NCBI GenBank assembly: GCA_913054135.1
Contig: CAJXJK010000009.1
Span: 1 to 64,000 of the forward strand
Direction: 5' to 3'
Length of the DNA: 64,000 nt
Source of the DNA: an uncultured Flavobacteriales bacterium
GTDB taxonomy: Bacteria > Bacteroidota > Bacteroidia > Flavobacteriales_D > Crocinitomicaceae
Below are positions 1 through 64,000 of the stretch, one piece after another (the stretch's first letter is position 1; the number at the start of each line of letters is the position of its first letter). The notes under the pieces were generated by a model, which was not told the origin of the DNA, made no database searches, and worked only from the letters and a program-made list of their open reading frames with translations. The translations under genes were made by a program, and so were the position numbers.

Positions 1-2
1 CA

Positions 3-53
3 ATGTCTGATAAGAGATATAAAGAACGAGGTCACGTGACAGTATTGAAATAA
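3..53 (+). CDS. 3' end of an upstream gene (partial)
   Basis: The frame is open from the left edge of the window and ends at a TAA at 51-53. It is followed 12 nt later by a strong hairpin with a T tract, which suggests that a real plus-strand gene ends here. Only about 16 residues are visible, ending in a basic, unremarkable tail, so no function can be given. The frame has an ATG at position 3, but this may be internal. Confidence 0.3.
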   Translation: MSDKRYKERGHVTVLK

Positions 54-64
54 GAAATAGAAAA

Positions 65-98
65 AGAGGAGAGCAAGATTGTTCTCCTCTTTTTTTTT
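65..98. terminator. Bidirectional intrinsic terminator
   Basis: AGAGGAGA (65-72) pairs with TCTCCTCT (83-90) and is followed by eight T residues on the plus strand. An A run at 61-65 gives a shorter T tract on the minus strand. It lies between the end of the plus-strand gene at the window edge and the stop codon of the minus-strand aldehyde dehydrogenase, so it can serve both. Confidence 0.8.
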
Positions 99-1587
99 AA
101 TGACGATTTTGGTAACAAATTGGCCTAATCCATCTTCTGATCGACTGAACACCAACAGCAGTAAATCTTGAATCTGACGAAGCCGGATACGGTCCGCCAT
201 GGTTCATAGCCGGACTTGATTCTACACCTGTGGGAACTCCATTAAAAATGAGTCTACCAACCTTATATTTTAACTCTTCAATAATTGGTTCGAAATCATT
301 TTTCTCGGTCTGATCAAAAATGACCGTTCCTGTCAATTGACCTTCAAGACTATTAATTACAGATAACAATTCTTCTTGATCAGCACAGCTTACGATAATT
401 GAGAATGGCCCGAAAACCTCATTGTGTAAATTGACATTAGATAAAAACTGTTTCCCCTTCACTGACAAGATCGTTTGGCCAGCATAATTGGAATCAAGAT
501 TCATTGAAGGCGTCAACTCAAAAACATTTTCTGAGTTTTTTGCCTCTGATCCTAATCTCACATATGCAGAATGAATATTCGGATGCAACATTAATTGCGG
601 TTTAACTTGCATTATTTTTTCGGCCAGCAGAGAAGAAAATTTCTTCAAATGATTTGACTCGAGGCCAAGAATTAACCCAGGACAAGTACAAAACTGCCCA
701 TTACCTTGCGTGATCGAATCGGCGTATTGTGCTGCCCAATGATCTGCTTCATTTTCCAAAGAATTAGGTGAGATCACAACAGGATTAACACTTCCCATTT
801 CGGCAAAAACTGGAATGGGTTCGGTTCTAGAATTTGCAATATCAAAAATTGCCCGCCCTGCCTTTATGCTGCCGGTAAAACCGACGGCCTTTATATTTGG
901 ATTCTTTACTAAGTCAATTCCCAATTGAATACCCGCACTATTTAAATTTGAAAAAACGCCATTCGGCATACCAGTCTTAATAGCGGCCTTAATTATGGCC
1001 GAGGCAACAAGTTCTCCTGTTCCTGCATGCATTGGATGACTTTTAACTATTACTGGGCAACCAACGGCTAGAGCACTCGCAGTATCACCTCCTCCTGTAG
1101 AATAAGCCAATGGGAAATTGCTAGAACCAAAAACAGCAACAGGGCCAAGAGGCAAATACGTTTTTTCTAACTTTGGTTTGGGTTTTGGAAGCCTATCAGG
1201 CTCGGCATCTTCTTTCGTAAGCTCTCTCCAATCAGACCTGATAAATGTAGCCAATGAAGTAATTTGAAAAAGCGTTCTATCCTTCTCTGCAATGGCCCTA
1301 TCGCGAGATAAACCAGACTCTTGACAGTAAACTTGGATCAAGTAATCACCCAATGAATCTATTTCAAAAGCAATTTCTTCTAAAAACCCTGCTCTTTTAT
1401 CATCAGAAATATTGCGATAAATCTTAAAAGCCTGTGATGCAAGTTCAGTTGCCTCTGATAACTCTAAAGCAGTTACTTCAATAAAAGACCATTCATTATC
1501 CTTATTTAAAGAGGGATTAAATGTTTTGAACTGAAGTGATCCATCCCCTTTTTGTTGGTTTCCAATAAAACTATTACCTAAAATCAT
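97..1587 (-). CDS. Aldehyde dehydrogenase (NADP+), 2,5-dioxovalerate/ketoglutarate-semialdehyde type
   Basis: This is an aldehyde dehydrogenase superfamily enzyme that oxidises an aldehyde to the acid with NAD(P)+. Numbered from the chosen start, it shows the GFTGS turn (about 236-240), the general-base Glu in FAEMGSVNP (E263) and the catalytic Cys in GQFCTCPG (C300). The wording resembles alpha-ketoglutaric semialdehyde dehydrogenases of sugar-acid and hydroxyproline breakdown, but the substrate is inferred from family resemblance only. The frame extends to 1653, but the ATG at 1587 is preferred because it begins the family-typical ILGNSFIGN N-terminus; the upstream extension is basic and cysteine-containing, unlike the family. 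It is monocistronic, and no other genes of such a pathway are adjacent. Confidence 0.85.
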   Translation of the reverse strand: MILGNSFIGNQQKGDGSLQFKTFNPSLNKDNEWSFIEVTALELSEATELASQAFKIYRNISDDKRAGFLEEIAFEIDSLGDYLIQVYCQESGLSRDRAIAEKDRTLFQITSLATFIRSDWRELTKEDAEPDRLPKPKPKLEKTYLPLGPVAVFGSSNFPLAYSTGGGDTASALAVGCPVIVKSHPMHAGTGELVASAIIKAAIKTGMPNGVFSNLNSAGIQLGIDLVKNPNIKAVGFTGSIKAGRAIFDIANSRTEPIPVFAEMGSVNPVVISPNSLENEADHWAAQYADSITQGNGQFCTCPGLILGLESNHLKKFSSLLAEKIMQVKPQLMLHPNIHSAYVRLGSEAKNSENVFELTPSMNLDSNYAGQTILSVKGKQFLSNVNLHNEVFGPFSIIVSCADQEELLSVINSLEGQLTGTVIFDQTEKNDFEPIIEELKYKVGRLIFNGVPTGVESSPAMNHGGPYPASSDSRFTAVGVQSIRRWIRPICYQNRH

Positions 1588-1683
1588 AAAACGACAATTT
1601 GACCTAAATCTACAAATCAATGACCTAAATTCAACAACGATTGGTTTAAACATGAAATACCTTAGCCGAACAAAAAAGATATT

Positions 1684-2052
1684 ATGACATCAACAGAAAA
1701 CAAAATGAAAAAACCGGGTATGCTTAGAGCGATATTCATAATCAATGCACTTTTAGTGATTACTGGCTTTACATTCTACTTCGTATTTTCGGCAAGAACT
1801 AATGCAGGTATTGAAACTCTAGGAATTCCACCCTCTACCCTCCTCACTATGGCTATCATTTATTTAGGAATGTTTGTCGCAATTGTAATCTCCATCTTGA
1901 AAAAGATGATTTGGGGAATGAGGATAGCTCTTTTGACAACAATAGTAACATCAATTGTTATCATCCTTGCGCCAATCGGCATTGGTTTAGCAGCAATTTC
2001 TTTGGGGTTGTCGTTTGGTAAACCAGTTGTTGCTTACTTCGGCTCGAAGTAA
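1684..2052 (+). CDS. Small integral membrane protein
   Basis: A 122-residue protein with about three hydrophobic segments (near residues 14-36, 49-71 and 78-110) separated by short polar loops. It has no signal peptidase site and no motif I recognise. It is divergent from the aldehyde dehydrogenase and sits 51 nt upstream of an AraC regulator gene on the same strand. Function unknown; the length, start and hydrophobic pattern support a real gene. Confidence 0.6.
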   Translation: MTSTENKMKKPGMLRAIFIINALLVITGFTFYFVFSARTNAGIETLGIPPSTLLTMAIIYLGMFVAIVISILKKMIWGMRIALLTTIVTSIVIILAPIGIGLAAISLGLSFGKPVVAYFGSK

Positions 2053-2103
2053 TACATTAATTGAGAACTCACTCCCTTCAAAGAGTATTCATATCTTTGA
2101 AGG

Positions 2104-2958
2104 GTGTCATTCTCAAAGTCAGATTTTACGTTTCAAAACAAAGTAGTGCTAGGAAGAGCATTGTTTAAAGGCCCCTTCAAAGTGAATGCTGTTCTTGAAG
2201 AAGAAGCTCGGTTCGTTCATGTTCGAAATGGGTCCTCAACCTTATTTGTTCCGAACAACAAGCATAAAATAGAAAGTGGTGATAGTTTTTTGATCAAGTG
2301 TGAAAGCTTTGTCAATAGTTGGGAAGCGAATGAAGACGGCAGCTTCACAGAGGTTGTTATCTTTCAATTTTATCCCGAAACTTTGAAAGAAGTGTATAAA
2401 GATGGATTGCCCGATTTTTTTAACACTAATAAATCAATTCCTCATGAACCAATAGAAAAGGTCAGCTCACATGAGCTCATCACAACCTTTTATAACAGTT
2501 TAAATTACTACTTTGATCATCCTGAAATGATGACGGATGACTTAATGATATTAAAGATTAAAGAGCTCATACATATTCTGGCAAAAACAGACCGATCAGG
2601 TAAAGTAAAATTGATCTTAGCCAATTTGTTTATCTCAAGTGAACATGAATTCAAAGATGTAATTAACGCTCATCTTTATCAACATCTAAAATTAGATGAT
2701 CTCGCCTTTTTCACCGGTCTGAGCCTTTCGACTTTCAAGAGAAAATTTAAGTCAATTTTTGGTAAAAGCCCTAAGCACTATATTAATTCTAAGAAATTAG
2801 AAAGAGCAAAATTCTTACTTGAAACATCTGAACTCAGAATATCAGAAATCGCCTATGAATGTGGTTATAATGATGTTGCCTATTTTTCAAGAACCTTTCA
2901 GTCAGAATTTGACATCTCGCCTTCTAATTATAAAAGTCAATTGACTCCACAAAAATGA
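2104..2958 (+). CDS. AraC-family transcriptional regulator
   Basis: A 284-residue DNA-binding regulator. The C-terminal 95 residues carry the two AraC helix-turn-helix motifs: the first around LDDLAFFTGLSLSTFKRKFK, the second around ISEIAYECGYNDVAYFSRTF, followed by the usual FDISPSNYKSQ ending. The N-terminal half resembles the cupin-like effector domain of Bacteroidota AraC proteins. The start is a GTG, since no ATG is better placed. The stop codon overlaps the ATG of the CotH-like gene (ATGA at 2955-2958), so the two are translationally coupled and the regulator may control or respond with that protein. The ligand is unknown. Confidence 0.85.
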   Translation: MSFSKSDFTFQNKVVLGRALFKGPFKVNAVLEEEARFVHVRNGSSTLFVPNNKHKIESGDSFLIKCESFVNSWEANEDGSFTEVVIFQFYPETLKEVYKDGLPDFFNTNKSIPHEPIEKVSSHELITTFYNSLNYYFDHPEMMTDDLMILKIKELIHILAKTDRSGKVKLILANLFISSEHEFKDVINAHLYQHLKLDDLAFFTGLSLSTFKRKFKSIFGKSPKHYINSKKLERAKFLLETSELRISEIAYECGYNDVAYFSRTFQSEFDISPSNYKSQLTPQK

Positions 2959-4130
2959 AACTTTTTAAAAGCAAAATATTCAAGTTTATCATTCTGCCTC
3001 TGTTGGGAATAGGACTGTTTTGTCTTTGGTTTTTTGTTTTTAGAGTGCCGAATTTTGAACTTGAAACGCTCTCATTAAACATTTCTTCTGCCGATTTTGA
3101 GAAACTAAGTGAGCTTAGGGATGTCGCTTTAGAAAATGATTTTCTTGAACGAAGTGAAGATGATTTTGTGCCAGCCTCTATAGTTTACCGCTCTCAAGAA
3201 AAGTCAGGAAAAGTCAGGCTAAAAGGAGATTGGACGGATCATTTAGGACACAAAAAATGGTCATTCAGAATAAAACTGAAAGATGAAATGGATGACGGCC
3301 TGAAGGTTTTCAGCATTCAAAACCCAAAATCAAGAGGACATGTAAGTGGATACGTTTTTCATAAACTCTTGAAACAAGAAGGAATACTTACCAACGAGAT
3401 GAGATTCATTCATTTAAAAGTTAATGGAAATAATTGGGGAGTATATTGTCTTGAAGAACATTTGTCAAATAGAATGATCGCAAATCAAGGAAAACCTGCT
3501 GGAATGATTCTGAAATTCAGTGATGCAGGGTTTTTTCAAATCGATAATTCAGGAGAAAGCACAGATGGTTTAATTAAGCAAGCTGAAATAAACACATATG
3601 GTGGAAATGATGACAATGATCTAAACTCAAAAGCGAAGTCTATCATTTCTAATTATCAAGTACAAAAAGAAGGTAGCTATACAGACTTTGACCAATTAGC
3701 TATGGCAAAGTATTATGCACTGTGTGATTTAACTACAGCCTATCACGCCATGGGGTGGATAAATATTCGATTTTACTTCAATTACGAAACACAAAAAATG
3801 GAAGCAGTTGGTTACGACCCATATCCTGTATTAGAGTGGGGAAAACCATATCTCGGAAATAATGTTGAGCGTACAAAAAATGACCCCTTTGAAACGACAA
3901 TGATCGTCTACTCAGCTTTGAAAGATAGCGCAATCAATACGGCATATTATTCAGAGCTTGAAAGAATCACACATCCAAATTATATTCAAAAATTTATGGA
4001 TGAAAACAGAGCTCAGATCAAATTTTTAGAGTCCGAAATTAAAAAAGAATACAGCTCTTATGAATATGACTACAATGATCTTTCTCAAAGGGCTAAGGAC
4101 ATTCGGGACGGGCTCAAATCCAAAAAATAA
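2955..4130 (+). CDS. CotH-like kinase-fold protein, membrane anchored
   Basis: A 391-residue protein with one N-terminal transmembrane or uncleaved signal segment (about 9-30) and an extracytoplasmic domain. VRLKGDWTDH and NGNNWGVYCLEEHL match the CotH family pattern (KG..S/D.. and NG.Y.G.Y.L.E), and VGYDPYP resembles the family's conserved Asp segment. CotH proteins are atypical kinases that phosphorylate spore-coat proteins in Bacillus; related proteins in non-spore-formers are poorly understood, so the substrate here is unknown. The gene overlaps the AraC regulator gene by 4 nt. The family call is by eye and moderately secure. Confidence 0.65.
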   Translation: MKLFKSKIFKFIILPLLGIGLFCLWFFVFRVPNFELETLSLNISSADFEKLSELRDVALENDFLERSEDDFVPASIVYRSQEKSGKVRLKGDWTDHLGHKKWSFRIKLKDEMDDGLKVFSIQNPKSRGHVSGYVFHKLLKQEGILTNEMRFIHLKVNGNNWGVYCLEEHLSNRMIANQGKPAGMILKFSDAGFFQIDNSGESTDGLIKQAEINTYGGNDDNDLNSKAKSIISNYQVQKEGSYTDFDQLAMAKYYALCDLTTAYHAMGWINIRFYFNYETQKMEAVGYDPYPVLEWGKPYLGNNVERTKNDPFETTMIVYSALKDSAINTAYYSELERITHPNYIQKFMDENRAQIKFLESEIKKEYSSYEYDYNDLSQRAKDIRDGLKSKK

Positions 4131-4185
4131 AAAGGCCAAATGTAACTTTTGACCCTTGCAGATGTTTCACTAATAAATCCACATT

Positions 4186-5094
4186 ATGAAACATTCAATC
4201 TCAATTTTTATTCTTTTAATTACTTCAATTTCATACTCTCAAGATGTAAATTTTAACCAAGTAAACCTCACAGGACTATACTCGAATCCAGCCTTAACAG
4301 GAGCCAATGGAGAGCAAAAAATCTCAACTTCATTTCAAAGTCAATCACCGAGCTTAAGCTCAGGAATTCGATCAACTTTCGCTTCTTACGAAGACGGAAG
4401 CCACAACTTTGGAAACTTTGGTGGCTACTATTTAAACAGTTATTATTCAAATGGAGCATTCAATTCAAATCGTTTTGGATTAAACTACGCTAAACCAATT
4501 CGTCTCACTAGGAAACTGATGGTGACGGCAGGTTTGAATGCATCCTTAATTCTTGATCATATTAATTTTAATAAGGTAACCTTTGGTGATTTAGCAAATC
4601 CTAGAACAGGTCGACTTTACGATCCTTTGGCTCTAAAAGAAAATACCTTTTCAGGAGATTTTAGTGGAGGAATTCTAGTAAACTGGCAAAATGTTTTCTT
4701 TGGTGCGAGCTTTAACCAATGGGGAAGCCTTGGCGCCAAATCAATTTTTAACACCTACGCAAATATTGGAATTTCATTGAGAGGTAAAGGTGGTGACTTT
4801 GCCATCATTCCTGAAATATCGTACAACACTTTGAGCGGTTTTCATAGCGCAGCAATTAAAGTGTCTTCTTACTATAAATGGGCAAAGTTAGGAGTTGAAT
4901 ACTCGGCAAGAGATGCCTTTTCTGCAGTAGTTGGAGCGAGCATTGGGAATTTTGACCTAAGTCTTTCAGGTGAATGGACCATTTCAAAATTAACAAATAG
5001 CGTAGGCGGATCTTACGAAGTTGGACTATCGTATAAGTTGAAAAACAACAAGAAAAACCAGACTTTTGAGAGTTACGACTACTCATTATTCTAA
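4186..5094 (+). CDS. PorP/SprF family type IX secretion system membrane protein
   Basis: A 302-residue outer-membrane protein with a signal peptide (cut near YSQ, residue 19). It carries the PorP/SprF opening: Q..FNQ....LY.NPALTGA, then repeated amphipathic strands typical of a beta-barrel. PorP/SprF proteins take part in T9SS and gliding machineries, and many paralogues are paired with specific adhesin-type substrates. Here the gene stands alone, without PorK/L/M/N neighbours, so it is probably an accessory paralogue. A stem-loop follows the stop codon. T9SS-type C-terminal domains elsewhere in the window fit a T9SS-bearing host. Confidence 0.85.
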   Translation: MKHSISIFILLITSISYSQDVNFNQVNLTGLYSNPALTGANGEQKISTSFQSQSPSLSSGIRSTFASYEDGSHNFGNFGGYYLNSYYSNGAFNSNRFGLNYAKPIRLTRKLMVTAGLNASLILDHINFNKVTFGDLANPRTGRLYDPLALKENTFSGDFSGGILVNWQNVFFGASFNQWGSLGAKSIFNTYANIGISLRGKGGDFAIIPEISYNTLSGFHSAAIKVSSYYKWAKLGVEYSARDAFSAVVGASIGNFDLSLSGEWTISKLTNSVGGSYEVGLSYKLKNNKKNQTFESYDYSLF

Positions 5095-5116
5095 AACGGC
5101 CTAAGTCGTTTTAGAA
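5089..5116 (+). terminator. Stem-loop after the PorP/SprF gene
   Basis: TTCTAAAACG (5089-5098) is perfectly complementary to CGTTTTAGAA (5107-5116), with an 8-nt loop, and overlaps the stop codon. It lacks a downstream T tract, so termination may be weak; it may instead protect the 3' end of the mRNA. Confidence 0.5.
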
Positions 5117-5170
5117 AAGATGATAGCGCTATGATTCAATAGCTTGCATTCTAAAATAAGTGCGTCTACA

Positions 5171-5229
5171 TTTGGATTTATTAAAAAAGAATTCCTACTT
5201 TTGAACTATTAAATAAAATGTTCAAAAGT
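5171..5229 (+). promoter_or_regulatory. Promoter and TetR-type operator
   Basis: A Bacteroidota promoter is visible: TTTG at 5171-5174 as the -33 element, 21 nt, then TACTTTTG (5196-5203) as a perfect TAnnTTTG -7 element. Overlapping the -7 is a perfect inverted repeat: ACTTTTGAAC (5197-5206), 13 nt, GTTCAAAAGT (5220-5229). It ends 4 nt before the ATG of the TetR-type gene. This is the arrangement expected of an autorepressor operator, which would also control the secreted hydrolase downstream. Confidence 0.75.
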
Positions 5230-5233
5230 TAAA

Positions 5234-5806
5234 ATGTCAGCATCTAAGAATTCAATTTTACATAAATCAAGAGAGTTATTTGAACGCTTTGGTTATCAAA
5301 AAACGACACTTACAGACATTGCCAAATCAGTTGGCAAAGTAAAAACAGCAATCTATTATTACTTCAGTGGTAAAGAAGAAATTTTTGCAGAGTTGGTTGA
5401 AGTGGAAGCCGAAGAGTTCTTAAATAATCTTATTCAAGAGGTTGAGAAAGAAAAAAATCCACAGAAAAAGCTAATATCCTACGTCAACACAAGAGTTGAC
5501 TTAATGGAGAAAATCGCTAAGCGATACAGCTTCTTGAAAAGTGAGTTTTTTGAATTAATGCCTATTGTTGAAGCCAATAGATTGAAAGCAGATGAAAGAG
5601 AAGTTCAATTTGTTAGTTCTATTCTAAGCTCAAAAGAAATTCAAGATGAATTCAATATTTCAAAACCTGAATTCACAGCTAAGCTCTTAATGCAAAACTT
5701 GAAAGGTTTAGAAGTTCAAATGTATGTTACTGATCAAGCTGCGGCTCACCAAGAAAATCGAGAAGCATTTGTAGACTTTATAATCTATGGTGCTCTAAAA
5801 AAATAA
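5234..5806 (+). CDS. TetR/AcrR-family transcriptional regulator
   Basis: A 190-residue protein with a typical N-terminal TetR helix-turn-helix (about residues 8-55): RELFERFGYQKTTLTDIAK followed by the KTAIYYYFSGKEEIF recognition segment. The C-terminal helical part is variable, as usual for the ligand-binding domain. The perfect inverted repeat directly upstream is its likely operator. It ends 2 nt before the start of a secreted hydrolase gene, so the two are almost certainly co-transcribed. The ligand is unknown. Confidence 0.9.
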   Translation: MSASKNSILHKSRELFERFGYQKTTLTDIAKSVGKVKTAIYYYFSGKEEIFAELVEVEAEEFLNNLIQEVEKEKNPQKKLISYVNTRVDLMEKIAKRYSFLKSEFFELMPIVEANRLKADEREVQFVSSILSSKEIQDEFNISKPEFTAKLLMQNLKGLEVQMYVTDQAAAHQENREAFVDFIIYGALKK

Positions 5807-5808
5807 AC

Positions 5809-7200
5809 ATGAAAAACATCACCCTTTTGTTCCTACTAGTCTGTTCAACTCTAATTGGCTTTTCACAAAGCTTTGAAATTGGACATACCACAATTACATT
5901 TAATGATGCTTCAAGAACTGGCGGCTTCGGATCAGGCGGTGGTGCTGGAAGACAAATCCAATCAGAGATATACTACCCTGCTGCAACTGCAGGAGATGAT
6001 GTTGCTATAGCGAATGGAGAATTTCCTGTAATTATATTTGGTCATGGCTTTGTTATGGCCTGGGATGCCTATCAAAATATTTGGGAAGAATTCGTCCCTG
6101 AAGGGTATGTGTTTGTTTTCCCAAGAACTGAAGGAGGCTTTAGTCCAAGTCATGATGAATTTGGTTTAGACTTATCATTACTGGTTGATAAAATGCAAGC
6201 TGAAAATGACGACATGAGTTCTATCTTCTATAATTCATTGACAGATAAATCAGCAATTATGGGCCATTCTATGGGTGGCGGAGCTGCTATGCTTGCAGCA
6301 GAGAACAACACAAGTATTGAAACTGTTATTGGTTTGGCTCCGGCCGAAACTACTCCCTCAGCCATTTCAGCTGCTCCTCAAATTAGTGTTCCGGCATTAA
6401 TATTTTCAGGAAGTTCGGACGGGGTAACACCAGCAGTGGATCATCATCAACCAATTTATGATGGATTAGGAAGTTCTTGTAAATACTTCTTGAGTATCAC
6501 AGGCGGAGCTCATTGCTACTTCGCAAATTCAAACTTCAATTGTGATTTTGGTGAAGGAACTTCATCAACAGGAATAACAGTAACAAGAGAAGAACAGCAC
6601 GCTACCACCTTTTTGCATCTTAAAACATGGTTGGAATACAGATTAAAAAATATCTGCGGATCACTAACCGAATTTCAATCAGATCTAGTGGCTAGCACTG
6701 ATGTCGTTAATCAAACTTCTTGTACTGAAACAGAACCAATAATTAATACGAACATCTCTGCTACAGCAACTACAATAACTGCTGAAGAGACCGGAATTAG
6801 CTATCAGTGGGTTGATTGCAATGGCAATAACTCACCAATTAGCGGAGCCACTTCACAAACATTTACACCTAGCATTTCAGGTTCATACGCAGTAATACTT
6901 GACAACGGTAATTGCAGTGTAATTTCTGACTGCGAGAGTATCACTTTAACTTCTTCACTTGCTGAAGACGAATTCAATTTTGAGATTTATCCTAATCCGA
7001 CGGCCAATAATTTTACAATTAGTTCAAAAGAATCTGGGAGCTTTCAAACTATTGATCTGAATGGAAAAATAGTACTTCAATCTCTTTTTCAAATTGGAAA
7101 CAATACGGTAATTACAGATTTGAATGAAGGAATATATATCATTTCAGTCACAGCTAAATCGGGAAAAAGATATTTTAAGAAGCTCATAATTAATCAGTAG
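5809..7200 (+). CDS. Secreted alpha/beta hydrolase with T9SS sorting domain
   Basis: A 463-residue protein with a signal peptide (cut after GFSQ, about residue 20). Its alpha/beta-hydrolase domain (about 25-285) carries the oxyanion segment IIFGHGF and the nucleophile elbow GHSMGGG, resembling chlorophyllase or PAF-acetylhydrolase-like enzymes. SGSSDGVTP supplies a likely acid residue, and GGAHCYF a likely catalytic His. An Ig-like linker follows, and the last 75 residues form a T9SS type A sorting domain starting at FEIYPNPT. The enzyme should be exported to the cell surface or medium. It lies in an operon with the TetR regulator. The ester substrate is unknown. Confidence 0.85.
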   Translation: MKNITLLFLLVCSTLIGFSQSFEIGHTTITFNDASRTGGFGSGGGAGRQIQSEIYYPAATAGDDVAIANGEFPVIIFGHGFVMAWDAYQNIWEEFVPEGYVFVFPRTEGGFSPSHDEFGLDLSLLVDKMQAENDDMSSIFYNSLTDKSAIMGHSMGGGAAMLAAENNTSIETVIGLAPAETTPSAISAAPQISVPALIFSGSSDGVTPAVDHHQPIYDGLGSSCKYFLSITGGAHCYFANSNFNCDFGEGTSSTGITVTREEQHATTFLHLKTWLEYRLKNICGSLTEFQSDLVASTDVVNQTSCTETEPIINTNISATATTITAEETGISYQWVDCNGNNSPISGATSQTFTPSISGSYAVILDNGNCSVISDCESITLTSSLAEDEFNFEIYPNPTANNFTISSKESGSFQTIDLNGKIVLQSLFQIGNNTVITDLNEGIYIISVTAKSGKRYFKKLIINQ

Positions 7201-7217
7201 ATCGTTTAATTAGCACT

Positions 7218-7256
7218 GAAGGCCATAGTTCTATCCCTATGGCCTTCTTATTTTTA
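7218..7256 (+). terminator. Intrinsic terminator of the TetR-hydrolase operon
   Basis: GAAGGCCATAG (7218-7228) pairs with CTATGGCCTTC (7237-7247), a perfect 11-bp stem with an 8-nt loop, followed by TTATTTTTAT. It lies 18 nt after the hydrolase stop codon. Confidence 0.85.
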
Positions 7257-7297
7257 TGGAATAATTTCATTATGCGTGCATAGTTTTAAAATTGTAT

Positions 7298-7305
7298 TAA
7301 CTTTG
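7298..7305 (+). promoter_or_regulatory. Putative -7 element of a promoter
   Basis: TAACTTTG is a perfect TAnnTTTG match that ends only 5 nt before the ATG at 7311. If it is used, the mRNA would have almost no leader. No convincing -33 TTG is seen at the usual distance. Confidence 0.4.
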
Positions 7306-7310
7306 TTTTA

Positions 7311-7994
7311 ATGAGAGTCCTTTTGCCCATAGTTTTTATTAGTTTTTTAATCACAGGATGTTCTTCTACCCGTTTTGTAGAACCTCTTGAAAAGGATCAA
7401 CTCTCAATAGGAGCTGGATTTGGCGGTCCTACAATAGAATTTGCAGGCGCCCCAATTCCACTTCCTTTGACTTCAATTGAAGTAGGTTATGGTCTTGATT
7501 CCAATCTAACAATCCATGGTGGTTGGCACACGACTGCTGCTTTTTTCGGAAATGCTCAAATAGATGCAGGGGTAACCTATCAGTTCATTGATCAAAACAA
7601 ATACATCCCGAATGTATCGGTATCACCAAGTTTAAATTTCATTTACAGCTTTGATGCAAAAGCGGCAAGACTTTGGCCTATTCTTGATTTGAATGCTTAT
7701 TGGAATTATGGTAAAAGAAGAAATTACTTTTACGTGGGATTCAACAATTACTTTGAAATGCGACAAATGATGGCGAATGAGCAAGAGCAAATGCATCACT
7801 GGATTTTTAATCCGCAAATTGGACACGTCATTAAAGGAAAAAAATCACCCTGGAAATTTTCAGTAGAACTCAAATTAATAGCACCTTATTTAGACAACAC
7901 CAAAGCCTTTGTTCCCTACAAGAGTGTATTAGGAAAATGGGGCTCAACTGGTTTTTATTTAGGATTTAGAAGAGCATTGAATTTTAAGAAATGA
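7311..7994 (+). CDS. Outer-membrane lipoprotein, predicted beta-barrel
   Basis: A 227-residue protein with a lipoprotein signal (LITGC lipobox, Cys 17) followed by alternating short strands rich in Gly and aromatic residues, such as LSIGAGFGGP, TIHGGWHTT and FYVGFNNYFEM. These suggest a small beta-barrel or YaiO/PF13568-like fold. No specific family was recognised. The stop codon overlaps the start of the next gene (ATGA), so it is in a two-gene operon with a lipoprotein hydrolase. Function unknown. Confidence 0.65.
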   Translation: MRVLLPIVFISFLITGCSSTRFVEPLEKDQLSIGAGFGGPTIEFAGAPIPLPLTSIEVGYGLDSNLTIHGGWHTTAAFFGNAQIDAGVTYQFIDQNKYIPNVSVSPSLNFIYSFDAKAARLWPILDLNAYWNYGKRRNYFYVGFNNYFEMRQMMANEQEQMHHWIFNPQIGHVIKGKKSPWKFSVELKLIAPYLDNTKAFVPYKSVLGKWGSTGFYLGFRRALNFKK

Positions 7995-8881
7995 GAATAT
8001 TAATCATCATATCAATTGTTTTTGTTGGCCTATCATCTTGCAAAAAAGCAACTTTAGATGGTTTAGCTTTTCCATCCGTGGCTCTTGATTCATACGAACA
8101 CAAAGATTACGACAATCACGAGCTTGAAATTCCAGATGAATACTTCAATGCACCTATTCAACAGACGTTAATTCCGTTAACTTCAGTTGATGAAGTGACT
8201 GGTGAAACGTATACCATTTATGGCCTATACATGGGAGACACAGCTAACATTTCAACTGACACCATAATTTACTTTTGTCATGGACAATCACGCCACAATG
8301 ATTTTTATTGGACACGTGAAGTACTAATTTCTCACCTAGGAGGATTGCATAACTATGGTGTTTTTATGATTGATTACCGAGGGTACGGAATGTCTGAAGG
8401 CTCTTCTACAGAGCAAGGACTTTATGAAGATGCTGATGCCGGTCTTGATTGGTTAATTGCAAATGGTGCCACCCAAGAAAAAACAGTTTACTACGGTTTC
8501 AGCTTAGGGGCAATTCCTCTTATTCATAGAGCCGCTAACAGAACCGATTTTCAACCCATTGGATTAATCTGTGAGGCCCCATTGGCATCAACAGAGAATT
8601 TAGCCCAATCATCTGTCCTCTTGAATATTGATTCTGAATTTGTAACTGAATTAGAGTTAAATAATGCAGAACAAATCAAAAATGTAAATGTGCCATTCAT
8701 GTGGCTACATGGGTATGAAGATGATTATGTAGAGATTAATAATGGAGAATTAATTTACGGAAATTACCAAGGACCGTATAAAGAAGCTCACAGAATTGAA
8801 AATGGCGGACACGCCGATCTCCCTGCGGTAATGGGCTATGAGAACTTCCTATCTACCTTTTTAACCTTCATCAGAAAATAA
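7991..8881 (+). CDS. Lipoprotein alpha/beta hydrolase
   Basis: A 296-residue protein with a lipoprotein signal (GLSSCKK, Cys 17). An alpha/beta-hydrolase domain carries the oxyanion-type segment IIYFCHGQ, the strand VFMIDYRGYGMSEG and the nucleophile elbow GFSLGAIP. Likely acid and His residues lie in HGYEDDYVE and GGHADLP. It resembles the BEM46/ABHD13-like group of membrane-associated hydrolases. It overlaps the preceding beta-barrel gene by 4 nt. Substrate unknown. Confidence 0.8.
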   Translation: MRILIIISIVFVGLSSCKKATLDGLAFPSVALDSYEHKDYDNHELEIPDEYFNAPIQQTLIPLTSVDEVTGETYTIYGLYMGDTANISTDTIIYFCHGQSRHNDFYWTREVLISHLGGLHNYGVFMIDYRGYGMSEGSSTEQGLYEDADAGLDWLIANGATQEKTVYYGFSLGAIPLIHRAANRTDFQPIGLICEAPLASTENLAQSSVLLNIDSEFVTELELNNAEQIKNVNVPFMWLHGYEDDYVEINNGELIYGNYQGPYKEAHRIENGGHADLPAVMGYENFLSTFLTFIRK

Positions 8882-8909
8882 ATTTTCATTTCACTGTAAC
8901 TTTTAGTTG

Positions 8910-8943
8910 AATAATGTGTCTTACCTATATAGACACTATTATT
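8910..8943 (+). terminator. Stem-loop after the lipoprotein hydrolase
   Basis: AATAATGTGTCT (8910-8921) pairs with AGACACTATTATT (8931-8943) with one bulged A. It lies 28 nt after the stop codon and is a candidate terminator for the 7.3-8.9 kb operon. Confidence 0.5.
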
Positions 8944-9015
8944 ATTCGCATAAGCGTCTGTGTTGAGCTTAAACGGTTAGTAAGCATTCACAGTAATAGT
9001 AGATTTTTTCATGGG

Positions 9016-9053
9016 TCGCCACTACAAGAGGTTTGTAGTGGCGATTTTATTTT
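9016..9053 (+). terminator. Strong intrinsic terminator
   Basis: TCGCCACTACAA (9016-9027) pairs perfectly with TTGTAGTGGCGA (9033-9044) and is followed by TTTTATTTT. It is oriented for plus-strand transcription, although the last plus-strand gene ends 135 nt earlier and is followed by its own stem-loop. It may end a short unannotated transcript, and the stem may also help end the convergent membrane-protein gene. Confidence 0.8.
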
Positions 9054-9624
9054 AGGACATTATCCATTCTATTAAACCGCTACCTAAATAAACGTAGCAA
9101 CAAATTAATATCAGCTCACCAATACCAACGCCGATCAATAAATACTTCAATGGCATCTTTACTATTCCTGCTATATAACACATCAAGTCGGTAGGAACTA
9201 GAGGAAAAAAAGACCAAACCAAAACAATCCAAATCGCATGTTTTGATCGCAGCCTATTCTCCCAAACTTTCATTTTTTTAGGAAATTTCTTTTGCAGTTT
9301 TTTACTGAAACCAAGTACATCTGAAAAGTAATATAATAGGATACTTGTAAATAGAATTCCGCCCATTGAAACCGAGATTACAAAAATCGGATTTATCGGA
9401 AAAAGTATAATACCTGCTAAGACAAAAGGCGTACTCGGAATCAAAAACAGCCCTCTCAGAAAGGAGATTAGAACATAGACAACCATCAATTGTGTCTCAA
9501 ACTTTTGAACGAAAGCCACAAGATTCTCAACACTAAAAAAAGATGGATTAACTAAAAGAATACCGAGAATTGCAAGAACTACGGCAATCCACAAAACATA
9601 AATGACCTTTTTTAAAGTCGTCAT
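9052..9624 (-). CDS. TVP38/TMEM64 (VTT/DedA-like) membrane protein
   Basis: A 190-residue inner-membrane protein with about five hydrophobic segments. It shows the VTT-domain hallmarks: LRGLFLIPSTPFVLAGIILF near residues 60-80, a re-entrant Gly/Pro-rich stretch, and the later FFPLVPTDLMCYIAGIVKM segment. This family overlaps DedA proteins, some of which flip polyprenyl phosphates or phospholipids; the specific role here is unknown. It overlaps the upstream lipoprotein gene on the same strand by 4 nt (9621-9624). Confidence 0.85.
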   Translation of the reverse strand: MTTLKKVIYVLWIAVVLAILGILLVNPSFFSVENLVAFVQKFETQLMVVYVLISFLRGLFLIPSTPFVLAGIILFPINPIFVISVSMGGILFTSILLYYFSDVLGFSKKLQKKFPKKMKVWENRLRSKHAIWIVLVWSFFPLVPTDLMCYIAGIVKMPLKYLLIGVGIGELILICCYVYLGSGLIEWIMS

Positions 9625-10058
9625 TTTTTGAGCTTGTATTCGTATCGAATTTTATCGACCACTTCCCAATCACCAATTGAATCATTAAATGATTGCCAAA
9701 GTTCAAATTCAAATTTGCTGCGATTAATTTTGGTGATCAGATACCAATCTTGAAACCAATCTTGATTTTGGTCAAAGCCTTCAACTACCAATGAATCTTC
9801 TTCAACATTGTAAATGCCGTCAGAAGCATTTTGCACTGATCCGTTACAATCTTCATCATATTTTGACCAAACATTTTCCTCAATTTTAAATAATTGATAA
9901 GGACAAATCTCGCTATAAGAATAGCCGTTTTTGCGGTCACCAAGGCTGTCAAATTCAGTTAATTGAACCAAACGCCATTCTTTGATTACCTTTTGAGCGT
10001 TCTTTTTACATGAACCCAAGGCAACTAAGACTATCAAAAGAATTAAGTACTTCTTCAT
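9621..10058 (-). CDS. Small lipoprotein of unknown function
   Basis: A 145-residue protein with an N-terminal lipoprotein signal (VALGSCKK, Cys 17) and a mature part of aromatic-rich beta strands (EWRLVQLTEFD, YSYSEICPYQLFKI). The shape is reminiscent of small lipocalin-like Bacteroidota lipoproteins, but no family is recognised. It is first in a two-gene operon with the TVP38-like membrane protein, overlapping by 4 nt. Confidence 0.65.
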   Translation of the reverse strand: MKKYLILLIVLVALGSCKKNAQKVIKEWRLVQLTEFDSLGDRKNGYSYSEICPYQLFKIEENVWSKYDEDCNGSVQNASDGIYNVEEDSLVVEGFDQNQDWFQDWYLITKINRSKFEFELWQSFNDSIGDWEVVDKIRYEYKLKK

Positions 10059-10179
10059 TTCGCCTCAAAAATAGTCAGTTTTACCCTAACTCAACCCTTT
10101 TAGGCTCAAAACCCCAATAAGATGGTAGCTCTGGCATGAAATATGGATGATTTTATTCGTATATTTCGAAACTTACCAG

Positions 10180-11766
10180 ATGAATTTAAGCCAATTTAAA
10201 AAATACCCAATCCTAATTTGCTTCGTCCTAGCTTTCAATAGCTTCGGGCAAAATCACATATTAGATCACAAGGATAAAATTGTAATTCAAAAAATTGATG
10301 CCGTAAATTCTTACGCCAGAGAAACGAATTTATCAATATCTCCTGATGGTAAATACCTTTATTTTATGAGTGATCGTGGTGGCCAAATTTGGTCAGGATA
10401 CAGTGGTACTTATAAAGGTAAACCAAGATATGATGGTGACATTTGGTTCTCAACCAAATCAGAAAATGGATGGAGAAAACCGACATGTTTGGGAATAGGA
10501 GTAAACACCTCAAGTGGTGAAGATGAGCCAATGATCTCGCAAGACGGACAATATGTTGTTTTTCAAAGCTGGAAATATAATTGGAAAGTTACCGGAGGAC
10601 CTTATTACACATCTGAACTAAACGGAAGTAGATTTACGAACACCAGAGGATTAGGGGGCGGAATTAATAAGTTTATCCTAACTGAATACATAAAATCAGG
10701 GAACACTTATGCCACTGACGGAGCAGCCATGTCGGCCGACGGCAAAACATTCTTGTTGTGCTGTGGAAAATACTATGATGGAAACTTAGATATTTATATT
10801 TCAAGAAAAGTAAATGGCGTTTGGTCGTACATGAAAAAGTTACCCATTTCAACTGCCGGAGATGAGCGTTCAGTATTTATTGCGGGTGATGGGAAAACTA
10901 TCTATTTTGCATCAGATGGTTATAAAGGCTTTGGTGGATTAGATGTTTTCAAAACAACTTTAAATGATGACGGTACCTGTGGCGAAGTGATCAACATTGG
11001 AGAACCATTCAACACGGCTAAAGATGATTACGGATTCATTACTACAGCATCTGGAGACGAAAGCTATTTTGTGCGTGAAGGAGACATTTATTTCGCAAAT
11101 ACTTCAGAAGCTGATGGCGATTTGAAACCTGAAGTTACCATCCTTATATCAGGAACTGTTAAAAAGGAAAATGGTGAAGCTGTTCAAATGCACTTAGAAT
11201 TGATTGACGGTCAAAGCAAAGAAAAGATCTCGACTTCAAAATCTAACTCAACAGGCGGAGAGTTTTTATTCTCAACTGCTGATGTCATAGGAACTTATAG
11301 AATAAGAGATGCAAATCATGAATTGGTTGACACTACTTTCACCTTAGAATTGAAAGATGGAGTTGCTGAGTATCATGTTGATATTGTGCTGAAAGAGAAA
11401 AAAGAAGCTGTCTTAACTGAAGCAAGCAAAAGCATCTTGGTAAACTTTGAGCACGACAGAGATATTCTTGATGCCGAAGACAGAAAACAATTAGACGAGA
11501 TAGTTGAGATCACTCACTCAGCCAGTGAGTTTGAAATTTCAATTATTGGTCATACTGATTCTCATGGCTCGGTTGCATACAATGAAAAACTAGGGTTTGA
11601 AAGAGCCACATCAATGAAAAAGTATTTGATTGAGAACGGAGTTGATGAATCAAAGATTACTATTAAGTCAATGGGAGAAAGCAAATTATTAGAAGAGGAT
11701 AACAAGCGAAGAGCTGCCGCCGAAAGAAACAGAAGGGCAGAGCTTCACATTACCTATAAACAATAA
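10180..11766 (+). CDS. OmpA-family protein with PD40 beta-propeller repeats
   Basis: A secreted cell-envelope protein with a signal peptide (cut near FNSFGQ). Several PD40/WD40-like blades (SISPDGKYLYFMS, MISQDGQYVVFQS, AMSADGKTFLLCC, FIAGDGKTIYFAS) are followed by a carboxypeptidase-regulatory-like segment and a C-terminal OmpA domain (about the last 105 residues). The OmpA domain has the peptidoglycan-binding signature IGHTDSHGS.AYNEKLGFERA and a terminal RRAELH. The same architecture occurs near T9SS and PorP proteins in Bacteroidota. The frame opens at 10147, but the ATG at 10180 begins a proper signal peptide. The next gene starts 1 nt after the stop codon. Confidence 0.85.
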   Translation: MNLSQFKKYPILICFVLAFNSFGQNHILDHKDKIVIQKIDAVNSYARETNLSISPDGKYLYFMSDRGGQIWSGYSGTYKGKPRYDGDIWFSTKSENGWRKPTCLGIGVNTSSGEDEPMISQDGQYVVFQSWKYNWKVTGGPYYTSELNGSRFTNTRGLGGGINKFILTEYIKSGNTYATDGAAMSADGKTFLLCCGKYYDGNLDIYISRKVNGVWSYMKKLPISTAGDERSVFIAGDGKTIYFASDGYKGFGGLDVFKTTLNDDGTCGEVINIGEPFNTAKDDYGFITTASGDESYFVREGDIYFANTSEADGDLKPEVTILISGTVKKENGEAVQMHLELIDGQSKEKISTSKSNSTGGEFLFSTADVIGTYRIRDANHELVDTTFTLELKDGVAEYHVDIVLKEKKEAVLTEASKSILVNFEHDRDILDAEDRKQLDEIVEITHSASEFEISIIGHTDSHGSVAYNEKLGFERATSMKKYLIENGVDESKITIKSMGESKLLEEDNKRRAAAERNRRAELHITYKQ

Positions 11767-11767
11767 G

Positions 11768-12268
11768 ATGAAAAATTTATTTTCGGCATTTGTTGCCATG
11801 TCTGTTTTAACTGTTGTTGGATGCTCGGCATCTTCAAAAGCGAACCAAGGTGAAATAAACAATCGTGAACCTGAAAAAACAAAGACTTATAAGGTCGGAG
11901 ATCATGCTTTCGGAGGAACCATTTTCGTTATTAACGAAGACGGAACTCATGGCCTTGTTTGTGCTAATCAAGATCAATTTGCTAATGCTTCTTATAATGA
12001 ATGTACTGACATGATGAACAACCCACTTTATCATGATAAAGATGGCAAGGCTTACTTTGACTGGAGATTACCAAAAGTATGGGAAGCTTATCAAATGTAT
12101 ATGGCCCTTCATTTAATTAATCACGGAGACTTTTCAAGTTCAGGGTATTGGACTTCTCAAGGACCAAGTTCTTTTGATAAAATTTCAGTTGTAAATTTCT
12201 CTAACGGGCTAGAATTCACTTCTTTAAAGTCTGACACATATAGGGCAAGAGCAGTTAGATCATTTTAA
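11768..12268 (+). CDS. DUF1566-like lipoprotein
   Basis: A 166-residue protein with a lipoprotein signal (VVGCSAS lipobox, Cys 19). The mature part ends in the pattern of DUF1566/Lcl-type domains: DWRLPKVWEAYQMY, GYWTSQGPSS and a terminal RARAVRSF. Such domains occur in surface proteins; no function is established for this one. It starts directly after the OmpA/PD40 gene, so the pair is likely one operon. Confidence 0.7.
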   Translation: MKNLFSAFVAMSVLTVVGCSASSKANQGEINNREPEKTKTYKVGDHAFGGTIFVINEDGTHGLVCANQDQFANASYNECTDMMNNPLYHDKDGKAYFDWRLPKVWEAYQMYMALHLINHGDFSSSGYWTSQGPSSFDKISVVNFSNGLEFTSLKSDTYRARAVRSF

Positions 12269-12464
12269 TTTATTTTTTTTCCAACCTTTCATTTTATCGT
12301 GCATCTTAGAGGTGTATAAATGTCGGTCTTAGTTGACCATCTTCATTTGACAAGGTAGTAGCTGTTATATCTAAAAGACAATGATCTTGAACTTTAGATA
12401 AAATTGAAGTTTTTCTCATAGAAACGTTTAGCATTTATACCAGTTAACCAAAATTAACTGCATT

Positions 12465-12502
12465 AAACCAAGAACTTGAAACCCGGTTCTTGGTTTTTTT
12501 TT
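12465..12502 (+). terminator. Intrinsic terminator between convergent genes
   Basis: AAACCAAGAAC (12465-12475) pairs perfectly with GTTCTTGGTTT (12486-12496), followed by a T run to 12502. It lies about 200 nt after the DUF1566-like gene and just before the 3' end of the minus-strand gene that ends at 12508. Confidence 0.85.
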
Positions 12503-12507
12503 GCCCT

Positions 12508-13908
12508 TTACTTTAGGATGTAACGTATAGAAGTGAATACACCAAACTCACGATTTGACGTGTAATTGAGGTCAGAAGATATTTGACCATTACCATTGTA
12601 GATATTAAGCAATCCTTGCTCAAAATTCAGGCCTGTTTCAAAAATGAAGTTACCCACTCTAAACTCAGGTCCAAGCTGAACAAAAACACCTACATTATGA
12701 TTTGCATATAAATCATTAAGAGAAGTCAACACATCACCCGTTGATGTGTAAGATGACATTATGTTTGAATAGCTAACTCCTAATTTAGACTTAAGAAAAC
12801 CATTTCTATTTTGAACACTTATCGGCTGTGAATATGAAGTTGACAATCCAACTTTCAAGTAGTTAATCTCACTCTCTTTCTCTTGATAAAACCCATTACT
12901 GTATACACCCAACCTGTTTCGGCTATTACCATTTGCAAAAGAAACTTGACTTGACCATCTTTCGCTCCAATTAATTTCTCCTTGAACTCCGAAAAATCCT
13001 CCCAAAGAGAATTTTGATGAAGAAATAGTGTTCTTTTCTAAAGCATTTCTTGTTTCAACATCTCTTAACCAAGTCCTATTCGCTCCGGCAATTAAACCAA
13101 GGTTAAATCCAAAGCTTCTTTTTTGAGAAGGCTTTTGTAATTCAATTGTCGGAATTGATTGGACAGTTGAAAACAAATCAATCTTTTGAACTTTACTCAA
13201 TTCATGTCTTTGCGTGAGAGCAACTCTATCTATTTCGTTATTGTCATCAACAAAGGCAGGCAACACAGGGTTTTGAATTACAGAATTGTCAATGATATCG
13301 ATAGGATTAATTAAAGAGTTGTCTGCCAATAAATTTGAGCTTTCAACGGATCCATTATCCTGAATTGTTTCATTCGATACTAATAAAGCTTCATCTGCCT
13401 TATTAGTAATACCCATTTCATAGAGATTACTATCAAGCGTTAATTGAGGCACGAAGCTTACTATTAATACTGCCGCAGCAACTGAGACAGCTCTTCTCCA
13501 TGAATTTGATTTAACAACTATGTTTGAAGAGATATTTTCCCAAACATCTCCAATAGTTAAACCGTCATGTACTTTTTCCCAACCATCTACTGGAGCCGAA
13601 ACAACAACTTGCTCGAAACTATCTTTGACAACCTTGTCTATCTTAGAAGTATTGATTTGACTGAAATCAAAAGCAGGGGCAACAAAAGTTTGAGACTCAA
13701 AACTATTTTTCACTGCTTCATCAAGAGGAGAATTGTTGAGCTTTCCAAAGTCAAAAGCAGGAGCACTGAATTTTTGAGATTCAAAACTATTCTTTACCGC
13801 TTCATCAAGAGGAGAATTGTTGAGCTTCTCAAAGTCAAAAACAGGAGCTTTGAAGCTTTGAGATTCAAAACTTTCTTTAATTTTCGCTATGTCCTTTTCA
13901 GTTTTCAC
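12508..13908 (-). CDS. Anti-sigma-like repeat protein fused to outer-membrane beta-barrel
   Basis: A 466-residue protein. Residues 13-124 hold four copies of a 28-residue unit (start points about 13, 41, 69 and 97) with the pattern SFE..F.AP.FDF..LN.SPLDE.V. The fourth copy is divergent and contains the APVDGWEKVHDGL motif seen in Bacteroidota anti-sigma-like proteins. One transmembrane helix follows (about 138-156), then a periplasmic linker, and from about residue 262 a porin-like barrel (FGFNLGLIAGANRTW to a terminal FGVFTSIRYILK). It overlaps the ECF sigma gene by 4 nt. I infer that the repeats contact the sigma factor in the cytoplasm while the barrel sits in the outer membrane. No family name is certain. 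Confidence 0.7.
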   Translation of the reverse strand: MKTEKDIAKIKESFESQSFKAPVFDFEKLNNSPLDEAVKNSFESQKFSAPAFDFGKLNNSPLDEAVKNSFESQTFVAPAFDFSQINTSKIDKVVKDSFEQVVVSAPVDGWEKVHDGLTIGDVWENISSNIVVKSNSWRRAVSVAAAVLIVSFVPQLTLDSNLYEMGITNKADEALLVSNETIQDNGSVESSNLLADNSLINPIDIIDNSVIQNPVLPAFVDDNNEIDRVALTQRHELSKVQKIDLFSTVQSIPTIELQKPSQKRSFGFNLGLIAGANRTWLRDVETRNALEKNTISSSKFSLGGFFGVQGEINWSERWSSQVSFANGNSRNRLGVYSNGFYQEKESEINYLKVGLSTSYSQPISVQNRNGFLKSKLGVSYSNIMSSYTSTGDVLTSLNDLYANHNVGVFVQLGPEFRVGNFIFETGLNFEQGLLNIYNGNGQISSDLNYTSNREFGVFTSIRYILK

Positions 13909-14438
13909 TTCTTATTAAAAGCTATTTTTAATAAAGTACGAGCTCGGTTCAATTGAGATTTTGACGTCCCAACAGTGATACCCATAATTTCAGATATTTC
14001 TTGATGCGTATAACCTTCAATGGCAAATAACTTGAGAACCATTGCTGATTTACTAGGCAGGTCATTCACCTTGGCAATTACTTCAGCCGACGGAATCAAT
14101 TCCATGTCAACTTCATGCTCAGGTAACTCTTGCATGTATTCTATATTTTCTAAAGCTTCATTAAATCGTTTCTTCTTTCTCAAAATGGACAACGCTGAAT
14201 TCACCATTATCCGTCTAACCCATCCTTCAAATGAACCATTGAAGCCAAATAAATGCAACTTAGAAAACACTGTCAAGAAACCATTCTGAAGAAAATCAGC
14301 TGCCTCTTCTCTATCTGCAGCATAATGCATGCAAACAGAAAACATCTTATCAGCATACAGTTTGTATAATTGCTCTTGAGCCGACCTTTCGTCATTCAAG
14401 CACTTTGAAATCATTATTCTAACTTCTTCTTCGCTCAA
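13905..14438 (-). CDS. ECF-type RNA polymerase sigma factor
   Basis: A 177-residue sigma-70 factor with region 2 (about 20-90: LYKLYADKMFSVCMHYAADREEAADFLQ...FNGSFEGWVRRI) and region 4 (about 120-172: VLKLFAIEGYTHQEISEIMGI..GTSKSQL). It has no region 1 or 3, as in ECF factors. It should direct transcription of an envelope-response regulon. It sits between a lipoprotein gene (4-nt overlap upstream) and the repeat-barrel protein (4-nt overlap downstream), so all three are one operon and the barrel protein is its probable regulator. Confidence 0.92.
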   Translation of the reverse strand: MSEEEVRIMISKCLNDERSAQEQLYKLYADKMFSVCMHYAADREEAADFLQNGFLTVFSKLHLFGFNGSFEGWVRRIMVNSALSILRKKKRFNEALENIEYMQELPEHEVDMELIPSAEVIAKVNDLPSKSAMVLKLFAIEGYTHQEISEIMGITVGTSKSQLNRARTLLKIAFNKK

Positions 14439-15115
14439 TTTTTGAAAATTGCTTTGTTATCTTCAGGTATATTTGACAATACCGAATTATAAATAGACTG
14501 ATTGTTCGTAGAGTTAATAACTATAACATCCACATTATTCTCCGTAGTCAAGTCTGCCGAAGTCCACATCAAAGCTGTGATTTCAGAAAACCAATGAGCA
14601 ACATTGAGTTGCACATCTACTTTTTTAGGAAGATTTTTATCCAGATTAATCGTACCCAAGCCTTCAAAGTCTTGGCCAATTACATTAAAATCAACCTCAC
14701 TGTCAACTTCTAATCTAACGTCAACATTTAATGGTCCATCAATATATTTTCCTTCTAATTCTAAACTATGGTGAGCTTGGTTAGAAATGGTTGAAAAATC
14801 TAACAACACCTCAGAATATTCACCTTGTGGTAAATTATAATCCAATTCCTTTATTTCACCCGATCCATTTACATCAGTTGTGAGATTATTAGGAAAGGTT
14901 CGCATAAACGAAATATCGTCTCCTTCTATTCTATCACCGCTAACGTCAAAATTGAGTAGGTTAATTTCACCACTCTGAATCTTGAGTGGGTCTTGGCCCT
15001 CTGTTGCAATCATTTCGAATGCAAAATTCACATCAACTGGCTTTTTTAGCTCCGCTTTTTTGCACGAAACCAATCCCAAGGAACCAATCAATACTATTTT
15101 AATTATCTTCTTCAC
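14435..15115 (-). CDS. DUF4382-like lipoprotein, first gene of the sigma operon
   Basis: A lipoprotein whose mature part opens with DVNFAFEMIATEGQDP and later has YNLPQGEYSEVLLD, a beta-rich pattern like Bacteroidota DUF4382-type proteins. The frame is open to 15178, but a GTG at 15115 gives a normal lipoprotein signal (KKIIKIVLIGSLGLVSCKK). The longer form would place an unrelated aromatic stretch in front of it. It overlaps the sigma gene by 4 nt. It may report on, or be a target of, the sigma pathway, but that is inferred from position only. Confidence 0.7.
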   Translation of the reverse strand: MKKIIKIVLIGSLGLVSCKKAELKKPVDVNFAFEMIATEGQDPLKIQSGEINLLNFDVSGDRIEGDDISFMRTFPNNLTTDVNGSGEIKELDYNLPQGEYSEVLLDFSTISNQAHHSLELEGKYIDGPLNVDVRLEVDSEVDFNVIGQDFEGLGTINLDKNLPKKVDVQLNVAHWFSEITALMWTSADLTTENNVDVIVINSTNNQSIYNSVLSNIPEDNKAIFKN

Positions 15116-15485
15116 ACTCTGTAGATGCTTAAAAATACAAAAAGGTTGTAAAAAAATCAAGGAAATTGCAATAACCACGATTGTTCACAAATCATTGACA
15201 TATCAAAATCAAAGCTTCACAAACAGTAATAAGGTGTTCATCTCTATAATATTTGTGTTAATCGAAATGTATGGTGTTTGATAAAAATTCTCAAGCGCGA
15301 AAAAATTATTTGTGCCTTTTCATGAATTTAAAGAGGACTGCTCTGGTTGGCGTGAAGCCCCCTTTTTTACTATCTAAATGAAAATCAATTGTTAACAGTA
15401 ATTTAATTTGTGGATAAAAGAAGGCAGAATATTTTTTCTATGAATTCGTTCTCCCATAAATTGCGGCAACAACAACCTCATTATT
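15116..15485. other. Intergenic region, no gene found
   Basis: About 370 bp between the divergent lipoprotein-sigma operon and the small plus-strand gene. It is very AT-rich and must hold both promoters, but no clean TTG/TAnnTTTG pair stood out. A G/C-richer patch at about 15330-15370 ends in a short T run, but its stem is too poor to call. I see no coding frame, tRNA or repeat. Confidence 0.5.
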
Positions 15486-15722
15486 ATGTCTGTTTGGAAA
15501 GAAATTCGTGTACAAGACATCATGAAAAACAAGAATGATCTTGACATGAATAAAATGTACAAGGCCGGAGCAATTACTAATAGCAGAGTTTACAAGGCGC
15601 TTGAAGTAGAGTCTTACGAAGAATACGTAAAAGTATTAGCTCAACTTGAACCTGGTTTTGAAGAGTATTTAGTTTTTGAAAAAGAGCATTATCAAGAGAT
15701 TCCTGATCTCTCTAATGGCTGA
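15486..15722 (+). CDS. Small acidic protein of unknown function
   Basis: A 78-residue cytoplasmic protein, mostly helical, with no signal peptide or membrane segment. Residues KMYKAGAITNSRVYKALEV and LAQLEPGFEEYLVFEKEHY have protein-like composition. I do not recognise a family. Its 3' end overlaps the convergent gene on the other strand by 11 nt (15712-15722). Nothing indicates a pathway. Confidence 0.55.
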   Translation: MSVWKEIRVQDIMKNKNDLDMNKMYKAGAITNSRVYKALEVESYEEYVKVLAQLEPGFEEYLVFEKEHYQEIPDLSNG

Positions 15723-16251
15723 TTGGGAACAACTTCGAAATGTTATCTGAAATTGTGTTTCCGCGATCAAGCGGAGCAGATTCTTCTATTGTTTCAACAT
15801 CTTCAGAAGACCCCATCCACATGCCATAACCTGTATTTGAGTATGACTCCATTGGTCTGATGTCTTCAGCCAATTCTTCATTGTTATAATCAGCAACATC
15901 TCTATCAACCACAACATTATTAGCATCAACTGATGCTTCAAAATTTGGCTTTAATGAATTGAAATCACTTAATGAAGGTGTTGTAAAGTTAGAGGCAAAT
16001 AATTGAGAAGAACCTAAAACGCTTGTAGACCTTTCAGACCTTAAATCTTCTGAATGCTCAACATTTGCAATACTCTGCTCTGATCTACTGAAGAAACCTT
16101 CTTTAGAATCTTCGCCCGAAGACAAATAGGCTTTAGTAAGCACCATGCCCACTAATAATACCATTCCGATTATTGCGTTTTTATTCATTTCAGTAGGACT
16201 CAAAATCGATATTTTATCGTTTAAGTCTGGTTTCATTTCGTTCAACTCCAC
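15712..16251 (-). CDS. Single-pass membrane protein of unknown function
   Basis: A 179-residue protein with one hydrophobic segment (about 26-44, NAIIGMVLLVGMVLTKAYL) and a long, low-complexity acidic and Ser/Asn-rich outer part (FSRSEQSIANVEHSEDLRSE, VVVDRDVADYNNEELAED). A later ATG at 16188 would leave the segment at the N-terminus as a signal anchor and is a plausible alternative start. No family recognised. It is convergent with the 78-residue gene and divergent from the secreted deiminase. Confidence 0.55.
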   Translation of the reverse strand: MELNEMKPDLNDKISILSPTEMNKNAIIGMVLLVGMVLTKAYLSSGEDSKEGFFSRSEQSIANVEHSEDLRSERSTSVLGSSQLFASNFTTPSLSDFNSLKPNFEASVDANNVVVDRDVADYNNEELAEDIRPMESYSNTGYGMWMGSSEDVETIEESAPLDRGNTISDNISKLFPISH

Positions 16252-16391
16252 TTATGAGACGACCAAATAACATATTGGCTGCCAAAATGGATGGTGAAGA
16301 TACAATTTTTTTTCATGGACGGTCGGTTTAATTTAACTTTCTCCTTTGTTTCCGTAGATTTACGTATATTTAGGTTCCTTAAAAATCTACC

Positions 16392-18200
16392 ATGAAAACT
16401 ACATTAACCGCAGTATCTATTTTGGCTTCGATTCTATTGTCTACAACATCTGTAGCACAAGAGAAAGTCGAAAACAATATAAATGTCAACCTCCCTAAAG
16501 GAATGACAGATCATGAAAAGCTGATTATGGAAGACTATTTACAGTCTTTCAATGATAGAGGAATCACCACTCCTCCTCCATTTTCAAATATTAGAACAGC
16601 TGCAGAATGGGAAGAAGTTCAAGCCTTAGTAATCACTTGGAAAGGTGGAGTACCTGGTATTCATTCTCAAATTGTTGATGCCGCTCAAGAAGAGTGCTTG
16701 GTGATTATTCATTGTAATGATTCAAATGCTGTAAAATCTACTTTGGCAGGAAACGGCGTTCCTGATGTAAACATAGATTATATTGAAGTAGGTACCAACT
16801 CGGTATGGATTAGAGATTACGGAGCAAATACAATGTATAATAATTATGTTGAAGATTTATTTTTGGTGGATTGGATGTATAATAGACCAAGACCACTAGA
16901 TGATGTAATTCCTGATGCCTATGCAGCTCACCTTGGTTTAGACTTGTATTCTATGACATCATCTCCGAACGACATCATGTCTACGGGTGGTAACTGGATG
17001 ACAGATGGTGATAAAATTGCATTCTCTTCTGAATTAATTTTGGATGAAAATGACGGTAACGGACCATATGCTCTTTCATATCCAAATCACAATGAAGCAG
17101 CTTTAGACCAATTATTTGATGATTGGATGGGAATAAACGAATACATTAAAATGACCGTTTTACCTTATGATGACATCCACCATATTGACATGCACATGAA
17201 AATTATTGATGAGCAAACTTTAGTTGTTGGTGAATATCCAACAGGTGTAGCAGACGGACCGCAAATTGAGGCAAACCTTCAATATGTTTTAGACAATTTC
17301 ACTACCAAATTCGGAACACCTTTTGAAGTTCATAGAATTACTCAACCACCAAGCACGGGCGGACTTTACCCTAACAATGGCGGATATTACAGAACTTATG
17401 CCAATCAAACTTTTGTAAACAACACCATTCTTTTACCAACTTATAGAGAAGAATATGACACTGCTGCAGTAAACAAATTACAAAGCATCATGCCTGGTTA
17501 TAACATTGTAGAAATTGATGTTGACAATAGTGGAGAGAACTTGATTTCTCAAGGTGGAGCTATTCACTGTATCACGCACACAGTCGGTGTAAATGATCCT
17601 ATTTATATCTCTCACCAAAAGTTAGAAGATACAAATGACGATACAAACCCTTACCCAGCTTCAGCTTTTGTAAAGCACAAAGATGGAATTACGGGAGCTT
17701 CAATTTGGTACAAAACTTCAATTGGAGGATCATATACTGAGGTTGCCATGACGAATACTTCAGGTGATGATTGGGATGGATTGATTCCGGCACAAGCTGC
17801 AGGAACGACTGTATATTACTACATTGAAGGAACTGCTGTTGGAGGAAAACAAGTAACTCACCCAATACCTGCACCAGCAGGATATCACCAATTTACCGTT
17901 ACTGGTGGAAGCGGAGGCGGTGGCGCTTCAATTGACGAAAACCCAATCGTAATTAAAGACATCTACCCTAACCCAGCTTCTGAGATCACAGTGATTCCTG
18001 TTCATTCAAATCACAATGTAAATTGTACTATCACCTTAACAAATATGTTAGGTGCAACTGTTGAAAAAATCTATAGCGGACCAATTGCCCAAGGAGACAA
18101 AAACTTCTTTATTGATGCTTCAATTCATGCGGCGGGTATGTATCAAGTAATGATTCAAATGGATGATTACAGAACATTTAAGAAGTTGATGATTAAGTAG
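16392..18200 (+). CDS. Secreted peptidylarginine/agmatine deiminase family protein with T9SS sorting domain
   Basis: A 602-residue protein: signal peptide (cut near TSVAQ, residue 22), a PAD_porph-family catalytic domain (about 60-400), a beta-rich segment, a Gly-rich linker (GGSGGGG) and a C-terminal T9SS domain starting at IYPNPA. The catalytic set of the family is visible: WIRDYG (Asp), STGGNWMTDG, HHIDMHMKI (His-x-Asp) and SQGGAIHCITH (the nucleophile Cys). Members hydrolyse agmatine or peptidyl-arginine guanidino groups. Signal peptide plus CTD parallels the secreted peptidylarginine deiminase of Porphyromonas gingivalis, so an extracellular protein-citrullinating role is possible but not proven. 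It directly flanks the cassette array. Confidence 0.85.
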   Translation: MKTTLTAVSILASILLSTTSVAQEKVENNINVNLPKGMTDHEKLIMEDYLQSFNDRGITTPPPFSNIRTAAEWEEVQALVITWKGGVPGIHSQIVDAAQEECLVIIHCNDSNAVKSTLAGNGVPDVNIDYIEVGTNSVWIRDYGANTMYNNYVEDLFLVDWMYNRPRPLDDVIPDAYAAHLGLDLYSMTSSPNDIMSTGGNWMTDGDKIAFSSELILDENDGNGPYALSYPNHNEAALDQLFDDWMGINEYIKMTVLPYDDIHHIDMHMKIIDEQTLVVGEYPTGVADGPQIEANLQYVLDNFTTKFGTPFEVHRITQPPSTGGLYPNNGGYYRTYANQTFVNNTILLPTYREEYDTAAVNKLQSIMPGYNIVEIDVDNSGENLISQGGAIHCITHTVGVNDPIYISHQKLEDTNDDTNPYPASAFVKHKDGITGASIWYKTSIGGSYTEVAMTNTSGDDWDGLIPAQAAGTTVYYYIEGTAVGGKQVTHPIPAPAGYHQFTVTGGSGGGGASIDENPIVIKDIYPNPASEITVIPVHSNHNVNCTITLTNMLGATVEKIYSGPIAQGDKNFFIDASIHAAGMYQVMIQMDDYRTFKKLMIK

Positions 18201-18225
18201 GGGTAACTTTATCTCTTATATATGG

Positions 18226-18253
18226 GGAATAAAGTCAATATTAACTTTATTCC
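18226..18253 (+). terminator. Perfect stem-loop at the left edge of the cassette array
   Basis: GGAATAAAGT (18226-18235) is complementary to ACTTTATTCC (18244-18253) with an 8-nt loop. It lies 25 nt after the deiminase stop codon and 4 nt before the first cassette boundary. It has no T tract. It may be a terminator, but its right arm with the next bases (AACTTTATTCCGAAG) resembles the L'-R' end of the array repeats (AACTTTACTCAAACG), so it could instead be part of the insertion site. Confidence 0.4.
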
Positions 18254-18282
18254 GAAGTTAGGACGCAATTGCGCCCATTTCT

Positions 18283-18981
18283 ATGAATAAGAAAACGGAA
18301 TTCGAAAATAAAGGCTTTGCAGTTGTCCCAGAGGTTTATAATTCTTCGGAAATAAGTCAATTAAGGAATATTCTTGATGCTTATTGTTCAAAGCTTGATC
18401 AAAACAAACCCGTCCACGCCATTAGGCGAGCAATCAAAAGAATACCTGAATTAGGTCCATTACTATGGAATAAGAATATGAAAGCCTTAATTTCAGAAAT
18501 GGGTGGAACGGACTTCTTCTTAACTAAATCAATATACTTTGATAAGCCAAAGGAATCAAACTGGTTCGTTTCCTATCATCAAGACCTTAGTATTTCAGTT
18601 GAAGAAAAGCATCAACTTGAAAATTATGGAAATTGGACAAAGAAAGACGACCAGTTCGGTGTTCAACCACCTCTCGAAGTCTTGGAAAATATAATAACAC
18701 TTCGGCTTCATTTAGATGACACAGATGAAAACAACGGAGCCTTAAAGTTAATTCCATCTTCACACAAATTGGGTGTGAAAAGAATTCATGAGGTTTCCAC
18801 GGAATCTGAGGTATTATGCAAAGTTCCAAGAGGTGCAATAATGTTAATGAAGCCTCTAACTTTCCATGCTTCAAGTCGTTCTAAGGTTCAAAAAAGAAGA
18901 CGGGTTCTTCACCTTGAATTCAGCAATCAAGAATTAGTGAAACCTTTAAACTGGAATGAAAAACTGCGCCTAACATACTAG
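18283..18981 (+). CDS. Cassette 1: phytanoyl-CoA dioxygenase (PhyH) family protein
   Basis: A 232-residue Fe(II)/2-oxoglutarate-dependent dioxygenase-like protein. The metal triad is visible as H99-x-D101 (SYHQDLS) and a distal His195 (LTFHASSRS), with Arg nearby for 2-oxoglutarate. LKLIPSSHKLG is typical of PhyH proteins. Such enzymes hydroxylate diverse small molecules; the substrate is unknown. The ATG lies 25 nt after the cassette boundary. The stop codon (18979-18981) lies inside the attC site, so the last codons are written by R'' itself, as is common in integron cassettes. Confidence 0.8.
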   Translation: MNKKTEFENKGFAVVPEVYNSSEISQLRNILDAYCSKLDQNKPVHAIRRAIKRIPELGPLLWNKNMKALISEMGGTDFFLTKSIYFDKPKESNWFVSYHQDLSISVEEKHQLENYGNWTKKDDQFGVQPPLEVLENIITLRLHLDDTDENNGALKLIPSSHKLGVKRIHEVSTESEVLCKVPRGAIMLMKPLTFHASSRSKVQKRRRVLHLEFSNQELVKPLNWNEKLRLTY

Positions 18982-19120
18982 CTAAAGCTCACGCCCATTC
19001 CTTGGCCTACGCAAAAGGCTCCCATTTGCTTGTCCAATATCCTGGGGTTCCATCACTGCGGAACGCCAACGCACTTCGCGCCGCCATCTAAAAATGGCTA
19101 TCTTTAGCCAAACGTTATAT
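18968..19120 (+). repeat. attC-like site 1
   Basis: R'' GCCTAAC, spacer ATACTA, L'' GCTAAAG; right side L' CTTTAGC, spacer CAAAC, R' GTTATAT. The interior has a small hairpin GCCAT/ATGGC (about 19083-19097). The cassette 1 start (GTTAGGACGCA at 18257-18267) is complementary to CTGCGCCTAAC here, apart from one inserted base. Confidence 0.85.
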
Positions 19121-19132
19121 TTAATTGACAAT

Positions 19133-20170
19133 ATGCTGACACAGACCTTCTTAAATAAGAGTATTGATGACATCACCGAAGAAGATTTGACCAATTTTTT
19201 CATAGAGGAACGTGAAGAAAGTACACAGCTTGAATACAAATCATTTTCTGCGTTAGATGAGAGCAATATCAATGAAAAAATGTTCCCTATTCTTAAAACC
19301 ATTTGCGCTTTTTTGAATTCAGAAGGCGGAATGTTGATTTGGGGGGCACCACTCGGCCACACCCCTGAAGGCAGAAAAGAAAAAATATTCGTAGGTGAGT
19401 TGACCTCAATACCAGATCAAATCGAAAAGGATACATTCATTTCAAAATTTTCTAACAGAATAACACCTATTCCGAGTGGCCTTCTTTTTAAAAAAGTCAA
19501 TTTATCCAGTGGTTTCGCTTATGTCATTGAAGCAAGTAAAAGTGAGATTTCTCCACACCAATTGAAAGATAAATTCTACATGCGTCTAGATGGCCAAACT
19601 CGTGAAGCGCCATACCATTACATAGAAGCCTTATTTAAAAAAGTACGCTATCCTAATTTAACTGGTTTTGTGAAATTAATGTCTTGGAAACTGAATACAA
19701 TTCAGGGTGTCCCCACATATACATTGGGTTTGCAATTTTTCTTTTTCAACTTATCTAAGCTTCAAAATGATTATAACATTTCTTATCGCGTGATGAGTAG
19801 CCATGGTCAATTCCACGGTTGGAATTTCGGACTACAAACACAACATAATTTATCCTTTGAAGAGAATGGTGCTATTCTTTCAGTACAAAATTTAAAAGAA
19901 GTGATTCATTATGGCGAAATGCTTCATGAGTCACGAATTTTGCATATACCTGAATCTACCTTGGAAGCAACTGACTGGCATATTGAGCTATTCCTCTATT
20001 TTGGAGCAAAAAATTCTCCAATGAAAGTCAGCACTTACAAATTACACTTGAAAAACAACATTACAGCTGACTACAACGAGTGGATTGAGGATTACGAAGA
20101 AAACGTATTGATGTCAGATTTAGTAACTATTTCTGACGAAGAAAAAATACGGAATATTTTAGGGAGATAA
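19133..20170 (+). CDS. Cassette 2: AlbA_2/Schlafen-like DNA-binding domain protein
   Basis: A 345-residue protein. Its N-terminal 170 residues match the Schlafen AlbA_2 pattern: an E..QLEYKSF start, then ICAFLNSEGGMLIWGAP, and later FYMRLDGQTREAP. Many bacterial AlbA_2 proteins are called ATP-binding proteins or transcriptional regulators, and some belong to defence systems. The C-terminal half (about 190-345) is beta-rich and not recognised. The frame is open to 19094 inside the preceding attC, but the ATG at 19133, 18 nt into the cassette, is preferred. The stop codon is 6 nt before R''. Confidence 0.75.
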   Translation: MLTQTFLNKSIDDITEEDLTNFFIEEREESTQLEYKSFSALDESNINEKMFPILKTICAFLNSEGGMLIWGAPLGHTPEGRKEKIFVGELTSIPDQIEKDTFISKFSNRITPIPSGLLFKKVNLSSGFAYVIEASKSEISPHQLKDKFYMRLDGQTREAPYHYIEALFKKVRYPNLTGFVKLMSWKLNTIQGVPTYTLGLQFFFFNLSKLQNDYNISYRVMSSHGQFHGWNFGLQTQHNLSFEENGAILSVQNLKEVIHYGEMLHESRILHIPESTLEATDWHIELFLYFGAKNSPMKVSTYKLHLKNNITADYNEWIEDYEENVLMSDLVTISDEEKIRNILGR

Positions 20171-20176
20171 AACTAA

Positions 20177-20329
20177 ATATAACATATTAAGTAAAGTTCA
20201 CCCCCTCCCTTGTCCAGCGCAAAAGGCTCCCATTTGCTTGTCCAGTATCTTGGGGTGCCATCACTACGGAACGCCAACGCACTCGGTGCGGCAATCTAAA
20301 AATTGCCTAACTTTACTCAAACGTTAGGT
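20177..20329 (+). repeat. attC-like site 2
   Basis: R'' ATATAAC, spacer ATATTA, L'' AGTAAAGTT; right side L' AACTTTACT (perfect complement of L''), spacer CAAAC, R' GTTAGGT. The interior hairpin GCAAT/ATTGC lies just left of L'. The cassette 2 start GTTATATTTA (19114-19123) is a perfect 10-base complement of TAAATATAAC here. Confidence 0.88.
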
Positions 20330-21466
20330 ACAATTGACAGAAAGGCTAATCTTTACCCCGTTTGATATTTCTATCTGTATTTCTCCATCAACCTGATCGG
20401 CCAAACCGATTATTAAATCTAACCCCATTCCATCATTCACTTTATTAGAATCAAATCCACCTCCATTATCGCTAAATATTAATTTAATTCTTTCCCCATC
20501 TTTCTTAAGAGAAACCGTTAATTCCGGAAATAAATTCTTTTCGTTAAAAGCATATTTAAATGAATTGGTCAGAACCTCATTTGCAATTAATCCACAAGGA
20601 ATTGCCTTTGCCACGTCCAAAATCACATTTTCCAACTCCAAGTCAATTGAGACTTCCCTTTCCTTACCATATGAATTATTCAAATTCATAACTAGATTGT
20701 GCATATATTCACGGAAATCAATGCTATTGACATTCTCACTAGCATGAAGTAGCTCTTGCACCATTGACATTGAATACACTTTATCTTTTATTCCTTCAAA
20801 CAAACCAGAGTGAAATTCATCCTGAGCTTTCGTTTTCTGAAGATTCAACAAACTTAATATTACAGCCATATTATTCTTGACACGGTGATTAACTTCTGAA
20901 ATCAGTACTTCTTTCTCTTCAATTATTCTCTCAAGCTTATTTCTGTATTCATTTTTCTCTTTAGTCTCTAGTGCTAGAGACAGCAATTGAGCAAGCGATT
21001 GAGTATATTTTTTTTCTTCATTGTTCCATTTACGTGCTGCTCTCACATGTTCAAAACAAATTACTCCTATCATATTCCCTTCTGACCTTAATGGAACATC
21101 AATCATTGAAGTTATGTTATTCGCTTTTAAATAATTTTCAAGAAGTTCAGCATTAACAAGTTCAGACTGAGCATCATTAGAAATGATAATCTCATTTCTC
21201 ATTAAATGTTTGAAATATTTTGGTAATTCTTTTTTATTTAAGTCTGCTATCGATTCAAAAGAGTTGCTGTCCTTAGAATAAGCCATAATACATTTTAATA
21301 TATCTCCTTCTCTATTCAATAGCCATGCATTACTTCTCTCACACCCAAGAGTATCACATGATTTTTCTAAAATTTCTTTAGTAAAATCAACTATTTTTCC
21401 TGAATGCAAATTTTTGCTTTTGGAAAGCTCCTCAATCGTTTCGATATATTTGATTACTACACTCAT
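20324..21466 (-). CDS. Cassette 3: GAF-domain sensor histidine kinase (HisKA_2 type), inverted
   Basis: A 380-residue cytoplasmic kinase. It has an N-terminal GAF domain (about 20-165; WLLNREGD, VPLRSEGNMIGVICFEH), a HisKA_2 dimerisation region with the phospho-acceptor His194 (SEVNHRVKNNMAVILSLLNL), and a C-terminal ATPase with N box (ANEVLTNSFKYAF), G1 (DNGGGFD) and G2 (GMGLDLI). No transmembrane segment or receiver is present, so it senses a cytoplasmic signal and its partner is unknown. The frame extends to 21592 into the attC; the ATG at 21466 removes that repeat-derived stretch. It runs opposite to the array, and its TAA stop is formed by the cassette-boundary bases TTA at 20324-20326. 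It needs its own promoter. Confidence 0.88.
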   Translation of the reverse strand: MSVVIKYIETIEELSKSKNLHSGKIVDFTKEILEKSCDTLGCERSNAWLLNREGDILKCIMAYSKDSNSFESIADLNKKELPKYFKHLMRNEIIISNDAQSELVNAELLENYLKANNITSMIDVPLRSEGNMIGVICFEHVRAARKWNNEEKKYTQSLAQLLSLALETKEKNEYRNKLERIIEEKEVLISEVNHRVKNNMAVILSLLNLQKTKAQDEFHSGLFEGIKDKVYSMSMVQELLHASENVNSIDFREYMHNLVMNLNNSYGKEREVSIDLELENVILDVAKAIPCGLIANEVLTNSFKYAFNEKNLFPELTVSLKKDGERIKLIFSDNGGGFDSNKVNDGMGLDLIIGLADQVDGEIQIEISNGVKISLSVNCT

Positions 21467-21507
21467 ACTTTGTATAACTACAAAATAGTAATATTGCAGA
21501 AAACTGT

Positions 21508-21657
21508 ACCTAACATAGTAAGTAAAATTCACACCCTCCCTTGTCCAGCGCAAAAAGCTCCCATTTGCTTGTCCAGTATCTTGGGGTTCCACGCAGGAAT
21601 TGCCAACGCACCTTGCGGCGGCATCTAAAAATGCCTAATTTTACTCAAACGTTAGCA
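21508..21657 (+). repeat. attC-like site 3
   Basis: R'' ACCTAAC, spacer ATAGTA, L'' AGTAAAATT; right side L' AATTTTACT, spacer CAAAC, R' GTTAGCA. Both L arms carry the same compensated change (G-C pair to A-T). R'' with flank, TGTACCTAAC, is the exact complement of the cassette 3 start GTTAGGTACA at 20323-20332. Confidence 0.88.
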
Positions 21658-21676
21658 TTCATTACCAAGTGGACTT

Positions 21677-22588
21677 ATGATTCTTCTAAAAATTATTGGA
21701 GTATTAGCCTTAATTATTATCGTAATAATTGGTTTGCTTGAAATCGGAAGAAGGAAAAGAATAGCTTCGTTTCATAAAGAATTTAACACAAAGGGTTTTA
21801 CTCAACTTGAAGGAATATTATTTGAAGAACTCTATGATTTATTTGACCAGAATATACAGGTAAAACTACAGTCTCAAATTTCCTATTTCGAAAACAAAAG
21901 AAAATGGCGTCACTATTGGGACAAAAGTATGTCCATGGAACTCTATGGCGACAATGACAATCCTCTTTCAGATGATCAAAAATATCCTAGAAAAGACGAG
22001 AGTAAACTCGCAACTATACGTTTCAAAGCAAACGGAGAAAAGTTCTCTGTTGAATATTCCAATTATGACGGACGCATTTGGGGTTGGAAAATCAGACCAA
22101 ATCCAAAAAGCATTCAATCTGTTGAGTCAATTGAAGTGACCAGTAAGAAGATCAACAATGATCCAAATGAAGAAGTCCAAGTCATGCTTGATTTAAAAGA
22201 ATTTAAATCCATTCCCAAATTCACTGGTTTGCTTGCGGAAATAATCGAAATAAAAAAACCAAACCGTGCTTTCAAGCCATTGCTTAAAGTACAAATCGAA
22301 TTCTTTGAAGAAAAAGTTGAAGGTACATTACCCATGGGGTATTACGATTTGATAGAGCAAACAGAAGGTGTTGAATTTGATGAATTCTCTATTGGCGGAA
22401 TATCGCGCATAAGAGCAACTAGTTTAGATGACGGAAATTATTATCATTTGGCTGAATTCTCTGATGGAGTTCTAGCTTTAAAAGAAGGAAGTTCAGAACT
22501 TTTCTTTTGTGGTTATTCCGGCCTGATAGATCCACTTGGCACTGATTTCGGTAAAGCACTCAAACAGTGTGTAGAAAACGCATGCTAA
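21677..22588 (+). CDS. Cassette 4: membrane-anchored protein of unknown function
   Basis: A 303-residue protein with one N-terminal hydrophobic helix (about 2-21, LLKIIGVLALIIIVIIGLLE) followed by a basic stop-transfer RRKR and a soluble domain rich in Lys and Glu with alternating strands (RATSLDDGNYYHLAEFSDG near the end). I recognise no family. The ATG is 25 nt after the cassette boundary. The stop codon TAA (22586-22588) lies within R'', so the gene fills the cassette completely. Confidence 0.7.
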   Translation: MILLKIIGVLALIIIVIIGLLEIGRRKRIASFHKEFNTKGFTQLEGILFEELYDLFDQNIQVKLQSQISYFENKRKWRHYWDKSMSMELYGDNDNPLSDDQKYPRKDESKLATIRFKANGEKFSVEYSNYDGRIWGWKIRPNPKSIQSVESIEVTSKKINNDPNEEVQVMLDLKEFKSIPKFTGLLAEIIEIKKPNRAFKPLLKVQIEFFEEKVEGTLPMGYYDLIEQTEGVEFDEFSIGGISRIRATSLDDGNYYHLAEFSDGVLALKEGSSELFFCGYSGLIDPLGTDFGKALKQCVENAC

Positions 22589-22749
22589 CACAGTAGCTAA
22601 AGCTAACGTCCGACCCTTTGGCCACGCTTCTTCCACCCATTACGTGTCCACAGTCCGGGCGGCCATCTCGGTCGGACAGCCAGAGTCCGGGATTTTTTGC
22701 CAGCACACTTCGCACGCAATAAATTGCTAGCTTTAGCCAAACGTTGTAT
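22583..22749 (+). repeat. attC-like site 4
   Basis: R'' TGCTAAC, spacer ACAGTA, L'' GCTAAAGCTA; right side L' TAGCTTTAGC (perfect 10-base complement), spacer CAAAC, R' GTTGTAT. ATGCTAAC is the exact complement of the cassette 4 start GTTAGCAT (21651-21658). The interior (CCATCTCGGTCGGACAGCC..) is shared with site 6 and differs from sites 1-3 and 7. Confidence 0.87.
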
Positions 22750-22753
22750 ACAA

Positions 22754-23434
22754 TTGGAAGAAGACTTAACCATAACCGAAAAGATTCATGATTTCATAGA
22801 ATATGGAGTCTTAAACGAAGTGGACAAAATTCGTCTGAACCTTGGAGTATGGGATAAAATTGCTGACAAGATTGAGCAACTCAAGCAATGTGATGAACAA
22901 GTCCAACGATTGTTTATCCACTTACAGTATGCTGCTTCTGACACTTTTACCCTCAGTCTTGCTAAAATTTATGATACACCTTCTAATGCAAACACTCGTT
23001 GTCTTCGCAAAATTTTCTCCTTAGTAATACATCACAGAAAAGAATTTGTCCGAGAAAAGATTTCCTTCATTGAAATTCAAAAATTGAAAAAAATCAATTG
23101 TCCTAAGGAAATTCTTCGACTTCTAGAAAATCCTGATAAAAATTTGTGCGTTCGCATTTGTGATTTTTATAAGGACAAAGTTGAGAAAGCACCATACAAG
23201 GAAATGATTGAAGAAGTCTTCCACGCAAGAAATAAATTTGTTGCACATTCTGAACTCGTCAATGAAGGACACAATTTAAAAATTGATTTAATCAGAGAAT
23301 TATCAGACCTGGCAGACGAATTTTGCGGCATATTCAATATTATCTTTATGAAAGGTGGCTATATCCGTCATCCAAACTTGACCAGTTCATATTTTGTTAA
23401 AAAGGCAATTGCAGAATATGCTAAGGTGACGTAA
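22754..23434 (+). CDS. Cassette 5, gene 1: AbiU2/HEPN-like protein
   Basis: A mainly helical protein of about 226 residues. LQYAASDTFTLSLAKIYDTP followed by an Arg-rich helix resembles the AbiU2-type HEPN domain, and ARNKFVAHSEL carries the R-x5-H motif (about 159-165) used for RNA cleavage in HEPN families. AbiU2 was described as part of an abortive-infection system, so a phage-defence or toxin role is possible but inferred. No ATG precedes the conserved region. The TTG at 22754, 10 nt into the cassette, is the preferred start; an earlier TTG at 22697 lies inside the preceding attC. It is followed 14 nt later by a second gene in the same cassette. Confidence 0.65.
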   Translation: MEEDLTITEKIHDFIEYGVLNEVDKIRLNLGVWDKIADKIEQLKQCDEQVQRLFIHLQYAASDTFTLSLAKIYDTPSNANTRCLRKIFSLVIHHRKEFVREKISFIEIQKLKKINCPKEILRLLENPDKNLCVRICDFYKDKVEKAPYKEMIEEVFHARNKFVAHSELVNEGHNLKIDLIRELSDLADEFCGIFNIIFMKGGYIRHPNLTSSYFVKKAIAEYAKVT

Positions 23435-23448
23435 CTTAGTCTTTAATT

Positions 23449-23931
23449 ATGGAAGTAGATAAGTCAAGTAAACTCTTGGAAGAGATAAACCAATCTCTTA
23501 AATCAATAAATGCTCGACAAGAGACTGAAGAAGTTTTTCAAGAATCAAAGAAGCTAATGTCTAAGGTTGACGAAAGAGTGGAACAATCAACCCGTCAAAT
23601 CCAGAACAGCTTTGACCGTATACACGATAAAATATTCAATTTTAACAATATCATGATTGGAGCTTATCTTGTTCTTGGCACGTTCCCTACAGAGTCTCCC
23701 ATTTTACCGCTATGGACAATAATTTTTCCAATCGTCATTCTAATCTATCTAGTAATAATTGAAATCAGACAAATGGAAATCCATAGGTTCGCTTCTAATG
23801 AGAAAAACTGGACAGAGGCAGACAGGACAAAATTTGGTAAGAAAATCGACTCACAAACAATACTTTCCTTGTTAGCACTTGTATTTTCCATTGGTTCCTT
23901 CGGCTATATTATTTATTCGCTTGCGACATAG
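23449..23931 (+). CDS. Cassette 5, gene 2: coiled-coil protein with two membrane segments
   Basis: A 160-residue protein. Residues 1-65 are charged and heptad-like (KLLEEINQSLKSINARQETE, SKKLMSKVDERVEQSTRQI), then two hydrophobic helices (about 70-104 and 133-158) are separated by a polar loop. No family recognised. It shares a cassette with the AbiU2/HEPN-like gene and probably its mRNA; a membrane partner is common in abortive-infection and toxin systems, but that link is inference. The stop codon is 5 nt before R''. Confidence 0.65.
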   Translation: MEVDKSSKLLEEINQSLKSINARQETEEVFQESKKLMSKVDERVEQSTRQIQNSFDRIHDKIFNFNNIMIGAYLVLGTFPTESPILPLWTIIFPIVILIYLVIIEIRQMEIHRFASNEKNWTEADRTKFGKKIDSQTILSLLALVFSIGSFGYIIYSLAT

Positions 23932-23939
23932 AAAACTGT

Positions 23940-24111
23940 ACACAACATATTAAGTAAAGATCATTCCCCCCCCTTTGTCCATCACTTTTCTCTCCCATTT
24001 GTTTGTCCAAAGTCCTGGGGTGCCATCACGGCGGAACGGACAACATCCGGGGCTTGGCCAGCGCACTAACGGCGGCATCTAAAAATGCCTATCTTTACTC
24101 AGACGTTAGGT
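23940..24111 (+). repeat. attC-like site 5
   Basis: R'' ACACAAC, spacer ATATTA, L'' AGTAAAGAT; right side L' ATCTTTACT (perfect complement), spacer CAGAC, R' GTTAGGT. TGTACACAAC matches the complement of the cassette 5 start GTTGTATACA at 9 of 10 positions. The interior is intermediate between the two repeat subtypes. The hairpin GGCAT/ATGCC lies next to L'. Confidence 0.85.
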
Positions 24112-24202
24112 GTCATTGAGGCATCTGTTTTGCTCGCAAGCCTAACTATCACAGAGATGTTCTTGTTCAAACACCAAGCGCAAATGAATTTCTGAGCCAA
24201 TT

Positions 24203-25747
24203 TTACTCCTTTAAAATCTTAGTTGTGGTAAGCCCGTTTTCAGAACGCAAATTCAAGATATACATACCCTTTGACCAAAGATGTGCAGATACTTGTGTCA
24301 GGTTGTTAGTGATTACCCCTTCAGCAATTATTCTTCCTCTTGTGTCAACAACGGAATAGTAATTGGCGTTCAAGTCTCCAGATGAAAGATCTATTATAAA
24401 CTGATCATTTGTAGGATTCGGATAGACTTCAAACAAACCAAGCCCTGAAGGATTTTCAGCCAAGCCTATCGTCAGTCCACAGGACAATACAGTATCGTAA
24501 TTGCAATTTGTGGATGAAGTTGCATATTGGCAATAATTACCTGAAATTGGGTCAATACAACCAGAAGAATTTACTACAAAATCTGTCGTCAATAGCCCTT
24601 CAACATAAGAAGATGACCAGCCTGCAAATTCACAGATAATTGCTCCAACAGTTTGTGACCCGACTGTTAGGTCTAAAGCGAAAGGACTTGTACCGTTTAG
24701 AAAGTAATCCGTTACAGATTCACCTGTAGGGATAGCAACTTCTAGATTAGAAAAAGTAGGAGAAACCACTGAAGTGGTAGGCAATTCCGTAAAAATCTGT
24801 CCATACGAATAACCGTTTGGATTCATACCAAACCAAAAGACATTACTCATATCTACATTTGTATTGGCATCAGTATCCGTTAGCTCATTCGAATCTTCCG
24901 TCAAAAATACTGTTCCGTTCACTAGTTCATGATTACCTAATCCTAAATCTGCTCCTTCTGGCCCATCTAATTCTATGCTGGCGTCATTTGCGTCATAAAC
25001 AATAAAGTTATCTATGGTGCCTGAATAACCCTGATCCGTATCAATTCCATCATCATAAGAGCTCGTTGAAATGACATGAGATATGTTCACAACTCCTCCA
25101 AAAACATCTAGTCCATCATCCTGACAAGCCAGGAGTTCAATGTGATCTACGGTTGTTCCCGCACCAATTGCAGCAAGCGTTAATCCACCAATTTCATTTC
25201 CAAGTCCAATATTGGTTCCTCCGTGTCTAATCGACACATATTGAATTGTGCCGGAGTTATCAGTGTTATTATTTCCTCCGTATTCCGAAATCGGGTCAAT
25301 TGGCAACCCCTCAATAATTATTGATGGTGTTACTGCTGATATTTGAGCATCACCTAATACTATTAATCCACCCCATAATCCAGTATTCGTAATTGAGGTG
25401 TCTAAATTGGCCCACCCTGGATAATTTGGGTGTGCATTGGTAATATCATCTGAGGTAGAAGTGAAAATTATTGGATGAGCCGGTGTTCCAATAGCTTCTA
25501 TTTTGGCACCCTTAGCAATTATAAGAAAAGAGGCATCTACACCCATTCCAGGAGTGCCTTTAATGACTGTACCAGCCTGAATAGTTAAGGTTGCGCCGTT
25601 TTCAACAAATACGGCCGTATCTAGGATATAAATAGTATCGCAGTGGAAAGTTCGGTCTTGAGTAATATTATTGCTAATCGTAACCGTTGATTGAGCTAGC
25701 CCTGCAGAAGAAAGAACAATCAATAATCCAAGCAGTAATGTTTTCAT
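24203..25747 (-). CDS. Cassette 6: secreted T9SS-sorted protein with beta-helix-like repeats, inverted
   Basis: A protein of about 514 residues with a signal peptide (LLIVLSSAGLAQ), a repetitive right-handed beta-helix-like body (ATLTIQAGTVIKG, GTIQYVSIRHGG, TVDHIELLACQDDGLDVFGG, YDDGIDTDQGYSG) and a C-terminal T9SS type A domain starting at FEVYPNPT. The type is common among Bacteroidota surface proteins; the ligand or substrate is unknown. An ATG two codons earlier (25753) is possible. The gene opposes the array direction and has about 220 bp of upstream sequence inside the cassette, enough for its own promoter. It is an unusual cargo, because export depends on the host T9SS. Confidence 0.8.
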   Translation of the reverse strand: MKTLLLGLLIVLSSAGLAQSTVTISNNITQDRTFHCDTIYILDTAVFVENGATLTIQAGTVIKGTPGMGVDASFLIIAKGAKIEAIGTPAHPIIFTSTSDDITNAHPNYPGWANLDTSITNTGLWGGLIVLGDAQISAVTPSIIIEGLPIDPISEYGGNNNTDNSGTIQYVSIRHGGTNIGLGNEIGGLTLAAIGAGTTVDHIELLACQDDGLDVFGGVVNISHVISTSSYDDGIDTDQGYSGTIDNFIVYDANDASIELDGPEGADLGLGNHELVNGTVFLTEDSNELTDTDANTNVDMSNVFWFGMNPNGYSYGQIFTELPTTSVVSPTFSNLEVAIPTGESVTDYFLNGTSPFALDLTVGSQTVGAIICEFAGWSSSYVEGLLTTDFVVNSSGCIDPISGNYCQYATSSTNCNYDTVLSCGLTIGLAENPSGLGLFEVYPNPTNDQFIIDLSSGDLNANYYSVVDTRGRIIAEGVITNNLTQVSAHLWSKGMYILNLRSENGLTTTKILKE

Positions 25748-25969
25748 AATCATAGTTTTAGACCTAATTCATTTCACATGACCTAAAATTATGGAGATTA
25801 CATTATCTGTATATGGTGAGAATGTTAACAGTTGAGTTTGATTTAACCGCATGATTCAGCTTATAATTTTAGGTTTTTCTCGGACCTACGTTTTCTGGAG
25901 CGCAGTTCTTGCCAAAGAATAATTCAAACATTCATATTTCAGCAAAGATCAAGATTGACTGAAAACGTC

Positions 25970-26135
25970 ACCTAACAAATTAGCTAAAGTTCAGGTCCAC
26001 CCTTGGCCGGCGCAAAAGCACCCATTGGCGTGTACAAAATGCTGGGGCCATCTCGGTCTGACAGTCCAGAGTCCGGGGTTTTGGCCAGCACACCTCAAGA
26101 CGGCATAAATGCCTAACTTTAGCCAAACGTTAGGT
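25970..26135 (+). repeat. attC-like site 6
   Basis: R'' ACCTAAC, spacer AAATTA, L'' GCTAAAGTT; right side L' AACTTTAGC (perfect complement), spacer CAAAC, R' GTTAGGT. CACCTAAC is the exact complement of the cassette 6 start GTTAGGTG (24105-24112). The interior is of the same subtype as site 4 (CCATCTCGGTCTGACAGTCC). Confidence 0.87.
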
Positions 26136-26164
26136 GCTATTCCGATAGATAAAAAACTCCGTAA

Positions 26165-26731
26165 ATGAATGAAATCAGAAAGTTTATTGAGAACATCACT
26201 CCAATTAACGATTCTGATTGGCAATTTTTTTCGTCAAAATTGGAACAAGTAGAACTCAAAAAAAAATCAACTCTATTAAATGTCGGTGAGGTTGAAAACC
26301 ATTTATACTTTATTTCAAAAGGAATTGTCAGGCTCTATGTTCCAAGAGTAGAATCCGATTTGACCTTTGGCTTTTTATTCGAAAATGAGTTTGTCACAGG
26401 TTATGACTCATTTTTAACTCAAATCCCCTCTGAATATCAAATTGAAACATTAACAGCAGCCATTTTATGGAAAATTTCGCATAAAGACTTGCTGGAAGTC
26501 TATGAAAGAACCGTTAGTGGTAACATAATCGGACGAAAAATGGCTGAAAATATGTTCTTGATAAAGTCGAAGAGAGAACTTTCTTTGCTAAGTAAAACTG
26601 CCGAAGAACGGTATTTAGACTTATTCTCAGAGCGACCGAGATTAATACAACAAATTCCATTAAAGTATATATCCTCATATATTGGAATTACTCCCCAAGC
26701 GCTGAGCAGAATAAGAAGCCGTATTACTTAA
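26165..26731 (+). CDS. Cassette 7, gene 1: Crp/Fnr-family regulator
   Basis: A 188-residue protein with an N-terminal cyclic-nucleotide-binding-like jelly roll (about 20-115; LLNVGEVENHLYFISKGIVR) and a C-terminal winged helix-turn-helix (IPLKYISSYIGITPQALSRI). It has no Cys cluster of FNR type. In Bacteroidota, short Crp/Fnr proteins of this kind often sit beside small membrane or oxidoreductase genes; here a DoxX-like gene follows in the same cassette. The ATG is 35 nt after the cassette boundary. Confidence 0.85.
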   Translation: MNEIRKFIENITPINDSDWQFFSSKLEQVELKKKSTLLNVGEVENHLYFISKGIVRLYVPRVESDLTFGFLFENEFVTGYDSFLTQIPSEYQIETLTAAILWKISHKDLLEVYERTVSGNIIGRKMAENMFLIKSKRELSLLSKTAEERYLDLFSERPRLIQQIPLKYISSYIGITPQALSRIRSRIT

Positions 26732-26748
26732 CCTAGGTTCATTGTTTT

Positions 26749-26756
26749 TACTTTTG
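26749..26756 (+). promoter_or_regulatory. Putative -7 element inside cassette 7
   Basis: TACTTTTG is a perfect TAnnTTTG match, 38 nt before the DoxX-like ATG and after the Crp/Fnr stop codon. No clear -33 element is seen, so a separate promoter for the second gene is only possible. Confidence 0.35.
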
Positions 26757-26794
26757 TGTTTTCTGACATTTGTAGTTCAATAATTCAGAAAATA

Positions 26795-27247
26795 ATGAAA
26801 CCACTAATTGTACTTCTCTTAAGTTTTGTAATCTCTCTAATTGTCATTAAAATCATCAAAAAAGAATATGATTTGGCCTTATCGGCAATAATAGCAATGT
26901 CTATAATGCTAGTCTTTACGGCTATTGGACATTTTGTCTTTACAAAAGGAATGTCAATGATGATACCAAAATTTATTCCCTTCAAAGAAAATTTTGTTTA
27001 CCTAATAGGGATATTTGAAATATTACTTGCCATAGGTTTGCTAATCCCTAAGCTCAAAATTATATCTGGATGGACGCTTATAATATTTCTCTTGTTAATG
27101 CTTCCTGCAAATATTCTTGCTTCTATGAACAATGTAAATTACCAAAAAGGGACTTTGGATGGAAGCGGGATGATGTATTTATGGTTTAGAATACCATTAC
27201 AAATACTATTCATTGTTTGGACATACATAAGCGCGATCAGGATATAA
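26795..27247 (+). CDS. Cassette 7, gene 2: DoxX-like membrane protein
   Basis: A 150-residue protein with four hydrophobic helices. GHFVFTKGMSMMIPKFIPFK, then YLIGIFEILLAIGLLIPKLK and the later LPANILASMNNVNYQ are the pattern of DoxX/DoxD-like four-helix membrane proteins, whose function is mostly unknown. The frame has a GTG at 26756, but the ATG at 26795 is preferred because it directly precedes the first membrane helix. It is probably a target of the adjacent Crp/Fnr regulator. About 70 nt of non-coding DNA separates its stop codon from R''. Confidence 0.75.
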   Translation: MKPLIVLLLSFVISLIVIKIIKKEYDLALSAIIAMSIMLVFTAIGHFVFTKGMSMMIPKFIPFKENFVYLIGIFEILLAIGLLIPKLKIISGWTLIIFLLLMLPANILASMNNVNYQKGTLDGSGMMYLWFRIPLQILFIVWTYISAIRI

Positions 27248-27320
27248 TTGCGAAAGATTGAGACCTAGCAGTTAACGCGCCCTCAAGCTCACCCTTCGAT
27301 TTTACATGGAAAAAAACAGC

Positions 27321-27472
27321 CCCTAACACAGTAAGTAAAGTTCACACCCTCCCTTGTCCCTCGCAAAAGCCTCCCATTTGCTTGTCCAGAATCTTGGGGT
27401 GCCATCACTACGGAATGCCAACCCACTTTGCGGCGGCATCTAAAAATGCCTAACTTTAGCCAAACGTTCGCT
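27321..27472 (+). repeat. attC-like site 7 (last complete site)
   Basis: R'' CCCTAAC, spacer ACAGTA, L'' AGTAAAGTT; right side L' AACTTTAGC, spacer CAAAC, R' GTTCGCT. Here the outer two L positions do not pair (AG against GC), unlike sites 2-6, so this site looks hybrid or decaying. AGCCCCTAAC matches the complement of the cassette 7 start GTTAGGTGCT at 9 of 10 positions. Confidence 0.82.
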
Positions 27473-27483
27473 ACAAAATTGAA

Positions 27484-27879
27484 ATGATAACTCACTGCAC
27501 ATACTGTTCTGCCGATAAAAACCATTTAGAAAGTCCAACTGAGGCAATTCATGTTTACAAGAGCAACCGAATTTTAAGCCTGTATGGGACAGCCATAGAA
27601 CAAAAAGTAGGATTCATCATACTTTCAGGTAAATTCGGGATTATTTCACCCACCGACAAGATTGATTACTACGATCATTTACTGATAGCCACAGAAGTTC
27701 AAGCGCACGCAGAATTAATATCTACTCAAATCAAAGCAAAAGGAATTTCAAAAATTGTCTTCTTCATGAATAGCCTTGAACAGGACACAAATCTCCAGCC
27801 CTATCTAGATTGCATGAAGATGGCCTGTCAAAAAGCAAATATTCAATTAACCGTTGAGATCACAGATTTGCAAGATTGA
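27484..27879 (+). CDS. DUF6884-like protein, possible cassette 8
   Basis: A 131-residue cytoplasmic protein. An N-terminal CTYCSADK segment, ALYxS-like HVYKSNRILSLY, then IILSGKFGIISPTDKIDYYD resemble DUF6884 proteins (C..K, then LSaKyGl..p...i.pYd). The function of that family is not settled. The ATG lies 17 nt after the last GTT boundary, as in the true cassettes, but no complete attC follows. It may therefore be a cassette that lost its site, or the native gene next to which the array was inserted. Confidence 0.65.
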   Translation: MITHCTYCSADKNHLESPTEAIHVYKSNRILSLYGTAIEQKVGFIILSGKFGIISPTDKIDYYDHLLIATEVQAHAELISTQIKAKGISKIVFFMNSLEQDTNLQPYLDCMKMACQKANIQLTVEITDLQD

Positions 27880-27935
27880 AGAAGTATGTACTTCGCTCGA
27901 ATTAAGTATATTTACTCAACCTCAATAAACTAAAA

Positions 27936-28388
27936 ATGAAATCACAAAAGTCATTGACCCGAAGTAAATGGTTGTTCCTAGTTTTATTTTTATCTACTAC
28001 AACTATTATCAGCAGCTGTAATAAAGATTCAGACAAAACCTATACTGTAACCGTTGGAGTCTATATCTTGAACGGAAGCACATATGAAGATCAAAACAAA
28101 GATCTCATTTTTGAAACACAAGAAGGATGTCAATCATGGAGCCGTACAGCACAAGCTGACAACCATAGCTCAACAACTCATGATCATTTCAACGCGGCAA
28201 CGAATACTACATATGATGCTAATAATGAGACTATTTCATGGACTGAATATGGTCCTGAACTTGATCAAAGTGCCATAGATGCAACTTGTGAAGCTGGTGT
28301 TGACGGAGCTGTCAAAACGGCGAATAAAACTGATTATATCGTAGATAAGAATTTCTATTTGAAAATCAAATCTGCAATAGAAAACTAA
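27936..28388 (+). CDS. Lipoprotein of unknown function
   Basis: A 150-residue protein with a lipoprotein signal after a basic N-terminus (TTIISSCNKD, Cys near 28). The mature part has many Thr, Asn and Asp residues and several His residues (SSTTHDHFNAATNTTYDANN) and two more Cys residues. No family recognised. It is the first clearly chromosomal gene to the right of the cassette array. Confidence 0.6.
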   Translation: MKSQKSLTRSKWLFLVLFLSTTTIISSCNKDSDKTYTVTVGVYILNGSTYEDQNKDLIFETQEGCQSWSRTAQADNHSSTTHDHFNAATNTTYDANNETISWTEYGPELDQSAIDATCEAGVDGAVKTANKTDYIVDKNFYLKIKSAIEN

Positions 28389-28426
28389 CCAACTCACACA
28401 TCCTACTATTTTCGTGGACCTCCGAC

Positions 28427-31400
28427 CTACTCCCTAAACGGATCCAATTCTAATTCGCCAACAGCGGTCTGATAGGCTTTCCAATCAGCTTTTAAAAATG
28501 CTTGAACCTCAGCATAAATCTCTTTGTATCTTCTTTCAGCCTGAGCGTAATAATTATTAAACGCCTGCTCATTGCCAGCCATGGTTCCCCAAGTATGCCA
28601 TAAAGGTTGTTGCACTTTTCTAATAAGATCTTCACTGTTTCTAAAGATTCCTTTTACCTCTTCTTTACCTAATATCTGGTCCATGAACGCTTGCATTTGC
28701 TTCTTGGCCTTTTTGCCTAAATCTTCTACATTTTTAAAAACAGTATCCTTTTCTGTTGGCATTAATTGATTCACTCTTTTAATGCTCGCTTTATTCGCTC
28801 TCAGCTCATCACACATTTCAGTTACTTTGGCCATTAGGTCGTCTACTTTGTCAAATCTGGCCTGACGCTCTTTAAGATCGTCCATTGAAAAATCCAATTT
28901 AGGATCCATCATCACTTTCACTTTTTGAGATGAAACATGATTTCCAACTTCTACAGTAACAGTGTATGTTCCTGGAAGAACTGAGACTCCTCCTGATTCT
29001 TTTACATCTTTCTCACTTTTTGGCTTTGGAGTTCTTGCCGATCTGTTTCTTTTTCGTTCTAAGCCCCATCCTAACTTATTGATGCCATCATCTACTTTTA
29101 TTTTTTTGGTTCTTATGGTGTCTCCGGCTTCATTCATCACATACATTTTTCCCTCTGTTTTTTCTTCCTTCTCTCCTCCATTATAATAAACGTAAAGCCT
29201 TGCTCCTGCTGATTTGTTTTCTCCATTGTAAATGGCATTTGCTGCAAAATTCCAACCTATAGGCTGTGGGTTTGAAAACTGATAAGCATCCGGAATATCA
29301 AAGATTAACAATGAATCTTTTTTCCATTGATCTTCACTTGTTTTGGCCATTACTCTCAAAGGGTCAATATTATCTAAGATGTAAGCCGAACGTCCGAATG
29401 TTCCCAATACTAAGTCTGATTCTCTTTCTTGTATTTTCATATCCATAGTGCTCACATTCGGATAACCTTCTTTCCAATGATTCCAGTTTTCTCCTTTATC
29501 AAATGAGACATACAGACCTTGCTCTGTTCCAGCAAAAACCAAATTAGGTTCAATAGGATCTTGAATTACGCTCAAACAAAATCCAGGAAAATCGCTTTCA
29601 TCAGCAATTCGTTCCCAGCTCTTACCTTGGTTATCTGAGAAATACAAATAAGGTTTCCAATCATTTCTTCTGTAATCGTTCACCACTACAAACACTTCAT
29701 TCGCATTGTGATTGGATGGATGAATTTGTGGAATCCATGCGCCTTCTGGCATATCAGGTAATTTAGATTCAAATGATTGCCAAGTCGATCCTCCATCAGT
29801 AGTTAAGCTCAATCTGCCATCATCAGAGCCTACCCAAATCATGTCTTTCTGAACCGGAGACGGATTGATAGTGATGATGTTGGTGAAGTTCTCAGCTCCT
29901 GTCACATCAAAAGTCAATCCTCCACTGTATAATTGTTTCTGTTTGGATGTATCGTTGGTGGTTAAGTCAGGTGAAATCGTATTCCAGCTGTCTCCTTCAT
30001 TGGTGCTCTTATGCACGTACTGCGTTCCAAAATAGATGGTGTTCGCATCAAATGGGTCCTGTGCAATAGCCGCATTCCAAGAGAATCTAAGCGGAATCGT
30101 ATCTGCAGTGGTTGGACGAATATCTTTATCATAACCTGATTTCAAATCGTATCTACCTACAAAACCTCTTTGACTCATTGAGTATCCATAGCGAGAAGGT
30201 TCTTCAGGATCTGGTACGACATCAAATCCGTCTCCACCACTCAAACGGTGGAAATTTTCATTCTTAATGCTCCCCCATCCAAAAATGTATCCAGGTCCTT
30301 TCCACGACCCGTTATCTTGCATACCGCCATAGATATTATACGGCAGCTCATTGTCTATATTGATATGATAAAATTGACCCAAAGGCAGATTCTTCACATT
30401 ACGCCAAGTCTTTGCCTTGTCACGTGAAATGGCCAAGCCTCCGTCATTACCAATTATGATATAAGATGGATCTTTTGGGTGTATCCAACATGCTTGAAAA
30501 TCAGGATGAACTCCGTAGTAAGGAATGATAATCTTCCAAGTTTTCCCTCCGTCTTCAGATCGAGAAACTCTTGACCATAAACTGTAAATTCTATTCTCAT
30601 TTTCAGGGTCTACAAATAAGTCACTGTAATAGAAAGGTCTATTTCCTGCATTTTCATCTGAACTGATGCTGTACCAATTGTATCCCCCGTCATCTGAACG
30701 ATACACCTCATTCTTTTCAGCTTCTACAATAGCATAAACACGATCAGAATTTGAAGGAGCAATGGCTAAGCCGATTCTTCCCAAATCTCCTTTTGGCAAT
30801 CCATCTTCATCTGTTTTTCTATTCCAACTTTCACCACCATCTACTGACATGTAAATACCGCTTCCTTCTCCACCAGAGTTGAATGTCCAAGGTTGTCTTC
30901 TGAATTCCCACATGCTGGCAATTAACTTATTTGGATTGCTCGGATCAAGCACTAAATCTGCAATTCCGATTCCGTCTGCTCCTTTTAAAACATGCTTCCA
31001 AGTCTTTCCTCCATCTGTTGTTTTGTAAACTCCTCTGTTTGGATTATCCCCCCATTGAGGACCTTGTGCTCCTACCCAAACTGTATTGGGATCACTCGGG
31101 TGGATAATCACTCTATGAATGTTTCTTGTTTCTTCAAGCCCCATGCTTTGCCAAGTTCTTCCGGCATCAATTGTTCTGTACAATCCGTAACCTGAGTTCT
31201 GACTATTTCTAGGATTTCCTTCTCCTGTTCCCACCCAAATCACATCTGGGTTAGATTGCTGGATAGCGAGCGCTCCTATATTTATGGTAGGCAAGGTGTC
31301 TGCAATAGGCTCCCATTCAATTCCGCCGTTAGTCGATCGCCAAACTCCGCCTGAAGCTGCTCCAATATAAATGGTGCTGGGGTCACTTTCAATAACATCA

Positions 31401-31537
31401 ATGCAAGTGACACGGCCACTCATTCCGGCAGGTCCAATTTGTCTTGGAGACATATCGCCAAAAATGGACATATCAACTTTTTGAGAAAAACTTAGAGCCG
31501 TTACGCAAACAGCTAGGAAGGATATAATTGTCTTCAT
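28427..31537 (-). CDS. Large secreted Asp-box (BNR/VPS10-like) beta-propeller protein
   Basis: A 1036-residue protein with a signal peptide (TALSFSQ, about residue 19). Repeated Asp-box motifs (S.DGG.TW: TTDGGKTWKHV, SVDGGESWNR, SEDGGKTWKI, TTDGGSTWQS) span roughly residues 60-750 and imply one or two beta-propellers, as in sortilin/VPS10 and GH74-type proteins. A beta-sandwich follows, then a helical C-terminal region (about 900-1030). There is no T9SS domain. Homologous proteins are common in Bacteroidota and are often annotated as glycosyl hydrolases without proof. Monocistronic. Confidence 0.8.
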   Translation of the reverse strand: MKTIISFLAVCVTALSFSQKVDMSIFGDMSPRQIGPAGMSGRVTCIDVIESDPSTIYIGAASGGVWRSTNGGIEWEPIADTLPTINIGALAIQQSNPDVIWVGTGEGNPRNSQNSGYGLYRTIDAGRTWQSMGLEETRNIHRVIIHPSDPNTVWVGAQGPQWGDNPNRGVYKTTDGGKTWKHVLKGADGIGIADLVLDPSNPNKLIASMWEFRRQPWTFNSGGEGSGIYMSVDGGESWNRKTDEDGLPKGDLGRIGLAIAPSNSDRVYAIVEAEKNEVYRSDDGGYNWYSISSDENAGNRPFYYSDLFVDPENENRIYSLWSRVSRSEDGGKTWKIIIPYYGVHPDFQACWIHPKDPSYIIIGNDGGLAISRDKAKTWRNVKNLPLGQFYHINIDNELPYNIYGGMQDNGSWKGPGYIFGWGSIKNENFHRLSGGDGFDVVPDPEEPSRYGYSMSQRGFVGRYDLKSGYDKDIRPTTADTIPLRFSWNAAIAQDPFDANTIYFGTQYVHKSTNEGDSWNTISPDLTTNDTSKQKQLYSGGLTFDVTGAENFTNIITINPSPVQKDMIWVGSDDGRLSLTTDGGSTWQSFESKLPDMPEGAWIPQIHPSNHNANEVFVVVNDYRRNDWKPYLYFSDNQGKSWERIADESDFPGFCLSVIQDPIEPNLVFAGTEQGLYVSFDKGENWNHWKEGYPNVSTMDMKIQERESDLVLGTFGRSAYILDNIDPLRVMAKTSEDQWKKDSLLIFDIPDAYQFSNPQPIGWNFAANAIYNGENKSAGARLYVYYNGGEKEEKTEGKMYVMNEAGDTIRTKKIKVDDGINKLGWGLERKRNRSARTPKPKSEKDVKESGGVSVLPGTYTVTVEVGNHVSSQKVKVMMDPKLDFSMDDLKERQARFDKVDDLMAKVTEMCDELRANKASIKRVNQLMPTEKDTVFKNVEDLGKKAKKQMQAFMDQILGKEEVKGIFRNSEDLIRKVQQPLWHTWGTMAGNEQAFNNYYAQAERRYKEIYAEVQAFLKADWKAYQTAVGELELDPFRE

Positions 31538-31699
31538 GGATTTAATTGAAAGAACAATTTAATCAAAACAATGTTTGAATGCGGTTATAAAAAGTATGAA
31601 TGGCGAAAAAGCTAAGCTTACTCTGCCTAAAACAAACAGCAAACTCGAAACACAACCTTACATCAAGAATTGTTGAACAGCGGTCAAAACCCAGAAATC

Positions 31700-31730
31700 T
31701 TTGAATTATGATATTCGAATTTGTAACTTT
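31700..31730 (+). promoter_or_regulatory. Promoter for the esterase lipoprotein
   Basis: TTTG at 31700-31703, 19 nt, then TAACTTTA (31723-31730), matching the Bacteroidota -33/-7 arrangement at all but the last -7 base. The ATG of the esterase gene lies 7 nt downstream, so the leader would be very short. Confidence 0.55.
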
Positions 31731-31737
31731 AAGGATT

Positions 31738-32622
31738 ATGAAAAAGTTAATCCTAATCGTTTTAGTCAGCCCACTCATCTTATTCAGTTGTAAAAAGGAC
31801 CTTAAAGATGGCGGTACCTGTGATGGAAATGCCGGAGCCGAAACTTTGGTTCATGATGGGCAAGACAGAGAATACATGCTCTACGTCCCATCTTCGTACA
31901 ATGCATCTACCCCAACCCCTTTAATGATGAATTTTCATGGTTTTGGAGGTCAAGCTGCAGATTACATGACTTATGCTGACATGAGGTCGTTGGCTGACAC
32001 AGAGAATTTCATATTAGTTTACCCGCAAGGAACTTGTTTAGATGGTTCTTCTCATTGGAACACCAGTTTACCTGGAGGAGATAACAAAAGCTCAGCAGAC
32101 GATTTTGGTTTTGTAGAAGCCATGATTAACCAATTGTCAAATGAATATTCAATTGATTCAGAACGCATTTATGCCTGCGGATATTCAAATGGAGGAATGT
32201 TTGCTTACGGCCTAGCGAACTTCAAAAGTGAGTTGGTAGCGGCTGTAGGTTCGGTCTCAGGAACTATGCTTGATTTTAACGGACCAACTGCTCACCCAAT
32301 GCCTGTCATTCATCTGCATGGAACTTCTGATGGTGTTATTCCTTATGACGGGAGTAGCGATTGGAGCTCAGCTGAATCGGTTTTAAATCATTGGATTAAC
32401 TTCAATAATACTTCAACGAGCCCAATCACGGATTCTGATTCAAACAGTGGTATCACTATAGAGCACTATTTATATGAGCAAGGCGATAGCAGTGTTTCAG
32501 TAGAGCATTATAAATACATAAGTGGAGATCACGTTTGGTTCAACAATTCATATCAAGGAAAGAATACCGCTCAATTGATTTGGGATTTTGTTTCCAAATA
32601 TGATATCAATGGTTTGATGTAA
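31738..32622 (+). CDS. PHB-depolymerase/feruloyl-esterase-like lipoprotein (LpqC type)
   Basis: A 294-residue lipoprotein (PLILFSCKK lipobox) with an alpha/beta-hydrolase fold: the oxyanion loop MMNFHGFGGQAADY, the nucleophile elbow CGYSNGGMFAYGLA, a later HLHGTSDGVIPYDGS (acid) and GDHVWFN (His). These match the secreted poly(3-hydroxybutyrate) depolymerase/LpqC esterase family. The substrate could be an aryl ester or a polyester. The frame opens at 31708, but the ATG at 31738 fits both the signal peptide and the promoter. A second lipoprotein gene follows after 11 nt. Confidence 0.85.
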   Translation: MKKLILIVLVSPLILFSCKKDLKDGGTCDGNAGAETLVHDGQDREYMLYVPSSYNASTPTPLMMNFHGFGGQAADYMTYADMRSLADTENFILVYPQGTCLDGSSHWNTSLPGGDNKSSADDFGFVEAMINQLSNEYSIDSERIYACGYSNGGMFAYGLANFKSELVAAVGSVSGTMLDFNGPTAHPMPVIHLHGTSDGVIPYDGSSDWSSAESVLNHWINFNNTSTSPITDSDSNSGITIEHYLYEQGDSSVSVEHYKYISGDHVWFNNSYQGKNTAQLIWDFVSKYDINGLM

Positions 32623-32633
32623 TTTCAAACAAG

Positions 32634-33350
32634 ATGAAAGCAATATTCTTTTTCCTTTTCGCATCATCTATTTTAATTTCATGTAATGATGAAGTTCAAC
32701 CAGATCAAATAGAAACATCAACCCTTGAATTAGATACAACTGAAATTGAATGGGAAGAAGAGCAAGAGCCTGACATCCCTTTTGGTATGATGGAGATTGT
32801 GATAAATGAAATGAGCTTTCTTTTCGAGGAAATTGACATGAGCTGTTATTACGAAGTTGAAGGCACTGAAAACTTTTGCAAATTCGAAGACACGGCATTC
32901 TTTAATTTATGGCCAGGTGATTGGATGGAAGATAAGGTCGTTAAATTGAAAGATGATGACAGTGAAATTATTGAAATGTACGTTCAATCCGTTAGTGTTA
33001 TTGGCGTAGATTCTGATCGTATGATTGAAGTACCTTTTTGCGCTTTATCTGGATGGAAAAATTCAACTTCATCTTGGAAACAAATTCAACCAAAAAATAA
33101 TGAATTTCACTTTGAAAGTTTTGATCAAGAAAGTGAACCGCTAATCGTAGAATTAGATGAATTAAAAAATGAATTGATGAACTCTTGTGGCGAAGGATGG
33201 TATGAAGAGTATGCTGACGCCGACAGTTTGAGCCAAATTCCGTATTGGGATTTCACTGACAGGTACAACTACAAAATTATCACGAGGGATTTGAGTTCGG
33301 GCGAAATCACTGAGCATATTTTCGTCTTTTTCACACCTACATCTTGTTAA
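32634..33350 (+). CDS. Acidic lipoprotein of unknown function
   Basis: A 238-residue lipoprotein (ASSILISCNDE, Cys 17) with a strongly acidic N-terminal linker (DTTEIEWEEEQEPD) and a Trp- and Cys-containing body (CYYEVEGTENFCKFED, SCGEGWYEEY) ending in a conserved-looking HIFVFFTPTSC. No family recognised. It follows the esterase lipoprotein by 11 nt and is probably co-transcribed. Confidence 0.6.
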   Translation: MKAIFFFLFASSILISCNDEVQPDQIETSTLELDTTEIEWEEEQEPDIPFGMMEIVINEMSFLFEEIDMSCYYEVEGTENFCKFEDTAFFNLWPGDWMEDKVVKLKDDDSEIIEMYVQSVSVIGVDSDRMIEVPFCALSGWKNSTSSWKQIQPKNNEFHFESFDQESEPLIVELDELKNELMNSCGEGWYEEYADADSLSQIPYWDFTDRYNYKIITRDLSSGEITEHIFVFFTPTSC

Positions 33351-33420
33351 CCCTAAACTCATCCAACCGATTCAATTAAATATTCGTTAATTAGATTAGC
33401 TCAACAAAGGCCAAAATTTT

Positions 33421-33840
33421 ATGTCTAAAAATCTCATCATCATTACGCTTGTTCTTTTAGCTTTTACATCTTGCCGAAAAGATGATGAAATAATGGATGA
33501 CCCTCGTCTCAAATATGCCGGTGACTGGAACTTCAAAGGCAATAGCTATACATTTTCAGGATATTACGATTACAGTGGTATGACTCCGGTTTGGACATCT
33601 AATACCAGCTCATCAACTTCGTATAATGATAGTACCGGAAGCATCAGATTTGGGAAAAATCAAAACGAACTGATTATAAAATATTGTTCAACTTGTGCAG
33701 ATGTTGTTTACGACCTCAATGAAAATTATCAAGGATCATGGCACATCAATGAAATTGACTTTTATAACAATGTTCAACCGGCACCTCCGGGATATTCTTC
33801 ATACTATTCTACCTACAACATTCAAGGCTGGAAACTTTAG
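33421..33840 (+). CDS. Short lipoprotein
   Basis: A 139-residue lipoprotein (LLAFTSCRKDDE, Cys 17) whose mature part is Tyr/Ser/Thr-rich beta sequence (FSGYYDYSGMTPVWTSNTSS), as in small lipocalin-like envelope proteins (GDWNFKGNSYTF resembles a lipocalin-like opening). Function unknown. A second small secreted-protein gene starts 22 nt downstream. Confidence 0.6.
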   Translation: MSKNLIIITLVLLAFTSCRKDDEIMDDPRLKYAGDWNFKGNSYTFSGYYDYSGMTPVWTSNTSSSTSYNDSTGSIRFGKNQNELIIKYCSTCADVVYDLNENYQGSWHINEIDFYNNVQPAPPGYSSYYSTYNIQGWKL

Positions 33841-33862
33841 ATTAAGTGTTATCTTAAGATCC

Positions 33863-34282
33863 ATGACATCCTCATTGAAGTATCTAACTTTAATTCTCGC
33901 TATCATAGCCGGCACCCAATCCTTTTCTCAAAATATAAGTGAGAAAGATGTGCTCAACGCATTATCTGGGAGTTGGGAATTAGTTTATGAAAGTCAGATA
34001 GATAATGATGACACAACTTTTATATTATCTCAGATTATTATCAATCTGAAAAAGAAAAGTGGGAATGAAATTGGAGTGCTTCGAAAAGACGGCTCTCAAA
34101 TTAAGAATAGAATTAAATGGAAGTTTGTTGAATCAAAGAGAGAAACCGCAATACTTTTTAAAGGCGGAATTTGGGTAGATGAACAAGACTTTGACATTAC
34201 CGAAATAAGTGACAACAAAATCTCAATGCTGAGTTGCTCGAAACACGACAACTGTACTAAGGCTTATTTAATAAGACTGTAA
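33863..34282 (+). CDS. Small secreted lipocalin-like protein
   Basis: A 139-residue protein with a cleavable signal peptide (AIIAGTQSFSQ) and a lipocalin-like body: LSGSWELVYES at the start, then successive strands, ending in SCSKHDNCTKAYLIRL. The frame is open upstream to 33695, but that part overlaps the preceding lipoprotein in another frame; the ATG at 33863 starts the signal peptide. Ligand unknown. Confidence 0.6.
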   Translation: MTSSLKYLTLILAIIAGTQSFSQNISEKDVLNALSGSWELVYESQIDNDDTTFILSQIIINLKKKSGNEIGVLRKDGSQIKNRIKWKFVESKRETAILFKGGIWVDEQDFDITEISDNKISMLSCSKHDNCTKAYLIRL

Positions 34283-34375
34283 TTCTTCTAATATTCCAAC
34301 TATCCAACCTTAGTTAATTCAAAGATTATTGCCCAATTTCTTAAACCCTAGGCTTTTTCTACCGTACTTTACATC

Positions 34376-35737
34376 ATGAATACTTTTGAAGATTTCAAAA
34401 TCAAAAGGCAATTAAAAAATGCCATTGATGATTTAGGATTTGAAAAACCCACTCCTATTCAGCAAGAATCGTATTCTTCGATACTTGCAGGAAATGATTT
34501 TGTGGGGATTGCTCAAACAGGTACTGGTAAAACCATTGCTTACTTACTCCCTATTCTTCAAGAGTTAAAATACTCTGACCAACAACAACCGCGTGTTTTA
34601 ATTATCGCACCAACCAGAGAATTGGTGATTCAAATTGTTGAAGAGATCAATAAATTAACCGAGTACATTTCAGTTAGATCATTAGCTGTTTATGGCGGAA
34701 CCAACATGAAAACTCAACAGGCTGCTGTGCTTGAAGGCGTAGACATCTTAGTTGGCACTCCAAGAAGAATGTATGACTTGGCTTTGTCAAATGTTTTGCG
34801 ATTAAAATCGATTAAAAAATTAGTGATTGATGAAGTTGATATTATGCTTGACTTTGGGTTCAAAACTCAATTAAAAAACATCTTTGAGCAGTTACCTACC
34901 AAACGTCAAAACATATTGTTCTCAGCAACAATGACTGAATACGTAGATCAATTAACTGACGACTTTTTGGTGAATCCGATTAAGAAAACAATTTCTATTA
35001 GCGGAACGCCACTAGATACGATTAGTCAAGAAGTTTATGCAGCTGAGAACTTTTATACCAAGGCAAACTTGTTGAACCATCTCTTATCAGATAGAGACAA
35101 ACATAATAAGGTACTTGTTTTTGTTGGTAGCCGAAAAGATGCCGATCGTCTTTACGAAACCTTAGATTTTGAAGAGGAAACTTCAGTGATTCACTCAGGA
35201 AAAGAGCAAAATCACAGAATGAAGTCTATTGATAAATTCGTTGATGGTACCAGCCGAATTTTGATTGCGACAGATGTTATTTCTCGTGGAATTGACATAG
35301 AGAAAATCAGCACGGTAATCAGTTTTAACACACCTTTGTATCCTGAAAATTACATTCACAGAATTGGTAGAACAGGTAGAGCCGAACAAGAAGGAAATTC
35401 AATTCTTTTTTACAATGAAAAAGAAGAACCTTTGAAAGAGGCAATCGAGAGTCTAATGAAGTATACCATTCCTTTTATTGAGTTTCCTGATGAAGTTGAA
35501 GTCTCAACCGAACTGACTCCCGAAGAACAAGGCAAACCTGAAGAGGAAGAAGAGGTTGAACTCAAAAGAGACCCGAACAAAGGCGCATCTCATCATGAAA
35601 AGTCTGCCAAAAACAGTAAAGCTAAGGTTGAGAAAAAGAGTTACTCTCAGCAATTAAAAGCGAAGTATAAAAAGCCAATCAGGCGTGGAGACAAAATCCA
35701 GAATAAGAAGAAGAATAAGAACCGAAGAAGGAAGTGA
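34376..35737 (+). CDS. DEAD-box RNA helicase (motif II is DEVD)
   Basis: A 453-residue ATP-dependent RNA helicase with all core motifs: Q motif (F..PTPIQQES), Walker A AQTGTGKT (46-53), PTRELV, GTPRR, motif II DEVD (152-155) instead of DEAD, SAT (LFSATMT), RGID and HRIGRTGRA. The C-terminal 70 residues are basic and Lys-rich, ending in KNKNRRRK, as in RNA-binding tails of cold- or ribosome-related helicases. Monocistronic, with a small gene 14 nt downstream. Likely role: ribosome assembly or RNA turnover. Confidence 0.92.
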   Translation: MNTFEDFKIKRQLKNAIDDLGFEKPTPIQQESYSSILAGNDFVGIAQTGTGKTIAYLLPILQELKYSDQQQPRVLIIAPTRELVIQIVEEINKLTEYISVRSLAVYGGTNMKTQQAAVLEGVDILVGTPRRMYDLALSNVLRLKSIKKLVIDEVDIMLDFGFKTQLKNIFEQLPTKRQNILFSATMTEYVDQLTDDFLVNPIKKTISISGTPLDTISQEVYAAENFYTKANLLNHLLSDRDKHNKVLVFVGSRKDADRLYETLDFEEETSVIHSGKEQNHRMKSIDKFVDGTSRILIATDVISRGIDIEKISTVISFNTPLYPENYIHRIGRTGRAEQEGNSILFYNEKEEPLKEAIESLMKYTIPFIEFPDEVEVSTELTPEEQGKPEEEEEVELKRDPNKGASHHEKSAKNSKAKVEKKSYSQQLKAKYKKPIRRGDKIQNKKKNKNRRRK

Positions 35738-35751
35738 TTGAAAGAAAATAG

Positions 35752-36222
35752 ATGGAAATCAAAATTGGTATCGGAATCGGAGATGTGAAATTCGGCATGG
35801 ATCGCGCTCAAGTAGAATCTATCATGGGAAAAGCAGATAATGTCTCTGAAATGAACTATGATAATACCGGAGAAGATAAAGCTATTATTTGGCAATACGA
35901 ACGCCTTGATATTGATTTCACTTTTGACCAATCTGACGATTGGAAAATGGGTGCAATTATGATTGAATCAAACCGACACAAACTTGGTCATACCATCAGA
36001 GTGGGTATTGAGAAAGATAAGCTGATTCGAGAATTAACAAAGCTCGGAATTGACGACTTAGTGATTGAACCAATGCCTTATGGGGAGAATCCAAATTATG
36101 AATTGATCGAATCTGACAAGATGCAGACCAATTTTTGGTTGAATGATGGCGAAGTGAGTCAAATACAGTTCAGCCCCTTGTGGCAAGATGAAGACAATAT
36201 TATTTGGCCTGAGCTTGATTAG
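35752..36222 (+). CDS. Hypothetical cytoplasmic protein
   Basis: A 156-residue acidic protein without signal or membrane segment. The opening IGIGDVKFGMDRAQVESIMG resembles the start of SMI1/KNR4- or SmpA-like short alpha/beta proteins in which a helix follows a Gly-turn, but I cannot assign it. It follows the DEAD-box helicase by 14 nt and may share its mRNA. Confidence 0.55.
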   Translation: MEIKIGIGIGDVKFGMDRAQVESIMGKADNVSEMNYDNTGEDKAIIWQYERLDIDFTFDQSDDWKMGAIMIESNRHKLGHTIRVGIEKDKLIRELTKLGIDDLVIEPMPYGENPNYELIESDKMQTNFWLNDGEVSQIQFSPLWQDEDNIIWPELD

Positions 36223-36305
36223 TTCATTTGAAATAAAATCATCAGGCTTTTAGGCAAAGCTTCCTGGCACGAGACTTGCTCCAAAACCTTAAAATAATAA
36301 CCAAG

Positions 36306-37067
36306 ATGAAACAAATTGCCCTGACACTAACTTTCTTACTTTCGCTCAACTCCTTTTCTCAAGGAGAATGTCTAATAGCCTATATAAGTGATCATCATGT
36401 AATTAATGAAACAGCTGATACTGTTGTAATTTGGGTGAACAATAAGAACCAAGAAGGATTCTCTACTGCGGGTCCAACCAAACACGTTTTATCACCAGGT
36501 GAAAACAAGAAAATATGCTCCTTAGAATGGGCTGAAGAATTTAGAGAACCTACATTTTGGTATGTGTTCAAAAATGAAACCGAAGGACTCACAAATCTTT
36601 GCGAAAAAAAGAATTGGATATTTAAGAAAAAAACTGAAACCACTGCGACTTATACCTTGAGACTCACCGAGTCTAACACCCCACCCTGCATTCCGCTTGC
36701 AGACTCAATCTTCTTTGCAGATAACAGACTTCCTTTTGAGAGAGTTGAAGATGAAATCTATGACTTCCCTGATGTAGAAGCCGAATTTCCGGGCGGGATG
36801 AAAGCCCTGATGGTTTGGGTGGAGAGCAATATTCAGTATCCCTCTGATGCTCATGACATGGCAATTTTAGGAAGAGTATATGTTGAGTTTGTGGTTGAGA
36901 AAGATGGCAAACTGACCAACATGAAAGTTTTAAAGTCACCACACGAACTCTTGAGTAAAGAATCAATTAGATTAATTGAGACAATGCCCAACTGGAAGCC
37001 TTCTGAATACAAGGGAGAAGTCGTAAGATCAAGATATCGTCTTCCTATTTCATTCAGATTGCGCTAA
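36306..37067 (+). CDS. Secreted protein with TonB C-terminal domain
   Basis: A 253-residue protein with a signal peptide (LLSLNSFSQ), a beta-rich N-terminal domain and a C-terminal TonB_C-type domain (about 160-253): AEFPGGMKALMVWVESNIQYP, GRVYVEFVVEKDGKL, IRLIETMPNWKPSEYKG and RSRYRLPISFRL. Without an N-terminal anchor it is not a classical energy transducer; in Bacteroidota such exported TonB_C proteins are common and poorly understood. The frame opens at 36276, but the ATG at 36306 starts the signal peptide. Confidence 0.75.
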   Translation: MKQIALTLTFLLSLNSFSQGECLIAYISDHHVINETADTVVIWVNNKNQEGFSTAGPTKHVLSPGENKKICSLEWAEEFREPTFWYVFKNETEGLTNLCEKKNWIFKKKTETTATYTLRLTESNTPPCIPLADSIFFADNRLPFERVEDEIYDFPDVEAEFPGGMKALMVWVESNIQYPSDAHDMAILGRVYVEFVVEKDGKLTNMKVLKSPHELLSKESIRLIETMPNWKPSEYKGEVVRSRYRLPISFRLR

Positions 37068-37088
37068 ATCATAAACTGTTTCTTATCA

Positions 37089-38417
37089 TTGCCAAAAACT
37101 ACTCAATTGCAAGAAATTAAATTCTCAGAAGAGTCATTGGCAATCATTGACCTTTTTCAAAATTCAAGCGAAAACTTATTCATAACGGGTAAGGCGGGCA
37201 CAGGAAAATCTACCCTGCTTAAGCACATTTATAGCCTTAACAACAGCATTATATTATTAGCACCAACAGGTATTGCCGCCATTAATGTTGGAGGTGAAAC
37301 CGTCCATTCTTTTTTCAGATTAAAACCAGGATTTGAATTGGATGAAGCGAAGCATGTAAGAATCGATAAGAACACTACAGCAAGATATGCTCCTGTGAAC
37401 ACCATTATTATTGATGAGATTTCAATGATCAGGGCAGATATTTTAGATGCAATTGATGTATTTCTTCAAAGAGTAAAGAGCAGTGAGCTGCCTTTTGGTG
37501 GAGTGAGAATGATTTTTGTCGGAGACCTATTTCAACTGCCACCAGTTCTAATGCGAGATAAGAAAGCCGAGTTTTTGCAAGAATATGAATCTCCCTATTT
37601 CTTTTCGGCCAAAGTTTTTGAAGCCAAGGATTTATTTTCAGACCCCTTTGTTTTAAGGCTGTGCGAACTACAAACCATTTATCGTCAAAAAGATTCAAAG
37701 TTCACAGACTTATTGAACGCCATAAGAACAAACACGATTAATGATTCGCAACTGGCAATACTAAACCAGCAGGTAAAAACGGATAGTGATGATGATTTGA
37801 GGATCAATTTAGTAGCTACAAATGCACTTGCTTTGGCAATCAACACGAAGAAACTAGACTCACTTGATAGTGATGAAATTAAGTTCTACGCTTCGCAATC
37901 AGGAAATATTGAGAATCTAAAACCAAACGAGCAACAGGTCACTTTGAAGAAAGGTGCACAAGTTATTTTCATTAATAATGATGCTCTAAAAAGATGGGTA
38001 AACGGAACCATTGGTAAAGTACTTGGAGAATCAGAAGAGTTTGATGAAGAATTGGATAGAACCTTCCCTGTTTTGGAAGTTGAGTTAGAAAATGGAAAAG
38101 TTGTGAAGGTATCTCCCTTCACTTGGGAGATTTCGAAATACGTTTTCAAAATGGGTCGATTTACTCGTCAAGAAATTGGTTCATTCACACAGATTCCACT
38201 AAAGCTTGCTTGGGCAATTACGATTCACAAAAGCCAGGGCAAAACATTTGATAAGGTTAAGATTGATTTAGGAAGAGGAAGCTTTGCTCACGGCCAAACT
38301 TATGTGGCATTGAGTAGATGTAAAACACTAGAAAACGTCATTTTAGCTAAGCCTGTAAAGAAGTCAGATGTTATTACAGATCAGGTAGTAGTGGATTATT
38401 TTAAGGCCAATACTTAG
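37089..38417 (+). CDS. PIF1/RecD-like DNA helicase
   Basis: A 442-residue SF1 helicase: Walker A GKAGTGKST (about 34-42), APTGIAAINVGGETVHSFF, DEISM (Walker B), GDLFQLPPV, TIYRQ and a C-terminal AITIHKSQGKTFD plus YVALSRCKTLENV. This is the usual order for PIF1-type helicases, which unwind DNA 5' to 3'. The start is a TTG, as no ATG is available upstream of the ATPase domain. It may act in replication or recombination; no specific partner is nearby. Confidence 0.88.
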   Translation: MPKTTQLQEIKFSEESLAIIDLFQNSSENLFITGKAGTGKSTLLKHIYSLNNSIILLAPTGIAAINVGGETVHSFFRLKPGFELDEAKHVRIDKNTTARYAPVNTIIIDEISMIRADILDAIDVFLQRVKSSELPFGGVRMIFVGDLFQLPPVLMRDKKAEFLQEYESPYFFSAKVFEAKDLFSDPFVLRLCELQTIYRQKDSKFTDLLNAIRTNTINDSQLAILNQQVKTDSDDDLRINLVATNALALAINTKKLDSLDSDEIKFYASQSGNIENLKPNEQQVTLKKGAQVIFINNDALKRWVNGTIGKVLGESEEFDEELDRTFPVLEVELENGKVVKVSPFTWEISKYVFKMGRFTRQEIGSFTQIPLKLAWAITIHKSQGKTFDKVKIDLGRGSFAHGQTYVALSRCKTLENVILAKPVKKSDVITDQVVVDYFKANT

Positions 38418-38425
38418 ATTACGAC

Positions 38426-39202
38426 CTAGTCTACAACAACCTTAGTTGTATATTCTCCGCCTGCATGTTTTACTTTCACAACATACATGCCTTTGCTTAA
38501 GCTTGAAACATCTACCAAATTATTAGAAGCTGCATTGAGATCAAGGGCTTTTTGGCCCATCAAGTTAAATAGCGAGATGTTTGAAACGGCATTAAATCCT
38601 TTTAGCTGTAGTTGCTTATTGATTTGATCTAGGTTTACAGTTCCTGTCTCAACTTCATCATCAATACTCAAGTTACCAGCACAAGCGTCAGCAGCTTGAA
38701 AAAGATCATCTACCGAATCAGATGTTGACATTAATTCAGTCGTCTTATCTGAACAAACCTTCATCACCATTGGATAATAATTCAAATTATAATCATCAAA
38801 AACAGTTCTATCTTCTGTTCCCTCAACATCAATCATTGGCACTGTGTTTCCGAGCGTCCAATCACCTTGTGTATAGGTTCCGCCCCCAGTAAATGCCTCC
38901 GTATTATTTTGATCATGCTCGAGCATAATTACCACAATTTGATCAGTTCCGTCAGGACCATAAGCTTGGTGTAATTGCTCTAATTTTCCTGTTTGGTGGT
39001 AAGACCAACAACTAGGACAATGACAAGCGAAAAACTTAATAAAAACTACTTTTCCTTCATTCAAATATTGATATAAATGATGAGTTGTACCGTCACGATC
39101 AGTTAAAGTAAAATCAGGTGCAATTGAGCCATCTGTTAATTGAGAATGGGCTGAGATATTCACACCTAAAACAACAGCCAATAAAAGAAGATATTTTTTC
39201 AT
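38426..39202 (-). CDS. Secreted thioredoxin-like redoxin with T9SS sorting domain
   Basis: A 258-residue protein: signal peptide (NISAHSQ), a redoxin/AhpC-TSA-like thioredoxin fold (APDFTLTDRDGTTHHLYQYL, then FIKFFACHCPSCWSYH with a CPSC pair) and a C-terminal T9SS domain (VSNISLFNLMGQKAL to TTKVVVD). It probably acts as an exported thiol-disulfide protein at the cell surface. It is convergent with the PIF1-like helicase gene, leaving 8 nt between stop codons. Confidence 0.8.
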   Translation of the reverse strand: MKKYLLLLAVVLGVNISAHSQLTDGSIAPDFTLTDRDGTTHHLYQYLNEGKVVFIKFFACHCPSCWSYHQTGKLEQLHQAYGPDGTDQIVVIMLEHDQNNTEAFTGGGTYTQGDWTLGNTVPMIDVEGTEDRTVFDDYNLNYYPMVMKVCSDKTTELMSTSDSVDDLFQAADACAGNLSIDDEVETGTVNLDQINKQLQLKGFNAVSNISLFNLMGQKALDLNAASNNLVDVSSLSKGMYVVKVKHAGGEYTTKVVVD

Positions 39203-39284
39203 AATTCAAATTGTATAGAACTGTAAGACGGTAAGTTAAGAAAGAACTTACAAATCATAAAACCAAGAAAATTGAAACAAGGAG

Positions 39285-40040
39285 TTAAGCTTTCAAATAA
39301 GTATCACTACTCTCTGTTAAAAACTTGCCAACCTCATCCACTGAAATGCCTTTTGCCGATAAAGTTGCACCATTCCAATTGGTTTTGAATTCCCCTTTGG
39401 TAAGACCTTTCAAATCTTTAGTTGTGATTGGTTTTTCATCTTTGTAGCCAGATGCATAAAAGTAAAAGTCATTCTCTAGGTCATCAGGGATTGCCAATCC
39501 GGCTCCCATCAAAACGTTCGCTTCTTTGTTCAAAGGACCATAGAATCCCAAATCAAAATGGTGTGGCCAAATTCTACTTTCACCTTTCACTTTCGCCTCC
39601 TTTATAAAGGCTTTAAAAGCTTTCTTTCCTAGACTCAAATTATCTGAAATTTGCTTTAAATCGCCTTCTAAAAACTTGAAAGTATGATTGAATTCTAGCT
39701 TTTTATAAGGTAAGTCATAATGAAACTCGTATTTGAAGTCTTCGGTAATTCCGTTTGCCGCAGCTTGTTTTTTAATCCAACTTAAATTTTGAGCATGACG
39801 CCTGTCTTGCAAATCAGTGCTGGCTGTTACCTTCCCTTCTTTCAACCACTCTAAGTGTGCCTTTTTTAGGTTTAAAGAAAGTTGACATTTATCGCCAAAA
39901 AAATGAGTCTCCATTCTTTTTTTAACTGATGACCAAGCCAAGTTTGTATGGCTATCGTCATCTTTTTTCTCAATAAAACTGATAGCAGCCGCAGACAAAT
40001 ATTGTGCTGCTAAATGTAATTCTTCAATGGTATTTCTCAT
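39285..40040 (-). CDS. Hypothetical cytoplasmic protein
   Basis: A 251-residue protein, basic and rich in aromatic residues, with a helical N-terminus (TIEELHLAAQYLSAAAISFI) and a beta-rich C-terminal part (WPHHFDLGFYGPLN, NDFYFYASGYKDEK). It has no signal peptide. The frame extends to a TTG at 40109, but the ATG at 40040 is preferred because it directly precedes the first helix. I recognise no family. Confidence 0.6.
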   Translation of the reverse strand: MRNTIEELHLAAQYLSAAAISFIEKKDDDSHTNLAWSSVKKRMETHFFGDKCQLSLNLKKAHLEWLKEGKVTASTDLQDRRHAQNLSWIKKQAAANGITEDFKYEFHYDLPYKKLEFNHTFKFLEGDLKQISDNLSLGKKAFKAFIKEAKVKGESRIWPHHFDLGFYGPLNKEANVLMGAGLAIPDDLENDFYFYASGYKDEKPITTKDLKGLTKGEFKTNWNGATLSAKGISVDEVGKFLTESSDTYLKA

Positions 40041-40139
40041 TTGGGTGGATTGGTTTTCGTCCTTAGACGGATGAAAGTAATTTTCCTTGAAGATAGTCCG
40101 AAAAAACAATCACATTAGAATTCCTTATCTTTAAGTTAT

Positions 40140-40261
40140 ATGAAAACCCTATCAACAGCATTCAGATTTTTTTTGGAGACCAATTCGACATCCTTTTATT
40201 AGAGGATTATGCCGAATTTGATGAGAACGATTCTATTTTACTCATTGCGAAGAAAAAGTAA
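40140..40261 (+). pseudogene. Possible small gene broken at an eight-T run
   Basis: An ATG at 40140 opens MKTLSTAFRFF, then a frame shift at T40167-40174 would be needed to reach a continuous, protein-like frame (GDQFDILLLEDYAEFDEN to a TAA at 40259-40261). One added T would give a 40-residue product. This could be a broken small gene, a sequencing or assembly error, or a slippage site. It lies in the 311-bp gap between the hypothetical gene ending at 40040 and the lipoprotein gene at 40352; nothing else was recognised there. Confidence 0.3.
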
Positions 40262-40351
40262 ATCAGGACGAATCCTATCCTTCACAAGAGCATTAACAAA
40301 CCATATCGAATTTTTATTCGTCATTCATCTTGAACATCTTATCGCGCTCAA

Positions 40352-40759
40352 ATGAATACGAAGATCACTTTTTACGCACTATTGCTATTCGCTCTCGGTT
40401 CTTGCTGCAAAGCATTGCCACCAAGTATTGAACTAATTATAAATAATCTTGAAGGAAACAACATTGTTTCGTCAGTCTCAGATTCTACCTGGACTTGGGT
40501 TGAAAACAACCAGCTGAGACCTATGGTTATTGTGGGCGGTCAAAGCGACAACATTTTAACGATTAGCTCTGATGGTTTTCAAAGCGGTCAAGATTATTAT
40601 TTTTACTCTACTCATGCTGACATTGACACCATCAACATTCTTTACGAAGACAAAGGTTGGAACTGTAATTTATCAACCAAAGTAGAGGCTATCGTTTATA
40701 ATGGAAATGTTTTTGAAGGTGGAAAAAAAGACGCCCTTCACAGGATTATCAAGCTATAA
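40352..40759 (+). CDS. Small lipoprotein
   Basis: A 135-residue lipoprotein (LLFALGSCCKAL, Cys near 18) with a beta-rich mature part (VDSTWTWVENN-like and NILTISSDGFQSGQDYYFYS segments). No family recognised. Monocistronic, between the short possible pseudogene and the convergent peptidase gene. Confidence 0.55.
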   Translation: MNTKITFYALLLFALGSCCKALPPSIELIINNLEGNNIVSSVSDSTWTWVENNQLRPMVIVGGQSDNILTISSDGFQSGQDYYFYSTHADIDTINILYEDKGWNCNLSTKVEAIVYNGNVFEGGKKDALHRIIKL

Positions 40760-40827
40760 TAATTGGGCAGAATTCCTTAACGCGAAAAAGCTATGGAAAT
40801 CACCAATTAGAGACTGATTTATTATGT

Positions 40828-41709
40828 TTAATAACTCACAATATTCTTGGAACAGCACTTACTGAACTTTCGTCCGCTACCACAAGGGCAAGGGTCATAT
40901 TTTCGCGTGTATTTGAATTCTTCTTGTACTTTGGGATTAAAGATGCTGTCAAGGGCTGAATACAAACCTGGATGTTCGGCTTTCATTTTATCAGGACTTT
41001 CAAAGAAAAACTCGCCTACAACCGCCAAGAATTCAGCTCTATTTACGCCGCCATAATCTCTAATAGTTGATTTGCCTTCATTTATCTCATTCATTTTTTG
41101 ATGAATAATATGAAGCCAAGGAGTTATATCAACCTCATCCATTACTCTTTCGAGCACGCCATCAACTTCACCATCTTGTTTGTCAATGATATGAATGAAC
41201 TCATGAATGGCAACATTTCTTTGGTCGTTTTGATCCGCATATCCTTCATAAAGAGCTTTTTTCGAAAGCTTCAAAACTCCTTCCATTGCACCCCAACCTA
41301 CTAATCCTCTTGCCAGTTGATCAGTGCCTTTAATTGGGAACTTATCAGGATGAAGATGAACTTCTCTTAGGTAACCATAATGCCAATTAGGAAATCCAAA
41401 AATCGGAATAACAGCACTGGCCGCAATCAAAACCCTGTCTTCATGAGTTATGGGCATTTGCATACCTATCACCCTTACATTCAATAAGAAAACATGCATT
41501 TTATGCTCAAATTTTTTGCGGTCTGAGCGATTTAATCTTTGATAAAATTCAATTCTACTTTCAAGAATCTTACGCCATTGATAGGGGAATTCTCTATCTG
41601 GCATACGAATTCCAGTTGGAGCTGAATCGCCTCCGGTTCTTTTAGCATAAACAACTGCTAAACCAACTGCCAATCCAATACCGACATAAATAAGATAAGA
41701 TGAATCCAT
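40828..41709 (-). CDS. MtfA-like zinc peptidase with C-terminal SEC-C motif
   Basis: A 293-residue protein: a short N-terminal membrane segment (about 5-21), then an MtfA/M90-type domain with the zinc motif HEFIH (169-173) in NVAIHEFIHIIDKQDGEVDG and a downstream Glu in VVGEFFFESP. The C-terminus carries a SEC-C zinc motif DPCPCGSGRKFSKCC (Cys 274, 276, 285 and 286). MtfA in Escherichia coli binds and inactivates the Mlc repressor and has peptidase activity. The added SEC-C tail suggests binding to another protein or to ribosomes. Confidence 0.82.
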   Translation of the reverse strand: MDSSYLIYVGIGLAVGLAVVYAKRTGGDSAPTGIRMPDREFPYQWRKILESRIEFYQRLNRSDRKKFEHKMHVFLLNVRVIGMQMPITHEDRVLIAASAVIPIFGFPNWHYGYLREVHLHPDKFPIKGTDQLARGLVGWGAMEGVLKLSKKALYEGYADQNDQRNVAIHEFIHIIDKQDGEVDGVLERVMDEVDITPWLHIIHQKMNEINEGKSTIRDYGGVNRAEFLAVVGEFFFESPDKMKAEHPGLYSALDSIFNPKVQEEFKYTRKYDPCPCGSGRKFSKCCSKNIVSY

Positions 41710-41871
41710 TAGGCTAAAAATACAGATTTATCAGATAAGATTTAATTCTCAAAATTAAGTGACTTTCAATAATCCCCCAATCAAAACAGTTTCCCGGAAT
41801 TTACGTACGAATAAAAAAGGGGCCCTTCTCTTTGGGAATAAAACCAAGACAATGGGCTATTTTTAAGATTC

Positions 41872-43272
41872 GTGAACAAGCTAATCCTATTTGAATTGAA
41901 TGAGGTTCCGCAAAAAATTGTGGACTACTATTGTCGTGTGCGCCCTCAATCATGGATGGCTCAAAATTACATTCAATTCAATAAGTTCAATTCGTATTCT
42001 GAAAACCCAGATCATTTGAACCCGTGGAATACCTGGCCAACTGTTCACAGAGGAATTGATTCTTCTCAACATAAAATCTTGGATTTAAATCAAGATCTTG
42101 AAGAGCAAGACAAGGCTTATCCTACACTTTGGAAAATTCTTTCTGAAAAAAAGATTAAAACCGGAGTATTTGGTTCTTTGCATTCTTACCCTTTGCCGCA
42201 GTCAACTGAAAACATTGGCTTTTATGTGCCAGACGTTTTTGCCCAAAGTGCAGAATGTCATCCAAAATCAGTTGATTCATTTCAGGAATTGAACTTGAGT
42301 TTATCAAGAAAATCAGCCAGAAATGTTAGCCGAAAGGTTCCGAAAAAATCACTGTTTAAATTGGCAATTAAGTCTCCCCAATTAGGATTTAAGAGTAATA
42401 CCATTTCAAAAGTGGCCAGCCAACTTATTCAAGAGAAATCTCAAAAGTGGAAAAGCACGAGGAGAAGAACTCATCAAGCTAATTTGAGTTTTGACATTTT
42501 CTATAAACTCTTGCAAAAAGAGCAGCCAGATTTCACTACATTTTTCACCAATCATGTTGCCGCCTGTTTGCATAGATATTGGGCCGCTAGTTTTCCTGAT
42601 AATTATGAAGTGAATCATTATTCAGATGATTGGATAGATAGATATGACAGTGAAATTCTTTACGCTTTAGATCATGCTGATAAGATGCTTGCCCGCTTGG
42701 CAAAATTCGTGAACAAAAATCCCGAATACAAACTGATAATTCTTTCAAGCATGGGTCAGGACGCCGTTAAAGCTCGACCTATTAAGACTCAACTTTACAT
42801 TAAAAACTCAAAGGAATTCTTGGCTTGTTTTAATATTGACAAATTTGAAAGTTTACCTGCTATGCTGCCCCAGTTCAACTACAAACTTGAAGGAGATAAC
42901 ATTGAGAAGTTTAAGACAATCGCGAATAAAACAGAAATCAATGGTAAACCATTAAGGTATAGAGAACATAATGCCGGTCACATCTCAATTGAAATGGGAC
43001 ATATTAATCAAAGAGACATTGTAATGAAAATTGGCGGTGAAGAAATTCATCCTGAGAAAACTGGACTGAAGAATGTTACCATTTCAGATCAATCTAGCAC
43101 AACGGCAGATCACATACCTGAGGGGATATTTTATGTTTATCATCCCTCTTTTAAAGATTCTCACATGAACATGAATGTAGTACCAACTTGCACTATTTTC
43201 CCAACTGTCTTGAATAATTTCGGATTAACGATTCCGGATTACGCACAGAAATCAAATCCTCATTTGATTTAG
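41872..43272 (+). CDS. Alkaline-phosphatase-superfamily-like protein of unknown function
   Basis: A 466-residue cytoplasmic protein starting at a GTG. The opening KLILFELNEVP, a Thr in NPWNTWPTVHRG, KIKTGVFGSLHSYPLP, TFFTNHVAACLHRYWAA and a late AGHISIEMGHI recall the alkaline phosphatase/phosphodiesterase superfamily (metal-binding Asp/Thr/His pattern), but the usual DGLR and GDHG motifs are not clear, so the call is tentative. It has no signal peptide. It may act on phosphorylated sugars or lipids. Convergent with the PPK2 gene. Confidence 0.5.
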   Translation: MNKLILFELNEVPQKIVDYYCRVRPQSWMAQNYIQFNKFNSYSENPDHLNPWNTWPTVHRGIDSSQHKILDLNQDLEEQDKAYPTLWKILSEKKIKTGVFGSLHSYPLPQSTENIGFYVPDVFAQSAECHPKSVDSFQELNLSLSRKSARNVSRKVPKKSLFKLAIKSPQLGFKSNTISKVASQLIQEKSQKWKSTRRRTHQANLSFDIFYKLLQKEQPDFTTFFTNHVAACLHRYWAASFPDNYEVNHYSDDWIDRYDSEILYALDHADKMLARLAKFVNKNPEYKLIILSSMGQDAVKARPIKTQLYIKNSKEFLACFNIDKFESLPAMLPQFNYKLEGDNIEKFKTIANKTEINGKPLRYREHNAGHISIEMGHINQRDIVMKIGGEEIHPEKTGLKNVTISDQSSTTADHIPEGIFYVYHPSFKDSHMNMNVVPTCTIFPTVLNNFGLTIPDYAQKSNPHLI

Positions 43273-43291
43273 AGAATTCGTTTGAGGCGCA

Positions 43292-44038
43292 TTACTTTTT
43301 AAAGGTTTCTGTATCTAAACCAGGCCATTTCAAATCCATATCAGATAAAGTATTTAGCAACAACTTAGAAATGTGATTGATTTTGACCCAGTTTTTATCT
43401 GAAGGAATGATGTTCCAAGGCACCTTGTCACATCTGTCAAAAATCTCTTCATAAACCTTCATGTAATCATCCCAAAGTTTTCTTGATTTCCAATCACCAT
43501 CATTGTGTTTCCAATGTTTTAGGGGATTCTCTATTCGATCTGTTAAACTCTCTAATTGGGCTTCTTTAGAAATATGCAAATAGCACTTGATAATCTTTGT
43601 ACCATTTGCTTCTAAAAGCTCTTCAAATTGATTGATTTGATCGTATCTTTTTTCAATATCCTTTTTTGGAAATAGATTCAACACAGTAGGCACCAATATA
43701 TCTTCATAGTGAGACCTGTTGAAAATATGAATCATTCCTTTTGGCGGCGTTACTTTATGAATACGCCATAAAAAATCATGAGCATACTCTTCTTCAGTTG
43801 GTTTTTTGAAGCCGTAAACTCTACATCCAAGAGGATTGACCGCCGAAAATATTTTTCTTACAGTTCCATCTTTACCTGAGGCATCAACGCCTTGTAATAT
43901 TAACAGTACACTTTTTGATCCATCAGCATATAATACTCTTTGCAGCTCCGCAATTTTAGAGATGAGCTCTTTGTTTTCTTGTTTGATTTTTTCTTTGTCC
44001 CATCCCTCAGGTGCGGTAGTTGAGTATTTTTCTAGCAT
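43292..44038 (-). CDS. ppk2: Polyphosphate kinase 2
   Basis: A 248-residue PPK2-family enzyme that uses polyphosphate to phosphorylate nucleotides (class not determined). It shows Walker A GVDASGKDG (50-58), the lid-like sequence WRIHKVTPPKGMIHIFNRSHYED, and the later LKHWKHNDGDWKSRKLWDDY. No second domain is fused, so this is the one-domain form of about 250-300 residues. Monocistronic. Confidence 0.92.
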   Translation of the reverse strand: MLEKYSTTAPEGWDKEKIKQENKELISKIAELQRVLYADGSKSVLLILQGVDASGKDGTVRKIFSAVNPLGCRVYGFKKPTEEEYAHDFLWRIHKVTPPKGMIHIFNRSHYEDILVPTVLNLFPKKDIEKRYDQINQFEELLEANGTKIIKCYLHISKEAQLESLTDRIENPLKHWKHNDGDWKSRKLWDDYMKVYEEIFDRCDKVPWNIIPSDKNWVKINHISKLLLNTLSDMDLKWPGLDTETFKK

Positions 44039-44094
44039 GCTTTGTAAATATTATAGTTCATGAAAGTTAATTATTTTAGAGGAATCCTAAACCT

Positions 44095-44946
44095 ATGAGG
44101 CTTTCATTATTTTCTCAAATTCTTTTGCAAGCTTTTTTGGTGTTCACCACAATAGCATGCTCAATGATCATTACAGAAGGACATTGGGGAAGCTCTATTT
44201 CATTAGGAGCATTGGCTTTGGCTATTTATCATGTGAACCGAGTAGTCAATTTGAACAAAGAGACAGCTTACAAAAGCAAGTATCACTTTTTAGAAGAGGA
44301 ATCAGACTACACAAATATCCTCATACAACTCATTGCTCAAGTGGTTTCAGTAGACGGCAAGACTACTCAAAAAGAGATGGGTTATGTACAACATGTACTC
44401 ATGAAGTATTTTGAAGCCGATAGGGTAAAAAACCTGTGTACCGGTATTGAATCTTTTATTGCCAAAGACATTTCAAACTATGCGCCCATTTGTAAAATTT
44501 TGAGTCAGAGATTTGATAGCAAATCAAAAATTCAACTCATGCATTTGCTAGTTGGAATTTGCGCCATAGATAGCTTGATGACAAAGAAGGAGGAGGCCTT
44601 ATTGAAAGATATTGCATTTGAAATGAGGCTCCCTTTTGCTACTTTTCAGCAGATATTATTAATGCATCAATTCAAATATGAGAAGGATGTTAATGAAAAG
44701 AAGTATCAAAAAAGAAGACCAAAATACACATCACAAAGTCAGCTAAAAACTGCCCTTGGAATTCTAGGTCTAACAGAAAGTTCATCACCTTCAGAAATAA
44801 AAAAAGCATACAGAAAATTGGCCGTTAAGCATCACCCCGATAAAGTGGCGCACCTCGGTAAAGAAATGCAAGAGGTCGCAAAAGAAAACTTTCTTGTAAT
44901 TTCGGATGCCTACGAGTTAATAAAAACTAAAAAAGGCTTTTCTTAG
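44095..44946 (+). CDS. TerB-like plus DnaJ-domain membrane protein (copy 1)
   Basis: A 283-residue protein: two N-terminal hydrophobic segments (about 5-25 and 30-45), a TerB-like helical domain (about 70-200; VVSVDGKTTQKEMGYVQHVL and ICAIDSLMTKKEEALLKDIA) and a C-terminal J domain with the HPD motif (KLAVKHHPDKVAHLG). The layout is that of DjlA-like membrane co-chaperones that stimulate DnaK. A second copy follows 4 nt after its stop codon. Confidence 0.82.
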   Translation: MRLSLFSQILLQAFLVFTTIACSMIITEGHWGSSISLGALALAIYHVNRVVNLNKETAYKSKYHFLEEESDYTNILIQLIAQVVSVDGKTTQKEMGYVQHVLMKYFEADRVKNLCTGIESFIAKDISNYAPICKILSQRFDSKSKIQLMHLLVGICAIDSLMTKKEEALLKDIAFEMRLPFATFQQILLMHQFKYEKDVNEKKYQKRRPKYTSQSQLKTALGILGLTESSSPSEIKKAYRKLAVKHHPDKVAHLGKEMQEVAKENFLVISDAYELIKTKKGFS

Positions 44947-44950
44947 CAAT

Positions 44951-45802
44951 ATGAGTAAACGATTTAATTCTTTAGCAAATGAATTTGGCTGCGCCTATGG
45001 CTTTGTTCTCTTCGTTTACATATGGGTAATCGTAATGAAAGAGGGCCCAGTTAATTATTTCGCTCTAACCATGGGCCTCATCATCATTTATGTTGTCATT
45101 TTTTTCAGCCACAGAATGCGTAAAAAAAGCAAGGCTAAAAAGCGAAACTATCAGTTTTTATTTGATCAAAGTGCGGCATCTAATATCTACCTTGAATTAG
45201 TAACCGAAGTTATTCGTGTTGATGGCGGAAAATCAGAAAAAGAGCTTAAATATCTTGAAGAAATTGTTAACCATTACTTCACTGAAAAAAGGGCAAGCTA
45301 CATTTTAGGTGTCATCTATGCTAAGCTAGAGAATCCACCAATTGATGTGAAAGCACATTGCGCCGAGATGATGAAAGAGTTTGATACGCATGCCGTTGTG
45401 CAGCTCATGCATTTAATTGTCGGTATTTGTGTTTCAGATGCTTTTCTCACAAAAAAAGAGAATGCGATTTTGAGAGAAATTGCCGTTGAATTGAAGGTTC
45501 CGTTCTCAACTTACAATCAAATATTACTGATGTATCGCTTTAAGCATGAAGGGGCACGTCAACGTAAAAAGAAAACTACCTATTCTAGTAAAAGCCAGTT
45601 GCTATCTGCTTACGGTATTTTAGAAATTACTGAAGATGCCGAAATAGATGAAATTAAAAAGGCGTATCGTGCTTTAGCTGTCATTCATCATCCTGATAAA
45701 GTGATTCATTTGGGTGAAGAAATGCAAATTGTAGCGAAAGAGAAATTCCAGATTATTTCAGACGCATATGAATTGATTAAGGAGAAAAAAGGTTTTTCTT
45801 AA
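44951..45802 (+). CDS. TerB-like plus DnaJ-domain membrane protein (copy 2)
   Basis: Exactly the same length (283 residues) and layout as copy 1: two N-terminal hydrophobic segments, a TerB-like domain (VIRVDGGKSEKELKYLEEIV, ICVSDAFLTKKENAILREIA) and a C-terminal J domain with HPD (LAVIHHPDKVIHLGEEMQ), both ending in KKGFS. Identity is strong in the C-terminal half and low at the membrane end, so this is an old tandem duplication with divergence of the membrane segments. The copies may form a heteromer. Confidence 0.82.
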   Translation: MSKRFNSLANEFGCAYGFVLFVYIWVIVMKEGPVNYFALTMGLIIIYVVIFFSHRMRKKSKAKKRNYQFLFDQSAASNIYLELVTEVIRVDGGKSEKELKYLEEIVNHYFTEKRASYILGVIYAKLENPPIDVKAHCAEMMKEFDTHAVVQLMHLIVGICVSDAFLTKKENAILREIAVELKVPFSTYNQILLMYRFKHEGARQRKKKTTYSSKSQLLSAYGILEITEDAEIDEIKKAYRALAVIHHPDKVIHLGEEMQIVAKEKFQIISDAYELIKEKKGFS

Positions 45803-45867
45803 AAAATTAACAAAAGTCTTCCAACCTTGTGACTATCTTCGCGTCTTCTTTTAGCACAGCTACTACT

Positions 45868-46164
45868 ATGAGGAGAGGATTTCTAATTTCAATATTGTTT
45901 TTATTTCCATATTTTGGATATACACAACTAGATTGTGATTCTTTAGAATGCGCTAAATATGCGGACACCTCTTCGTTTGTAATCCTTGGTTTAGCTGAAC
46001 AAACAGAAACGTCAACACCAAATACCAACTACATGATTTCATGTAAGATGTTGTGTGAAATTGAAGCTGCGAGATCAAATTTTGCTGACGTAACTGTTAA
46101 TATTAGAAACTACAGTGTTCTTATCTATAAAAGAGAAGAACAAGAAATGGTAAAAGAGAAATAG
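45868..46164 (+). CDS. Small secreted protein
   Basis: A 98-residue protein with a signal peptide (ISILFLFPYFGYTQ) and a short Cys-containing mature part (LDCDSLECAKYADTSSFVIL, YMISCKMLCEIEAARSNF). No family recognised. The frame opens at 45829, but the ATG at 45868 fits the signal peptide. Its stop codon overlaps the GTG start of the next gene by one base, so the two are coupled. Confidence 0.6.
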   Translation: MRRGFLISILFLFPYFGYTQLDCDSLECAKYADTSSFVILGLAEQTETSTPNTNYMISCKMLCEIEAARSNFADVTVNIRNYSVLIYKREEQEMVKEK

Positions 46165-47672
46165 TGAAGTGGTTCCTTTACATATCGACATTCTTATTTT
46201 CTATTTCAGGATTTTCTCAACCGGCAAATGACGACTGTGCGGATGCAATAACGCTCACGATTGGCGGAGGTTTGATTTGTGGAGAAGATGGTGAAAACTC
46301 GACTTTAGAAGGTAGCGAATGCTTTACAAATTATGCTGGAGGTTCAACTGAGGGAACAATGTGGTATAGAATTACTGCAACAAATGACTCTTTAGTTCTC
46401 AACTTTATTGAAACTAATTCTACTATTTGCCAACCTCACATTGCCATTTACGGCCCATATGCCACTGGCGGCGGCTGTAACCCAGCCTGTGCCGATCAAG
46501 TTTATGATGAACTGCAAGCTGGTGATCCAGGAAATCATGATTTAATTACAGGTTTGTCTACCACAGCAGGAAACGCAGATTACCTGATTCAGGTTCAAAA
46601 CAACAGTTGTAATGGTTCTGGTGTAAGTGACATTCAATTCTGTTTAGGCATAGATGAGCCAGCAGCTAATGGTTTTAGTACTGGGGCCACTTTAATTGAT
46701 GAATGCGGGACAGTTTTTAATGAAACCACTGATGGCGGGTATTGGAATAGTGGAGCGGGAACTTCTTTTGCTGATTTAGATTCTACGGCTGGTAATGATG
46801 TGGCTTTCGTAATTAATAATTTTGCTTGGAATACATTTTGCTCATTGACTTCAGGAACATGGCAGATCACTGTTAATGGTGTTTCTAATTGCAACGTGCC
46901 TGCGCCCAATGACGGAATACAAGCGGCAGTATTCACCGGAACTCAAGCTTCACTTACACTAGAAGACTCTCAAAGCCCTATAAATCCAGGGGACAACTGG
47001 ACGTCAGCAACAATCACAGTGGACTCTGCCGAATGCGCTTATTTGGGTATTGATGGTTTTGCAGGAGATGTTTGTGATTATCAAATCACACTTACAAATA
47101 TTACTGGCGGATGTGTCGTATTGCCAGTTGACTTCCTTGGTCTTAATGCTTACCGAAATGAAAATGATGTTCACCTCAGCTGGAAAACAATGTCTGAAGT
47201 TGGTAATCAGTATTTCATCATAGAAAGATCTACAGACGGAGCTGATTATGAAGAGATCGGAAGAATTAACAGTATTGGTGACCACCATATTGAGCATGTG
47301 TATCAGTTTACTGACGACTCAGCGCCAAGCAGAAATGTTTATTATAGATTAAGCGAGTTTTCAAACGAAAATGAAAAAACAACCTTGGCTATTAAATATA
47401 TCAAAGGAGAAACTACTGATGACTATTTTAATGCCTACCCAAATCCAACTGAAGGATTACTAAATGTAGAATTCAGTCAAATTAGCCCGCGGTTAAATAG
47501 CAAAATTGAAATCTACAATTATCAAGGGGAGATTATATATTCAGAAACTTTTGAATCTTCAAATGGCTTTAACTCAAGACAAATAAATCTGCACGATTTT
47601 AGGAGTTCAAATTATCTATTGAGGCTGACCAATGACGAGAAAACCTTCTCTTCTCGTATCTTGTTAAAGTAA
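46164..47672 (+). CDS. Secreted protein with T9SS sorting domain
   Basis: A 502-residue secreted protein starting at a GTG, with a signal peptide (SISGFSQ), two similar beta-sandwich modules (PANDDCADAITLTIGGG and a second around GFSTGATLIDECGTVFNETT), a third fibronectin-like segment (HLSWKTMSEVGNQYFIIERS) and a C-terminal T9SS type A domain starting at NAYPNPT. It is likely a surface or released protein; ligand unknown. Translationally coupled to the preceding small secreted protein. Confidence 0.78.
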   Translation: MKWFLYISTFLFSISGFSQPANDDCADAITLTIGGGLICGEDGENSTLEGSECFTNYAGGSTEGTMWYRITATNDSLVLNFIETNSTICQPHIAIYGPYATGGGCNPACADQVYDELQAGDPGNHDLITGLSTTAGNADYLIQVQNNSCNGSGVSDIQFCLGIDEPAANGFSTGATLIDECGTVFNETTDGGYWNSGAGTSFADLDSTAGNDVAFVINNFAWNTFCSLTSGTWQITVNGVSNCNVPAPNDGIQAAVFTGTQASLTLEDSQSPINPGDNWTSATITVDSAECAYLGIDGFAGDVCDYQITLTNITGGCVVLPVDFLGLNAYRNENDVHLSWKTMSEVGNQYFIIERSTDGADYEEIGRINSIGDHHIEHVYQFTDDSAPSRNVYYRLSEFSNENEKTTLAIKYIKGETTDDYFNAYPNPTEGLLNVEFSQISPRLNSKIEIYNYQGEIIYSETFESSNGFNSRQINLHDFRSSNYLLRLTNDEKTFSSRILLK

Positions 47673-47679
47673 TTGTAAC

Positions 47680-47712
47680 GATTTTCTGGTAGTACATTAT
47701 ACTCAGAAAATC
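47680..47712 (+). promoter_or_regulatory. Inverted repeat before the YD-repeat-like gene
   Basis: GATTTTCTG (47680-47688) is a perfect complement of CAGAAAATC (47704-47712), 15 nt apart, and ends 6 nt before the ATG at 47719 and just after the stop codon of the T9SS gene. It may be a terminator stem without a T tract or an operator; the sequence does not decide which. Confidence 0.35.
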
Positions 47713-47718
47713 CAAGCT

Positions 47719-48765
47719 ATGAAATCAATTTTTGCCCTGACTCTTTGTTCTCTTATTTGTATTAATGCAAGCTCTCAACGCAACTTTTGGTCTGAAACCA
47801 GAGGAGCATTCAACAATTTCTCCACTTTTAGTGTTTATGGAACTTCTCCTGAACAACAAAAGGCGATTCAATCTAATAACATTAAGAGTAAGACGACCAC
47901 TCACTACTCTAAGAATTTTAATAATGCTTACAAGGAGTTTTATAATGAAAACGGAAAACTGATTCGTAAAGAATACATCACTTCTAAATTTGAAACAGTC
48001 ACTTTACTATCTTATGATTCAGATAATAATATCACTGAAGTGATCACCAAAAACAACAAAGGTGAAAAATGGGTTTCTAATACGAAGTATGAAAATGGCT
48101 TGGCAGTTGAAGTTGAAAACATTGATGAAAAAGGAAAGTATTCTGGAACAAAAAGAGAGTATAATGAAGCAGGATTAATCACACGTCATTTACGTTTTGA
48201 AAAATCAAGGACAGAACCAACTCATGAACTCATTTACACATACTACGAAGGTGGATCAAAGAAAAACATCATCTACAATGAAAAAGGAAAGTTTAAATAT
48301 GTATGGAACTTTGATTGTAAAGAAGAAGGTGAGTTAGTAAATATAAAATCTAAAGACAAATCAACCATTTGCATAAAAGAAGAAGTAGACCCTACTGGAA
48401 ACAAGATAATTTGGAATCGTGAATTTGATGAAAGCGGAAAACTCATTAAAACCAAAGAAGTTCGATCTGCAAATGATAGATTAATCACTAGAGAAATTTT
48501 TAATCAGGCCGATAGACTATTGACCAAAACTTTCATGAAAGAGAATGGCGGTTTCTGCACAGAAAGCTATGACAAAAAGGGAGAAGTTGCTTCTAAACGA
48601 GAATCATTTCTCAATAAAGATGGCAAGCTAATCAGATCAAAATACACCTCAAAAGGGTTCAATTACACTAACATCTATTCATACGAAGGTGATTTACAAT
48701 CTACCAACAGCAGAATTTCAAAAAGAAGAATCACTGTAAATCAATTTGAATACGAATATTATTAA
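47719..48765 (+). CDS. Secreted YD/RHS-like repeat protein
   Basis: A 348-residue protein with a signal peptide (LICINASSQ) and about a dozen loose repeats of the form (E/K)YnenGkLi(R/T)K(E)y..., as in KEFYNENGKLIRKEYIT and REFDESGKLIKTKEV. This resembles YD-repeat or MORN-like exported proteins. There is no toxin-like C-terminus and no T9SS domain. Function unknown. Confidence 0.65.
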   Translation: MKSIFALTLCSLICINASSQRNFWSETRGAFNNFSTFSVYGTSPEQQKAIQSNNIKSKTTTHYSKNFNNAYKEFYNENGKLIRKEYITSKFETVTLLSYDSDNNITEVITKNNKGEKWVSNTKYENGLAVEVENIDEKGKYSGTKREYNEAGLITRHLRFEKSRTEPTHELIYTYYEGGSKKNIIYNEKGKFKYVWNFDCKEEGELVNIKSKDKSTICIKEEVDPTGNKIIWNREFDESGKLIKTKEVRSANDRLITREIFNQADRLLTKTFMKENGGFCTESYDKKGEVASKRESFLNKDGKLIRSKYTSKGFNYTNIYSYEGDLQSTNSRISKRRITVNQFEYEYY

Positions 48766-49779
48766 TTACCATTCGTCTTGACATAACTCACCAATAATCT
48801 TGTTGATGACATCTTGTTCTTGAGGATGATTTGTTTGCAACAAGAAAGCATGTAATGTTGAGATTAATGAGTTACCTTCTTGTGGCACAAAGGCCCAACC
48901 CTTAACCGATTTTTCGGTCACCAATAAATTACCTGAAAGTATTATTGCATGCGAAAATAATCTCCCATTCAAACCGTATCTTCTGCCCAGTTCAAAGATG
49001 ACATTAGAATCAAATTTGTTTGTTTTAGAGATAAGCGAATTTGACTGAATAAGTTGATTTATGTCTTCTGTCAAAGGACTTTTTAAATCAATATTGAACC
49101 GCACTGAGTGCATTAATTGACTGGGAGTTGTAATGTCAGAGGATGTTAGATTACAATCAACCCCTATCGTTTTGAACATATCTCTCACATCAATTGAGTG
49201 ATGTGTTCCGGCCTGAGGATCTAAATGTCTTGCTACAACATTTGCACTTACAAGACGCTCGTGGTTTCCAACATCTTCTGATCGCCTTACGACAACCATA
49301 TCTGCCTTTTCAAGGTTCTCTAATTCATTACCAGCAAACAGTCGTACCAATGCCGCCGAACCATGCGTATTGCAAGACACCACATGAGCGAATTTTTGAG
49401 AACGAATCACTTCGTTATTAACTCCTGACATAAATGAAATACCGAAGGCTTTTTCTGAACCCTGAGCGCAACTACCAATTAGATTTGGTAACTTCTCATA
49501 CCTCTCTTTCTGCTTTACTCCAACTCCGTTTGCGGTTGTCTCAAAAATGTAGTTGATTTGAGGTAAGATATTCCCTAATTGAGGATAGTCTCTTGAATCA
49601 CCAGAAGTGCAAATTTTAACTCCCTTCGCCGCTAGTAAATCGAGCTCTGCCCTATTCCATTTAGTAACGGTTCTTTTGCAAGCATGAATTTCGTCAATAC
49701 CCAAGTCGTTTTTGTAAGTAACTAACAAATTGAGCAGTGTACTGCCTATGTTCCCTATTCCGTTTACTAAAACATTCAT
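48766..49779 (-). CDS. Type II (archaeal-like) GAPDH-family NAD(P)-binding protein
   Basis: A 337-residue dehydrogenase-like protein: Rossmann start VLVNGIGNIGST, the catalytic-Cys motif VVSCNTHG (C136), VVVRRSEDVGNHE and THHSIDV, then ITTPSQLMHSVRF. These parallel the type II glyceraldehyde-3-phosphate dehydrogenases of archaea (SCNTTGL, RRAADP, HH..D, TTLMHMHSV). The usual bacterial type I motif is absent. The substrate is probably a phosphorylated or activated aldehyde or acid, not necessarily glycolytic. The gene overlaps the sugar-transferase gene by 4 nt, hinting at a role in glycan or sugar-nucleotide metabolism. Confidence 0.65.
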   Translation of the reverse strand: MNVLVNGIGNIGSTLLNLLVTYKNDLGIDEIHACKRTVTKWNRAELDLLAAKGVKICTSGDSRDYPQLGNILPQINYIFETTANGVGVKQKERYEKLPNLIGSCAQGSEKAFGISFMSGVNNEVIRSQKFAHVVSCNTHGSAALVRLFAGNELENLEKADMVVVRRSEDVGNHERLVSANVVARHLDPQAGTHHSIDVRDMFKTIGVDCNLTSSDITTPSQLMHSVRFNIDLKSPLTEDINQLIQSNSLISKTNKFDSNVIFELGRRYGLNGRLFSHAIILSGNLLVTEKSVKGWAFVPQEGNSLISTLHAFLLQTNHPQEQDVINKIIGELCQDEW

Positions 49780-50312
49780 CTTTTATGCATCCATTTTTTG
49801 ACTTTATCTTTTCCTAAAAAAGGAATCAACATTGACGACATCATCACTTGTGCATCTAAATATAAGGATTGATGTTTTATGTAGTGTAAATCTAAAAACC
49901 AAGACATTTTTTTATGGCAAATAGGAGATAATTGAGCCAAACCAACTATCCCTGGTTTGTAATCCCATCTTTGATCATAATATTTGTCATCCCAGCCCAG
50001 TCTTACCACATCATCTTGAGTTAACGGTCTTGGACCAACAAAACTCATGTCCATAAATATGATATTTATAAGCTGTGGTAATTCATCAATACCTGTTTTT
50101 CTTAATATCCGTCCCAAAAGCGTTATTTCACCATCTAACATGGTTCTGAACTTTATGATTTTGAAAGGAAGTTTTTGCAGGCCTAAACGTTCTTGCATAA
50201 AAATCGGCGACCTAAAATCTGCAAAGAAAATAAGTAAGCCCACAATGGTTAAAATTGGTAGCAACAATACAAAAAGTATGGTAGCAAAAAATATGTCAAG
50301 CACTGTCTTCAC
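49776..50312 (-). CDS. Short bacterial sugar transferase (WbaP/PglC type)
   Basis: A 178-residue phosphoglycosyl transferase: one N-terminal hydrophobic segment (LDIFFATILFVLLLPILTIV), then FMQERLGLQKLPFKIIKFRTM, LGRILRKTGIDELPQLINI and VGPRPLTQDDV, the standard motifs of single-domain PglC-like enzymes that transfer a sugar phosphate to undecaprenyl phosphate. It is first of a two-gene operon with the GAPDH-like gene (ATGA overlap). The sugar is unknown. GalE lies 2.5 kb away. Confidence 0.88.
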   Translation of the reverse strand: MKTVLDIFFATILFVLLLPILTIVGLLIFFADFRSPIFMQERLGLQKLPFKIIKFRTMLDGEITLLGRILRKTGIDELPQLINIIFMDMSFVGPRPLTQDDVVRLGWDDKYYDQRWDYKPGIVGLAQLSPICHKKMSWFLDLHYIKHQSLYLDAQVMMSSMLIPFLGKDKVKKWMHKR

Positions 50313-50463
50313 ATTACTAATTTAAGGACTTTCTGTCCTAAAGACCCAATTTTTAAAGAAAGTAGGTGTTTGTTTTCTTATCCGCTTGTGTTCAGGAATT
50401 ATTGTCAATAGTTACCTTTTCATTTGAGCTACATTCTATAAAAACAATTAGTAAATATAAATT

Positions 50464-51216
50464 ATGAAAAATTTAATTCTAGTAACGATTCTATTCATGA
50501 GTATCGTATCATTCGGGCAAGACAATCTTATCTCAGTTAGTGTAAGCGAAAGGGCAGAGATGAAGCCTGATTTTTATAAAGTGCAAATATGTCTTTCTGA
50601 GAAAGTAAAGGTTGACCCAGAAATACAATTAACTGAATCAATTACTATAGATATGGTTCTTGAAAGTCTTTTAGAAAAGATGAAAACAGAAGATTTAGAC
50701 ATGGATGATTTGACCTTGGAAACCATTAGCGAATCATCTACAAGCAATGTAATTAATGGTTATCAGAACTACAATCAAAATTATACGGCATCTAAGAAAA
50801 AGCTACTTAAAAGAACTTATGTATTGAATTGGCATAGAGATTTAGATAAACTTGAAGAGTTCTTGACTGGATTACGATTCAATGGGTTCGAATTTGCAGC
50901 AGTGACGGCCTCTTACAAAGCAGAAACGATAAAGGCTACAAGAAAAAAACTAATGACAACTGCCTTGAAATTAGCTAAGGAGAATGCTCAATTAATGGCA
51001 GCCGAATTCGGAAAAGAACTTGGAGAACTCCATGCTGTTTCTCAAACTGATCTTTATGCAAGTGGCCAAGTTTGGTATGCAGAAGACTATCCAAATTACA
51101 ACTACAATAATGTTTACAATATGAATAATACTCAAAGTATTTCAACAAAATCAACTAGTTTAATATCAAAATTTGAGACTGTATCCCTTTCGGTAAGTTT
51201 TAAAATTAAGGAGTAG
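50464..51216 (+). CDS. SIMPL-domain (DUF541) protein
   Basis: A 250-residue exported protein with a signal peptide (SIVSFGQ) and the SIMPL fold: VSVSERAEMKPDFYKVQI, YVLNWHRDLDKLEEFLTGL and a long helix TRKKLMTTALKLAKENAQLMA typical of the family. A low-complexity Asn/Tyr stretch (YPNYNYNNVYNMNNTQS) precedes the last strand. The family is widespread in envelopes and has been linked to stress and signalling, with no settled reaction. It is separated from the convergent membrane gene by a GAAA-loop hairpin. Confidence 0.8.
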   Translation: MKNLILVTILFMSIVSFGQDNLISVSVSERAEMKPDFYKVQICLSEKVKVDPEIQLTESITIDMVLESLLEKMKTEDLDMDDLTLETISESSTSNVINGYQNYNQNYTASKKKLLKRTYVLNWHRDLDKLEEFLTGLRFNGFEFAAVTASYKAETIKATRKKLMTTALKLAKENAQLMAAEFGKELGELHAVSQTDLYASGQVWYAEDYPNYNYNNVYNMNNTQSISTKSTSLISKFETVSLSVSFKIKE

Positions 51217-51223
51217 TCATTAA

Positions 51224-51249
51224 GCCCGAGGAGAAATCCTTGGGCATTT
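51224..51249. terminator. Shared terminator with GNRA loop
   Basis: GCCCGAGGA (51224-51232) pairs with TCCTTGGGC (51237-51245), closed by a GAAA tetraloop and followed by ATTTT. It lies in the 32-nt gap between convergent stop codons. Confidence 0.75.
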
Positions 51250-51767
51250 TACATTTTCTTGCCTAACGATTGACTCATATTTTCACGAATTTCTTCAGAG
51301 TAACCGAGCACTGCATTAGGGAATTGCTCCTTTAAGTATTGCAAAACTTCTTGCACACGCTTGGCCTTTAAACTCAATGTGAACTTTTTGCCTTCACGAT
51401 CAAATGTCCAAATTTGGTGGTCAGAACCACCTCCTTGCACTTGCGTCACATATTCATACATCCAAATAATGTGGCCCTTATCTCCTGACTCAATTGCTTT
51501 AACAATGGGATGATCTCCATTTTTTACTTTGAGATGATTGCGGATATGTTGGAAAGTAATGAAGAATCCAAAAAATAGACACATACCAGCCAAAGCGCAT
51601 ATTACAATGTAGCCACCAATACCCATGTCTTCCATTTCAGAATCAGCACCCGAAATTACAAGCCAAGCAATAAATACTCCGAATAAAAAAATACAACTTC
51701 CGACAATGACGTTTTTCACAACCGACTTGCCCACCGCCTTTTTGAATCCATTTAAGTCCATACTCAA
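51249..51767 (-). CDS. Membrane protein of unknown function
   Basis: A 172-residue protein with two hydrophobic helices (about 19-38 and 50-70) and a basic C-terminal domain (VKAIESGDKGHIIWMYEYVT, WTFDREGKKFTLSLKAKRVQ) resembling small cytosolic regulatory tails. No family recognised. Convergent with the SIMPL-domain gene. Confidence 0.6.
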   Translation of the reverse strand: MSMDLNGFKKAVGKSVVKNVIVGSCIFLFGVFIAWLVISGADSEMEDMGIGGYIVICALAGMCLFFGFFITFQHIRNHLKVKNGDHPIVKAIESGDKGHIIWMYEYVTQVQGGGSDHQIWTFDREGKKFTLSLKAKRVQEVLQYLKEQFPNAVLGYSEEIRENMSQSLGKKM

Positions 51768-51874
51768 AGATTTGAATTCAAATTATGAATTTTTGTCGAC
51801 TTTTCAATTTGCGTTTTTCACAAATAACTATTTCACTTAGCGTTATTCAATTCTTTATTCGGTGATTATCACCA

Positions 51875-51882
51875 TAAATTTG
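51875..51882 (+). promoter_or_regulatory. Putative -7 element
   Basis: TAAATTTG matches TAnnTTTG perfectly and lies 21 nt before the ATG of the 53-residue membrane protein. The -33 region is not convincing. Confidence 0.4.
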
Positions 51883-51903
51883 AAGTAACAAAAAACAAAT
51901 GAT

Positions 51904-52065
51904 ATGAAAAATAGAGTAAACAATAACGGAACGATTTCAACAGATAACAAAATCGAAAATTCAATTAAAAAATTAAACGCAGCTGAGACTGTAGCTTGGG
52001 CTCTTTTCGTAGGGGTTGGTATTGCTTATATCGTATTGAGCTTAGTTTTGCCTAACAATGTTTAA
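51904..52065 (+). CDS. Very small single-pass membrane protein (53 residues)
   Basis: ATG at 51904, TAA at 52063-52065. Residues 1-25 are polar and Asn-rich; residues 29-50 form one hydrophobic helix (VAWALFVGVGIAYIVLSLVL). A perfect TAnnTTTG -7 motif lies upstream. It sits between the membrane gene (divergent) and the outer-membrane protein gene (convergent, 13 nt apart). Codon use looks like that of its neighbours. Function unknown. Confidence 0.6.
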   Translation: MKNRVNNNGTISTDNKIENSIKKLNAAETVAWALFVGVGIAYIVLSLVLPNNV

Positions 52066-52078
52066 AAGACGAGGTTCT

Positions 52079-52867
52079 TTAAAACCATCCAAAACTAACT
52101 CCTAGAGAAAAGAGTTGTAGCTCACTTGATTGACCTTCTGAGAACAAAGTGGTCATATCATAGTAACCGAAAAGCATGATGTTGTCTATTCCTAAACGCA
52201 CGGTAGGTCCGTAATGCAACCTTTGTACATCAGGGAAATTAAATTCTTTGAACTCATCACCTTCGATTCGCCATTTAGAGAAGTATTCAAACATGTATCC
52301 GACTTTGAAACCCGGGTAAAACTTAATTTTACCTCTTTCTCTTGCTGATCTGAACCTCAATTCGAACGGAACCTCAACAAAGTTGAAAACAGTCCTATTG
52401 ATCCATCTGTTTGGACCTTCATATGGGGCTAGCTCAGAATAAAAGTCGTTTGTTCCTACAACCGGTTCATAATTGATTTCTCCGTCATTTCTTATATTGA
52501 AGTGACTATAACCCAATCCTATTCCGAGTCCTACTCTTCCTTTTTTGTCAAAAGGCACATCAAACATCAGATTAATTCCGTGTCCGATTGCATAAAACTT
52601 AGTTTTGACACCATTTGTTTCGCCTAACCAAGAATTCCAGAAAAAATCAGTGTTAAAGCGATCAAATTTGTCTGGTCTATCAGGTGGTGGAGCAGTTAAA
52701 CCAGTATATAATCTCATGATACCTGGTTTTCTATTCTCAAATACTTTCCAACGCTCTTTACGATCGTAGTCGTCTTTTTGTGCCATCATATTGCTTGAAA
52801 ACAACATGAGAAGCGCAAAAGCAGTGCCTTTGATAATATTTAATCGATATTTTGTTCCCAACTCCAT
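52079..52867 (-). CDS. Predicted outer-membrane beta-barrel protein
   Basis: A 262-residue protein with a signal peptide (LMLFSSNMMAQ, about residue 29), a linker, and alternating strands: RVGLGIGLGYSHFNIR, FVEVPFELRFRS, IKFYPGFKVGYMFEYFS and a terminal LQLFSLGVSFGWF with the aromatic C-terminus used for barrel assembly. No specific family recognised. Its 5' end overlaps the 3' end of galE by 28 nt on the same strand, so they are co-transcribed. Confidence 0.7.
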   Translation of the reverse strand: MELGTKYRLNIIKGTAFALLMLFSSNMMAQKDDYDRKERWKVFENRKPGIMRLYTGLTAPPPDRPDKFDRFNTDFFWNSWLGETNGVKTKFYAIGHGINLMFDVPFDKKGRVGLGIGLGYSHFNIRNDGEINYEPVVGTNDFYSELAPYEGPNRWINRTVFNFVEVPFELRFRSARERGKIKFYPGFKVGYMFEYFSKWRIEGDEFKEFNFPDVQRLHYGPTVRLGIDNIMLFGYYDMTTLFSEGQSSELQLFSLGVSFGWF

Positions 52868-53862
52868 GAGTGTTTAAGTGCGTCCTTGATTGTGTATTTA
52901 CAGCTCCAACCTAATTCATTATTTGCTTTAGAAGGATCTGCCCAAATTTGAACAACATCACCGGGACGTCTGTCTCCGATCACATAATTCAATTTCAAAT
53001 CATTGACTTCTTCAAAAGTATGGATTATTTCTAATACAGAAGAGCCTTTGCCGGTTCCCAAATTATAAGCCTCACAAAAGTTTGCTTCTTGTTTGATTGA
53101 TCTCTGAAGCGCTTTCACATGTGCGTCAGCTAAATCAACAACATGAATGTAATCTCTTACATTTGTGCCATCAATCGTTTCATAATCGTTTCCAAACACG
53201 GTTAATTGTTCTCTAATCCCTTTTGCTGTCTGCGTTATGTAAGGAACTAAGTTATTTGGAATCCCTTGGGGCAATTCTCCGATTTCAGCAGAGGGGTGCG
53301 CCCCAATTGGGTTAAAATATCGTAGCAATGTTGCCTTCAATTTTTGATCTGATTGCACGGCAAATTGAATCAGTTCTTCACAAGCAATTTTGGTTGCTCC
53401 GTAAGGACTTGTTGCCTTTTTTATCTCTGTTTCTTCTGTCACTATGGGACTAGCAGGCTCTCCATAAACGGTACAGGAAGAAGAAAAAACAAGGTGCTCT
53501 ATTTCAAAATCTTTAGCAAGTTTCAATATTTGGGTCAGTGAACCTATGTTATTCTCATAGTATTTTACAGGATTTAACACTGATTCACCTACGGCCTTAT
53601 CGGCAGCAAAGTGTATTATTCCCGTAACATTCTGAAGGGAATTCAAGGCAGTTGACATTGCGTTATAATTATTACAGTCAACATCAAAGTGCTTAATCTT
53701 ACACCCAGAAATCTTTTCAAGGCGATCGAGAATCCAAGGTTTTGAATTTCGAAAATCATCAAAAATAATCGCATCAAATCCAGCCTTAATGACCTCTACA
53801 ACCGTATGTGATCCTATAAAACCAGTTCCTCCAGTGATTATTATTTGCTTTTTTTCTGACAT
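52840..53862 (-). CDS. galE: UDP-glucose 4-epimerase
   Basis: A 340-residue short-chain dehydrogenase/reductase that interconverts UDP-glucose and UDP-galactose. It shows the NAD-binding GGTGFIG (11-17), FAADKAVGES, the catalytic YGATK motif, LRYFNPIGAHPSA and NVRDYIHVVDLADAH, all typical of GalE. It supplies UDP-galactose for glycans. The downstream beta-barrel gene overlaps it by 28 nt. Confidence 0.93.
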   Translation of the reverse strand: MSEKKQIIITGGTGFIGSHTVVEVIKAGFDAIIFDDFRNSKPWILDRLEKISGCKIKHFDVDCNNYNAMSTALNSLQNVTGIIHFAADKAVGESVLNPVKYYENNIGSLTQILKLAKDFEIEHLVFSSSCTVYGEPASPIVTEETEIKKATSPYGATKIACEELIQFAVQSDQKLKATLLRYFNPIGAHPSAEIGELPQGIPNNLVPYITQTAKGIREQLTVFGNDYETIDGTNVRDYIHVVDLADAHVKALQRSIKQEANFCEAYNLGTGKGSSVLEIIHTFEEVNDLKLNYVIGDRRPGDVVQIWADPSKANNELGWSCKYTIKDALKHSWSWEQNID

Positions 53863-53897
53863 CCCGTCAAAAATAACGAAAGAAATCTACACATGAG

Positions 53898-53931
53898 AAT
53901 AAAAAAAGCCCACTTTATGAAAGTGGGCTTT
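53898..53931 (-). terminator. Intrinsic terminator after the YceI-like gene
   Basis: AAAGCCCACTTT (53905-53916) and AAAGTGGGCTTT (53920-53931) form a 12-bp stem with a 3-nt loop. The A run at 53901-53907 gives a T tract on the minus strand, 22 nt after the YceI-like stop codon. Confidence 0.85.
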
Positions 53932-53952
53932 CGGGTAATTTATTCGAAAGGT

Positions 53953-54588
53953 TTATTTACAATCCTTATCTAATTTAGTTTGAACGGCCACTTTTACATC
54001 TGACCAAAACTTATTGATACCATCATCACCAGTATGCTTTTCTTCGCAAACTTCTCCAATAGCATCCATAGATTTTTGTGCGTCAAAATCGAGAATATCA
54101 ATTGTTGTATTCATTGTAATTGTTTCATCTTCAACAGTCACTTCACCTTGATACTCAACACTTACTCCATTCATAGTGATTGAAATGGTTGCTCCGGTTT
54201 CATCAATTGAAATTACTTCTCCTGTAATTGAAAGTGTAGAATCCATAGATCCGAAAAATGAATCTCTAATTTTTGGATCTCTTACATCATCTTGAGAATT
54301 GACAGAGGCAACAGGAATTTCGAATGTCGCACCACTTAGCACTCCAAACATATCTTCGCTTTCATTCGCTTCTACGTTGATTTCATTAAAACTTCCGTCT
54401 ACACCTGTTTTATTTGTCAACTTATAAGCTGTCCAAGTTAAGATCGTATTATCAGCATTATACGAATAAGTACAAACCTCTTCAACTACCTCATCTACTT
54501 CGTCTGTACTTTCGTCAGTTTCTTCTGCTCCACCACAAGCCATAATTAAAGGCAGTAATCCAAGCATTAATAATTTTCTATTTTTCAT
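53953..54588 (-). CDS. YceI-like lipoprotein
   Basis: A 211-residue lipoprotein (LPLIMACGGAEE lipobox) with an acidic linker (ESTDEVDEVVEE) and a YceI-like lipocalin fold: ADNTILTWTAYKLTNKTGVD, then GVLSGATFEIPVASVNSQDD, DPKIRDSFFGSM and SITMNGVSVEYQGEVTVE. YceI proteins bind polyprenoid chains. The frame opens at 54642, but the ATG at 54588 starts the lipoprotein signal. The longer frame overlaps the BrkB-type gene by 4 nt; with the shorter start the two are separated by 50 nt. Confidence 0.8.
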   Translation of the reverse strand: MKNRKLLMLGLLPLIMACGGAEETDESTDEVDEVVEEVCTYSYNADNTILTWTAYKLTNKTGVDGSFNEINVEANESEDMFGVLSGATFEIPVASVNSQDDVRDPKIRDSFFGSMDSTLSITGEVISIDETGATISITMNGVSVEYQGEVTVEDETITMNTTIDILDFDAQKSMDAIGEVCEEKHTGDDGINKFWSDVKVAVQTKLDKDCK

Positions 54589-54638
54589 TGTATCGATTGA
54601 TTTTAGAACCATAAACTTAATCATAATTAGAACATTCC

Positions 54639-55625
54639 TCACGCCTTTTGTTCCTCATACCTTTTATCAAGATCTTCTAGTCGGCGTAACTTCTTTTGTG
54701 CCATAGCTCCTTTAATACTTGCATTCAACTCAAAACCTATAATAAGCGAGTAGGAGATTAAATAAATCCAAATCAAGATGATAATGATAGTTCCTAGCGA
54801 ACCGTACAAATCATTATAGCTAGCATAATACACTACATACAACTCGTATCCCACCGAAATAAGCAAGATTAAAATAGTGGCTAAGGTCGCACCTGGAGAG
54901 AAAAACTTGAACTCATGCCTTTTTCTTGGAGCCATGTAATAGAGCATTGCAACACCAAAATATAAGAGTACTCCTAAAAATAAAAAATCGATAGTCACAT
55001 ATATCTGATCAAAATAATCGTTCACCCATTCAATGTTCTCTGCCAAGTTCACCAAACCAATTCGTACTAAGATTATGGTGTAAAAAGTAACAATGATGCT
55101 TAAAATAAATGCCAAAACAAATCCGAAAGAAATCAACCTTACTGACCACCATTTTCGTTTTGCAAAATTAATTTTAGAACTATTAAAAGCTCGAATTAAA
55201 ACATTAAAACCGTTTGAAGTAAAGTAAAGTGCCAACACAAAGCCCACCGAAATCAAAGAGGTCACGGATGAATGCTCATACTGATCTATACCTGACATAA
55301 ATTTTTCAAATAACTGATCAGGAATAAGCGCAGAAATTACGGGTGCGATATCAGTTTCTAAGTTGATGCCGGGCGTATAGGACGTCAAGACGACCAAAAC
55401 TAATCCAAAAGGAATCATTGCTAAGAAAAAATGAAAAGCTACAGCTGCCGCTCTCATGCCAACGAGGCCCTTTCTAATTGAATACAAAAAGAAAAATATT
55501 ATTTCCCAAACAGAGACACCTTGAAAACCTGGCAATTTAATTTTTCGAGTGATGTGAATGAACTTCCTTATGTATACAGCCCTAACAATTCGAGCAAGAC
55601 GCTTTATTTTCTGAATAATAGACAT
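54639..55625 (-). CDS. YihY/BrkB-family membrane protein
   Basis: A 328-residue inner-membrane protein with about six hydrophobic helices. MRAAAVAFHFFLAMIPFGLVL, TSLISVGFVLALYFTSNGFNVLI, FNSS and the later YSLIIGFELNASIKG are diagnostic of the YihY/BrkB (formerly RNase BN) family. Their transport role is not settled. The C-terminal tail is charged (KKLRRLEDLDKRYEEQKA). Confidence 0.88.
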   Translation of the reverse strand: MSIIQKIKRLARIVRAVYIRKFIHITRKIKLPGFQGVSVWEIIFFFLYSIRKGLVGMRAAAVAFHFFLAMIPFGLVLVVLTSYTPGINLETDIAPVISALIPDQLFEKFMSGIDQYEHSSVTSLISVGFVLALYFTSNGFNVLIRAFNSSKINFAKRKWWSVRLISFGFVLAFILSIIVTFYTIILVRIGLVNLAENIEWVNDYFDQIYVTIDFLFLGVLLYFGVAMLYYMAPRKRHEFKFFSPGATLATILILLISVGYELYVVYYASYNDLYGSLGTIIIILIWIYLISYSLIIGFELNASIKGAMAQKKLRRLEDLDKRYEEQKA

Positions 55626-55748
55626 TCATAGCAAAGATAGAATAGTTTTGATTCAATAGATAAAGCCTTCAAAGAAGTGACTATACTATTAAGACTCAAT
55701 CTAAATAAAAATTAATTTTATTATTTTCGTACATCATTTACAGCAACT

Positions 55749-56618
55749 ATGATTAAGTATAATCCCAAAATTTGGTTCAGACATATTTTTCAAATTAGAA
55801 AAAGTGATACAATTTTCATCATTTGGAAAGAAATGTTGCTCATTGCCCTATTCACGGTAGGAATAGCATGGGTTGAACTTACTTATTTGAAGAATTTTCA
55901 TCATTTGAAAGACTTGATGGGTGTTTATTCCCTGGTAGGTTTTGTGTTGTCCTTATTGCTTGTATTTAGAACCAATACTGCCTATGATCGTTGGTGGGAA
56001 GGAAGAAAGAAATGGGGGGAGCTTGTAAACAACACAAGAAACTTGGCTATTAAAATTAGTTCAATGTCTACCAATCAAGACACTGAAGATTTTTTTGCAA
56101 GAATGATTCCGAACTATGCTTTCGCCATGAAAGGTCACTTGAGAGATGGCGTAAACATAGATGAACTTGATTTAACTGAAGAGGAACGCGCATATCTAGA
56201 ATCGAAGGCACATAAGCCTAGTTTGATTTCTAAATGGATGTATGAAAAGCTAGATCAAATGAAACGTGAAGGTGACCTAACACAAGAAGAATTTATTGTG
56301 ATGGATATCAATTTAAAAACCTTCTCAGATATTATTGGTGCCTGCGAAAGAATCAAAAATACTCCCCTACCGTATTCATACAGCAACTTTTTAAAGAAAT
56401 TTATTTTTGTTTACGTATTGACTATGCCCCTGGCATTTGTTGAAAGCTTTGGCTATTACTCAGCAGCAGTTTCTGTTTTTGTATTTTACGTTTTGGTAAG
56501 TATGGAAATCTTAGCTGAAGAAATTGAAGATCCGTTTGGATTAGATCCGAATGATCTCCCAACAGATGAGCTGAGTCAAAAAATTAAGGATAACGTTAAC
56601 GAAATCTTTAAGGGTTAA
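55749..56618 (+). CDS. Bestrophin-family chloride-channel-like protein
   Basis: A 289-residue bestrophin homologue: helix 1 WKEMLLIALFTVGIAWVEL, the conserved VFRTNTAYDRWWEGRKKWGELVNNTRN, then PLPYSYSNFLKKFIFVYVLTMPLAFVE and a late AEEIEDPFGLDPNDLP. Bacterial bestrophins conduct anions or cations; selectivity cannot be read here. Its last 11 bases overlap the 3' end of the convergent repeat-protein gene. Confidence 0.9.
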   Translation: MIKYNPKIWFRHIFQIRKSDTIFIIWKEMLLIALFTVGIAWVELTYLKNFHHLKDLMGVYSLVGFVLSLLLVFRTNTAYDRWWEGRKKWGELVNNTRNLAIKISSMSTNQDTEDFFARMIPNYAFAMKGHLRDGVNIDELDLTEEERAYLESKAHKPSLISKWMYEKLDQMKREGDLTQEEFIVMDINLKTFSDIIGACERIKNTPLPYSYSNFLKKFIFVYVLTMPLAFVESFGYYSAAVSVFVFYVLVSMEILAEEIEDPFGLDPNDLPTDELSQKIKDNVNEIFKG

Positions 56619-58311
56619 AGCCTTTTGGTTTTCCGTTAGGGTCAACTTGCATTCCTTCTTCAAAATCTTTTTCGATTTTCACCTTTCCGCGCTTATCAAA
56701 AACGTAGAACTTTCCATCTTTCAAACCATCTTTGTAGTCAATTTGAGTGGTTACATAATGCGGTCTCCAATTAAAGAGCAACATTTTGCCGTGTAAGCGT
56801 CCTTCTTTATAATTAACAACACGCTCGGGTTTCACTCCGCCTGGGAAATAAAAAGTCCATTCACCTTCTTCTTTTCCCCCCTTATAACTGCCAGTATGCG
56901 TTCGTTTCCCATCTTTTTGAGAATAAAATGTCCATTTACCTTCTTTGACACTTTCTTTGAGCGTTCTTTTTGAAAACGGACCGAACTTGATGTGTTTTTT
57001 GTAGTTGATAATCTTGTAATCGCCCGTTTCAAGAAGTTTACCTTTTTCAGTATATCTCGTCCAAGTTCCGGTTTTCAAATCTTCCTTATACTCTCCTAAG
57101 AGGTGAACCTTACCATTTGAGAATCGAGACTCCCATTCTCCTTCAAGATGGCCCATGTCAAAATTCGCACGGTTCATCAATTTTCCATTATCAAAATATT
57201 GTTTCCACTCCCCATTTTCTTTTCCTTCAGAAAAATCTCCTTCTTTCAGCAGCACACCATTCTCAAACCAAGTCTCCCATCTTCCTTCTTCTTTATCATC
57301 CTTATAAGAGCCGGTTTTCCATTTAGACCCATCTCTATAAAAGAACTCCCAATCACCTTCTCTTAATCCTTTAGAAAAATATCCCTTACTTTCTAAATGC
57401 ACTGAGTCTCCTGGCATCCAATATTTCCAAAGTCCATCTTGTTTTCCGTCAACAAATTCACCTTCAATATCTTTGGTTCCTACATTCGTGTACCAAGTCC
57501 ACTTACCAACTTTCTCTCCTTGATCAAACTGTCCCGAAATATTCAGTTGTCCATTATCATAGTACTTCTTGTACTTGCCATGAGGCTTATCATTTTTATA
57601 TGACATTTCTCTATCTACACCACCTAAATAGTAGTAGTAAGTCCAAGCACCTACTTTCGAACCTTCTTTATACTGCCCTAAAACAAATATTTTTCCTGTT
57701 GAAGTATACTCTTCAAAATCACCATCTCTGAGGCCGTCTTTATAAGTGTAAAACTCTTGAAGGTAGCCCGTACTCTCGTAGTAAATAAATGTTCTACCGT
57801 TTCCATTTTTAAGTGATTGTGTGCTGTCTGTTTTCCAAAAACTCTCAACGTAGGTAATGGAATCGACATTTTTTTCATCCATCATATGATAGCCATTCGG
57901 ATAGTAATAGTGCCACTCTTTAATAGGCCTATCCATGTGATATTCACCTTCAACACTTAATTTTCCGTTTTGATGCCAAGCGTGATATACACTATCTTGT
58001 TTTCCTTCTTTGAAAAAACCTTCTTCTCTCTTTTTACCTGTTTTGTAAAAACTCGTGCTTTTACCATGAAGTTTTCCTTTTGAATAATTGAGCACTTCTT
58101 CTCTTCGCCCTTGTCTATCCCAATACTCCCACTTTCCGTGCTCTAAAGTAGATTCACCATAGAAAGCATCAGCATAATAGAAACCTTTGCTTCTCATCTG
58201 GGTCTTTTCAAAATCCCAATAGTCAATTTTCAATTTTGGCTTAGGAACTTTTTGAGCAAAAGCGCCAATTACCAAAAGATTAGCAAATATGAATACGATA
58301 AGGTTTTTCAT
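56608..58311 (-). CDS. Secreted MORN/YwqK-like repeat protein
   Basis: A 567-residue protein with a signal peptide (ANLLVIGAFAQ) and about twenty repeats of roughly 23 residues, each with the pattern G.W.yy...G....G.Y..g...G (KEGSKVGAWTYYYYLGG, DQGEKVGKWTWYTNVGT, VDGKQDGLWKYWMPGD). This is typical of Bacteroidota MORN-like/YwqK proteins, in which antiparallel hairpins form a long rod. No T9SS domain is present. Function unknown. The frame opens at 58455, but the ATG at 58311 begins the signal peptide. Confidence 0.8.
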   Translation of the reverse strand: MKNLIVFIFANLLVIGAFAQKVPKPKLKIDYWDFEKTQMRSKGFYYADAFYGESTLEHGKWEYWDRQGRREEVLNYSKGKLHGKSTSFYKTGKKREEGFFKEGKQDSVYHAWHQNGKLSVEGEYHMDRPIKEWHYYYPNGYHMMDEKNVDSITYVESFWKTDSTQSLKNGNGRTFIYYESTGYLQEFYTYKDGLRDGDFEEYTSTGKIFVLGQYKEGSKVGAWTYYYYLGGVDREMSYKNDKPHGKYKKYYDNGQLNISGQFDQGEKVGKWTWYTNVGTKDIEGEFVDGKQDGLWKYWMPGDSVHLESKGYFSKGLREGDWEFFYRDGSKWKTGSYKDDKEEGRWETWFENGVLLKEGDFSEGKENGEWKQYFDNGKLMNRANFDMGHLEGEWESRFSNGKVHLLGEYKEDLKTGTWTRYTEKGKLLETGDYKIINYKKHIKFGPFSKRTLKESVKEGKWTFYSQKDGKRTHTGSYKGGKEEGEWTFYFPGGVKPERVVNYKEGRLHGKMLLFNWRPHYVTTQIDYKDGLKDGKFYVFDKRGKVKIEKDFEEGMQVDPNGKPKGFNP

Positions 58312-58358
58312 TCCTGAATGCAGTTTAGAGATATAACAGGAATGTACAGATAAGTTAC

Positions 58359-59021
58359 TTACGTTTTCATGTACCCCATCCAGCCTTGAGCTAGAAATAA
58401 AAGGCCAAATGCAATCAGCACAATTCCAAGTGCCAAATTTAAGTTGTTCATCCATTGAGGAGTAAGTACCTCCTTAAGTTTTTTTGCACCAAGTATTTTT
58501 AATATATCAATGGCGACAAACGTAATTAAGATAATTATGATATAAATGAAGACTCCATTTGCTCGTGAAAGACCCAGGTGAGCAGGCGTTTCAGGTAAAA
58601 CACTTAAAAGAGTTAGCCAAAATGCCAAGACTCCAACATTGATAATATTAAAAAGAACCCCTTTCAAAACCATCATAAAATAATTATTGGCAGCTAATTC
58701 ACGAGTATCTTCAACTTTAATCTTTTTAATTTTTGGTTTCTTTTTAAAAACATTCATAAGACCCATTCCTATAAAGAAGGCACCTCCGATAATTTTCAAC
58801 CAAAAACTATTATCGCTTTCCATTAGTTCAGTAACCTCAGAAAAGAAAACGTAAGCGATTGAGAGATATACTAAATCAGCTAGAATTACACCTAAGTCAA
58901 AGAACAGAGCATGCTTCACTCCTTTGGTAATACTGGTCTCAATAAGAATGAAAAAGGCAGGACCTACCAGTACGCTTAGTAGCAATCCATATCCTAATCC
59001 TGTTAAAATGACTTCTCCCAA
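58359..59021 (-). CDS. LysE-family amino-acid exporter
   Basis: A 220-residue membrane protein with six hydrophobic helices. GLGYGLLLSVLVGPAFFILIETSITKGVKHALFFDLGVILAD is the LysE/RhtB opening, and GVLFNIINVGVLAFWLTLL its conserved middle. It probably exports an amino acid or related small solute. Confidence 0.85.
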   Translation of the reverse strand: MGEVILTGLGYGLLLSVLVGPAFFILIETSITKGVKHALFFDLGVILADLVYLSIAYVFFSEVTELMESDNSFWLKIIGGAFFIGMGLMNVFKKKPKIKKIKVEDTRELAANNYFMMVLKGVLFNIINVGVLAFWLTLLSVLPETPAHLGLSRANGVFIYIIIILITFVAIDILKILGAKKLKEVLTPQWMNNLNLALGIVLIAFGLLFLAQGWMGYMKT

Positions 59022-59083
59022 AACTTCTTTTTTACAAAGTTGACCTTAATTTATACGTTTAAACATGACTAAAGTTAGCTGAT

Positions 59084-59857
59084 TCACAAATTTACATCAA
59101 GTTCAACCATTAAAGGACAATGATCAGAGTGAACTGCCTCAGATAAGATGACGGATCTCTTGAGCTTAGATTCTAATGATTGTGTGATAAAATGATAATC
59201 AATTCTCCATCCTAAATTTTTCCCTCTCGCTCCCGCTCTATAAGACCACCAAGTATAATTATGAGGTTCTTTATTCAGATGTCTAAAGGAATCAATGAAG
59301 CCAGTGTCTAAAAAATCGCTTACCCATTGTCTTTCTTCCGGTTTAAACCCCGAAGTATCCTTATTCCTTTTCGGATTATGAATGTCAATTTCTGTATGAC
59401 AAACATTCACATCTCCTGAAATTAAAAGATTAGGCCTGGTCTTTTTTAGGTCGTTAATATAATCCTGAAAGTCAGCTAAAAAATCCATTTTAAATGATTG
59501 CCTTTCGTCACCAGTTGTTCCACTTGGGAAGTAACAACTCAACACAGAAAAATCACCAAAGTCGGCTCTCATAATTCTTCCTTCTCTGTCATATTTTTCT
59601 ATTCCACAACCATACTCTATGTGATCAGGTTTGGTTTTTGAGAAAATGGCAACACTGCTATAGCCTTTTTTTTCGGCAGAATACCAGAATGTTTGATATC
59701 CAGCATCTTCAAAAATTGCCAGATCCAATTGATCTTTGTGAGCTTTCGTCTCCTGAATACAAACAATATCAGGGTCAACAGATGTTAACCACTTTATCCA
59801 ATCCTTTTTCAATGCAGCTCTAATTCCGTTTACATTGTATGAAATAATCTTCGCCAT
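59084..59857 (-). CDS. xth: Exodeoxyribonuclease III
   Basis: A 257-residue AP endonuclease/3'-exonuclease of base-excision repair. Motifs: ISYNVNGIRAALKK, CIQETKAHKDQLD (catalytic Glu), GYSSVAIFSK, LISGDVNVCHTEIDIHNPK, FIDSFRHL, YTWWSYRAGARGKNLGWRIDYHF and SDHCPLMVEL (catalytic His). Length and motif order match ExoIII closely. Monocistronic, divergent from radA. Confidence 0.95.
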   Translation of the reverse strand: MAKIISYNVNGIRAALKKDWIKWLTSVDPDIVCIQETKAHKDQLDLAIFEDAGYQTFWYSAEKKGYSSVAIFSKTKPDHIEYGCGIEKYDREGRIMRADFGDFSVLSCYFPSGTTGDERQSFKMDFLADFQDYINDLKKTRPNLLISGDVNVCHTEIDIHNPKRNKDTSGFKPEERQWVSDFLDTGFIDSFRHLNKEPHNYTWWSYRAGARGKNLGWRIDYHFITQSLESKLKRSVILSEAVHSDHCPLMVELDVNL

Positions 59858-59940
59858 AAAATTCCTTTGTCTAAAATTAACTTAATTTCACCAATCTAAG
59901 GCACGTAAATGAATTACGATTTCACTTTTTAGAATTGTCA

Positions 59941-59948
59941 TAAATTTG
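59941..59948 (+). promoter_or_regulatory. Putative -7 element before radA
   Basis: TAAATTTG matches TAnnTTTG and ends 5 nt before the radA ATG, which would give a leaderless or nearly leaderless mRNA. No clear -33 TTG is seen at the standard distance. Confidence 0.4.
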
Positions 59949-59953
59949 AACTA

Positions 59954-61321
59954 ATGGCTAAAATTAAAACATCTTTCTTTTGTCAAAATTGTGGTGCACA
60001 ATCTGACAAATGGGTCGGTAAATGTGGCTCATGTAATGAGTGGAACACTTATGTAGAAGAAGTTATAGACAAATCTCCGAAGAGTGCCACTCCATTTTCA
60101 TCTTCAACAACTCAACGTGCTGCAAAGGCTCACAAATTGGATGAGATTGAACAAAAAATTGAGAAAAGAATTGAACTGAAAGATGCTGAACTAAACAGAG
60201 TTTTAGGAGGAGGAATGGTCCCTGGTTCACTTATTTTATTCGGTGGAGAACCTGGGATTGGAAAGTCTACCCTCTTGCTTCAAATGGCGATTAAAGAATC
60301 TGACAAAAAGATTCTATACATTTCAGGCGAAGAGTCTGAGACCCAAATAAAAATGCGGGCCGATAGAATTGGTAAAGACAATGAAAACTGTTTTGTTCTC
60401 ACAGAGACATCTATGCAAAATGTCTTCATCCAAATTGAAGCCGTTCAACCAGACATCTTAATTATTGACTCCGTTCAAACAATGCAATCTGCAATTATTG
60501 AATCTTCTCCTGGCAGTATTTCTCAAATCAGAGAGTGCACAGCAGAACTACTTCGATTTGCAAAAGAATCAGGTACACCAGTGTTTTTAATTGGACATAT
60601 TACAAAAGAAGGTTCTTTGGCTGGACCAAAAGTGCTAGAACATATGGTAGACACGGTCCTTGTTTTTGAAGGAGATAGAAATCATGTATACAGAATTGTG
60701 AGATCAGTCAAAAATAGATTTGGATCTACAAACGAAATTGGCATTTACGAAATGCATGGTGCCGGACTACGCGGAGTCGAAAATCCATCAGAAATTCTCA
60801 TTACAAATAATGAAGAAGAGCTTTCAGGAATTGCAATTGCCTCAACTTTAGAAGGCGTAAGGCCCATTTTAGTTGAGGTGCAAGCTTTGGTTAGCACAGC
60901 CGCCTATGGTACACCTCAACGATCTTCAACTGGCTTTGACTTGAGAAGACTAAATATGCTACTTGCCGTTCTCGAAAAAAGATGTGGATTTAAACTGGGA
61001 ACAAAAGATGTGTTTTTAAACATTGCGGGCGGAATCAAAGTTCAAGACCCAGCCATTGATTTGGGCGTAGTTTGTGCAATTATGTCTTCAAATGCTAACA
61101 TTCCAATTTCAAACAAAATATGTTTGTCAGCTGAACTGAGCTTATCTGGAGAAATAAGACCTGTGAATAGAATTGAGCAAAGAATTTCAGAAGCTCAAAA
61201 AATGGGCTTTGACCAAATCATCATTTCAAAGCACAATAAAGGAGTAAAACAGGCCAATTTTGACATTGAAATAATTCAAATTGGTAAAATCGAAGAAGCC
61301 ATAAAAGCAATTTTCGGCTAA
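59954..61321 (+). CDS. radA: DNA repair protein RadA
   Basis: A 455-residue RecA-like protein acting in recombination and branch migration. It shows an N-terminal four-Cys zinc finger (C10, C13, C24, C27), Walker A GEPGIGKST (98-106), Walker B LIIDSVQTM, the RadA-specific KNRFGST motif and a C-terminal Lon-like domain (AYGTPQRSSTGFDLRRLNM). Full length and motif order leave little doubt. Confidence 0.96.
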   Translation: MAKIKTSFFCQNCGAQSDKWVGKCGSCNEWNTYVEEVIDKSPKSATPFSSSTTQRAAKAHKLDEIEQKIEKRIELKDAELNRVLGGGMVPGSLILFGGEPGIGKSTLLLQMAIKESDKKILYISGEESETQIKMRADRIGKDNENCFVLTETSMQNVFIQIEAVQPDILIIDSVQTMQSAIIESSPGSISQIRECTAELLRFAKESGTPVFLIGHITKEGSLAGPKVLEHMVDTVLVFEGDRNHVYRIVRSVKNRFGSTNEIGIYEMHGAGLRGVENPSEILITNNEEELSGIAIASTLEGVRPILVEVQALVSTAAYGTPQRSSTGFDLRRLNMLLAVLEKRCGFKLGTKDVFLNIAGGIKVQDPAIDLGVVCAIMSSNANIPISNKICLSAELSLSGEIRPVNRIEQRISEAQKMGFDQIIISKHNKGVKQANFDIEIIQIGKIEEAIKAIFG

Positions 61322-61378
61322 AATTTTAATCTTAGATCATCCATTCAAGAAATAATTGTTGCTATTGAACTGTTGGCA

Positions 61379-61409
61379 TTGGATTTTTAGTCCAGTTTTA
61401 GTATCTTTC
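61379..61409 (+). promoter_or_regulatory. Putative promoter for the large adhesin
   Basis: TTG at 61379-61381, 20 nt, then TATCTTTC (61402-61409), 7 of the TAnnTTTG positions correct except the last base. The ATG follows 26 nt later. Confidence 0.45.
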
Positions 61410-61435
61410 GACTCCTTTACAACTAAAGAATTTAA

Positions 61436-64000
61436 ATGAAAAAGATACTCACCTTAGCCTTATTAACTTTCAGTCTATCAGGATTTTCACAGCAATGGAA
61501 GATGTTTGGGACACCAGGACAATTACCTGTTGCTGTTGATCATGCATTCACAGTATTAGAAAATAATCGTCCAGCGGTTGGATACATTCTTTCTTCTTTG
61601 GAAGTTGAAGTTCAAGCTTGGGATGGGTCCGAATGGGTTTTGCTGGACCCACCAATTCCTGGTGAGCAAGCATCAAACATTGACATGGTTCATATTGACA
61701 ATACTATTTACGTTGGTTTCTTTAATGAAACGCAATCAAAATATATGGTGATGTTTTGGGATGGAACTACATGGCAACAATATGGAGACACAGGAATCAA
61801 TGCGCCTTATATGTCCTATACTGCATCTTTAGAGGTGAGTCAGTCGGCACCGGATATGTTCCTTTCATACATTGATGACGGAGGGACAGTGCAGGTAAGA
61901 AAAAATACGGGTGGTAACTTCTTGGGTTTTGATACCGATTTTGTTACCACACCGAATGAAGTGATAATGGCCTCAGAGGGGAATAAAGTTTACTTAGGTT
62001 CATTAAACGGTCCTGCTGACAACGAAATTTGGACATCTGCAGAAACTGGAGGGCCTTTCTCATTATATGGTGGAGGAGCAGTTGAAACAACTGTTTCATT
62101 TTTTGACATAGATGTAAATCCGGGAGCACCGACAGGTGTATGTTATCGAACAACCGATACTCCCGAATCAGTAAACTGTGCAAGAACCAATGGAACGAAT
62201 AGTTTTGATTTTGAACCAACTCTTACAGGTAATGGCGATTTATATGACATGGTGATGGCTTATGACGCCAATGATTCCATGGTTGTTGCTTATGTTGATG
62301 GCGCTGGCGAAACACATGTTTATAGAGAAGATGGTGGCGCTTGGGTGGATGTCGGTGTTCCAGTAATGACCAACTTTAATTACCCATTGGATATTGAGAT
62401 TTTTCATCCTTCAAATAGACCATATTTAACTTCAGTCGAAAGCAGTATGCCTGAGATTCGTGCCTGGAACCATCAACCTGCATATTTATCTGATGCTGGA
62501 GTTATTGACATCTGCCAGGATGCCGGTGTATCAACGGTATTAACGGATATTCAATTTACGGACACCGATCACGATAGTGTGTTCGTAAAAGGATTCTCTC
62601 AGAATGTGGGATTAATCCAAAACGCGAACATTGTTATTACGAGAACCAATCCATTTGATCCGTTTTCGAATTTAAATACTTTCAGCATAGATGTAACTCC
62701 TGAGACAGGACAGTCTGGGTTTTGCACGGTTGACTTATTGGCTATTGATGGGCTCGATACCTTAACTCATCAAATTGTTGTAAATGTCTATCCGCAACCA
62801 ACTGCTAACGCTAGTCTAGATCAGCAAATTTGTGCTGATTCTCCAACTACTAGCTTAACTGGATCTTTTAACGGATCAACGGGGGTGCTTTGGACATCAT
62901 CAGGAACGGGTTTTTTCGGAAATACGACTAGTGCCGCCACAACATACACCGCCTCAGGAGCGGATATCACAGCAGGAACAGTCACACTGACTTTAACTAC
63001 TACTGGAAACGGAGCCTGCGCTGGTGATTCTGACGATATGATTCTCACCATCAATGCACTGCCTAATGTAGACGGTGGTATTGATCTGACAGTTTGTGAC
63101 GGCGACAATGTAACATTAAGTGGGTCAGGAGCTCAAATATATGCTTGGGACAATGGAATTTCAAATGCGGTTCCGTTTACTGCAACTTCAACAACCACCT
63201 ACACAGTAACAGGTACAGATGCAAATGGTTGTATGAATACCGATCAAGTTCTTGTTACAGTAAATCCAATTCCATCTACACCATTGGTAACTGCAAATTC
63301 ACCTCTATGCGAAGGAGATAATTTGAATCTTACAGCAACTTCAACAGGAGGTTCTACTTACAGTTGGACGGGCCCAAACACTTTTACATCAACTCAACAA
63401 AACCCAACCATTATTGGTGTTAGTTTAGCTGAGGCAGGGACCTATTCAGTAACTGCTACTTTAAATGGATGTGCGAGTTTGCCTGCAACGTCTATTGTAT
63501 CAGTTAATCCAAATCCACCAACATTTACAGTTACTTCTACGAACCCAACTATTTGTTCTATTGCTGATGGATCTTTATTATTGAACGGATTATTACCAGT
63601 TACTAACTATGACATTTACTATAACAATGGTTCAGTGCAAGGACCATTTGGTCTGGTATCAGGAACAGGTGGCGAATTGACAATTCCTGGTTTAGGAGCT
63701 GGCTCTTTTTCCGACATCACTGTTGTTAATACAAATGGCTGTCAAACTGTTGACGCAGGGCCTTATGGTCTTAGTGATCCGAGCGCGCCAACTGTTGACG
63801 CCGGAATTGACATGACAATCTGTGAAGGTGAGCCAATTACGCTAACAGCTGTTAATTCAGAAAATGCATTAATCAGTTGGGACAATGGAATCTTAAATGG
63901 TCACACATTCTTCCCAACAACTACCACAACTTTCACTGTAACAGCAAGTTCTTCTGGATGTACCGCGACAGATCAGGTAACAATTACGGTAAATGCTTTA
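61436..64000 (+). CDS. Very large secreted adhesin-like protein (partial, runs off the window)
   Basis: An ATG at 61436 opens a frame with no stop to the window end (855 codons). It has a signal peptide (LSLSGFSQ), an N-terminal beta-propeller-like part (WDGSEWVLLD, FWDGTTWQQYGD) and then repeated Ig/PKD-like modules: ADSPTTSLTGSFNGSTGVLW, TVCDGDNVTLSGSGAQIYAW, PLCEGDNLNLTATSTGGSTY and TICEGEPITLTAVNSENALI. Module starts of the form vDaGiD.tiCeGe are typical of Bacteroidota surface proteins that end in a gliding-motility/T9SS type B domain, but the C-terminus lies outside the window. Thr/Ser-rich and probably several thousand residues long. Confidence 0.85.
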   Translation, partial: MKKILTLALLTFSLSGFSQQWKMFGTPGQLPVAVDHAFTVLENNRPAVGYILSSLEVEVQAWDGSEWVLLDPPIPGEQASNIDMVHIDNTIYVGFFNETQSKYMVMFWDGTTWQQYGDTGINAPYMSYTASLEVSQSAPDMFLSYIDDGGTVQVRKNTGGNFLGFDTDFVTTPNEVIMASEGNKVYLGSLNGPADNEIWTSAETGGPFSLYGGGAVETTVSFFDIDVNPGAPTGVCYRTTDTPESVNCARTNGTNSFDFEPTLTGNGDLYDMVMAYDANDSMVVAYVDGAGETHVYREDGGAWVDVGVPVMTNFNYPLDIEIFHPSNRPYLTSVESSMPEIRAWNHQPAYLSDAGVIDICQDAGVSTVLTDIQFTDTDHDSVFVKGFSQNVGLIQNANIVITRTNPFDPFSNLNTFSIDVTPETGQSGFCTVDLLAIDGLDTLTHQIVVNVYPQPTANASLDQQICADSPTTSLTGSFNGSTGVLWTSSGTGFFGNTTSAATTYTASGADITAGTVTLTLTTTGNGACAGDSDDMILTINALPNVDGGIDLTVCDGDNVTLSGSGAQIYAWDNGISNAVPFTATSTTTYTVTGTDANGCMNTDQVLVTVNPIPSTPLVTANSPLCEGDNLNLTATSTGGSTYSWTGPNTFTSTQQNPTIIGVSLAEAGTYSVTATLNGCASLPATSIVSVNPNPPTFTVTSTNPTICSIADGSLLLNGLLPVTNYDIYYNNGSVQGPFGLVSGTGGELTIPGLGAGSFSDITVVNTNGCQTVDAGPYGLSDPSAPTVDAGIDMTICEGEPITLTAVNSENALISWDNGILNGHTFFPTTTTTFTVTASSSGCTATDQVTITVNAL

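Follow-up and report, generated by a model that had tools for sequence, protein, structure and literature searches.

The locus lies in a 64,000-nt stretch of DNA from an uncultured Flavobacteriales bacterium (the whole stretch is referred to below as the window) and consists of a minus-strand operon of three genes, encoding in order a lipoprotein, an ECF sigma factor and a 466-amino acid partner protein, with a 4-nt overlap at each junction. The sigma gene (13905–14438, minus strand) begins with a TTG codon overlapping the stop codon of the lipoprotein gene, and its product contains the Pfam domains Sigma70_r2 and r4_2 (E values of 1e-10 for region 2 and 8.5e-13 for region 4) and matches the NCBIfam sigma70-ECF model with 81.7 bits. 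The partner gene occupies 12508–13908 (minus strand) and encodes a protein that resembles the dual-membrane anti-sigma factors known as Dma, with four units, a transmembrane helix, a disordered tether and an eight-stranded barrel. The span of these two genes (12508–14438) agrees with that given in an earlier note on this DNA. The lipoprotein gene, the first of the operon, was listed as an ORF at 14435–15178 (minus strand), and its true start is probably nearer 15115, right after the promoter motif described below. This gene, a promoter motif shared within the locus and a putative small RNA are additions to that note.

Hydropathy analysis identified a single hydrophobic stretch in the partner, with its peak at residues 140–158 (13435–13491, minus strand), and an AF2 model of the protein (16 sequences; mean pLDDT, 60.6) places a helix at residues 134–151. 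The following ~110 residues (151–261) form a disordered linker with pLDDT values nearly all below 50, and eight barrel strands, mostly with pLDDT values of 75–96, are predicted between residues 267 and 465. The barrel (residues 267–466; 12511–13110, minus strand) is OmpA-like, aligning with OmpA 9fzd (Z, 16.8; 3.2 Å over 170 residues) and 1bxw (Z, 15.6). At the sequence level its Pfam match is a weak one, with OMP_b-brl_2 scoring 26.7 bits against a cut-off of 27; the same Pfam model was matched at E 0.1 by only 3 of 16 relatives, and a sequence search of the PDB with the partner gave no match at E 1. Hydropathy, the AF2 model and the OmpA-like fold all support the description, made in the earlier note, of one inner-membrane helix, a linker and a barrel in one chain. 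Its further proposal that the protein spans both membranes is favoured by the model and by an architecture matching the Dma class of Bacteroides thetaiotaomicron, as far as that class is described in the available text of PMC13088901.

Self-comparison of the partner located four units ahead of the helix, namely unit 1 (residues 11–38; 13795–13878), unit 2 (residues 39–66; 13711–13794), unit 3 (residues 67–94; 13627–13710) and unit 4 (residues 95–122; 13543–13626, also located by a unit model), all on the minus strand. The starts of these units are spaced by exactly 28 residues, and self-identity at a lag of 28 is 41 of 56 positions, compared with a best value of 16 among 2000 shuffles, in agreement with the four 28-residue cytoplasmic repeats that had been noted previously. 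TRF reported an 84-bp repeat of 2.5 copies (score, 296), which a second repeat-finding scan did not pick up. Units 1 and 2 share 23 of 28 amino acids and 72 of 84 nucleotides, unit 3 shares 16 and 18 of 28 amino acids with units 1 and 2, respectively, and unit 4 shares 7–10 of 28 with the other units. The earlier description of the first three copies as nearly identical and recently duplicated therefore holds for units 1 and 2 but not for unit 3, which is of an FDF type whose APAFDF variant is also found in unit 3 of the congener L006. Unit 4 is canonical, with a tryptophan (W110), and units 1–3 carry F at the corresponding position; with the unit model, unit 4 scored 18.4 bits and units 1 and 2 about 3 bits, and unit 3 was not detected. 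In the AF2 model, in which the pLDDT over residues 1–120 is 41–68 (blocks of ten), a low-confidence helix precedes each AP motif, and the helix following the motif is full in unit 4, five residues long in unit 1 and absent in units 2 and 3. As modelled, the partner is thus a four-copy cytoplasmic part joined by an inner-membrane helix and a tether to an OmpA-like barrel.

A search for related loci with the partner alone found nothing, and loci were therefore collected with a sigma profile, yielding 80 named loci and, from additional genomes, further loci, a sample chosen for likeness to this sigma. In the 243-locus set, two loci had no sigma match and five no downstream ORF, and identical sigmas were counted once (229 and 154 left); among the 80 loci, the first downstream ORF was wrong in L060, which was replaced, and in L083, which was omitted from the unit scan. 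The unit model detected at least one unit adjoining the sigma in 308 of 383 distinct related loci, the numbers of loci with zero, one, two, three, four and five copies being 75, 256, 36, 12, 3 and 1, respectively. One copy is thus commonest and five the maximum, and these counts are lower bounds that miss divergent copies, the window itself having been scored as one. Many single-copy partners, such as that of L043, have a unit that makes up nearly the whole tail ahead of the membrane helix. Within the family, partner relatives were found in 10 of 150 genomes at E 1e-4 (own genome included); with the threshold set at E 0.001, each of the four genomes belonging to the genus had one. The earlier note had pointed to variation in repeat number as a check, and such variation exists: judged by eye, the three system-bearing species of the genus have four (window), four (L006) and three (L007) units, the middle one of L007 lacking the W, and most other relatives in the family have two, some of them degenerate. 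Five, four and three canonical units are present in the short partners of three Niabella loci (L051, L080 and L065, respectively), the C-termini of which are not barrel-like. Judged from these comparisons, the unit motif is a recurring cytoplasmic element among partners in this clade of sigmas. Most simply, it would represent their sigma-binding element, the number of which has changed repeatedly.

As a substitute for co-folding of the two chains, co-variation was measured between the sigma and the membrane-proximal unit. In set 1 (190 pairs; effective number, 137–140), the ten best couplings had a mean of 1.42. Global shuffling (25 runs) gave at most 1.19, and shuffling within clades, done 25 times under each of two groupings, gave at most 1.35 under either. 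The value of the single best pair was reached in none of the global shuffles and, for each clade grouping, in one shuffle out of 25. In set 2 (118 further pairs; effective number, 99), the same ten pairs had a mean of 0.215 compared with −0.018 for random sets, 2.1% of which were as high; none of 30 global shuffles attained the observed value, and one of 30 clade shuffles did. Only some pairs were retained in set 2 (among 3696 pairs, Q58-I19 had rank 23 and E54-P12 rank 36), and the pair that had been best in set 1 dropped to rank 3450. As a control, the ten best within-sigma pairs had a mean of 0.82 in set 2 against a spread of 0.34, indicating that the test has some but limited power. These results hint at a contact between the sigma and the unit. 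Together with the recurrence of the motif in the partners of related sigmas, this weak co-variation is in line with the view of the earlier note that the repeats are copies of an anti-sigma motif.

How the four copies would act together can be read in several ways. The earlier note suggested that one protein might hold several sigma molecules; the F in place of W in units 1–3 and the restriction of a full second helix to unit 4 speak against this. The units may jointly wrap one sigma molecule, gaining avidity at a stoichiometry of 1:1, which we regard as a serious possibility, although short of a likely one: in its favour, the couplings of set 1 reach both regions 2 and 4 of the sigma, but of the six best couplings of the combined set five fall in region 2, with the remaining one immediately ahead of that region, and a single detected unit is the commonest state (256 of 383). 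It is also conceivable, if rather doubtful, that only the membrane-proximal unit 4 binds the sigma and that units 1–3 are a duplicated spacer or degenerate copies. The unit-model scores and the full second helix favour unit 4 alone, and L007 likewise has a middle unit without W; however, the APAFDF form has been kept in the congener although the aligned partner is only 33% identical overall, the FDF-type units have here been multiplied rather than lost, and three to five canonical units are kept in Niabella and other lineages.

The lipoprotein–sigma–partner triad recurs in Bacteroidota. Members of the lipoprotein family were found in 15 of the 80 named sigma loci (L017–L029, L038 and L057), that is, beside the 13 closest-ranking sigmas and two others; 3 of these 15 loci are seeds of the lipoprotein model, and two more, L017 and L022, are represented among the seeds by their copies (L008 and L011). 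In L019 and L021, the lipoprotein gene is placed between those for the sigma and the partner, and these loci were accordingly scored as having zero units in the automatic counts. The AF2 model of the lipoprotein has a mean pLDDT of 90.3. Pfam and NCBIfam gave no solid match, and Foldseek returned nothing below E 0.001. The nearest fold is that of MbnP (7l6g; Z, 8.5; 14% identity). MbnP and fimbrillin-like adhesins (Z, 6–8) were considered as identities and rejected, the scores being near the 'common' level of the tool. Additional proteins related to the triad lipoprotein are encoded in the flanks of L021 and L019, in some cases on the other strand, and the promoter motif lies upstream of two of these in L021. 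A second complete triad, with two units and a CGACT/CGGCT-type promoter, is present in the genome under study (L002/L003; contig C16, 15898–20154), where a downstream motif precedes small lipoprotein genes and not an RNA.

Comparison across the triads revealed an ECF promoter-like motif of the operon, CAACC-N15-GCATCTA, at 15122–15148 (minus strand). The general two-box form upstream of triads is CAACC followed, after 14–18 bases, by a CRNCT-like box; it was spotted through 6-mer counts and by eye. Of the 21 triad upstream regions, on which the motif was itself defined, 18 contain the loose form, whereas 300 shuffles gave a mean of 0.57 and never more than 3; the strict form occurs in 10 (shuffle mean, 0.00; maximum, 1). 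A gapped 4-mer scan of the same regions gave a top count of 9 (poly-T) and a count of 7 for the motif, compared with 6–7 in ten shuffles. For 65 other sigma loci, which were not used to shape the motif, the raw counts are 40 with the loose form and 4 with the strict one. System A (window, L006 and L007) has GCATC as its −10 box; in system B, as the genus's second triad is called here (L002, L015 and L022), the box reads CGACT or CGGCT. Within the window, the loose motif has five matches compared with 1.0 expected, a number reached in 1 of 100 shuffles. In the whole genome, the strict pattern has two matches (the site at 12279 and one after the second dma gene) versus one for the reversed control, and further matches to the system A motif numbered three in this genome (control, one), four in G004 (one) and three in G042 (none). 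The motif looks like an autoregulatory promoter of the sigma clade. Two other occurrences were observed. At 45819–45852 of the window (plus strand), TTCCAACC-N15-CGTCT stands just before a frame (45829–46164) that is followed by a 502-amino acid protein resembling, by eye, a type IX secretion substrate; this may be a regulon member or a chance match. In L015 (2819–3154) and L022 (7848–8184), the motif is repeated in tandem beyond the system B partner, its copies flanking a short frame, and small lipoprotein genes follow.

Another copy of the motif, TTCCAACC-N14-GCATCTTA, lies on the plus strand at 12279–12308, between the convergent ends of a neighbouring gene (12268) and the partner gene (12508), and is followed by a putative sigma-dependent small RNA (12309–12500, plus strand). 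The latter contains GTAGTAGC (12355–12362), a hairpin (12441–12460) and an intrinsic terminator (12465–12496) of 12 pairs, the T run of which is confined to the plus strand, so that the ~190-nt stretch past the motif is terminator-ended; judging its frames by eye, it is apparently non-coding. The operon and this stretch thus share one ECF promoter motif. In L006 and L007, the motif is found at the same place, with GTAGTAGC and, at the start of a hairpin, an identical CCAGTTAACCAA; the terminator stems differ in sequence. A two-word RNA pattern was found in 3 of 150 family genomes, once in each of these three species, with one match of the reversed control (G074); the pattern was drawn from those three genomes, and only its absence elsewhere is informative. 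It is absent from the remaining congener, where the search for a system A partner was likewise negative. No Rfam family was matched at its gathering threshold, the best scores being 21.5 (gathering threshold, 60) for 12200–12600 of the window and 22.5 (47) for 7880–8100 of L027. Folded without the last 42 nt, the three window-type RNAs had z values of −1.0, −2.5 and +0.3, ordinary in two of the three, and a long-range helix considered for them was rejected as being within chance (P, 0.07, 0.17 and 0.68). Complements of the loop had 17 near-matches in the window, one being the RNA itself, compared with 9.3 expected; 17 was reached by 2 of 100 shuffles. Past the RNA terminator of L006, another promoter-like motif was seen at about 1200–1495, followed by a 44-codon frame for what appears by eye to be a small membrane protein.

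A second RNA type, modelled from L027–L029, was found after the partner gene in 8 of 120 family genomes, all belonging to one other genus. In all eight, the promoter motif starts directly or one base past the stop codon of a 449–486-codon frame, the C-terminus of which matches the partners of L027–L029. Three spurious low-scoring matches to the model were left out, and L428 and L430, the scores of which equal those of L027 and L029, were treated as duplicates of these loci and omitted from the alignment. Among the nine distinct copies aligned, mean identity is 87% in the RNA body, 41% in the terminator region, 75% in the 3′ end of the partner gene and 20% after the terminator, and nine pairs have changed on both sides, all within the terminator stem. 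The word CAAGGTAG is common to both RNA types (L006 has GTAGTAGC only) and lies in a predicted hairpin in the second type; it may be a seed or due to chance. The record of L027 (CP034120.1) is titled Glaciecola amylolytica, a name that looks wrong, as its RNA score exactly equals that of G095, which belongs to the family of the window.

These data bear on the view that 12279–12500 is not an RNA gene, the hairpin merely terminating the flanking genes and the motif being a chance occurrence. The convergent arrangement and the three loose matches in the window beyond this one and that of the operon, which show that chance matches occur, would be expected under such a view, but the T run is confined to the plus strand, the CAACC box, GTAGTAGC and CCAGTTAACCAA are identical in the three species, the strict pattern exceeds its reversed control, if only by two matches to one, and in another genus an RNA immediately follows the dma gene. 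We therefore consider it unlikely.

Taken together, the locus probably encodes a sensor of the Dma type in which the sigma-binding motif has been multiplied and which controls a candidate small RNA within the locus. In such a system, the units would hold the sigma at the inner membrane, and the barrel would most likely report on the outer membrane, being changed by a loss of assembly, by a ligand or by the co-encoded lipoprotein. This change, relayed via the tether or by cleavage, would free the sigma, which would then switch on both the operon that encodes it and the small RNA next door; the latter would silence target mRNAs, probably those of envelope proteins. The role of the extra units is the step that we put forward most tentatively: if they have one, it is most likely to raise the number or the strength of sigma bound per barrel. 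That different units serve as a hub for different sigma paralogues is very improbable, since, although the genome has at least six sigmas of this clade and the chain contains two unit types, each of the six sigmas has a long ORF downstream that is possibly its own partner.

Anti-sigma factors spanning both membranes are already known as Dma1, Dma2 and Dma3, which act with Das sigma factors in B. thetaiotaomicron, and, according to the available text of PMC13088901, constitute a recent class whose sensed signal was left open. By architecture, they are likened to the partner in having an N-terminal anti-sigma part, one transmembrane helix, a long disordered tether, a C-terminal barrel and an adjacent ECF sigma gene, and Dma2 is, as here, encoded in a three-gene operon (PMC13088901, as far as available). 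Unlike Dma1–3 as described there, which have one N-terminal domain, the partner has four tandem putative sigma-binding units, and its locus also contains a lipoprotein family without a Pfam match and a small-RNA candidate. Searches of open-licence full text turned up no report of tandem sigma-binding units in a Dma-type protein and none of an RNA adjoining a Dma locus. In Flavobacterium psychrophilum, also a member of Bacteroidota, the ECF promoter motif SM6 precedes both the putative regulatory RNA Rfp11 and a sigma/anti-sigma operon, an arrangement similar to that proposed here; in the accessible part of PMC9723704, however, Rfp11 is one row in the SM6 promoter selection, and no tie to a barrel-bearing anti-sigma factor is described.

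A minimal putative sigma-binding unit of ~28 residues, present in one to five copies, offers a compact system for measuring stoichiometry, and the recurring promoter motif would aid regulon prediction in Bacteroidota. If true, a sigma-dependent RNA beside an anti-sigma gene would add a post-transcriptional arm to the Dma class. In the sigmaE–RseA system of Escherichia coli, outer-membrane sensing likewise ends in an ECF sigma factor and small RNAs (MicA and RybB), but proceeds via DegS, RseB and RseP acting on a separate anti-sigma factor, whereas in the present system a single chain apparently spans the two membranes, and the RNA is in the locus. A more far-reaching scheme, which as a whole we hold to be speculative and rather unlikely, is a self-contained outer-membrane stress circuit of Bacteroidota, in which a two-membrane protein holds several sigma molecules on tandem motifs and the released sigma drives an adjacent RNA that silences envelope mRNAs via a conserved GGUAG-type loop. 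Such a circuit would be an independent analogue of sigmaE–RseA–MicA/RybB, in which evolution could tune the response through the number of motif copies.
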